Of a DNA stretch of 30,191 bases, positions 1-30,191 are shown one piece after another. The notes under the pieces are model-generated. The model was not told where the DNA came from. It made no database searches and saw only the letters and a list, made by a program, of their open reading frames with translations. The first letter of the stretch is position 1. Every line of letters begins with the position of its first letter. The stretch comes from a virus: positions 1-30,191 of the IMG/VR virus record IMGVR_UViG_3300025097_000031. One strand, given 5' to 3'. A program made the translations under genes and the position numbers.

Positions 1-92
1 GGGAGCCTAGTGCTACAATGGGGAGGTAGTGGGGAATAGTGGGAACACTAGGGACTACATAGGTACCGACCGCCTATTTTTTCGCATGTTGC
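1..92. other. Short non-coding left edge with a G-rich tract and an inverted repeat
   Basis: No gene is visible before the terminator. The stretch is G-rich, with imperfect copies of TAGTGGG(G/A)A around 27-44. A 7-base inverted repeat, CCTAGTG at 6-12 and CACTAGG at 46-52, encloses it. Its role is unknown; it lies downstream of the operon terminator and may belong to the next transcription unit or to a contig end. Confidence 0.3.
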
Positions 93-119
93 AAAAAACC
101 GGATTTCGCCCGGTTTTTT
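93..119 (-). terminator. Rho-independent terminator closing the structural operon
   Basis: A perfect 10-base-pair stem, AAAAAACCGG at 93-102 and CCGGTTTTTT at 110-119, encloses a 7-base loop. Read leftward, the GC core is followed by a run of six T, the classic intrinsic terminator form. It starts three bases beyond the stop codon of the last gene (122-652). The A/T flanks are symmetric, so it could also act on rightward transcripts. Confidence 0.9.
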
Positions 120-121
120 GT

Positions 122-652
122 TTACTCAAATTTTAACATTCTTTCCATAAAGCTTTTTTTGTCTGGTTCCATCAACTCCTCAAATTCACTCATTTTCTTA
201 TTACGCTGTGTCGCTGACGTTGCTTGCGTCCAGTAGCCGTCTGTATATACCTCACTGTCTCTCTTTTTTGGGTTCCTTTCTTTCATTAAACTAAAGTACT
301 CAACACTTGCGTCTACGACGTCCTCTTTTTTGTTTTCATCAAACGTAGGGCTAAGTCTACCTAGACGTTCTAATTCTTTTACTGCCAGTGTGGTGAGTCC
401 TGTGAGCCATCTCATTTCTCCGGGGTCAGCGTTTGCTTTGTTTGTACCACCAGACGACTCTAATTGCATAAGTGTCTTTCCAAGATTTGCTTTGTATTTA
501 GCCTCCTCGGACGCTCTTATATCTCGCGGGTCTGGTTCGCGTTTATAAGTAACAGGACCGAATCTCTTTTTAAGCCTACTTATAAATCCCTCCTTGCCCG
601 TGGTTTGAGGTGTTGTAACGGCTGTATTTGTTTGTGGTGTTATTATTCTCAT
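122..652 (-). CDS. Putative virion-associated lytic transglycosylase (SLT-like fold)
   Basis: This is a 176-residue protein encoded by the last gene of the operon. Residues 58-128 follow the pattern of Slt/lysozyme-like transglycosylases: a helix ending in LMQLESSGGT with candidate catalytic Glu65, then a GLTTLAVKEL stretch where the family has its Gly-Leu-(Met)-Gln region, then FDENKKEDVVDAS and EYFSLMKERNP, resembling the helix after the family's N-[IV]-x-A-G-x-x-Y-L motif. Such enzymes cleave peptidoglycan, and in phages they open the wall during DNA entry. It begins MRIITPQT, nearly the same as the N terminus of the adjacent giant protein, and AVTTPQT follows at 11-17. The stop of the gene upstream is probably not this one; its own start overlaps the upstream neighbour's stop as TAATG. 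The family call rests on motif spacing alone, and the canonical Gly-Leu-Met-Gln is degenerate. Confidence 0.5.
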   Translation of the reverse strand: MRIITPQTNTAVTTPQTTGKEGFISRLKKRFGPVTYKREPDPRDIRASEEAKYKANLGKTLMQLESSGGTNKANADPGEMRWLTGLTTLAVKELERLGRLSPTFDENKKEDVVDASVEYFSLMKERNPKKRDSEVYTDGYWTQATSATQRNKKMSEFEELMEPDKKSFMERMLKFE

Positions 653-3600
653 TAATCTACTTCACGTCTTAACTCTAAGCTGATAATCCCCGCCCTTTGT
701 ATCTCTCGGATGAATGATTGATATTCTTCTTCCGGCATCCTCGTCCTTAATTCCTCTAAGACAACTTTCTTTTGATCGTTAGAACCAGCAGACAGAAGTA
801 CTTGTACTTCAGCGGTAGATTCACTCTTTTGCATACCGAGTTGGAAACTCTTTTTAACAGAGTTCTTTTCATCCCGCTTATCTCTTGAATTATCAAATTC
901 TTGTGAACCAATCCATTGTTCAGCAAATCTATCTTCATACTCTCTTTGATTAAACTCTGGAGTTCCGTATGCTGGGTCTTTTATAGCCTCCTCTACATAG
1001 TCGTAAATCATCTCCCATTTATCAAGACGTTTTCTCGCCTCTAGTTGAGCTTGGTTCTTTGCCACTTGGGTAAGCATTTCTTTTGTTCCGTAATCAGATA
1101 CTTTCAAGAATCTACCGATAACACCTCCAATGATTGGAATCTTAACAACCTTTTCTATCGTAGTCTTTTCTTGTGGAACTCTATCTGTAACAGAGAATCT
1201 TCTAATGATACCTCCACCAACAGCATTGAACGTCCATTTCAACATAGCGATATTTGCACGCATACCACCGGCTTCATGTACTGTGTCTGGAAGTATTGGG
1301 CGTCCTCTGAACGCGTCATACGGATTAGCTCCAGTAGAGTATCGCCAAAGTGTATATGGGACAGTCACTGTTGGTGTCATAGATGGTAGGTTTCCTCCAG
1401 TGTATTCAAAGATTTGAGCGACATCCGCGTTCCACGCTACGTCATTCGTTGCTCCGGTAAATGTTTTCCACGCTAAACCTCCCAAGAAACGTCCCGTCTC
1501 ATCATTAGGAACACATACATATATAGTCTTGCCGTTATCAGTTTGTCCCATAGGGACTGTCACCATACAGTTTGTCTTATCGTGTTCTGGTATATCCTCC
1601 ATCATCCCTTTCAAAGTAGTACCAAATAGTCCCATTTGTGCGGCGATCATTATGAATTTCGGAAGATATGTTTGCTTTGCTGTTTTCCACCAATAACCCC
1701 CCATTGTCTCCGGATTAGTAGCTGTCTCAATATCCGCGCGGATACCCTGTGTAATTGCGTTTGAGAATAGAGCTATTTCGTTTGTTGCTGGTTTAAGGTA
1801 TCCACCATCAAAGAAGTCTGGAGAACCTTGATGCCTACGAACAAAACTAGCTTCATCTGGTGTTAGTGGTCTATCCCCTCCGGTAAACTCCCAGAACCCA
1901 GCTCCTTTTGGTAGTGTTTCAATCAAGTCTCCCATCTGCCTAACTGAATCAAGGAGCGCCATGACAGGACTCTTTAACCATCTCTTTTTCTCTTTCTGGA
2001 AACCCGCGATACCTCGTTCGTTCATTATTCTCTCTATCTGCGAGTCAGCAAAAGCATCACCCAGAGCCATATCGTTGAATGTTACAGAGAACACTTTTTC
2101 TTTTTCAAGCATATGGAGGTCGTCAATCGCTTTCTGCCACTTAGCGTTCTTTGCTTTTCCATCTTTCCCTAGTTTTGGTCCGAACGCTCTCGTCCTAGCT
2201 AGTGGGTAAGCTTGGTAATATCTCTGGACTGTTCTTGCTAGTGTCATATCCTTTCCTCCTTTATTCTTGAAGTTGGTCTTTTTCCAGAACCTCCAGAAGT
2301 CACGGATAAAGTTATGAGTTTGGAATCCAATACTGAATACAATATATACTGGTCTGAACCATTTTTTGTTTATATAACGGAGGGGTGTAAGCATAACAGA
2401 CACAGCTTTTATGTTACCGATACTGTCATTCTCTAATGAGCCTTTAACGTAGGGGTCTACATAGTAGCCTTGCGCGATACCTTTATCTTTATAAACAACT
2501 AAATCCTTTTTAACTGTCTTACTTTTAGATGCCACGAAACGTCTACCTTGACTGGTCATTGTGACATTAGCTTTCTCTGCCTCTTTAAGTGGAATAAATA
2601 CCTCTTGTATTGCCGCTCTAACAGCTCTATTCCTTTCTATTGCGCGTACAGTGGATATTAGTTTAAGAATTGTAGCGTCTGCTACGTTCTCAATCATATC
2701 AAAAGTACCAAGAGACTTGTAGATTTCTGATGTATGCGCTTCGTCTAAGTACTCTAACACTTGGAATGTTCCGTATGCTGGATTGTCTACTATCTTTTTA
2801 TTTAATGCGGGTGTGTATAGTCCCTCTTTGTATGCTTCGTCTGTAATCTTTTTAAGAGCAGTATTAAAGTTCTTCAAAGCTTTATTTAGGGTACTTAACT
2901 GTTCTGGTGTTAGGTCATTCTCTAATGCGTCATACATTTCACGCGCCGCGTCCAGTGTAATACCTCCGGGATTTGCTTGCTTTGACCTATCTCCTTTGGT
3001 AATACGTCTTAGGAATATAGCTTCACCAAATACTACCCACGGAATATCCGCTTTCATAATACTTTGATAGATTGGATTGAAGTCAGCTTCAAGAATAGCT
3101 TTAATCTTACCTCCAAGATAATTACGCTCCTCAAACATATATAGAGGGTCCTCATCTGGATTTATATATTTACCCTCTGCAAGAACCTTTTTTCTAGCAT
3201 CTATAAGTGGATAGTTTGTACTGATGAAATTATACTTAAAGTTGTCTTTGTATTCTTTCCTATTAACCTTTCGTTGCGCGTCGCGTGCTTTCTGTATATC
3301 TAGCGCTTTTCTTTCTCCAGCTCCAAACATTTCCCAGACAGTACGCCTACGGGTCGCAACTAGCTTCGTTCTGTCACCGGTAAGCATAGCTTGGATATTA
3401 AAGTACGCGTCTTTAACTATAGGTTTTTTGTCTAGGTGTTCAAAGAATAGGTTATATGCCTCTGGTGCTTTCTCCTCAACAAGCGCTGGATCGTTGAATA
3501 ACGCTGATAGGAAATCTGCGTATATCTCTGCGGAACTCTTACGATACTCTAGGAATCCTTTTGGTGTTTGTTCTTCCGTAAGGGGAGTACCAACAAGCTC

Positions 3601-6600
3601 TATTCTGCCGGTATTAGCGTTTATCTTCTTTTCGTACTTCATCAAAGGTCTCCATTCTTTAGATAGCGCCCACAGTTCTTTGTATACAGCGCTGTTTGAA
3701 CGCGTTGCTCCCGCCTTTGACGTAAAGTCTTTACGGAAGTTCTTTAGTACGAGGAGTCTGCCGAGTAGGTTCCCGCGCGCCATTGTTTTATTAGGTAGAT
3801 AGTCTGTAAGGTGTCCAATTTCGTGAGCTAATGTCTTAGCTAATTGTGTTGGGTCAAACAGTTCTGGGTCAAATAGGTCAGCAAGAATAGTAACTGTTCC
3901 ATCACCTTTACCGAGGAAAGAACCTAACACTTCCTTACCAAGCGACTTACTTACCTTTGTTCGTATCTTTGGAACTTGTCCCATCAACTCTTTAGCGAGC
4001 ATCACTAACTCTGGTATTTCAATAGCTTTAATCTCGCTTGCTTTTGGTGTAGATACTGGGTCGCCGTTCGCATACTCTCCGATACTGGCAAATGTTTTAC
4101 CATCTGGACCAACTGCTTTGAATCCAGCTCCTGTCTCTTTCAAATCCTCTGAAGTGATAATTACTTTCATTCCAGCTTTAAGGTTATCTTCAACAAGTCC
4201 TAGAGCTGATGGTTTAAGTAGGATTGATGTCTTGTCATCTTTATAGATAAGCTTCAAGTCCTTATCAACAGTAAATGTAAGTTCTCCTCCGTGCGCTTTA
4301 ATCATACCTTTGAGACCTGTCTTAGAGACGTGTTGAGGGGGAGGTAGTACCTTTTTGCCCTTTATCTTTACTATATCTTTACGCTTTGGTCCCGGCTTAA
4401 TGCGTAGGTCTGCTGGCTTTGCGGTTGGTTTTGCTTTAGGTTTAACCACAGGCTTAGGTGACTCACTTTTGGTCACCTCTCTCTGTGTTTGTTTTTCTTT
4501 CTTAGTTTCTCTCGCTTTCTTCAAATCTTCAATATTCTTTAATCTCCTTTCCTCTTTAATCTTCCGAGAATTAGCCCTTGCTTTCTCAACATTTTCTTTC
4601 ACTTTTCTACCAACAACGATAGCGTCTTTATTTAGAACAAAGTAATCGCTTTTACCGCTTCCTCCTGTGAGTACGTCATATCCAGTCTTTGTTGGATCAC
4701 CGCCATCACTCCAATTACCTTTGTTTTTAATATTTAATATGTCTGTACCTGTCCGTTTAGCCTTTTCAATAAGGTCTTGAACTAGGGTGTGTGGATCTAT
4801 CCTCTTTCCAAGATAAGTTTCTGCCGATTTTAGACTATCTATTTTCAGTATTGATGCCTCTTTCTTAATCTCCGCCTCAATAGGTGAAAGGTCTACCCTA
4901 TCTATAGCGTTTCTCTCTATTTCATACTTCTGTGTATCGTAGTTATAACGAACCTCATCATTCGGTCCGGGCTTCATACCAAGCTTGTACGGCTCCACAG
5001 TACCACCACCAGTATATACACTAGCTGTTTTCCATCTCTCTAGGTCTGTTGTGAAATAAAGAATATCCTCTCCAAACTTCTCTGTTCGGACTCCCCCTTG
5101 CTTACCACCCGTTCCGTGTACTGGTGGTAAGGAGGTATCAAATCCCTCGGTAAGTATCTTGTTTACGTTCTCATCCTTAGTAAAGTGTGTGATTTTCTTT
5201 AATGGTGGTTCTTCTACCGGTGGCGTTACTGGAGGTTTTTCTACTGGAGGGGGTGTAATTATTGGTTCTGTTGGAGGTGTGACTGGAGGTGCTGTTGCTG
5301 GTGGTTTAACAACAGGAGGTGTCTCTACTGGCGCTGGTTCTGGTTTAATTGGCGCTGGTTCAATTTCGGGCGGACGTGGCGTTGTAACTTTTTGCGCAAT
5401 AGATGTAGTAATTCCTTTGAGCGGTGCAACTGTGCTACCCGTAATAGACATACCCATACCAAATAGACCTCCTCCAAAGGCCGCCTCCGGAACGCCCTCA
5501 AACAAGTCTTGGTGTTCGTTATAAGTCAAAGCCCATGCGTTCTGTATTAACTCCTGTGTACCCTCCGTTCCGGCTTCAGTCAATGTGCCTGTTCCAGCTC
5601 TTATTAATGCGTGTGTTAGATGGGTTCTAAATGTATTCTGTACAATCGTCTTGTTCGGAGCGGTAAGTATCTTAGAGGTAGAGAACGCATCCAATGGAGC
5701 GATTGTCATTCCTACCAATATAGCTATATTCTGAATAGCCCTTTCCTCTTTTGGAGTAAGTTCATATCCTGTCTCTTTATAAAAATCTTTAGCTTGCTGG
5801 TAACTGTCACCTGTATTAAATATAAATGATGGACCCAATGCTCCCACCATAGACGGAATCCCCGCACCCTTACTAACAACAGCAATACCGGCTATCGTTC
5901 CGAGGATAGGTAATTGTGACCCTATTATCTTAGCAATCTCTATTTCTCCCTCCTCACTAGCAAGTTTTTCAATGAAACCTCTATCGTCAGACATATCATA
6001 TAGGTCTGGGTTTGCCTCTATAAACTCTATAACCTCTTGATTTGCCGCGGCCGCTAGTTCCCCTTGTTTTTCAGCTGTCTTATCAGCACCAATTTTTGAA
6101 TAGAATATCTGATTATAGTTATATATAAGGTTCTTAACAGAGGGTAAACCAACACCTTTAAACGTCCTAGAGACAGCGCTTCGTCCCTCTTTGGTAGATA
6201 TGGTATCGTATATATTCTTTGAAATCTCTGGACTTGATTTGATGAATTTCCCACCAGTTTTATACGCTGAAATACCAGCAAGTCTATCACCGGCATCAAG
6301 TATCTTCATACCTAAATCACTATCTACTCCCTCTAACTCTTTTGTCGCGCCGATAAAAGCCTCCATATCCTCATTCTGGAAAGCAAGAGCTTGTTTTTTC
6401 TTTGCGTCATTCTTCTTTTTCTCATCTATATTGTATCCCTCTGCCGCCTCTCTGAAGAACTTAGTATCAGATAACTTATCAGTAAGCCAATTAAACCCTT
6501 TTTTTGGTACACCAAGAACATCCTTTACTAAAGGTTTGTATAAATCAACAGCGGCTTTTGGCATCCCCTTAATAGTTTGTCCCACAATTCCCGGAGCCTC

Positions 6601-6741
6601 TGCTGGCGCTGGAGGAGGTGTAGGCATTGGCGAGTCCGGAGTATAAATCTGGAACTTACTGTTGCTTGATGATGATGGTGTTTTTACTTTAAATTTACTC
6701 TCACCTCCATTACCATTACTTGTTGGTGTGATTATCTTCAT
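652..6741 (-). CDS. Giant polyvalent internal virion protein with ADP-ribosyltransferase-like, zincin and LPD38-like regions
   Basis: This 2029-residue protein is the largest in the window. In order: three T-P tags (1-8, 17-24, 30-37); a helical region with hydrophobic Gly/Ala-rich segments (about 270-440) and TEAGTEGTQELIQ near 390; a proline-rich linker (about 451-512); an ADP-ribosyltransferase-like domain (about 515-710; His519, Tyr562); a Lys/Glu-rich segment (about 712-800); a zinc-protease motif HEIGH at 973-977 with candidate third ligand Glu1072; and a long C-terminal region (about 1440-1900) with NFIRDFWRFW and NEIALFSNAITQG, resembling the phage large-polyvalent-protein domain LPD38. 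A hydrophobic segment lies near 1690. Proteins of this architecture are thought to be packaged and injected, like T7 gp16 or P1 DarB. Its placement between an internal-protein gene and a transglycosylase-like gene fits. Domain names are from memory of family patterns; enzyme activity is inferred. Confidence 0.72.
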   Translation of the reverse strand: MKIITPTSNGNGGESKFKVKTPSSSSNSKFQIYTPDSPMPTPPPAPAEAPGIVGQTIKGMPKAAVDLYKPLVKDVLGVPKKGFNWLTDKLSDTKFFREAAEGYNIDEKKKNDAKKKQALAFQNEDMEAFIGATKELEGVDSDLGMKILDAGDRLAGISAYKTGGKFIKSSPEISKNIYDTISTKEGRSAVSRTFKGVGLPSVKNLIYNYNQIFYSKIGADKTAEKQGELAAAANQEVIEFIEANPDLYDMSDDRGFIEKLASEEGEIEIAKIIGSQLPILGTIAGIAVVSKGAGIPSMVGALGPSFIFNTGDSYQQAKDFYKETGYELTPKEERAIQNIAILVGMTIAPLDAFSTSKILTAPNKTIVQNTFRTHLTHALIRAGTGTLTEAGTEGTQELIQNAWALTYNEHQDLFEGVPEAAFGGGLFGMGMSITGSTVAPLKGITTSIAQKVTTPRPPEIEPAPIKPEPAPVETPPVVKPPATAPPVTPPTEPIITPPPVEKPPVTPPVEEPPLKKITHFTKDENVNKILTEGFDTSLPPVHGTGGKQGGVRTEKFGEDILYFTTDLERWKTASVYTGGGTVEPYKLGMKPGPNDEVRYNYDTQKYEIERNAIDRVDLSPIEAEIKKEASILKIDSLKSAETYLGKRIDPHTLVQDLIEKAKRTGTDILNIKNKGNWSDGGDPTKTGYDVLTGGSGKSDYFVLNKDAIVVGRKVKENVEKARANSRKIKEERRLKNIEDLKKARETKKEKQTQREVTKSESPKPVVKPKAKPTAKPADLRIKPGPKRKDIVKIKGKKVLPPPQHVSKTGLKGMIKAHGGELTFTVDKDLKLIYKDDKTSILLKPSALGLVEDNLKAGMKVIITSEDLKETGAGFKAVGPDGKTFASIGEYANGDPVSTPKASEIKAIEIPELVMLAKELMGQVPKIRTKVSKSLGKEVLGSFLGKGDGTVTILADLFDPELFDPTQLAKTLAHEIGHLTDYLPNKTMARGNLLGRLLVLKNFRKDFTSKAGATRSNSAVYKELWALSKEWRPLMKYEKKINANTGRIELVGTPLTEEQTPKGFLEYRKSSAEIYADFLSALFNDPALVEEKAPEAYNLFFEHLDKKPIVKDAYFNIQAMLTGDRTKLVATRRRTVWEMFGAGERKALDIQKARDAQRKVNRKEYKDNFKYNFISTNYPLIDARKKVLAEGKYINPDEDPLYMFEERNYLGGKIKAILEADFNPIYQSIMKADIPWVVFGEAIFLRRITKGDRSKQANPGGITLDAAREMYDALENDLTPEQLSTLNKALKNFNTALKKITDEAYKEGLYTPALNKKIVDNPAYGTFQVLEYLDEAHTSEIYKSLGTFDMIENVADATILKLISTVRAIERNRAVRAAIQEVFIPLKEAEKANVTMTSQGRRFVASKSKTVKKDLVVYKDKGIAQGYYVDPYVKGSLENDSIGNIKAVSVMLTPLRYINKKWFRPVYIVFSIGFQTHNFIRDFWRFWKKTNFKNKGGKDMTLARTVQRYYQAYPLARTRAFGPKLGKDGKAKNAKWQKAIDDLHMLEKEKVFSVTFNDMALGDAFADSQIERIMNERGIAGFQKEKKRWLKSPVMALLDSVRQMGDLIETLPKGAGFWEFTGGDRPLTPDEASFVRRHQGSPDFFDGGYLKPATNEIALFSNAITQGIRADIETATNPETMGGYWWKTAKQTYLPKFIMIAAQMGLFGTTLKGMMEDIPEHDKTNCMVTVPMGQTDNGKTIYVCVPNDETGRFLGGLAWKTFTGATNDVAWNADVAQIFEYTGGNLPSMTPTVTVPYTLWRYSTGANPYDAFRGRPILPDTVHEAGGMRANIAMLKWTFNAVGGGIIRRFSVTDRVPQEKTTIEKVVKIPIIGGVIGRFLKVSDYGTKEMLTQVAKNQAQLEARKRLDKWEMIYDYVEEAIKDPAYGTPEFNQREYEDRFAEQWIGSQEFDNSRDKRDEKNSVKKSFQLGMQKSESTAEVQVLLSAGSNDQKKVVLEELRTRMPEEEYQSFIREIQRAGIISLELRREVD

Positions 6742-6745
6742 TGTC

Positions 6746-7804
6746 TTATGTTCCTAGCTTTCCTTGTGCGTCTAAGATTAGTTCAATCGCGTCTTTAATT
6801 TCATCCGATTGACCGGGCTGATTAAATATTGTACTTGCTCCATATTGACGTATGGCTGTTTCAAGTTCATCAATATATGACTCCTCCCAACCTCTACCTC
6901 TCAAAAGGTTCCTTTCTTTTTCCCCTATATTATACTTACCTTTATCCCCCGCTTTTTCATCTCTCTCATTTATTTGACTCTCCAAATTCTCTATTTGTTT
7001 TTGGCGGTATGCGTCATCTAATTCATTACCTTGTCCAGCGGCAATTTGTTCATACTTACCTGTCTCTGCGTTCCATTCCCAACGTGTCTGATTTTCACCA
7101 AGACTAAATCCTTTATTTCTTTCAGCTTCTTCATCAATCTTTGCTTTCTCGTATTCATAACGAGCCTTAGTCATTGTTTGTTTCTGTGCGTCCAGAGCGG
7201 CATAAGCTTGTGCTGATGCGGCGGCACCTCCTCGTAGGATAGCGTTCTGTCGGTCAGTGTATCCCGCTTCACCTCTAGCGAAACCAAGAGTTTCCCCACT
7301 CTCTAGGGCTTTCTCACGATCTAGCGCGGCCTGTGTATCGTGTTCTCTTAGAGCTTTGTTTGCGGCAGTTGTCTCGTCTGATGGTATAAGAGATTGGATG
7401 TATGCTTCATACGCTTCGTCTGCCGCGGTTCTTGTTGGTGACGTCGGAGTCCCACCATTAGTTCCCCCACTGGTTCCCCCACTGGTTCCTCCATTAGGGC
7501 TTCCGGAGTACCCTAATGTATCCATTAAACTGTCTCCAAGTTCTGGGTTCATACTAGAAATCTCACTTAGATATTCCTCGTTTGTTTTGTTTCCTATGTA
7601 AGCATCTTTCTCTGGGCTGGTAGCTGACTGGTCACTTGTGAGGTAGTCATAAAGTTTGACGTTCTGGTCCCCGCCTCCTGTGTAAGCTCCTCCGAAATCA
7701 ACACCAGCGTTTGTTGCTCTGGTGACATCCGCTTGTCGTGTTGCGCTATCCCAAGAATTGAATAACCCGTGGTTTTTTGTGTAGTAATTGTATAAATTTG
7801 ACAT
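6746..7804 (-). CDS. Putative internal virion or tail protein with a Gly/Thr-rich linker
   Basis: This 352-residue protein has no family I can name. It starts MSNLYNYYTKNHGLF. A low-complexity linker near residues 104-120 is built from GGTS/GGTN units. Residues from about 125 on are strongly helical and rich in Ala, Glu and Lys. The last 60 residues resemble a small helical domain (RNLLRGRGWEESYIDELETA). There is no signal peptide or membrane segment. It stops five bases before the giant protein gene and follows the neck adaptor gene, where short-tailed phages usually keep internal core or ejection proteins; that role is an inference. Its start has an AATAATATT leader and no Shine-Dalgarno sequence. 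Confidence 0.55.
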   Translation of the reverse strand: MSNLYNYYTKNHGLFNSWDSATRQADVTRATNAGVDFGGAYTGGGDQNVKLYDYLTSDQSATSPEKDAYIGNKTNEEYLSEISSMNPELGDSLMDTLGYSGSPNGGTSGGTSGGTNGGTPTSPTRTAADEAYEAYIQSLIPSDETTAANKALREHDTQAALDREKALESGETLGFARGEAGYTDRQNAILRGGAAASAQAYAALDAQKQTMTKARYEYEKAKIDEEAERNKGFSLGENQTRWEWNAETGKYEQIAAGQGNELDDAYRQKQIENLESQINERDEKAGDKGKYNIGEKERNLLRGRGWEESYIDELETAIRQYGASTIFNQPGQSDEIKDAIELILDAQGKLGT

Positions 7805-7822
7805 AATATTATTGGTTAGCTG

Positions 7823-8791
7823 TTAAAATCCAGATGCGTTCTGATAAGACTCATAATAAGGTGGTCCGCTTAGATTTCTTGAACCGACCGGAGGAACATA
7901 CGCTCCCTCTATACTTTCACCCTCATTTTCAAGCATTTGACCAACTAACCCTCCGACCATGTGGGATAGTCCAGCCTCTTGCCCTCCGTCATACAGCCTC
8001 CAATAAGTATTTGCTACCTTTGGATCTGTTGGATTGTTTGTTGATAGATATAAAGCAATCGTACGATACACTGGAGCCATATCATAAGCTTCCGGTATAG
8101 GTGACATTTCGGCTATGACACATGCGGCAGTTCCAGCCGCGATCGCTGTTCCCTCATAAGGTGCGACTAGAGTGACTGTTGTTGCGGTTGCTGACGCTAT
8201 CTCGTACCACTGACCATCTCCTGTATTATCTACTCCGGTACTTGTTATTCGTATATATTTTCCAGCCATTGAAGCAAGTCCACCAGCACTGATTGTTATT
8301 ACTGTCCCGCCATTCGCGATTGTTGTTACTGTTGATGATGTAAGGTCAGCTACAGTTAAGTCTCTCACTTGCTTACGTCCTCTGAATGTAATCGTACCAG
8401 CAGTAGATGATGGTGTTGGTTCTATAAGAACCTTGTTATCCTGTATAAAGTAGTATTGTGGAACATCTGATTCTCCTAGCTGTGCTGATAGGATATTGTT
8501 CCAGTGTTCCGGACTGTAGACAGGTGTAGGAGTGTAAACTGTCGTACCAACAGTGACGTATATATCTATAATCTTCCTTATCCCAGCGGGGATTGAATAC
8601 CCTTGCTGACTGGCAACAGTAGCTACGTTCGTTACTGTTTGTAGGAACCACCATTTACCAGAGCGGATATTACAGACAGTCCTTATACTGTCATTAAGAT
8701 ACTGGTCCAATAACGCCATATTGGTTGTATCAGTCGTTAAGACCTTTGTATTTGTTGCGGCTAGATTTCGTAATGTTGTGTATGATTTCAT
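7823..8791 (-). CDS. Putative head-to-tail adaptor (neck) protein
   Basis: This 322-residue protein has the pattern of podovirus-type adaptors: a helical N terminus (LDQYLNDSIRTVCNIRSGKW), then WWFLQTV, a Tyr-x-Ile-Pro segment (QGYSIPAGIRKIIDIYV), then TPTPVYSPEHW, YYFIQDNKVLIEPTP and a helical C-terminal part (YDMAPVYRTIALYLSTNN). A beta-rich insertion at about 150-232 includes AGKYIRI, GQWYEIASAT and VTLVAPYEG, a module common in phage neck and tail proteins. Such proteins bridge the portal ring and the tail. The start follows AATAATAAC. The gene lies far from the portal, separated by the fibre block. The adaptor call rests on remembered sequence patterns and context. Confidence 0.55.
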   Translation of the reverse strand: MKSYTTLRNLAATNTKVLTTDTTNMALLDQYLNDSIRTVCNIRSGKWWFLQTVTNVATVASQQGYSIPAGIRKIIDIYVTVGTTVYTPTPVYSPEHWNNILSAQLGESDVPQYYFIQDNKVLIEPTPSSTAGTITFRGRKQVRDLTVADLTSSTVTTIANGGTVITISAGGLASMAGKYIRITSTGVDNTGDGQWYEIASATATTVTLVAPYEGTAIAAGTAACVIAEMSPIPEAYDMAPVYRTIALYLSTNNPTDPKVANTYWRLYDGGQEAGLSHMVGGLVGQMLENEGESIEGAYVPPVGSRNLSGPPYYESYQNASGF

Positions 8792-8815
8792 GTTATTATT
8801 GTTAAATTATTAATT

Positions 8816-9991
8816 TTATACATATGCTAATGCTTTATAACCTGAACCATCATGCACATACAAATAGCCGGTTGATGTATTATAGTACACCCCGCCCTCA
8901 CTTGCTCCGGGAGCTGAAGTTTCTAAACTAAAATATATTGCTTTCGGGTCATCAATATATGCTCCTGCACTAAAAGTTAAAACATCACTTGCTCCGAGGG
9001 TTATTCCTCCGTTTGCTGTGACAAGACCACTAAAAATGTTTGTGCTAGTAAATGTATTTGAACTTGACTTCACGGCGTATCCGCCCGAAGCGTGGTCTCC
9101 CCAACCATAAGCTGTATTCCAGTTACTAGAGTTGTTTGTAATTGATGTACCCCAAGCTGACCCAGTTGAAAGTGCTATTCCAGCACCCGGATATACCATT
9201 GATGCTGATGGCCAAGTTGTTCTTGTGGTTCCATTCAGATTTATTGCTGGAGCAACAAAAGTTAGGTCTGTTTCTGCTGTTGTCACTCCAGAACCTCTTT
9301 TTACAGCAAGGTATTCTGATGATGAACTTGTACGATAAACTCCATTAAAACTAACACCTGAAGTTCCCGCACTGCTCCAACCTCCTCCTCCAGAGCCTAG
9401 AGAAAAAAAGTTAGAAGAAGATACTCCAGTACCATAACCCATAGTAAGGCCAGCTCCGTCTACTAACAATAAGTTCAGTTCGCCCTCCGACGCACTTCCC
9501 GTAACAATAAGGTCTCCTATTAAGGTATCTGACTCATTATAAAAACTTATTTTATTATTAACAGCAGATGACATCGCGATTCTTCTTCCAGAAGAAGCTG
9601 TTTGTAATGTTGCTCCAGTAATCGTTCCCGCTGTTATTGTTCCCATATCAGCTGAAATAGCAGAGAGAGTACTCACACTCAACTTGTCAGCGGCGATACT
9701 GTTCGTGGTTATTTTACCACCACCTATTGTAGTAGAATAAGTATTTATATCAGCCGCCGCTCCCTCGGTTTCAATAAAACCAGAAACAACAAGAGAGTTA
9801 AATTCAGAGTCTCCAGCGGAGGTAATCTGCCACCCCGTAGAACCAGCAACAAAGTTACCAGATTTAATATCCCCAGACATTACAGTTGTCGGGTTCACAA
9901 TATCATTATCCGCTGAAGAATCCTGTATCTCTTGGAGCATCAGCTTCACATAAGCTACTTCTTTTTTTAGTTTTTCAATTTCTTCTTCCAT
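8816..9991 (-). CDS. Tail fibre or appendage protein
   Basis: This is a 391-residue protein if it starts at ATG 9989-9991 (MEEEIEKLKKE). An in-frame TTG nine bases upstream also exists, but the ATG gives the TAA-T-ATG junction seen elsewhere in this operon. Residues 1-20 form a coiled coil. The rest is beta-rich and poor in charge, with TGWQITSAGDSEFNSL and TLSAISADMGTITAG, seen in phage central fibre and tail-tip proteins, and a WNTAYGWGDHASGGY segment common in trimeric phage fibres. The C terminus (GGVYYNTSTGYLYVHDGSGY) is a typical fibre tip strand pattern. It probably forms a trimeric receptor-contacting appendage. The specific ligand cannot be read from the sequence. Confidence 0.72.
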   Translation of the reverse strand: MEEEIEKLKKEVAYVKLMLQEIQDSSADNDIVNPTTVMSGDIKSGNFVAGSTGWQITSAGDSEFNSLVVSGFIETEGAAADINTYSTTIGGGKITTNSIAADKLSVSTLSAISADMGTITAGTITGATLQTASSGRRIAMSSAVNNKISFYNESDTLIGDLIVTGSASEGELNLLLVDGAGLTMGYGTGVSSSNFFSLGSGGGGWSSAGTSGVSFNGVYRTSSSSEYLAVKRGSGVTTAETDLTFVAPAINLNGTTRTTWPSASMVYPGAGIALSTGSAWGTSITNNSSNWNTAYGWGDHASGGYAVKSSSNTFTSTNIFSGLVTANGGITLGASDVLTFSAGAYIDDPKAIYFSLETSAPGASEGGVYYNTSTGYLYVHDGSGYKALAYV

Positions 9992-9992
9992 A

Positions 9993-11459
9993 TTATTCAA
10001 CTACATCAAACGAAAGTACCATTCTTTTAATACCTTTGTTAGCGCTCCCCACAATTCTCGGCTGTACAGACCTAAACCTTTTATCGCCAAAAGATAATGG
10101 TATCCTCATACTGTATACAGCCGCTCCAGAGCTATTAGTAAGTACTGTTGTTGGGTTGGTTGCCGTGTCATCCATAGCGTGAAATGTACCTATACTAGCT
10201 GCGTCAGCAAGAGATTCGTTCATCTCAACATATAACTCTTTCAATTGTACTTCTTTCTCAAAATTCAATCTATTAAAATAGAAGTCTGACCCACCCGCAG
10301 TTGCCACACTAGAAGTATCAAAGGTATAGAATTTATTAACACTGGAAATCTCATACGCCACACCGAGAACATTACTGCCAAGATGGGATATGGAGTCTAT
10401 ATTGTCTGAACTTAATTGATTGTAAAATGCTGGGTAAAACACTTTCCGCGTACCACCACTTAGTTCTCCATACGCCATAATCCTCCTATTCTCAACAAAG
10501 TAAAGAGTATTATCTATTGCTGTTGTTTTTGGCGGGTAAGTTAGTGATGTACTAGCAAGAGTAGTCTCCAGTTTGCGTAGGAATCTGATTCCATTCCCTG
10601 TCCAGATACCGAACTTGTTTCCGAAAAATGCAAAGGTAGCGTTATCAAGACTTCTGAATGCCGTAACTAATCCCTCTACAGGAATAACGCGGGACGCTTT
10701 ATTTGAAAGGCCGTCATATAGGTAAACCTTAGAGGAACTGTTATATGTTCCGTCTGCATTGGACCCCGTTTGAGTTGTAGCAATAAGCATTAATCCAGTA
10801 CCTTTATCTAACCCAAGAGCGGTTATTGTTTCATTTACTGTTAAGGTCAGTATCGCTGATAACGTAAGGTCTGGTGTTACCCTATGGAGTACGTTCTTAT
10901 CTCCTACATATAGGTTTGTTTCATATACTAACAGTGGGCGCCACGCGGTTGTTGCGGATAATGTCGCACTTCCAGCTAGAGTGGCTGAAAACCACGTTTC
11001 ATCTTTAGTTATATTCCCGTCCCATTGCACAACATCCCCACCAGACCCAGCCTTTGTTGTAGCGTAATAGTTAGTTGAAGCTGTGGATGAGTCATACCAC
11101 GGAATAAGTTGTGATATGCCATTAGCAAACTTCGCTGATGATGTTGTTACTTTATTAGCGAGGACGTTTGAGGTACTGACAGTGTAGAACGTGCCATAAT
11201 CTGATGTTCCAACTGAAAGCAACATCCTATTATTCCCACCATAGCTAGGGTCCTCACAGGACGCGATAATCTTATCAGTTGTTGTTAGGTTCGTACTTGC
11301 GTTTACCGGAGATGCTGGTTGGTACATAGCGCCAAGAGTATTCGTTAGGTTTACTTGATCCGTACTTGGCGAAAAACCTCCATCCGAAAAGTTATTGGAT
11401 GTAGATACTCCTTGCGCAAATTGCTCTATTCCTATTGTGATTGGGTTTTTGCCTCTCAT
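9993..11459 (-). CDS. Putative tail nozzle or beta-propeller-like tail protein
   Basis: This 488-residue protein is almost entirely beta-strand-like, without signal peptide or membrane segment. It starts MRGKNPITIGIEQFAQGVSTS, a form seen in phage tail-tube-end proteins. The middle holds repeated short hydrophobic strands separated by Gly/Asp turns, such as NLYVGDKNVLHRV, TFAFFGNKFGIWTGNGIRFL and NTLYFVENRRIMAYGEL, as in a beta-propeller. The last 100 residues (LKELYVEMNESL and later strands) look like a separate sandwich. In podovirus-like particles such a protein can form the nozzle at the tail tip. That assignment is inferred from fold pattern and position; another fibre-base role is possible. 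Confidence 0.45.
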   Translation of the reverse strand: MRGKNPITIGIEQFAQGVSTSNNFSDGGFSPSTDQVNLTNTLGAMYQPASPVNASTNLTTTDKIIASCEDPSYGGNNRMLLSVGTSDYGTFYTVSTSNVLANKVTTSSAKFANGISQLIPWYDSSTASTNYYATTKAGSGGDVVQWDGNITKDETWFSATLAGSATLSATTAWRPLLVYETNLYVGDKNVLHRVTPDLTLSAILTLTVNETITALGLDKGTGLMLIATTQTGSNADGTYNSSSKVYLYDGLSNKASRVIPVEGLVTAFRSLDNATFAFFGNKFGIWTGNGIRFLRKLETTLASTSLTYPPKTTAIDNTLYFVENRRIMAYGELSGGTRKVFYPAFYNQLSSDNIDSISHLGSNVLGVAYEISSVNKFYTFDTSSVATAGGSDFYFNRLNFEKEVQLKELYVEMNESLADAASIGTFHAMDDTATNPTTVLTNSSGAAVYSMRIPLSFGDKRFRSVQPRIVGSANKGIKRMVLSFDVVE

Positions 11460-11460
11460 G

Positions 11461-11703
11461 TTATTTGTTTAATATAAATTGCAATACTGCTAAAGCGACC
11501 GCGATACCACCACCCCAAGAGGCTATCCGTATCTCTAACCTACTAAACCTCTTATTCATAGTCGTATTATTGTCTGTCATCTCTGTTCGTAAATCTTTAA
11601 TAGCTTTAGGTAAATGATTCGTAACTTGTTGTTTAATATTCTCAACTTCTGCATTAAGTCTTGCTATATTTTTAATCATTTTTATTTTTTCTCCGTTTTC
11701 CAT
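11461..11703 (-). CDS. Holin-like small membrane protein (XhlA-like topology)
   Basis: This 80-residue protein has an N-terminal charged coiled coil (residues 8-58, LNAEVENIKQQV and RFSRLEIRI) and a single C-terminal hydrophobic segment (about 60-78, WGGGIAVALAVLQFIL) ending in NK. This layout matches the XhlA/haemolysin-type phage lysis accessory proteins, which anchor in the inner membrane with the coiled coil in the cytoplasm. It sits between two tail genes with TAA-T-ATG and TAA-C-ATG junctions, so it is co-expressed late. No endolysin gene is adjacent. A structural or superinfection-related membrane role is also possible. Confidence 0.5.
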   Translation of the reverse strand: MENGEKIKMIKNIARLNAEVENIKQQVTNHLPKAIKDLRTEMTDNNTTMNKRFSRLEIRIASWGGGIAVALAVLQFILNK

Positions 11704-11704
11704 A

Positions 11705-14503
11705 TTATACTACTGTGTTAAATGTCTTAACTGAAGCTATCGCTACACCGTTAATTGTTTTAATACTTGCCTTGGCTACTGTGTCTAAGGTTTTAAGGTT
11801 GGCTGGGCCTGAACTTCCTGCTGATGAGTGAGATACTTCAAGTCTAGGAGATACTGATATTCCTGTTGTATTGTCTGCTGAGTGAGCTGTAATTCTTGTG
11901 GTGTTTGTTCCCGCTGGAGCAACATCGTTTATGTCGTGCCCCTCCCTAAAGGCAAAATAAGAAATACCTGTAGCGTCTACCGTTCCAAGTCCTGTTGAGT
12001 TTACTATAAATGTTTCTGGTGTTGCTACCACCATTCCCCCAATAAAGTTTCTTGTTCCGTGCTCAGTTGGGTTGTCTACAGCGTCTCCTATATTTGGGTA
12101 GTCAGTGGTGGCTAAGGTTGTTGGTGAGCCTAAAGTACAGTCTACTATTGCGATATATGAATATTGGTCTCCGTCATCATCAGTAACTATTGTTGGGACA
12201 AGGGTGATGGTCGCTGAATCTATTGTGTCGGTATCTGTTATAGCTGAAGTATCAAAAAGAGTAGGGGTTCTGTAAATTCCATAAGTACCATTCTTGTTTA
12301 CACCAATAGCAAAGGTAGCCCCACTATAGTCTACTGTTGCCGCAGTTGTTTCATCGTGAGCAGTATTCCAACTAGCGTCTGCATCTTTAACGTGTCCATC
12401 TACCGATGTTGTTTCTGGATCTGCGTCACTCCAAAAAGAGTCGTAGTTATAAAGTCTGTCTACTGAATAGACTGGGCTACCACTTGGAGTTAGGTCGTTA
12501 CTATTACTAGAGCTATCAGTTGCGTCATTATCAAATAACCAATTACCTTGTAATTTAGAGTTAGAGTCTACAGGATTTCGTACCCCCATATTCTGTCGTA
12601 TCTCTGCGTGAGTTCTTTCCTCACTCCACACCCTTAGATTCTGAATAAGTCCGTCAAAGTAATTAGACGGAGTAGCCCTTGCTCCTATTTGGAATGGGTG
12701 AGCAGTGTCTCCTAAAGTTGTTGCGTCTTGCGTACCAGCAGTTCCAGCTGTCTCCTTTCCATTCACATAAAATTTAGCTGTGGAAGCAGAGATGTCTACT
12801 GTTACAGCGACGTGATACCACTGTCCAGCTTGTATGTCTGTGTTGAAAGTGGATATTGTAATATTTGTACTTCCGTCATAATAAAATAAACGAAGTTGTT
12901 TCGTACTAGAGCTATCTCTATAAGCAAATACCCAACCCTCTGAAGAATCTTCCCATTTTTGAGCTATACAATATTCCACGTCTGTTGCTGGAGCAGACTC
13001 TAATTTAACCCAAGCCTCAATAGAAAAGTCGGTTGTAAAATCCAGTCCTGTTTGACTAGCGTCTGTGATAGAAAGATATTGAGAACTACCAGCTTCCAAA
13101 TCTATACTGTGTGTATTCTCTGTGTTTCCGTCTGCTCTGAATGGGTGGTCTACTACCCAAGTTACATCATCTGTATTTACTGTGATGTCGTTACTGTTTG
13201 AAGTAAGGTCAAGAAGTCGTGTGTAGTCATTCATTTTCCAGTAACCCACTAGCCCAGCTTCATCTCCGTCAAGTTCTACTCTAGCGTTAGCTGTAATTTC
13301 TGCTTGGGTTCTTATGTCATTCCAAATACGGACTTCGCAAATCTCTCCATCAAAACCATTGGTGTTGCCGGGGTTACTACCTATGTAAACCAAGCCAGTA
13401 TTATCGTCAATATCGTCAGCGGCATTAGCGGCAGTTCCCCAACTAACTCCGTCCATAAAAAATTCACATTCTGTTCCAGCAGAATCTTTATCAAAAGTCC
13501 AAGCCATATGATACCACCTACCTACATCTAGTTCCCCTGTAGACCAAGAAGAAATATTATTTGTTGTATCTGCGGCAGTATCATAGATGTTCATTTTCAT
13601 TGTAAAAACATCACTACTATTCTGGTAGATAACATTATACGAATTTGCACCACCATCTATCCCCTTGGATAAAACATAATAACCTTCGTCTGTTGCTGGG
13701 GTTAGCCCAACCTTTACCCACGCTTCAATAGTTACTGTTGAAGTCATTGAAAGACTGGCACTATCTGGAATAGATAGATATTGAGTAGTAGCTCTTACAA
13801 ATTTAGATGTTGTCTTTGTTGCGTATGGTAAAGGTGTACCAGAGTTGTATAGAGCTGTTACTTCTCCAGATGTAAGTTCTTTAGACCAGAGAGCTAACTC
13901 GTCAAATCTTCCATTCATATAGTCCCCACTGGTACCATTAGCTCCCACATTAAAGTCAGCACTTGTATCAGCAATAGATGTGTTCAATGACCCTTGTGTG
14001 CTTCCTTGCTGTGAGCCATCTATATAAAAGTCTACCTCTCCAGAACTAGCCCTATAAATACAAACAATATGGTACCAAGTTGATAGGGTTGGTGTCCACG
14101 TAACAGCACCCGTTGTCTCATCCCCGCTCGTTCCGTCAGAAGAGATAATGAACTGTAGTTCTGTTGAACCGTATTCATAAGTAAACGTATATGACCTAGT
14201 AGATGCGTCATCACGCTTTGAAACTATCATACAGTTTTTAAGGGAATCAAAATAAGCCCAAACAGAAACAGAAAGGTCTCCCGTAATTGAAAGGGATGCG
14301 TTGTCCGATATATCTAACTGTTCTGAGTTGGCAGAAGTAAACTGCCCAGCGTTGCCAAGCTTACCTGTGGATTGTGTAACGTTAGCTATGTCTGATAAGT
14401 GATTAGTTCCGTGTCTGTCTATACGAACACCAGAAGCCTCCTCCATATCCCAATAAGATACGAGGTTCTGCGTAAGGGTTGCGTGTGTCTGAAAATCAGC
14501 CAT
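11705..14503 (-). CDS. Triple-LamG adhesin fibre
   Basis: This 932-residue protein carries three concanavalin-A/LamG-like jelly-roll domains at about 10-225, 235-445 and 470-690. Each shows the family signature: LVSYWDMEE or LVGYWKMND starts, LSVSVWAYF / VTIEAWVKV / FSIEAWVKL strands, W-Y-H-[IVM] strands (TWYHIVCIY, RWYHMAWTF, QWYHVAVTV), a [FL]-x-[ND]-G turn, and a final strand FDELALWSKEL / ICEVRIWNDI / IQNLRVWSEER. Residues 700-890 form another beta domain (IYRTPTLFDTSAI, DSATITL), resembling carbohydrate-binding DNRLRE-type modules. The C terminus has three 11-residue ASIKTINGVAI-like repeats. Such proteins bind surface glycans, so a host-recognition fibre is likely. Confidence 0.8.
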   Translation of the reverse strand: MADFQTHATLTQNLVSYWDMEEASGVRIDRHGTNHLSDIANVTQSTGKLGNAGQFTSANSEQLDISDNASLSITGDLSVSVWAYFDSLKNCMIVSKRDDASTRSYTFTYEYGSTELQFIISSDGTSGDETTGAVTWTPTLSTWYHIVCIYRASSGEVDFYIDGSQQGSTQGSLNTSIADTSADFNVGANGTSGDYMNGRFDELALWSKELTSGEVTALYNSGTPLPYATKTTSKFVRATTQYLSIPDSASLSMTSTVTIEAWVKVGLTPATDEGYYVLSKGIDGGANSYNVIYQNSSDVFTMKMNIYDTAADTTNNISSWSTGELDVGRWYHMAWTFDKDSAGTECEFFMDGVSWGTAANAADDIDDNTGLVYIGSNPGNTNGFDGEICEVRIWNDIRTQAEITANARVELDGDEAGLVGYWKMNDYTRLLDLTSNSNDITVNTDDVTWVVDHPFRADGNTENTHSIDLEAGSSQYLSITDASQTGLDFTTDFSIEAWVKLESAPATDVEYCIAQKWEDSSEGWVFAYRDSSSTKQLRLFYYDGSTNITISTFNTDIQAGQWYHVAVTVDISASTAKFYVNGKETAGTAGTQDATTLGDTAHPFQIGARATPSNYFDGLIQNLRVWSEERTHAEIRQNMGVRNPVDSNSKLQGNWLFDNDATDSSSNSNDLTPSGSPVYSVDRLYNYDSFWSDADPETTSVDGHVKDADASWNTAHDETTAATVDYSGATFAIGVNKNGTYGIYRTPTLFDTSAITDTDTIDSATITLVPTIVTDDDGDQYSYIAIVDCTLGSPTTLATTDYPNIGDAVDNPTEHGTRNFIGGMVVATPETFIVNSTGLGTVDATGISYFAFREGHDINDVAPAGTNTTRITAHSADNTTGISVSPRLEVSHSSAGSSGPANLKTLDTVAKASIKTINGVAIASVKTFNTVV
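11708..11803 (-). repeat. Three tandem 11-residue repeats at a fibre C terminus
   Basis: The last 32 residues of the LamG adhesin are ANLKTLDTVAK, ASIKTINGVAI and ASVKTFNTVV, consensus A-[NS]-[LIV]-K-T-[LIF]-[ND]-[TG]-V-A. The pattern suggests a small beta-stack or a tip-attachment tag. Function is unknown. Confidence 0.7.
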
Positions 14504-14504
14504 A

Positions 14505-16511
14505 TTATCCTGTTACTGTTATATGGTCGGGAGAAGGGTTGAAGTAAAGTTCGTTAGCTGTTAAAGCATAACCAACCACTCTTACAACATCATCTGTTCC
14601 AGATGGTGCTGCAACCTGTATTGCTGCGGCTGTAACTCCCACGTATGCTGGTGCCCCTACCGTTAGTGTTGGGAAGGCTGCATCAGCTCTAATAATTCCA
14701 CTAAGAAGAAGTGTTACTGAAGCGTCTTCATCTCCTGCCACCACTACTATTCCAAGCATTACTGTTCCTGCTGTTCCTACTGCATCTGCGTCTGTCTTCT
14801 CCCACTTAGAGTCTGCTACTGCTAGATAAACTAAATCTCCAAAGACAAGGTTTACACCTGCTGTTCCTGTTACTGTTGTTCCTGAATATTTACCATCTGC
14901 TGAGCCTGCTGGGTCTAGTGCTATTGCTGCGTTCTCACCCAGAGTAATAGCCCCTGTCATTGTCCCCCCTGCTAGTGGTAGGTTGTCTAAGAGGTTTTGT
15001 TCTGCTGAACCATCATAGTATTTAAGTCCATCTGATTCTCTCCAAAGGTCTCCCTCTGTAGGTGTTGCGTTACCAGAGTCTCCTACAAGTCTTAGGTGTG
15101 CGTCTCCGTCTACTATGTCTATTTCTACTGCTGGCAGTGATGTAGCTTCAGAGTCTATATGTAAACTTCTTGCGTTTCCATTTTGGTCTAACACAATTCC
15201 AGTTCCAGTTCCATCATTTATAAGATTAAGAAGAACTGCAGTAGAACTAGCGTGGTCTAAGTGCATATTCACAAAGACGTTATCTATTGTTGAAGAATTA
15301 GAATAGAACGTAGCTAATCTTCCTGTTGTTAGAGAGCTGGAAGAAATCTGTAAAGTATCTCCAGTTGTTGTTGTTGCGTCAATAAGTACAGCGTCAGATG
15401 TTGTATTTTCAGCGTCAATACTTAAAGCTAAAGCCTCTCCGTTCTGGTCTAAAAGAAGCCCGATTCCTGTTCCGTCATTCCTAACCACTACTGCGCCCGC
15501 CGCAGAGGTAGCGTGTTCTTGTATAACTGCTATCAGTTGCCCACTTGCTTGTATTCCCTCATTTTCAAAATGCACCATTGTTCCAGATGTGTTTTGTCCA
15601 TAGATTTCAAGTGCCGTAGAAGATGTTGCTTCGGTGTCTATGTAAAAACTTCCCCCCTCACCGTTCTGGTCAATGAAGATTCCATTCCCTGCACCATTGT
15701 TGGATACCCGTATTCCCCCACCACTTCCGCCCTGAAAAACCTCTAGGACTTGCGTGTCAAAGGCGGCATTTTTGGCCTTGAACTGAACAAGTTTATTTAC
15801 CTGGTCTCCAGTATTATCAGAAAACACATTTAAACCAATACCATCATTCCCAGTGTTTGATACAAAGAGGGCACCAGCAGTCTCTGAGTTTGCTGTTGTT
15901 CCATTCTGGTCTATGACTAGACCGTTTCCTGTTCCAGCGTTAGTTATGCTGACTGCTTGAGGATTATTAGTCGTATCATTCTGTGTAACAGTAAGTCCTA
16001 TGTCGTTTACAGTATCAGCTATTGTTATGTCTATAGCTCCAGCAAAAGTAGATGGTGTTGAAGTATCTGCTACAAAACTTTTAGCTGTTATTGTGTATGC
16101 ACCAACGTCCCAGTCCGCAGTAAGAGGTATCGTACCATCCGCCAGCAAGTCACCCGCGCCCGGAAGTCCGAGTTGGAAGTCCGTACCAGCATCATCCGTG
16201 AACCATAGTTCATTTGGAGTAGCTGTATTCACCCATATCTGGCCACTTCCAGCTACGTCCGCGTCTGCCTCCGCTTGCTCTTTTAGGAATATAACACCTC
16301 CATTGTCTATATTATTTCCATCAAGATTAAAATCAGCTGTCATTGGTACCGTTCCATCAGCTTTTAGGTCTCCAGATCCTCCACTATCAGTGTCCGTCAA
16401 AAGTCTCCCAGTGGCGGGGTTTACCTTGAAAGGTAGTACAACAGTAGCGTCGGTGCTGGAAACACCGGTTGATACTGGTACATGATTATCGTCTCTTATT
16501 GCGTCGGTCAT
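14505..16511 (-). CDS. Repeat-containing tail fibre with RDNNHVPV N-terminal module
   Basis: This is a 668-residue beta-rich protein. Residues 1-40 are the RD(D/N)NHVPV module shared with the upstream neighbour (16520-17449). GDLKADGTVPMTADF (about 47-61) and GDLLADGTIPLTADW (about 120-134) are related segments. Four copies of a unit with consensus N-x-G-[TA]-G-x-G-[LI]-x-[IL]-D-Q-N-G end at about residues 204, 284, 358 and 445. Residues 487-510 hold a linker (EGDLWRESDGLKYYDGSAEQ) typical of fibre ends. The last 150 residues form a DUF2190-like beta domain ending VVGYALTANELYFNPSPD, a common phage fibre tail piece. It is likely an elongated host-contact fibre. The receptor is unknown. Confidence 0.72.
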   Translation of the reverse strand: MTDAIRDDNHVPVSTGVSSTDATVVLPFKVNPATGRLLTDTDSGGSGDLKADGTVPMTADFNLDGNNIDNGGVIFLKEQAEADADVAGSGQIWVNTATPNELWFTDDAGTDFQLGLPGAGDLLADGTIPLTADWDVGAYTITAKSFVADTSTPSTFAGAIDITIADTVNDIGLTVTQNDTTNNPQAVSITNAGTGNGLVIDQNGTTANSETAGALFVSNTGNDGIGLNVFSDNTGDQVNKLVQFKAKNAAFDTQVLEVFQGGSGGGIRVSNNGAGNGIFIDQNGEGGSFYIDTEATSSTALEIYGQNTSGTMVHFENEGIQASGQLIAVIQEHATSAAGAVVVRNDGTGIGLLLDQNGEALALSIDAENTTSDAVLIDATTTTGDTLQISSSSLTTGRLATFYSNSSTIDNVFVNMHLDHASSTAVLLNLINDGTGTGIVLDQNGNARSLHIDSEATSLPAVEIDIVDGDAHLRLVGDSGNATPTEGDLWRESDGLKYYDGSAEQNLLDNLPLAGGTMTGAITLGENAAIALDPAGSADGKYSGTTVTGTAGVNLVFGDLVYLAVADSKWEKTDADAVGTAGTVMLGIVVVAGDEDASVTLLLSGIIRADAAFPTLTVGAPAYVGVTAAAIQVAAPSGTDDVVRVVGYALTANELYFNPSPDHITVTG
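15101..15941 (-). repeat. Four ~80-residue DQNG repeats inside the fibre gene
   Basis: The DQNG tetrapeptide recurs at residues 201, 281, 355 and 442 of the fibre encoded at 14505-16511, a spacing of 80, 74 and 87. The last three copies are followed by a conserved strand (YIDTEATSS, SIDAENTTS, HIDSEATSL). The nucleotide copies differ, so the duplication is not recent. Confidence 0.75.
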
Positions 16512-16519
16512 AATAATTA

Positions 16520-17449
16520 TTAATTAGTTTCTATTAATACTGCTCCTGTATCTGGATTAACATATACAGGTAACTTTTTTGTTGCATCTGTTGAATCTAC
16601 TGCCATCATTACTGGGACGTGGTTATTGTCGCGCGAGGCGTTTCCGGTCAAAGATGCGGTTACAGGTGTAATCACCGCTGTATCGTTAGCGTACAATTCT
16701 CCTATTTCTGTCTCCGTAAGTAGTCGTTTATATATTCTTGATTCTCTTATCTTGCCCTCATATGGAACTGCAGAACCATGATTTGAATTTCCCCATTGTA
16801 AATCTTTGTTTCCATAACCTGTCCATATTTCTAGAGCACCTATATTTTTAGTATCTTGTAATACTCCATCTACATACAAGTTTATATATCCATTTCCACC
16901 AACTGGGTCTGGGTGGTACTGACCAACTAAGTGATATTCTGTATCGTTTTCCATAGCAAGAATAGCGTCAGTATCATAAGTTGGACCACCAGAGTCAGTC
17001 ATTCTGCCACAAGCAAATCTCACGTGGTTACTTCCATTAAGTGAAAATCTTACATTATATTTGCACCAGATATATTGAGAAGCTAAGACATTTGTTGGCG
17101 TTATCCAAGTACTCCAAGTCATATCTCCAGATTCAAACTTATCTACTGTACCAGTTGCGCGTACTTTATACTCTACATCTACATTATCAAAAGTAAAATC
17201 AGAACCATCAAGAGTTACATTGTCAGCTATAATTGTTCCATCTAATTCACTAAGAGAAGAATCGTCTGCTGTAGTTCCCGCCGCCTCATCAAACTTCCAA
17301 TGACCAACTAAATCAGAGGCATGACTCGTCTTATCTACAAGCATTTGGTTTGAAGCGTCTAAAGCAATAGGAACAGGAGTAACGCCATCCACATAGGATG
17401 TTCCTATCAATACCGGCCTATGATTATTGTCCCTTATTGCGTCAGTCAT
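16520..17449 (-). CDS. LamG-type adhesin flanked by two RDNNHVPV modules
   Basis: This is a 309-residue protein. Residues 1-40 (MTDAIRDNNHRPVLIGTS) and about 268-309 (ASRDNNHVPVMMAVDSTDAT) are two copies of one module. Between them is a single LamG/concanavalin-like domain (about 45-258): LVGHWKFDEAAGTTADDSS, DMTWSTWITPT, EYHLVGQYHPDP, INLYVDGVLQDT and IRESRIYKRLLTETEIGEL. It probably binds glycans. The repeated module may be an assembly or attachment unit for fibres, an inference from its presence at the head of the next fibre too. Its start overlaps the upstream stop as ATGA; its own stop lies eight bases before the next start. Confidence 0.72.
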   Translation of the reverse strand: MTDAIRDNNHRPVLIGTSYVDGVTPVPIALDASNQMLVDKTSHASDLVGHWKFDEAAGTTADDSSLSELDGTIIADNVTLDGSDFTFDNVDVEYKVRATGTVDKFESGDMTWSTWITPTNVLASQYIWCKYNVRFSLNGSNHVRFACGRMTDSGGPTYDTDAILAMENDTEYHLVGQYHPDPVGGNGYINLYVDGVLQDTKNIGALEIWTGYGNKDLQWGNSNHGSAVPYEGKIRESRIYKRLLTETEIGELYANDTAVITPVTASLTGNASRDNNHVPVMMAVDSTDATKKLPVYVNPDTGAVLIETN

Positions 17450-17727
17450 ATTAAATCTTCTAGCTCTTTCTTCCGTGCTTTTACAGCCAGAATTTCTTGT
17501 TCAAGTCTGAGAACGTGGGCATCAAGACCCCCTGTCATGGGTTCTTTATGAACGGGTATTTCTGTCACATCTACTTTTCTTTCTACGCCATCAATGTCTT
17601 TTATTAACGTTGTAACCTCCTCCACATATAAGGTAGGAACATTACCTCCTGGATATTGTATGTCTACAGGCTTTTTAAGTTTTTTAAACTTTACTTCTGT
17701 TTTTGTTGGTATCTTTTTATCTTCCAT
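17446..17727 (-). CDS. Small fibre-operon protein with C-terminal coiled coil, function unknown
   Basis: This 93-residue protein belongs to no family I recognise. The N-terminal half is Lys-rich (VKFKKLKKPVDIQYPGG) with beta-strand-like segments (LYVEEVTTLIKDI, VERKVDVTEI). Residues about 70-93 (HVLRLEQEILAVKARKKELE) form a heptad-type coiled coil. It has no membrane segment or cysteine. It lies between two fibre genes, joined to the one upstream by TAA-T-ATG and overlapping the one downstream by ATGA. A fibre joint, cap or assembly helper is plausible but unproven. Confidence 0.6.
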   Translation of the reverse strand: MEDKKIPTKTEVKFKKLKKPVDIQYPGGNVPTLYVEEVTTLIKDIDGVERKVDVTEIPVHKEPMTGGLDAHVLRLEQEILAVKARKKELEDLI

Positions 17728-17728
17728 A

Positions 17729-19465
17729 TTATCCTAATATACCTATTGCTTGTAAATCTGCAATCAATGCCGCTAAGACATTGTTGTTGTTTAATGTCGT
17801 AGCACTTGCAGAGGCTAATAATGTTCTATCTTCTACAATAGTAGCATTTCTCGTGTAAGCTGCCGACTGTGCGGCTGGTGCTGTGCCGTAGAAGCCTATG
17901 TTTGTTCCATCGTGGTTTAAGTCTCCATCTATTTCAATATCGTTCAAGAGTAGGTCATCATCCCCTGTTGCTCCTATGTAAACCCTACCAGAACCTACTA
18001 AATCTGGGTCAATAACTAAATTAGTTCCATTGTAAATTATTTCTGCATCCTGTCCTTCTCCGTAAACTGAACCCACATCATCACCATCATGCCATATATC
18101 TCCCGTTCCTCTCATTGAGAGGTTGTTTAGAATCTGCATAGATTCTGCAACAGCGTTTGTACCCTCTCCTAATTGAATAGCGTTGTTAGCTGTTACCATC
18201 ACATTACTACCTATAGCTTCCCCTATTGCGAAACTACCATTTCCAGTATTTTTTAAAATGGGGGCTCCTTCTGCTGTTCCTACAAGCAAACTTCCATTAC
18301 CACTAAGTATGTTGTCGTAATCGTTTTGGGCGTTAATGACAGCAAGAGAACCTATACCTGAATGAGTAAGACCAATAGTGTTTGCTGTCATATCGTAATA
18401 TCCAACCGAAAGTGAACCACCACCACTCACCACCTCATTTCCCCTAATAATTCTTGATACTGAAAGAGAGCCACTTCCACTTACAGTAGAGTTAGCTATG
18501 TGCCCCTCCGCACCAGTCGCTGTTTGTATATGACCAACTTTCATAGAACCATCACCAGATACTGTCATAGCTGTCGTATTGTTTTCTCCCAAACAACCAC
18601 TAATACAGAAGTCACCTTGCGAACCACAAGTACCTACCACCAAGGAACCCCTACCAGATGAAGTTATTGTCGCTGTGCTTTTAGTACCACCACCAAATTC
18701 TCCACCCACAAAAGCGGTGCCTATAATTGCAGAGTTTACATCATTCGCTATAAGTGACGAAGCACCACCTTGCGCCCCGTTTACATAATCAGACACACTA
18801 CCTAATATGATACAACCTAAACTACTTGCTGTTATTGTCATTACATCATTAGCCACATCTGTATTTGCATAACCCATCCAAATAGAGGGGGTTTTATCAT
18901 TAACGGTGTCTATGTTTATATTCACCGTTCCTGGACTAGAAGATGTATCTCCCCGTATAACACCAGTATAGTTTGCGGTTGCTCCAGTGGTTAGATTAAC
19001 AGTAGAACCTGTGTTTTCAAATTTGAGACTCCTGACAGTGCTTGGGTAGAAGTCTGCAAATCTGGTAGCTTCTGCTCCTATATCATCACTGTCGTTTGTT
19101 GTTGTTAATATGTCTTCTGATGTAGTAAGTCCTGCTGACGTTATTCTGCCAGTAGTAGTGTCATCTGCATCATCTACTAAAAAACCACTAACGCTTGTAT
19201 TAGTGTGAGTGTGTCCAGGGTTAGCTCCCGAAGTAACATTAGCTCCTTGAATTGTTGTACCTAAAATTGTGCCTGTTACTTCTAAAGCTGTTGAAGGAAT
19301 AGCATTACCTATCCCTAGTCGGTTATTTGAATCGTCCCAAAAAAAGTTAGAATTGTCCTCACCCAAGAGGCCGGCACCATCAATAAAGAGGACAGAACCG
19401 ATTGTTCCATCAGTCACTTCATCTCCTATTGTTAATCCTCCGGCTCCGGGTTGTACTACTTCCAT
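17729..19465 (-). CDS. Tail fibre with GxGS (YadA-head-like) repeats
   Basis: This is a 578-residue protein, low in charge and beta-rich. The N-terminal part contains VLFIDGAGLLGEDNSNFFWD and RLGIGNAIPSTALEVTGT, a widespread phage fibre pattern. Residues about 271-420 carry seven copies of G-x-G-S-[LMF]-x-[VI] spaced 18-33 residues apart, as in the left-handed beta-roll of YadA-type trimeric adhesin heads. The C terminus (GFYGTAPAAQ, DRTLLASASATTLNNNNVLA) is a recurring fibre end that probably trimerises. Cysteines at about 280-295 (TCGSQGDFCISGC) are unusual for a fibre. The gene is joined to its upstream neighbour by TAA-A-ATG. Receptor-binding fibre is the best reading. Confidence 0.72.
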   Translation of the reverse strand: MEVVQPGAGGLTIGDEVTDGTIGSVLFIDGAGLLGEDNSNFFWDDSNNRLGIGNAIPSTALEVTGTILGTTIQGANVTSGANPGHTHTNTSVSGFLVDDADDTTTGRITSAGLTTSEDILTTTNDSDDIGAEATRFADFYPSTVRSLKFENTGSTVNLTTGATANYTGVIRGDTSSSPGTVNINIDTVNDKTPSIWMGYANTDVANDVMTITASSLGCIILGSVSDYVNGAQGGASSLIANDVNSAIIGTAFVGGEFGGGTKSTATITSSGRGSLVVGTCGSQGDFCISGCLGENNTTAMTVSGDGSMKVGHIQTATGAEGHIANSTVSGSGSLSVSRIIRGNEVVSGGGSLSVGYYDMTANTIGLTHSGIGSLAVINAQNDYDNILSGNGSLLVGTAEGAPILKNTGNGSFAIGEAIGSNVMVTANNAIQLGEGTNAVAESMQILNNLSMRGTGDIWHDGDDVGSVYGEGQDAEIIYNGTNLVIDPDLVGSGRVYIGATGDDDLLLNDIEIDGDLNHDGTNIGFYGTAPAAQSAAYTRNATIVEDRTLLASASATTLNNNNVLAALIADLQAIGILG

Positions 19466-19466
19466 T

Positions 19467-19946
19467 TTATATTTTACTTAATGCTTCAGTTAGCGCTTCT
19501 TTTTTCTTTTTTATACTTTCAAGCACAGCGTCTATTTCAGTTTTTGCCTCCCTTATTGCTTTCTCATTTTCAGAAAGAAACTTCTCCCTTTGAATTAATT
19601 GTTTTTCCTTTTCACTTATCTTCTCCTCGCGCGCGTCAAACTTCTCTTTAAGTTCAGCTTCCGTTTTTTGAAGCTCTGTAACAGTAATCAAAGCTCTCTT
19701 TGCGTCGCCATCAAGCTTTTCTACTTCCGCTTTAGCTGTAATTTTCTCTTTATTTGCATTAAGAATATCCTCCTTAATTGCTTGGTGTTGCTTATTTAAT
19801 TCACCGATTTCGTATTTAGATGACCTAATTATGCCACCCAAACGCTTTACTTCGGCTTCATTCACTGTGATTTTATCCCTAACAATAGCATCATTCTTTT
19901 TTACATTATCAGAGATTTTCGGGTTTGGTGCTGGTTGTTCAATCAT
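19467..19946 (-). CDS. Coiled-coil protein of the virion operon, function unknown
   Basis: This 159-residue protein is almost wholly alpha-helical and charged, with continuous heptad-like stretches from about residue 20 to the C terminus (LNKQHQAIKEDI, LQKTEAELKEKFDAREEKI, EKEKQLIQREKFLSENEKA). It has no membrane segment or cysteine. It resembles the second coiled-coil protein at 20274-20798 in composition and in a late KxxLxxREKxL-type segment (compare LIKDREAMLKRDFDEL), so the two may be distant paralogues. Both flank a small virion protein. They could be fibre stalk or assembly proteins, an inference from position only. Confidence 0.6.
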   Translation of the reverse strand: MIEQPAPNPKISDNVKKNDAIVRDKITVNEAEVKRLGGIIRSSKYEIGELNKQHQAIKEDILNANKEKITAKAEVEKLDGDAKRALITVTELQKTEAELKEKFDAREEKISEKEKQLIQREKFLSENEKAIREAKTEIDAVLESIKKKKEALTEALSKI

Positions 19947-19950
19947 GTTT

Positions 19951-20268
19951 CTATTTAGTTAATTCTGTAACTGTATAGCGTGGTGAAGTCCCAGCAACAG
20001 TCACAGCTCCAGTAAAGATAACCCCGTTTTCTTGTGCAAAACTTCCACCCAAACCATCATCATTTCCACTTCCGGGCTTTAATACGACATGAAATACTGT
20101 CGTTGAAGCGGTCCCTCCTAAGTTCACAAACAAAGGGTTTGCGCCATTTAGGTTTTGAATCATCCACGCGCCTCTAGCCGGATTAGCCGCAAGCGCTGTT
20201 GTAGAGCTTGCTATTGATGGTGTATTTGCATTTGATACTGGTGCAATAATTCCTTGTAAATCTGCCAT
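19951..20268 (-). CDS. Small beta-rich virion protein, function unknown
   Basis: This 105-residue protein has the pattern of a small phage structural protein often found next to capsid genes: ANPARGAWMIQNLNGANPLF, VNLGGTASTTVFHVVLKPG, and a C-terminal GTSPRYTVTEL strand. The arrangement looks like a compact beta-sandwich. There is no signal peptide or catalytic motif. Its start has the leader AATAATTATT, the same as the fibre gene at 14505-16511. It may be a decoration, spike or fibre-base subunit. I recall the family as uncharacterised. Confidence 0.55.
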   Translation of the reverse strand: MADLQGIIAPVSNANTPSIASSTTALAANPARGAWMIQNLNGANPLFVNLGGTASTTVFHVVLKPGSGNDDGLGGSFAQENGVIFTGAVTVAGTSPRYTVTELTK

Positions 20269-20273
20269 AATAA

Positions 20274-20798
20274 TTATTTATTAGCTTTTAATTTTCTTAA
20301 TTCGTCAAAGTCTCGTTTAAGCATAGCCTCTCTATCCTTAATAAGTTTGGCTTGTTTTCTAAGTTGAGCTTTTTCACGCTCCAACTGCTTTCTATCTTCT
20401 CTTACTCTTACAGTCTCCACCTTTAATTCCTTTACTGTCTCGGAGACTAGCTTTCTACCCTCCTCTAAATCTTTATCAGCTTGATCCATTCTCTTATTAA
20501 AGTCTTGGAAAAGAGTCGTAATATCTATAGCAAGAACACTTAACTCATTAGCGTAAGCCTTTAGCTCGCTGTTATAGCCAGCAAGCTCTTTATGGTTAGT
20601 TGTTGTTTCTTCTAACGCACTACGGCTCTCGTTCAAAACCTTAATAACTCGGCCCTCCGCTTGTTCTTCGCGGATTACCATATACTCCTCTGTCGTTTCC
20701 TTTAATTTCTTTAACTCGGCACGACCAAGAGCTATGTTGCCTTGTAGGTCAGCAAGCTCTTTTAGAGTATCAAATTTTTCTTCATCTAAACGCTCCAT
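20274..20798 (-). CDS. Long coiled-coil protein, function unknown
   Basis: This 174-residue protein is predicted to be nearly all helix by composition: ERLDEEKFDTLKELADLQGN at the start, a middle section with fewer charges (about 75-100, YNSELKAYANELSVLAIDIT), and a Lys/Arg/Glu-rich C-terminal half (VREDRKQLEREKAQLRKQA). It has no membrane segment or cysteine. The start codon lies inside the end of the small reading frame 20786-20953. It may form a stalk or scaffold in the tail, or be a helper for fibre assembly. Neither is shown by the sequence. Confidence 0.6.
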   Translation of the reverse strand: MERLDEEKFDTLKELADLQGNIALGRAELKKLKETTEEYMVIREEQAEGRVIKVLNESRSALEETTTNHKELAGYNSELKAYANELSVLAIDITTLFQDFNKRMDQADKDLEEGRKLVSETVKELKVETVRVREDRKQLEREKAQLRKQAKLIKDREAMLKRDFDELRKLKANK

Positions 20799-20953
20799 TG
20801 TAATTGTTTATATTTCTTAATAGCTGAAATAGCCATATCAATTAAAGCGTATTTACCTTTTGTAAGTTTAATCTTTCTCATACAATCAACGCCGGGTGCG
20901 GTTGTGACACCGCGCATCTTCGTTACGCAATTCCTAAATAACCCGGCTACCAT
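20786..20953 (-). CDS. 55-residue frame resembling the N terminus of an AP2/HNH homing endonuclease; probable remnant
   Basis: The frame starts with ATG directly after the upstream TAG stop (TAGATG) and ends inside the first codons of the next gene. Residues 25-39 read MRKIKLTKGKYALID, the strand signature at the start of many phage AP2/HNH homing endonucleases (x-I-x-LTKGK-x-A-[LI]-[IV]-D), and YKQLQW follows where those proteins have a Tyr-Lys-Trp segment. Everything downstream, including the HNH catalytic residues, is missing. It may be a decayed endonuclease with flanking fill-in, or an unrelated small protein that uses this strand. The upstream 24 residues resemble nothing I know. Confidence 0.4.
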   Translation of the reverse strand: MVAGLFRNCVTKMRGVTTAPGVDCMRKIKLTKGKYALIDMAISAIKKYKQLQWSV

Positions 20954-21514
20954 CTACTCTGCTTCGGTTTGGGTCAAAAGTTTTTCAAGTGTCGCTTTAC
21001 TTCCCCTTGCGTCAAAAGAAATTCCCTTATCTTTCAATGCACTAATAACCTCCGCCTTATCTTGATAAACAGGTGCCGAATTGGTTTCCTCCACTGGTGT
21101 TATCGCTGAAGCATCTATATTTCCGCCTACAGCGTCCTCTGGCTCTACTTCTTTATTTAATTCATCAACTTTAGCGGCCATCCTTTCGCCCTCGGTTTGA
21201 GGGGCTTTCTTCTCCTCCTCATAGACTTCTTTCATTATTTGAGACTTTAACTCGTCAATACGAGAGTCGTCCCAAAGAGGTCTGTCAGAGCCTTTTCCGT
21301 CGGTTTCCCCGCCATCTCTGACCGGTGCGCCGCGAAGCATTATCTGTCTTGCGAGGTGAGTAGCAAGATGGTTTCCCACAGTTAATGGGGTTAATAAAGA
21401 TCCACCAGCTGGTACGAAGAAGTCGCGGCCGGCATAGCGCGCGCCCAGTTCTCCAGTGAAATCAAAGTCTGTGATGTTCGTTATACGAACTATCTTGTAA
21501 TCTGATTCATTCAT
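20954..21514 (-). CDS. Conserved phage virion-module protein with C-terminal HeH/LEM-like domain
   Basis: This is a 186-residue protein. The N-terminal part (about 6-82: VRITNITDFDFTGELGARY, GRDFFVPAGGSLL, VGNHLATHLARQI, GKGSDRPLW) is a pattern I recall from many uncharacterised phage proteins near the capsid gene. An acidic linker (about 100-148) follows. Residues about 150-182 (DKAEVISALKDKGISFDARG and SKATLEKLL) fit the HeH/LEM/SAP-like two-helix fold, with the S/T-[KR]-x-x-L-x-x-L-L ending, seen at the end of many phage head proteins. Such domains can contact DNA or protein. A head-completion or tail-assembly role is inferred from position; function is unproven. Confidence 0.6.
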   Translation of the reverse strand: MNESDYKIVRITNITDFDFTGELGARYAGRDFFVPAGGSLLTPLTVGNHLATHLARQIMLRGAPVRDGGETDGKGSDRPLWDDSRIDELKSQIMKEVYEEEKKAPQTEGERMAAKVDELNKEVEPEDAVGGNIDASAITPVEETNSAPVYQDKAEVISALKDKGISFDARGSKATLEKLLTQTEAE

Positions 21515-21631
21515 TGTAATAAATGATTAGATTGATAAATATCTAGGCTTCGCCGTTCCCAGATAGCAGTTAAATACTGCATATAGCCCTCTAAATACGT
21601 TGGATGCTTAAAGGGCTATAGCAAGAATCAA
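21515..21631 (-). promoter_or_regulatory. Intergenic region with two hairpins
   Basis: This 117-base gap is the longest inside the operon. It contains a 9-base-pair stem, TATAGCCCT at 21582-21590 with AGGGCTATA at 21612-21620 (21-base loop), and a small hairpin GCAGT-TAAAT-ACTGC at 21566-21580. Neither is followed by a T-run in the leftward direction, so a simple intrinsic terminator is unlikely. They may stabilise or process the highly expressed capsid-region mRNA. No tRNA fold is visible. Confidence 0.5.
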
Positions 21632-22330
21632 CTATTCAATGTTAATCCAAACAAGTGCGTTAGTATCTGCTGACGCGTTAGCGACGAGACAGTAACCCAA
21701 AGTTTGGCCATCAAATGCTCCTTTAGCTGTTACAGCTTTGTGGACTGTTCCCTCTGTGTCATCACCGGTTTCAAACGCGGCTCCAACAGTTAGGGCTTCA
21801 CCAGCCAAAGCTACACCAACACCACGGGTTTGCACCCATCCGTAAGAACCGCTGGCGATTGCTACTTGCGCAATACCAACACATCCTTGAATTTCTGATG
21901 TTACAGCTGATTTCTCAACACTCCACGGCTCGCGGATTGTAATATCACTGTCAGCAACAGACAAGTCTGTACCGAAAGCAAATTCTGGATAAAGTTCTAG
22001 TGTGTCGGTTGTATTAGTCTTAATACGTCCAGCTTGTCCCACACCAGTACCAGCGTCCACATATACCCATGCCTCTGCGAATCGACCTACTGTCCATCCG
22101 GCTGATGCTTTGGTAATGTAAACTGTTCGCTCTAAAGCGTCGTCACTAGATGAAACTGTATCAACAGCAACAACAGTGTCTGGAACGACTGCCATTCCTA
22201 CTGATATAGCCTCACTAGCTGACTTAACGTAAACGAACTCACGTCCATCTGGAGTTTGACCTCTCTGACCCACATTGAATTGTGGTGATGTTGTTGTGTC
22301 CTTTACGTTTTGAAATGTTACTTGGTTCAT
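21632..22330 (-). CDS. Putative capsid decoration protein
   Basis: This 232-residue beta-rich protein is encoded just after the capsid gene. It begins MNQVTFQNVKDTTTSPQFNV and then has QTPDGREFVYVKSASEAISV and GMAVV, a pattern of phage proteins that coat the head. Later it has QGCVGIAQVAIASGSYGWVQ and RGVGVALAGEALTVGAAFE, the DUF2190-like strand-turn pattern in which V-x-[VA] strands alternate with Gly. It has no signal peptide. Position next to the capsid gene, size and composition support a head-decoration or cement protein; the DUF2190 relation is a judgement by eye. Confidence 0.58.
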   Translation of the reverse strand: MNQVTFQNVKDTTTSPQFNVGQRGQTPDGREFVYVKSASEAISVGMAVVPDTVVAVDTVSSSDDALERTVYITKASAGWTVGRFAEAWVYVDAGTGVGQAGRIKTNTTDTLELYPEFAFGTDLSVADSDITIREPWSVEKSAVTSEIQGCVGIAQVAIASGSYGWVQTRGVGVALAGEALTVGAAFETGDDTEGTVHKAVTAKGAFDGQTLGYCLVANASADTNALVWINIE

Positions 22331-22371
22331 ATAATTGTTTTCAGACTTCAGCTCTTAACCTCTGTCTATTC

Positions 22372-22384
22372 GTGCATACTGCAC
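22372..22384. promoter_or_regulatory. Small palindrome GTGCA-TAC-TGCAC in the intergenic leader
   Basis: A perfect 5-base-pair inverted repeat with a 3-base spacer lies in the 69-base gap before the decoration gene. Related sequence (TGCAGTAT/CAGTATGCA on the minus strand) recurs near 26417-26425 and 21574-21581. It could be a protein operator or a short RNA hairpin. Confidence 0.3.
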
Positions 22385-22399
22385 TTAATTGAATAATTT

Positions 22400-22480
22400 T
22401 TACTCCTCTGTTGGAGCCTCCGCTTCTGGAGCCGCTTCTTCAGCGGTTTCCTCTGGAGTTGTGTTTTCCTCGTCGCTCAT
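22400..22480 (-). CDS. Tiny acidic 26-residue peptide between capsid and decoration genes
   Basis: An ATG at 22478-22480 opens a short frame, starting MSDEENTTPEETAEE and ending EAPTEE before TAA. It contains 12 acidic residues and no Lys or Arg. It lies in an otherwise empty 195-base gap and resembles the acidic N-terminal tail of the scaffold (Pro/Glu/Ala-rich). No ribosome site of the Shine-Dalgarno type is seen, as for its neighbours. It may be a real small protein or chance; length alone does not decide. Confidence 0.4.
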   Translation of the reverse strand: MSDEENTTPEETAEEAAPEAEAPTEE

Positions 22481-22525
22481 ATTTTTATGATTAAACGAAT
22501 AATAATACTACTGGTCGCTAATGGC

Positions 22526-23578
22526 TTAGGTTACACCTACCATTTGGCCCTGTAGGCGAGGGTTTTCTGAAATGAAGTTTCCGGCGTAGATTATGTGACC
22601 TACTTCTGCAAGTTGGTCTACTGGACTCATCATGTCACGGAAGTTGAATCCCCTTGTTGATGGGACTCGTCCCGGAACACCCTCTGGTACTCCATCATTA
22701 GACTTCTTAAAGTTCACTTGCTTTAGACCAGAAATGTTGATTCCTTTGAATCCGAAATAGTTAGTGTTAATGAAGAACATCTTTCCAGATGGAACTTGCT
22801 CATCTTTAACAACTGGTGTCCCTCGGAAGAACAACACGTCAAAACCTTGCGTACCCGCAAGAGCTTGTGAACCAGATACCATTCCAAATGCGTTCATTCT
22901 TGGGTATCCGTTTTGTGTATATCCAGCTCGTACAGTTGTAGTCAAAAGTGACTCATATGTAGACCAGATTGATTTTGTAGTAGCGATAATATCTGGACTA
23001 TCGTTACCAATAGATACCGCGTCGTACGCTGTAGCCATCTTAGCAAGAGTCAAAGCTCCAGCTGATGCTAGGTAGTATCCATTAAGAGTTGTATATGTTG
23101 CTCTCGCAAGAGTTCCATATGTTGCAAAGTTTGTTGCGTCGTCAGCGGCATTGTAGATTGAATCCCAACTGTTTCCAGCTCCGGTTCCAGTCCACAAGTT
23201 TGAGGCCATGACTTGCATCAAAGATTGTGCCTGTGAATCAAACTCCGCTTCCAAGAGGTCAATAACTCTTTCATCTCCCTCGTTGAGAGTTTGTTCAATG
23301 TTAGCAATAACAATAGGCTTGTAAGCCATCTTTGGCTTGAAGCTCATTGTTGTTCGTACGTTCTGCCTGTCAGTATCAAGTTTGTCAGCTACACCAGTGT
23401 TACCACCATTAGTAGAATCTTGGTACTTAATTATGACGTCATAACTTACTCCAGTTTTCCACGGCTTTGCGTTTTGCAAGAGCTTCATTAGGACTGGTGA
23501 ACCCTTTGAAATTGTATCGTAACACTTAGGTACGATATACGAACGGGTTACGCTCGTTACAGCTTCAGAAAATGTCAT
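22526..23578 (-). CDS. Major capsid protein (HK97 fold)
   Basis: This 350-residue protein has the organisation of HK97-fold capsid proteins that lack a long N-terminal delta domain. The N-terminal helix (about 8-34) and the E-loop region with YDVIIKYQDS and KPKMAYKPIVIANIEQTLNE are followed by a spine helix (DLLEAEFDSQAQSLMQVMAS), a P-domain region and the closing strands (GFDVLFFRGTPVVKDEQVP, then SGKMFFINTNYFGFKG), the familiar 'f-x-G-x-P-[VI]-x-x-D' ending of phage capsids. It follows a scaffold gene by 12 bases and precedes decoration genes. Its start has only A-rich leader sequence (CTTAAAAAA), striking for the most abundant protein. Confidence 0.9.
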   Translation of the reverse strand: MTFSEAVTSVTRSYIVPKCYDTISKGSPVLMKLLQNAKPWKTGVSYDVIIKYQDSTNGGNTGVADKLDTDRQNVRTTMSFKPKMAYKPIVIANIEQTLNEGDERVIDLLEAEFDSQAQSLMQVMASNLWTGTGAGNSWDSIYNAADDATNFATYGTLARATYTTLNGYYLASAGALTLAKMATAYDAVSIGNDSPDIIATTKSIWSTYESLLTTTVRAGYTQNGYPRMNAFGMVSGSQALAGTQGFDVLFFRGTPVVKDEQVPSGKMFFINTNYFGFKGINISGLKQVNFKKSNDGVPEGVPGRVPSTRGFNFRDMMSPVDQLAEVGHIIYAGNFISENPRLQGQMVGVT

Positions 23579-23590
23579 TTTTTTAAGTTT

Positions 23591-24370
23591 CTATTTATTC
23601 CCTTTCAAGTGGGCCAAATATTCAGCGGCACCATCATATTGAGACATTTCAGCTGGGTCATATCCAGAAGAATCTGGGGCTTCAGCTCCCGGTCCAGTTG
23701 AGATTGGGTCGGCTTCGCGTTTTGCAGTATCTTTCAATACTCGCTTCTCTGTGTTCACAACTGACGATTTCATGTCCATCATATTTACGTGCGCCGATTT
23801 CAGATTTTGAAAACCATACTTATTAGCGTGTTGGAATAGAGCATTTTCATCAAGGTCTTTGTCTGTCGCTTTGAGTGATTTTAGTTCGTTTTCCACTCCA
23901 GCTTTAATAGCCGCGACTCTCTCTTGCTCTGCTTTTGCCGTACTATTCATTTCTTCAATAGCGGCGGCTTTAGCTATCTCAATAACTTCGCCATAATTCT
24001 CCGGAACATAATCCGGGTTTTTCCAATTCGGCTCCTCTTTCGGAGTTCTATTAAGTTCCTTTTCACGCTCAATGTCGGCTAGTGCCTGTGATTTTCGCGT
24101 AAATTCTGGAAGAAAATTATCTTTCCATTCCGTTTGAAGTTGCTCGGCAGTCAATTTACGGCCATCTGGCGCGTCATATAAAATTGGTTCCGGTGCATCT
24201 TCTTTAGGAGTTTCCTCCTCCGATTTAGTCTCTGGCGTAGGTTCAGCCGGAGCGTTCTCGGTTTTTGGTTCTTCGGGGGTTGGTGTTTCCTCGGCTGGCG
24301 TTTCCGCCGGAGCCTCCTCACTCCCACTAAGTTCCATATTACTCTCGTAATTGTCGGGATTTATATCCAT
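23591..24370 (-). CDS. Capsid scaffold protein
   Basis: This 259-residue protein is encoded between portal and major capsid genes, the standard scaffold place. The N-terminal 65 residues are Pro/Glu/Ala/Thr-rich and disordered. The middle part (about 70-215) is helical: KLTAEQLQTEWKDNFLPEF, YGEVIEIAKAAAIEEMN and VAAIKAGVENELKSL. The C terminus (SQYDGAAEYLAHLKGN) is a short helix that in scaffolds often contacts the capsid protein. No protease motif is visible, so capsid maturation would not use a fused protease. Its start has TAATAAC before ATG. Confidence 0.82.
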   Translation of the reverse strand: MDINPDNYESNMELSGSEEAPAETPAEETPTPEEPKTENAPAEPTPETKSEEETPKEDAPEPILYDAPDGRKLTAEQLQTEWKDNFLPEFTRKSQALADIEREKELNRTPKEEPNWKNPDYVPENYGEVIEIAKAAAIEEMNSTAKAEQERVAAIKAGVENELKSLKATDKDLDENALFQHANKYGFQNLKSAHVNMMDMKSSVVNTEKRVLKDTAKREADPISTGPGAEAPDSSGYDPAEMSQYDGAAEYLAHLKGNK

Positions 24371-24430
24371 GTTATTAGATTGCCTCTACTGTGACTTGGC
24401 CCTATGGCTGAAACAGTATCGCTTGATCAC

Positions 24431-26377
24431 TTAATAATTAATAAACTTAGGCGCTTTCTCTTTCTCTACCGGTTTCTTCGCCTCAATAGACCGGTTAGCA
24501 ATATCATTTTTTGATGACTCTCTGTCAGCCTCATCTCTTTGTTTCTTCATTTCCTCGGCAACTACCATCTTTGGATTTAGTTCAATTCCAGCTTTTGCCG
24601 CTAGTTGTACCTTACCATCTGGTGTAAGGTCCTCATATTTAATACTAAGTTTAGGCGGTTCCTCCTCTGTATCCGGAGCAATCTTTTGTAATTCTTCCGG
24701 AGGAATACCTACCGCGTGTGGAGCGTTCAAATCATAGATAACTCTGTTCTTTGCTTTTTCTGCTGGTGATTCATATCCAGCAACTTCAAAGTAATCAACA
24801 GGTGAAAGCAATCCTTTTTCAAAGTCATTTTGAGCTTGTTCGTATTTGAACTGCCTATCCTCTGGAAGTGTCTTACCACTCAACATTCTAATCTCTGAAC
24901 CATCCTCAAAGTCATCCTGTATTAAGGTTAGAATCTCTGTCGCCGCAGTACTTCCTAGAGATTTGGAATAGTGATGCTCTGTGTAATTTACTTTTGCCAA
25001 CTGATAGAACCAGTTAAATAATTCTTCGTTAGTATAATCTATAATTTGGACGAGTTCGTTAAGTCGCAAAAATGACTGATCAATAAGTGCCAATCTTCCA
25101 CCTCGCGTTTCCTGTCCCTCGCGAATTCCTTTGAAAGCAGATGAAGCGGCCATAATATCGTCAATCTCCCTTCGTGAGTCTTGCATATTCTCAACAACAA
25201 AGGCTGGGAGAGCTGGACCAGTTTCACGCTGTACTCCTTGCACAGCACCCTTACCCCAAACAATTCCCTCGGTCTCAAATCGCATCCTTTGAGCGTCTGC
25301 CTTGTCCATCACAGTACTATCCACCTTGATAATACCATTCACAAGTTTAGCGTTGGCTGTAATATCCCTTTTAGTTTCATCAATGTTTTCTTGTAGCGGT
25401 GCAGATTGTGTAATCATGTCTGTCTGACCGATAGGTGACTTCTCATTATTAAAAATTGTAGAAATGATGTACGGCTTACGCGGATGGTTGAAGTGGTTAA
25501 ACATATACGCGGAGTATATAATAGGATTTTCTAATCCCTCCTGTTGTGGCATCCTCCTTACCTCCTGTTCTGCTTTGGCGGAACTCAAAATGTTTCGGCG
25601 CTCTATGTTCGTTGTCTCATTAGATTGTAACACCATATTTTCTTCCGGCGTAATCAACACTCCATCCCAATCAAAATATGGGTTCCGGATTTTTTTCAAA
25701 ATAATATTTTCGTATTTAAAAATCACATAGTCAGAAATCCAAGCCTCTTGGTATTTTATTTCTGGGTTCTGAATTAAAATATCTGCCTCCTCTTTCAGTC
25801 CGGCTTTCTTTAAAATATCAGCTTTCTTTTTTGGAAACCTTTTTATAACTGCGGCAAGATTATCTGTAATATCCTCAATAGCAAAATCTGATTCTTCCTC
25901 ACACGTTGCTGTCTTGGCAAACCGAACATTTTTTGGAGGAATCGCCCGAACATCAAAATCGTTTAGCTTCGCATTCCAAAATGGCTTTAATACCATCAAG
26001 CGTCCAAAGTACAGATTACGAAGTCCTTTACGAATTGTCTCTTTGACGTTTCTCTCGTCATACTTATTCTGAAAAAACTTTTCCTGTCTTATAGAAAGCG
26101 CTTTAGCCTCCGGCGTATCACGGCCAGCTAGAATAAGAGGTTTAGGAGGATTGGAAATAAGACTGTTTATGACAGTCTCCATATTCACAAAAATCCGGTT
26201 AGCCCGGACCTTAGATTTCTTGACCGGCAACTTAGCGAGATAGTCCGGCTCGTTTTGATAAATTTTTAAGTTAGTATTGTAAGTTTTTTCAATCGTATCC
26301 CAAACAGTTTCAGATGATTTGTATCTGTTGTCAATCAGTTTACAGAGCTGTTTGTCGTTTAGTTCTGATATCTTCAT
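24431..26377 (-). CDS. Portal protein
   Basis: The call gives 648 residues from ATG 26375-26377 (MKISELNDKQL). An in-frame ATG at 26398 would add seven residues. Neither start has good Shine-Dalgarno pairing, and AAGGA is only one base from the inner ATG. Portal features are the helical N terminus, RANRIFVNMETVINSLISNP with NPPKPLI in the wing, the RKGLRNLYFGRLMVLKPFW segment, VRAIPPKNVRFAKT, a stem/crown helical region (GQTDMITQSAPLQENIDETK, then RREIDDIMAASSAFKGIREG) and a charged C terminus. Twelve copies would form the DNA-entry ring. It sits between terminase and scaffold as expected. No fused head-protease or MuF domain is present. Confidence 0.88.
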   Translation of the reverse strand: MKISELNDKQLCKLIDNRYKSSETVWDTIEKTYNTNLKIYQNEPDYLAKLPVKKSKVRANRIFVNMETVINSLISNPPKPLILAGRDTPEAKALSIRQEKFFQNKYDERNVKETIRKGLRNLYFGRLMVLKPFWNAKLNDFDVRAIPPKNVRFAKTATCEEESDFAIEDITDNLAAVIKRFPKKKADILKKAGLKEEADILIQNPEIKYQEAWISDYVIFKYENIILKKIRNPYFDWDGVLITPEENMVLQSNETTNIERRNILSSAKAEQEVRRMPQQEGLENPIIYSAYMFNHFNHPRKPYIISTIFNNEKSPIGQTDMITQSAPLQENIDETKRDITANAKLVNGIIKVDSTVMDKADAQRMRFETEGIVWGKGAVQGVQRETGPALPAFVVENMQDSRREIDDIMAASSAFKGIREGQETRGGRLALIDQSFLRLNELVQIIDYTNEELFNWFYQLAKVNYTEHHYSKSLGSTAATEILTLIQDDFEDGSEIRMLSGKTLPEDRQFKYEQAQNDFEKGLLSPVDYFEVAGYESPAEKAKNRVIYDLNAPHAVGIPPEELQKIAPDTEEEPPKLSIKYEDLTPDGKVQLAAKAGIELNPKMVVAEEMKKQRDEADRESSKNDIANRSIEAKKPVEKEKAPKFINY

Positions 26378-26416
26378 GTCCTTAATAATAGCACACATTT
26401 AAAAGTAATGTGCAAC

Positions 26417-26425
26417 TGCATACTG
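26417..26425. promoter_or_regulatory. Recurring TGCATACTG element in the gap before the portal gene
   Basis: TGCATACTG here also occurs at 22373-22381 in the leader of the decoration gene. Both gaps are otherwise non-coding, and a related TGCAGTAT (minus strand) is in the third leader at 21574-21581. An operator or RNA-processing site is possible, chance too. Confidence 0.25.
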
Positions 26426-26426
26426 T

Positions 26427-28043
26427 TTATAAGTCCGGATGCGGCCAATCATTGTTCTGTGCAAGAATTTCCCCGAGGTCGCCCATCACATTATCGTTGC
26501 CAATTAAAACTTTTGAGTCAGTTCCGCGTAAAGCTTCCGGCATATACTTCCCAATGCCGTAGCCTCCAAGTGTCGCCAAATAATAATAAAGAGTTGCAAA
26601 TACATAATGGTCCTCACCGGTAGTACTGTCCCATTCGTAGCTTTCAATACCCATATTGTCCACCACCTTGATACGACGTAACGTCTCCCAGTGCTTTAAA
26701 TAGTTCTTAATTTCCGAATCAGAACTTAAACCAAACAATATTCTAGCGTTTAATATCTCATCTATCAGCTGATCCAGAATCCTATTCCGGTTACTATACA
26801 CTATACCAGACCTATCATTCTCACCCCACCATACAATGGTTTTAGGGTTATTTTTATTCTGTTGGAAGAACGACATCAGCGCGTCGCGGTAGTTTTCCAC
26901 ATAATATTTACTCATAGTATTATCCGGCATGGCGTCAATAACCAGTTTAGGCTTGTAGTGTTTCATCATTTCATCCAAATCTGACCACTGTGAAAAACGC
27001 CCTATTTTAGTCGGTCCCAATAAACTCCCCAGTACATAATGTTTGATATTACCGACATCAACACCTAAATACCAATCCCCAGTTTCAAGATTCTTAGGCG
27101 TCCAGTTGTCCAATATGGTCTCACGTGTGACCTTAATTCCCCCCGGAGTATATGGCTCTCCTAATACGAAGTTATAAAAATACTCTTGATCGCCCTCACT
27201 GTCAGAGATGATTTCCTCGGCAGATACCCACGGCGCCATGAGTAGCGATATGTGGTATCCAGATATTTTCTTATCCGGCTGTTGCGCTACCCACCTACCC
27301 ACACGCCTATCAGCCTTTGTCACCAATCCACCACATTCCGGATATATACATTGGAATTGCTTTTTCTCCATATTCACACTCAATGGCCATGACATTATTT
27401 GTTCCTTGCCACACCCCGGACTTTTCTTAGTACCATTGTGGGTAATAGTCCATTCCTTTTTATCTGACTTGTGCCAGTTAATATCAATCGCATCCTTTTC
27501 AGTTGTAGGGTTAGAGAATAACCACCTACCCTTAAACTCGGACGCCTTAATACGAGATTTCATTGTGTCTATCACAGACTGGTCGGAACGTGAGGCCTCG
27601 TCGTGTATCAACAAATCGGCCGTGGTCATAATAGCCGCGGTCTTAGATACAGTACCTTTGAAGAACATGAACCTAGAGTTGAACTCCTTACGCTCAATGT
27701 TGTCAGTGTTTATTCCCTTGAATACTTGCGGGTTCGCGGCCAATATCTTGTTGGTCTTTGAACTAACGAACTCACTAACATCAGAATCGGTTGGAAAGGT
27801 GTACATAATGTTCCAGCCGAACTTGATAATAGCGAATAGCGCTTTGAGGTTGAAAGTAACAGAACCTCCAATCTGCGCACACTTCTTAATCACTATCTGG
27901 TCACTCCAATCAGTCAGAATATCTATCAAAAATAGGCGGTCAGAAAAATCAAGCATCTCACCTTTTTCAGAGACTACTTGATTCTCAAATATCCACGCTA
28001 AGATGGATAAATCGTCGGGTTTTATTTGAGGAGTTTTGGCCAT
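26427..28043 (-). CDS. terL: Terminase large subunit (lambda GpA-like ATPase/nuclease)
   Basis: This 538-residue packaging motor drives DNA into the head and cuts concatemers. The ATPase has KKCAQIGGSV at 53-62, a lambda-GpA-like Walker A in which Lys54 precedes the Gly-rich loop (GpA: KSARVGYS); Walker B LLIHDE at 144-149 with Asp148 and Glu149; and coupling motif FSNPTTE at about 176-182. A partial zinc ribbon follows (Cys211, Cys232, Cys237). The RNase-H-like nuclease has Asp329 (GVDVG), Asp370 (LVIDAMPD) and Asp478 (EDHYVFATLYYYLA), the expected acidic triad. It follows the zinc-finger protein by six bases. Its order with the terminase small subunit and portal matches other tailed phages. 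Confidence 0.92.
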   Translation of the reverse strand: MAKTPQIKPDDLSILAWIFENQVVSEKGEMLDFSDRLFLIDILTDWSDQIVIKKCAQIGGSVTFNLKALFAIIKFGWNIMYTFPTDSDVSEFVSSKTNKILAANPQVFKGINTDNIERKEFNSRFMFFKGTVSKTAAIMTTADLLIHDEASRSDQSVIDTMKSRIKASEFKGRWLFSNPTTEKDAIDINWHKSDKKEWTITHNGTKKSPGCGKEQIMSWPLSVNMEKKQFQCIYPECGGLVTKADRRVGRWVAQQPDKKISGYHISLLMAPWVSAEEIISDSEGDQEYFYNFVLGEPYTPGGIKVTRETILDNWTPKNLETGDWYLGVDVGNIKHYVLGSLLGPTKIGRFSQWSDLDEMMKHYKPKLVIDAMPDNTMSKYYVENYRDALMSFFQQNKNNPKTIVWWGENDRSGIVYSNRNRILDQLIDEILNARILFGLSSDSEIKNYLKHWETLRRIKVVDNMGIESYEWDSTTGEDHYVFATLYYYLATLGGYGIGKYMPEALRGTDSKVLIGNDNVMGDLGEILAQNNDWPHPDL

Positions 28044-28049
28044 TCTAGT

Positions 28050-28535
28050 TTAAGTTCCGGCGTTGTTGTCCTTGTTGTTACTTTTACTTTTTCCATTGTT
28101 ATCTTCATCTTTTTTCTTCATTAATTCCTTATATTGCTTTGGATACAGCACCCTAAACCGCGGATCGTCCGGAGTTAAGAACGCATCTTGTAACTCGTAC
28201 CTTTGACGCTGTATCATTTCCGAGAAGTCGTAGAACGGGTCGGTATCTTTGTCCGTGATTCGTCGCAACATTTTGTGTCCGAGCGGGCAATACCCGACAA
28301 ACCATGCTGTCGGAAGCGTATGACGGACAGTACAGACTTGCCGATAACCAGTACCAGAGCAATCACGTTTACAAATATTGCACCAAAAATCAGTAGTACA
28401 ATATCTAGGAGCTGTAAAAATCGCTTCCATACGCTCGTTAAAAGGTCGTGCCAATTCCTCCTGTAGTAATCTACTAGCCTCCGCATCATCATACCTATCT
28501 TTTAGACGCTGTATTAGGTTCTTTTTCTTTGACAT
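28050..28535 (-). CDS. Zinc-binding protein next to terminase
   Basis: This 161-residue protein has cysteines and histidines in a metal-binding layout: Cys46, Cys52, Cys55 and Cys59 (DFWCNICKRDC), Cys68, His72, and Cys83-x3-His87 (CPLGH). The central W-F-V-G-Y-C-P-L-G-H region looks like a zinc ribbon. The C terminus is Lys/Asp/Asn-rich and disordered (KKKDEDNNGKSKSNN). I recall similar small zinc-ribbon proteins beside terminase genes in uncultured phages, without a defined function; DNA recognition during packaging is plausible. Its start lies 41 bases inside the co-chaperonin gene, an overlap consistent with tight coupling. Confidence 0.6.
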   Translation of the reverse strand: MSKKKNLIQRLKDRYDDAEASRLLQEELARPFNERMEAIFTAPRYCTTDFWCNICKRDCSGTGYRQVCTVRHTLPTAWFVGYCPLGHKMLRRITDKDTDPFYDFSEMIQRQRYELQDAFLTPDDPRFRVLYPKQYKELMKKKDEDNNGKSKSNNKDNNAGT

Positions 28536-28788
28536 ATATTGCGATTATTAAGTCCTCCGTAACCAATAACAACTTCTCACCATCAACTATTACTTCGTCC
28601 ACGCCATATGGTGCGAATACGACAGTCATGCCGACATAAATACCACTCTTTACTTTAACTTCCGGACCGAGTTTTAAAACTTCCGCCTTTAGCACCCCAC
28701 TAGCTGGTGGTGCCGCTTCACCTTTCTTTAACTTCTTCACTACTTCCGGTATTACACGGACAAGCAGTCTATTTGCTGTTGGATTCAT
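28495..28788 (-). CDS. GroES-like co-chaperonin (chaperonin-10)
   Basis: This 97-residue protein matches the length and strand order of the chaperonin-10 family: NRLLVRVIPE at the start, the GVLKAEVLKLGP strand, VKSGIYVGMTVVFAPYGVDE, and DGEKLLLVTEDLIIAIY at the end, compared with E. coli GroES DRVIVKR, RGEVLAVG, VKVGDIVIF, and NEEVLIMSESDILAIV. GroES caps GroEL. Phage versions (T4 gp31 and RB49 CocO) adapt host GroEL to fold the capsid protein. No GroEL gene is visible here, so host GroEL is presumed. The mobile-loop segment (KKGEAAPPASG) lacks the usual Ile-Val-Leu tripeptide at its place; GVL occurs about ten residues later. It overlaps the upstream stop by ATGA. Confidence 0.82.
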   Translation of the reverse strand: MNPTANRLLVRVIPEVVKKLKKGEAAPPASGVLKAEVLKLGPEVKVKSGIYVGMTVVFAPYGVDEVIVDGEKLLLVTEDLIIAIYVKEKEPNTASKR

Positions 28789-29021
28789 TTTCCTATATTC
28801 CTTATTTTCTGATAAAACTTACCCCATCCGTGGTCCACGGACTTAATGTAATCATCTCGCTCCTCCTCATCCATATCGGACAAAAAGACACCCTTACCAT
28901 CCCCCAGAGGTTCAGCGATACTACTGCCGTGTATCCTCGTCTCCACTGTCGGTGTACTCGGTGTCAATGATTCGCTGTTCTTCGTCCTCAATTTCTTTTT
29001 GATTTTTTCTAGCAATTTCAT
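28785..29021 (-). CDS. Small conserved-looking protein overlapping terminase small subunit, function unknown
   Basis: This 78-residue protein has a basic N terminus (KLLEKIKKKLRTKNSESL), a Thr/Pro/Ser-rich linker and an acidic C-terminal half (GDGKGVFLSDMDEEERDDYI, then GWGKFYQKIRNI). It has no membrane segment or zinc motif. The first 101 bases overlap the end of the terminase small subunit gene in another frame; a later start (such as Met at about residue 50) would remove the overlap but drop most of the protein. The stop overlaps the co-chaperonin start (ATGA), which supports it being translated. Function unknown. Confidence 0.5.
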   Translation of the reverse strand: MKLLEKIKKKLRTKNSESLTPSTPTVETRIHGSSIAEPLGDGKGVFLSDMDEEERDDYIKSVDHGWGKFYQKIRNIGK

Positions 29022-29598
29022 TTACCAATGATTGTTTAATGCCCTCCTCAAACTGCTTCATTTGGTCTCGGACCTCTGGCTTATAAAAGAGGTTGTACAT
29101 AACAGTACTAGGAGCTTCGGCCTCTTTCTCCTTGTATGAACCCCGTAATCGGTACGCCATCTCTAACCCAGCTTTAACCGCGACCACATTCGGTCCTTGA
29201 TCAACAGTGGTTTCCACCCCAAATTCATCAACTTCCGTCTTAGTGTCACGCTTATCTAACAGTTCCTTGTGACGTGTCGCCAAATGCTCCTCCGGCATCT
29301 TCTCATCCATTAACGCTTGCCAAGATTTACTCTTAGTAATCGTACTAACGTGTTGCGCTGTGGACTCCGAAAACGCACGCGTTTTGCGGATAGCCTTGCT
29401 AAGATTACGAAAACCATTCTCCTCGTAATGTTTGAAGATTTGGCGGTGTGAGGGTAAGATTTTAGTTTTCTGCTTACTACCCTTAATTCTTTTTGCCGGG
29501 AAATTTTTCTTAGGTTTTTCCGTAGCTAAAGAAAAGCCGCCAATCTCACGCGGATCGCCGACTTTACGCTTTTGCTGTAGCGGTATCTTTTTTTGCAT
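28921..29598 (-). CDS. terS: Terminase small subunit
   Basis: This is a 225-residue protein from ATG 29596-29598; an in-frame GTG at 29619 would add seven residues. The N terminus is Lys-rich. Residues about 50-110 include an HTH-like pattern (RQIFKHYEENGFRNLSKAIR, then TRAFSESTAQHVSTITKSK), followed by SWQALMDEKMPEEHLATRHK, a stretch typical of small-terminase proteins whose later helices oligomerise. The C terminus is acidic. The small subunit recognises the packaging site and regulates the large subunit. It precedes the large subunit by three small genes. The acidic C terminus and helix-turn-helix pattern agree, but the family match is by eye. Confidence 0.68.
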   Translation of the reverse strand: MQKKIPLQQKRKVGDPREIGGFSLATEKPKKNFPAKRIKGSKQKTKILPSHRQIFKHYEENGFRNLSKAIRKTRAFSESTAQHVSTITKSKSWQALMDEKMPEEHLATRHKELLDKRDTKTEVDEFGVETTVDQGPNVVAVKAGLEMAYRLRGSYKEKEAEAPSTVMYNLFYKPEVRDQMKQFEEGIKQSLVNEIARKNQKEIEDEEQRIIDTEYTDSGDEDTRQ

Positions 29599-29815
29599 CC
29601 TTTTTGTCTGCGACAACACCCTCTGCGTCGTCGGGTTTAATTACAGGCTTTTTGTCTACTACTTTTGCTTCCGTCTTTGGTATGAGAACCACCTTAGACA
29701 TAATAAGACCCTTGTCTATAAAGACTTCGGAACCTATTTGGAACCTACTTTCTTCTTGGAGCTTGGTGAGCGCGTCGTTGAACTCGTTAATCTCCTCCTG
29801 TGTAATATTTTCCAT
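29564..29815 (-). CDS. Short Lys/Asp-rich protein, first gene of the operon, function unknown
   Basis: This is an 83-residue protein. Residues 1-30 form an amphipathic helix (ITQEEINEFNDALTKLQEES). The middle has a short beta-like segment (FQIGSEVFIDKGLIMSKVVL). The last 35 residues are Lys/Asp/Ala-rich and disordered (DKKDAKKDTATAKA). No enzyme motif is visible. Its stop overlaps the terminase small subunit start region by 35 bases (from the ATG). The AT-rich leader with a 12-base-pair hairpin lies directly upstream. A partial AGAGAAG stretch six bases before the ATG is the closest thing to a Shine-Dalgarno in this operon. Confidence 0.55.
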   Translation of the reverse strand: MENITQEEINEFNDALTKLQEESRFQIGSEVFIDKGLIMSKVVLIPKTEAKVVDKKPVIKPDDAEGVVADKKDAKKDTATAKA

Positions 29816-29845
29816 AAATTACTTCTCTTAAATCTCCGTCTCATA

Positions 29846-29872
29846 ATTTTCTAAAAAAAATTTTTAGAAAAT
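29846..29872 (-). promoter_or_regulatory. AT-rich perfect hairpin in the operon leader
   Basis: Two 12-base arms, ATTTTCTAAAAA at 29846-29857 and TTTTTAGAAAAT at 29861-29872, pair with a 3-base loop. It lies just downstream of a TATAAT box, so it would sit at the very 5' end of the mRNA and may protect it or bind a regulator. Weak A/T-only terminators can look similar; no GC core supports termination. Confidence 0.5.
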
Positions 29873-29883
29873 AAAAAACAAAA

Positions 29884-29889
29884 ATTATA
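29884..29889 (-). promoter_or_regulatory. Possible promoter -10 element (TATAAT)
   Basis: A perfect TATAAT in leftward orientation lies 69 bases from the start of the first gene. The upstream hexamer at 17-base spacing (AATCGT) is a poor -35 match, so activity would need an activator or an extended element. Confidence 0.4.
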
Positions 29890-29950
29890 AATGAATAATG
29901 TCCATCACGATTTTTACATATTCAGCGGGTCGGGTACCCATTGATATTCT

Positions 29951-30061
29951 GGGAGAAAAGGGGGTGGGTTGTGATGTGTACCCCCGTCCCTTTTTTTCTT
30001 TTTCTCCCACGCTCCACGCCTCGTGTGGCGTGTGGTGCTTTTAATTCTCCAACGCCACACG
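29951..30061. other. Structured non-coding leader with two inverted repeats
   Basis: A 10-base inverted repeat (CGTGTGGCGT at 30022-30031, ACGCCACACG at 30052-30061) has a 20-base loop. It is flanked by a 12-base direct repeat, CACGCTCCACGC, at 30008-30019 and 30058-30069. A second interrupted stem pairs GGGAGAAAA at 29951-29959 with TTTTCTCCC at 30000-30008 and GGGGG at 29960-29964 with CCCCC at 29981-29985. No protein frame is credible. Being next to the terminase genes, it may be a packaging-site sequence, an RNA leader or a small RNA. Confidence 0.5.
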
Positions 30062-30075
30062 CTCCACGCTCCTCT

Positions 30076-30105
30076 ATTCTATATTGTCTTGATAGTAAGT
30101 GTCAA
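30076..30105 (-). promoter_or_regulatory. Sigma-70-like promoter reading into the structural operon
   Basis: On the minus strand, TTGACA (30100-30105) is followed after 18 bases by TAGAAT (30076-30081), five of six matches to TATAAT. An alternative -10, TATAGA, sits at 16-base spacing. Expected transcription would start near 30069 and run left through the structured leader to the first gene. This is the strongest promoter candidate in the window by sequence match. Confidence 0.55.
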
Positions 30106-30117
30106 GGATACATGCAA

Positions 30118-30128
30118 CGCATAATGCG
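30118..30128. promoter_or_regulatory. Palindrome CGCATAATGCG, operator-like
   Basis: This is a perfect palindrome with 5-base arms (CGCAT and ATGCG) around one A. It lies 12 bases upstream of the TTGACA box, a place suited to a regulator. A further hairpin, GCGCT-ACTGG-AGCGC, is at 30133-30147. No regulator gene is in the window to match it. Confidence 0.35.
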
Positions 30129-30191
30129 AGGTGCGCTACTGGAGCGCGGATAATTTGGCGCGGTGCTTTTAGAGGCGAGCGAGGACACCAC

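What the first reader, a model, noticed from the sequence alone, without database searches (positions are those of the whole stretch)
652..6741. One 2029-residue virion protein combines pore-like segments, an ART-like domain, a zincin motif and an LPD38-like region
The sequence shows an N-terminal hydrophobic/helical region, a proline-rich hinge, His519/Tyr562 in an ADP-ribosyltransferase-like arrangement, HEIGH at 973-977, and an LPD38-like C-terminal part. Large polyvalent phage proteins are known to be packaged and injected to protect DNA or manipulate the host, but the combination of a putative NAD-dependent transferase and a metalloprotease in one injected chain is worth examination. It could be a multi-effector delivery protein or an anti-defence factor.
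Basis: partly seen in the sequence, partly recalled or inferred. Interest (0 to 1): 0.6.

Follow-up and report, generated by a model that had tools for sequence, protein, structure and literature searches.

The report
Injected phage multitool protein, swappable cassette
This marine phage gene encodes a giant virion protein, probably injected into the bacterium with the DNA, that joins a membrane-insertion region and a metalloprotease to other parts; it belongs to a known class, but an otherwise almost identical phage carries a different giant at the same spot, as if it were an exchangeable payload.

Summary
The 2029-aa ORF is real (minus strand) and lies among the last genes of a podovirus-type structural operon. 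HEIGH 973-977 heads a zincin fold: it is invariant in 24/24 relatives, with Glu1072, and the predicted structure resembles lethal factor and PPEP peptidases. The C-terminal half is an LPD38-type polyvalent unit (Pfam hits in relatives map to 1711-1819; 67 viral structural matches). Residues 338-453 match the membrane-associated N-terminal domain of N4 virion RNA polymerase. The ART claim is not established: H519/Y562/D699 fits the published H-Y-D pattern, but no profile, homologue or usable model supports it. The layout (N4-type N-terminus, middle module, zincin, helical LPD38 C-terminus) is that of polyvalent proteins described in 2017: a new member of a known kind. The unexpected part is context. 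A contig with zero substitutions over 21 kb of backbone carries a different giant (1647 aa) in the same slot, swapped as one cassette with the end of the upstream gene and the downstream gene, exactly up to the operon terminator. Phages with no detectable terminase similarity carry 35-40% identical giants. I read it as an ejection chassis with exchangeable payloads. Virion location, injection and all catalysis remain inferred.

The parts
652..6741 (-). Giant polyvalent virion protein, 2029 aa (stop at 652-654)
   Evidence: penultimate gene of the structural operon on the minus strand
5386..6105 (-). aa 213-452: N4-vRNAP-like N-terminal membrane/injection domain, hydrophobic peak at aa 272-291
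   Evidence: PHROG 2206 (virion RNA polymerase) E 2.1e-8 at aa 338-453; shared with G017 giant; aligns with N4 gp50 aa 390-435
5203..5385 (-). aa 453-513: proline-rich hinge (43% Pro)
   Evidence: similar hinge in G002 and a few relatives but not in most
4597..5202 (-). aa 514-715: putative ART-like payload, H519, Y562, D699 (unproven)
   Evidence: residue pattern only compared with the H-Y-D signature in PMC5512222; no profile or structural support
4342..4596 (-). aa 716-800: strongly basic linker (35% Lys+Arg)
3397..4080 (-). aa 888-1115: zincin metallopeptidase domain; HEIGH 973-977, invariant Glu1022 and Glu1072
   Evidence: invariant in 24 sequences; VIA-align Z 7.5 to lethal factor and Certhrax, 6.3-6.4 to PPEP-1
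655..3396 (-). aa 1116-2029: mostly helical C-terminal region with LPD38 at aa about 1711-1819 (window 1285-1611)
122..652 (-). 176-aa last gene; candidate lytic transglycosylase by motif only (LESSGG...GEMRWLTGL); the counterpart in G002 is an SLT domain
   Evidence: G002 counterpart PF01464 E 2.6e-6; no profile, PDB or pairwise hit for the window protein itself
6746..7804 (-). 352-aa upstream protein (E1); first ~230 aa constant, C-terminus part of the exchanged cassette
128..7116 (.). Exchanged cassette: end of E1 + giant + last gene; flanks identical to contig IMGVR_UViG_3300025072_000028 (G002)
93..127 (-). Right border: stop codon of the last gene followed by an intrinsic-terminator-like hairpin (CCGG...CCGGTTTTTT), shared by both alleles
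7823..8791 (-). Tail adaptor-like protein (constant backbone)
   Evidence: PHROG 6013 tail protein E 1.3e-8

Best explanation
The gene encodes an ejected (pilot) virion protein of the polyvalent class, built like N4 virion RNA polymerase but without the polymerase. An N4-type N-terminal domain inserts in or anchors at the inner membrane during ejection; a flexible Pro-rich and then basic linker carries a middle payload module (here possibly an ADP-ribosyltransferase); a zincin of the lethal-factor/PPEP fold and a large helical LPD38 C-terminal domain form the conserved part, needed for packaging and for keeping or releasing the payload. After injection the zincin most likely cuts the chain itself, freeing the payload in the cytoplasm, or less likely cuts a host protein. 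The end of E1, the giant and the last gene are exchanged as one cassette between otherwise identical phages, changing the payload while receptor binding and capsid stay the same. Shown: domains by homology, zincin motif and predicted fold, cassette difference between two contigs. Inferred: virion location, injection, proteolysis, ART activity, selective reason.
For: Gene position directly after tail adaptor and E1. Zincin: TLAHEIGH and Glu1072 invariant in 24 relatives; structural matches at model residues 20-228. LPD38 in relatives at the same place; 67 BFVD matches at E<=0.001, several annotated LPD38 or LT_GEWL. N-terminal vRNAP match E 2.1e-8. N4 vRNAP has the same order (membrane NTD, payload, C1 with HExxH, helical C2; PMC12633501), and its N- and C-terminal domains are reported needed for injection and encapsidation (PMC4496689; unpublished data cited there). 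Relatives carry other modules in front of the same zincin-LPD38 unit: helicase (L089), DnaN-like clamp (L112), Zeta-toxin-like (L096), ART-PolyVal (L090, L094, L089), plus GGDEF and SLT in others. Pelagibacter phage Baldr has a 2329-aa giant with HELGH and LPD38. Exchange: 0 substitutions over rc 2056-23069, then a different giant, identity resuming at the stop codon/terminator. Incongruence: G017 shares TerL 63% and MCP 69% but only the NTD of the giant; L084 has neither yet is 40% identical over aa 806-2028.
Against: No proteomics or experiment. The ART module rests on three residues. Profile-profile comparison of the C-terminal unit with seven N4-like CTDs was not significant (P 0.04), so kinship with the N4 CTD is unproven. 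The N-terminal match is short. No self-cleavage site is known; Pro-rich hinges are absent from most relatives, which speaks against a conserved Pro-Pro cleavage site. Cassette exchange rests on two metagenomic contigs without reads.
Confidence: 0.7

Rival explanations
1. The giant is a purely structural ejection or scaffolding protein: the zincin is needed only for virion maturation or is catalytically spent, and the middle region is not an enzyme.
For: N4 vRNAP is packaged unprocessed although the zincin-containing region is required for encapsidation (PMC5512222); no ART profile, homologue or model.
Against: Invariant HEIGH and Glu in 24 diverged sequences argues for catalysis; relatives carry clear enzymes in the same slot.
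Confidence: 0.25
2. The cassette difference is an assembly artefact: contigs of two different phages were joined through short shared sequence.
For: Both contigs end in the same shared 127 bp, which looks like an assembler k-mer overlap; only two contigs show the site; no reads are available.
Against: The E1 reading frame stays open and homologous across the left junction in both contigs; exact identity on both sides of both cassettes would need unrelated phages to share E1 and the terminator exactly; GC matches the backbone (0.413 and 0.418 vs 0.419); independent backbone/giant incongruence in other phages.
Confidence: 0.12
3. The zincin is a host-directed effector (protease acting on a host protein) rather than a self-processing enzyme.
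For: Closest solved folds are secreted proteases that act on other proteins; Iyer et al. leave this open.
Against: The zincin stays fused to the LPD38-type C-terminus in every aligned relative while the front modules change, fitting a chassis role.
Confidence: 0.25

Closest known systems
Polyvalent proteins (Iyer et al. 2017, PMC5512222)
   Same: Large multi-domain protein near late virion genes; zincin MPTase; LPD38; possible H-Y-D ART; proposed injection and autoprocessing.
   Different: LPD38 is below Pfam threshold in this protein and ART is unproven; the paper sections read here do not describe near-identical phages with exchanged giants.
Phage N4 virion RNA polymerase gp50 (PMC12633501, PMC4496689)
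   Same: Order of parts: membrane NTD, linker, payload, HExxH domain, large helical CTD; NTD sequence match.
   Different: No RNA polymerase domain found; the CTD is not significantly similar by profile comparison.
Pelagibacter phage EXVC032P Baldr giant (WDQ27601.1)
   Same: HELGH and LPD38 C-terminal half, 22-33% identity.
   Different: N-terminus has a transglycosylase-like motif, read by eye; no N4-type N-terminal match and no ART-PolyVal match.
T7 gp16 and P22 ejection proteins (PMC8954989)
   Same: Last genes of the structural operon, pilot function, mosaicism of domains including the peptidoglycan hydrolase.
   Different: Much larger, with zincin and LPD38; the hydrolase candidate is a separate gene here.

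Membership tests
Polyvalent proteins | Large multi-domain protein encoded beside virion/late genes | tested here: met
   2029 aa, after tail adaptor and E1
Polyvalent proteins | Zincin-like MPTase with HExxH and Glu on a following helix | tested here: met
   HEIGH 973-977 and Glu1072 invariant; fold match
Polyvalent proteins | LPD domain | tested here: met
   Through aligned relatives and structure; the direct hit on the window is absent
Polyvalent proteins | Injected with DNA | not testable with these tools
   Needs virion or infection proteomics
ART-PolyVal (PF18760) | Profile match to the family | tested here: not met
   No match at E<=10, while four related giants do match
ART-PolyVal (PF18760) | H-Y-D active-site residues | tested here: inconclusive
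   H519, Y562, D699 present, alignment unverified
ART-PolyVal (PF18760) | ART fold | tested here: inconclusive
   Single-sequence model pLDDT 45, no meaningful match
N4 vRNAP family | T7-like RNA polymerase domain | tested here: not met
   No such hit in Pfam or PHROGs scans
N4 vRNAP family | Membrane-associated N-terminal domain | tested here: met
   phrog_2206 positions 321-431, E 2.1e-8; conserved motif aligned with N4 and G017
N4 vRNAP family | C1 zincin plus C2 helical CTD homologous in sequence | tested here: inconclusive
   Profile-profile P 0.04
Lethal-factor/PPEP-type zincins | Shared fold around HExxH | tested here: met
   Z up to 7.5 over about 140 residues; moderate, since Z under 8 can be a common arrangement

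The most novel reading that the evidence does not exclude
Marine podovirus-like phages use a standard ejection chassis (membrane N-terminus and zincin-LPD38 C-terminus) as a plug-in slot, and populations of one phage keep several payload cassettes at this locus that are swapped whole between E1 and the operon terminator, so that the injected effector rather than the receptor-binding protein is the fast-changing part.
Probability: 0.35. Interest if true: 0.65.

Novelty: new member of a known kind. Interest (0 to 1): 0.45.

Why it matters
If the exchange is real, a pair of phages identical over 21 kb but with different injected giants is a natural experiment: differences in host range or defence sensitivity could be assigned to the injected cassette alone. 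The shared zincin-LPD38 unit with different modules in front gives a way to mine phage genomes for injected anti-host and anti-defence enzymes.

Tried and rejected
ART homologues: tblastn in phages, a viral-contig scan, a degenerate DNA motif scan that gave two chance hits, PF18760, NCBIfam, a local profile of ART-PolyVal members and a single-sequence fold: nothing. Pro-Pro self-cleavage (suggested by PPEP-like fold matches): Pro-rich hinges occur only in the window, G002 and a few relatives, not with the zincin in general. N4 CTD kinship by profile: not significant. More alleles of the cassette: exact flank searches found only contig 3300025072_000028. Tox-MPTase2 (E 0.017, below cut-off) was treated only as a lead to zincin. 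One genome-contig scan gave only a 12-kb contig from a Bacteroidetes metagenome-assembled genome, so no host assignment.

Full report
The window is a virus record of 30,191 bases with a podovirus-type structural operon on the minus strand: terminase, portal, scaffold-like protein, major capsid, several fibre or LamG-like proteins, tail adaptor, a 352-aa protein (E1), the 2029-aa giant and a 176-aa protein, then a terminator-like hairpin. The ORF in the finding is exact, on the minus strand.

Domain checks. Pfam gives only a sub-threshold Tox-MPTase2 match. PHROGs gives virion RNA polymerase at aa 338-453, E 7.6e-8 for the whole protein and 2.1e-8 for the N-terminal part. This part is shared with the giant of a related phage, G017, and a motif (QN...N.DL..GV...A..G...G.G) aligns with N4 gp50 residues 390-435. 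A scan with the zincin alignment found 30 loci, 29 of which encode HEIGH in an open giant ORF; many are alignable over the whole C-terminal half. In 24 aligned sequences TLAHEIGH is invariant, as are Glu1022 and Glu1072. The AlphaFold model of aa 888-2029 (pLDDT 75, pTM 0.66) matches lethal factor, Certhrax and PPEP peptidases over the zincin part (Z about 6 to 7.5) and 67 viral models at E<=0.001, several named LPD38. LPD38 hits 8 of 31 related records; three were mapped and fall at about window aa 1711-1819.

The ART claim. H519, Y562 and D699 fit the H-Y-D pattern that Iyer et al. report for polyvalent ARTs. Nothing else supports it: no PF18760 match, no homologue, a poor model. Other giants of this group do have ART-PolyVal domains, so the prior is reasonable but the claim is open.

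What varies and what stays. In front of the zincin-LPD38 unit, relatives carry helicase, clamp, Zeta-toxin-like, ATPase, ART, GGDEF or transglycosylase modules. One relative's N-terminal part matches 'internal virion protein with endolysin domain', phrog_342. This fits ejection proteins, whose peptidoglycan hydrolase is known to move between proteins (PMC8954989).

The cassette. Contig IMGVR_UViG_3300025072_000028 (G002) matches the window's reverse complement at 99.95% over 23,075 bases. Apart from three differences at the junction itself, the substitutions all lie in the first 2.1 kb and none in rc 2056-23069. At the junction, inside E1, similarity drops abruptly. G002 has a different E1 C-terminus, a 1647-aa giant alignable to the window's only over aa 769-1140 (about 30%), and an SLT transglycosylase gene. 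Identity resumes at the stop codon of the last gene and runs through the terminator to the end of both contigs. The shared end is 127 bases in both contigs, which I read as an assembler overlap at a branching point; reads are needed. GC content is the same in both cassettes and backbone. Incongruence is general: G017 has 63% TerL and 69% MCP identity but shares only the N-terminal domain of the giant, while L084 has no detectable TerL or MCP match and a giant 40% identical over 1235 residues. Some of these records may be fragments, so absence of TerL is weaker evidence than the presence of a similar giant.

Mechanism. N4 vRNAP has the same order of parts: a probable membrane-spanning NTD, a low-complexity linker, the enzyme, C1 with HExxH, and a large helical C2; its CTD lowers polymerase activity, and it is ejected last through a channel made by other ejection proteins (PMC12633501, a preprint). 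NTD and CTD are reported as needed for injection and encapsidation (PMC4496689). I therefore propose the same division of labour here, with the polymerase replaced by another payload, and the zincin as probable self-processing enzyme as Iyer et al. suggest. Sequence kinship with the N4 CTD could not be shown (P 0.04).

Verdict. A new member of the polyvalent protein class, ordinary in kind, with good evidence for zincin, LPD38 and an N4-type N-terminus, unproven ART, and an interesting cassette exchange that deserves a read-level check.

Noticed in passing
window 14505-16511 and 16520-17449: Two neighbouring fibre-like proteins start with nearly the same motif (MTDAIRD-N-NH-PV), which recurs at the C-terminus of the 309-aa one and in fibre genes of related phages; possibly a virion attachment module.
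   Followed up: no
window 11705-14503: 932-aa protein that by eye looks like repeated LamG/concanavalin-like lectin domains; identical in the two phages that differ in the giant.
   Followed up: no
window 11461-11703: 80-aa coiled-coil protein with one C-terminal transmembrane stretch between fibre genes; holin- or XhlA-like in looks.
   Followed up: no
window 4342-4596 (aa 716-800 of the giant): Linker with 35% Lys+Arg before the zincin; could bind DNA or aid packaging.
   Followed up: no
L089, L094, L112: Giants of 2820-4142 aa with helicase, ATPase or sliding-clamp modules in front of the same zincin-LPD38 unit.
   Followed up: partly
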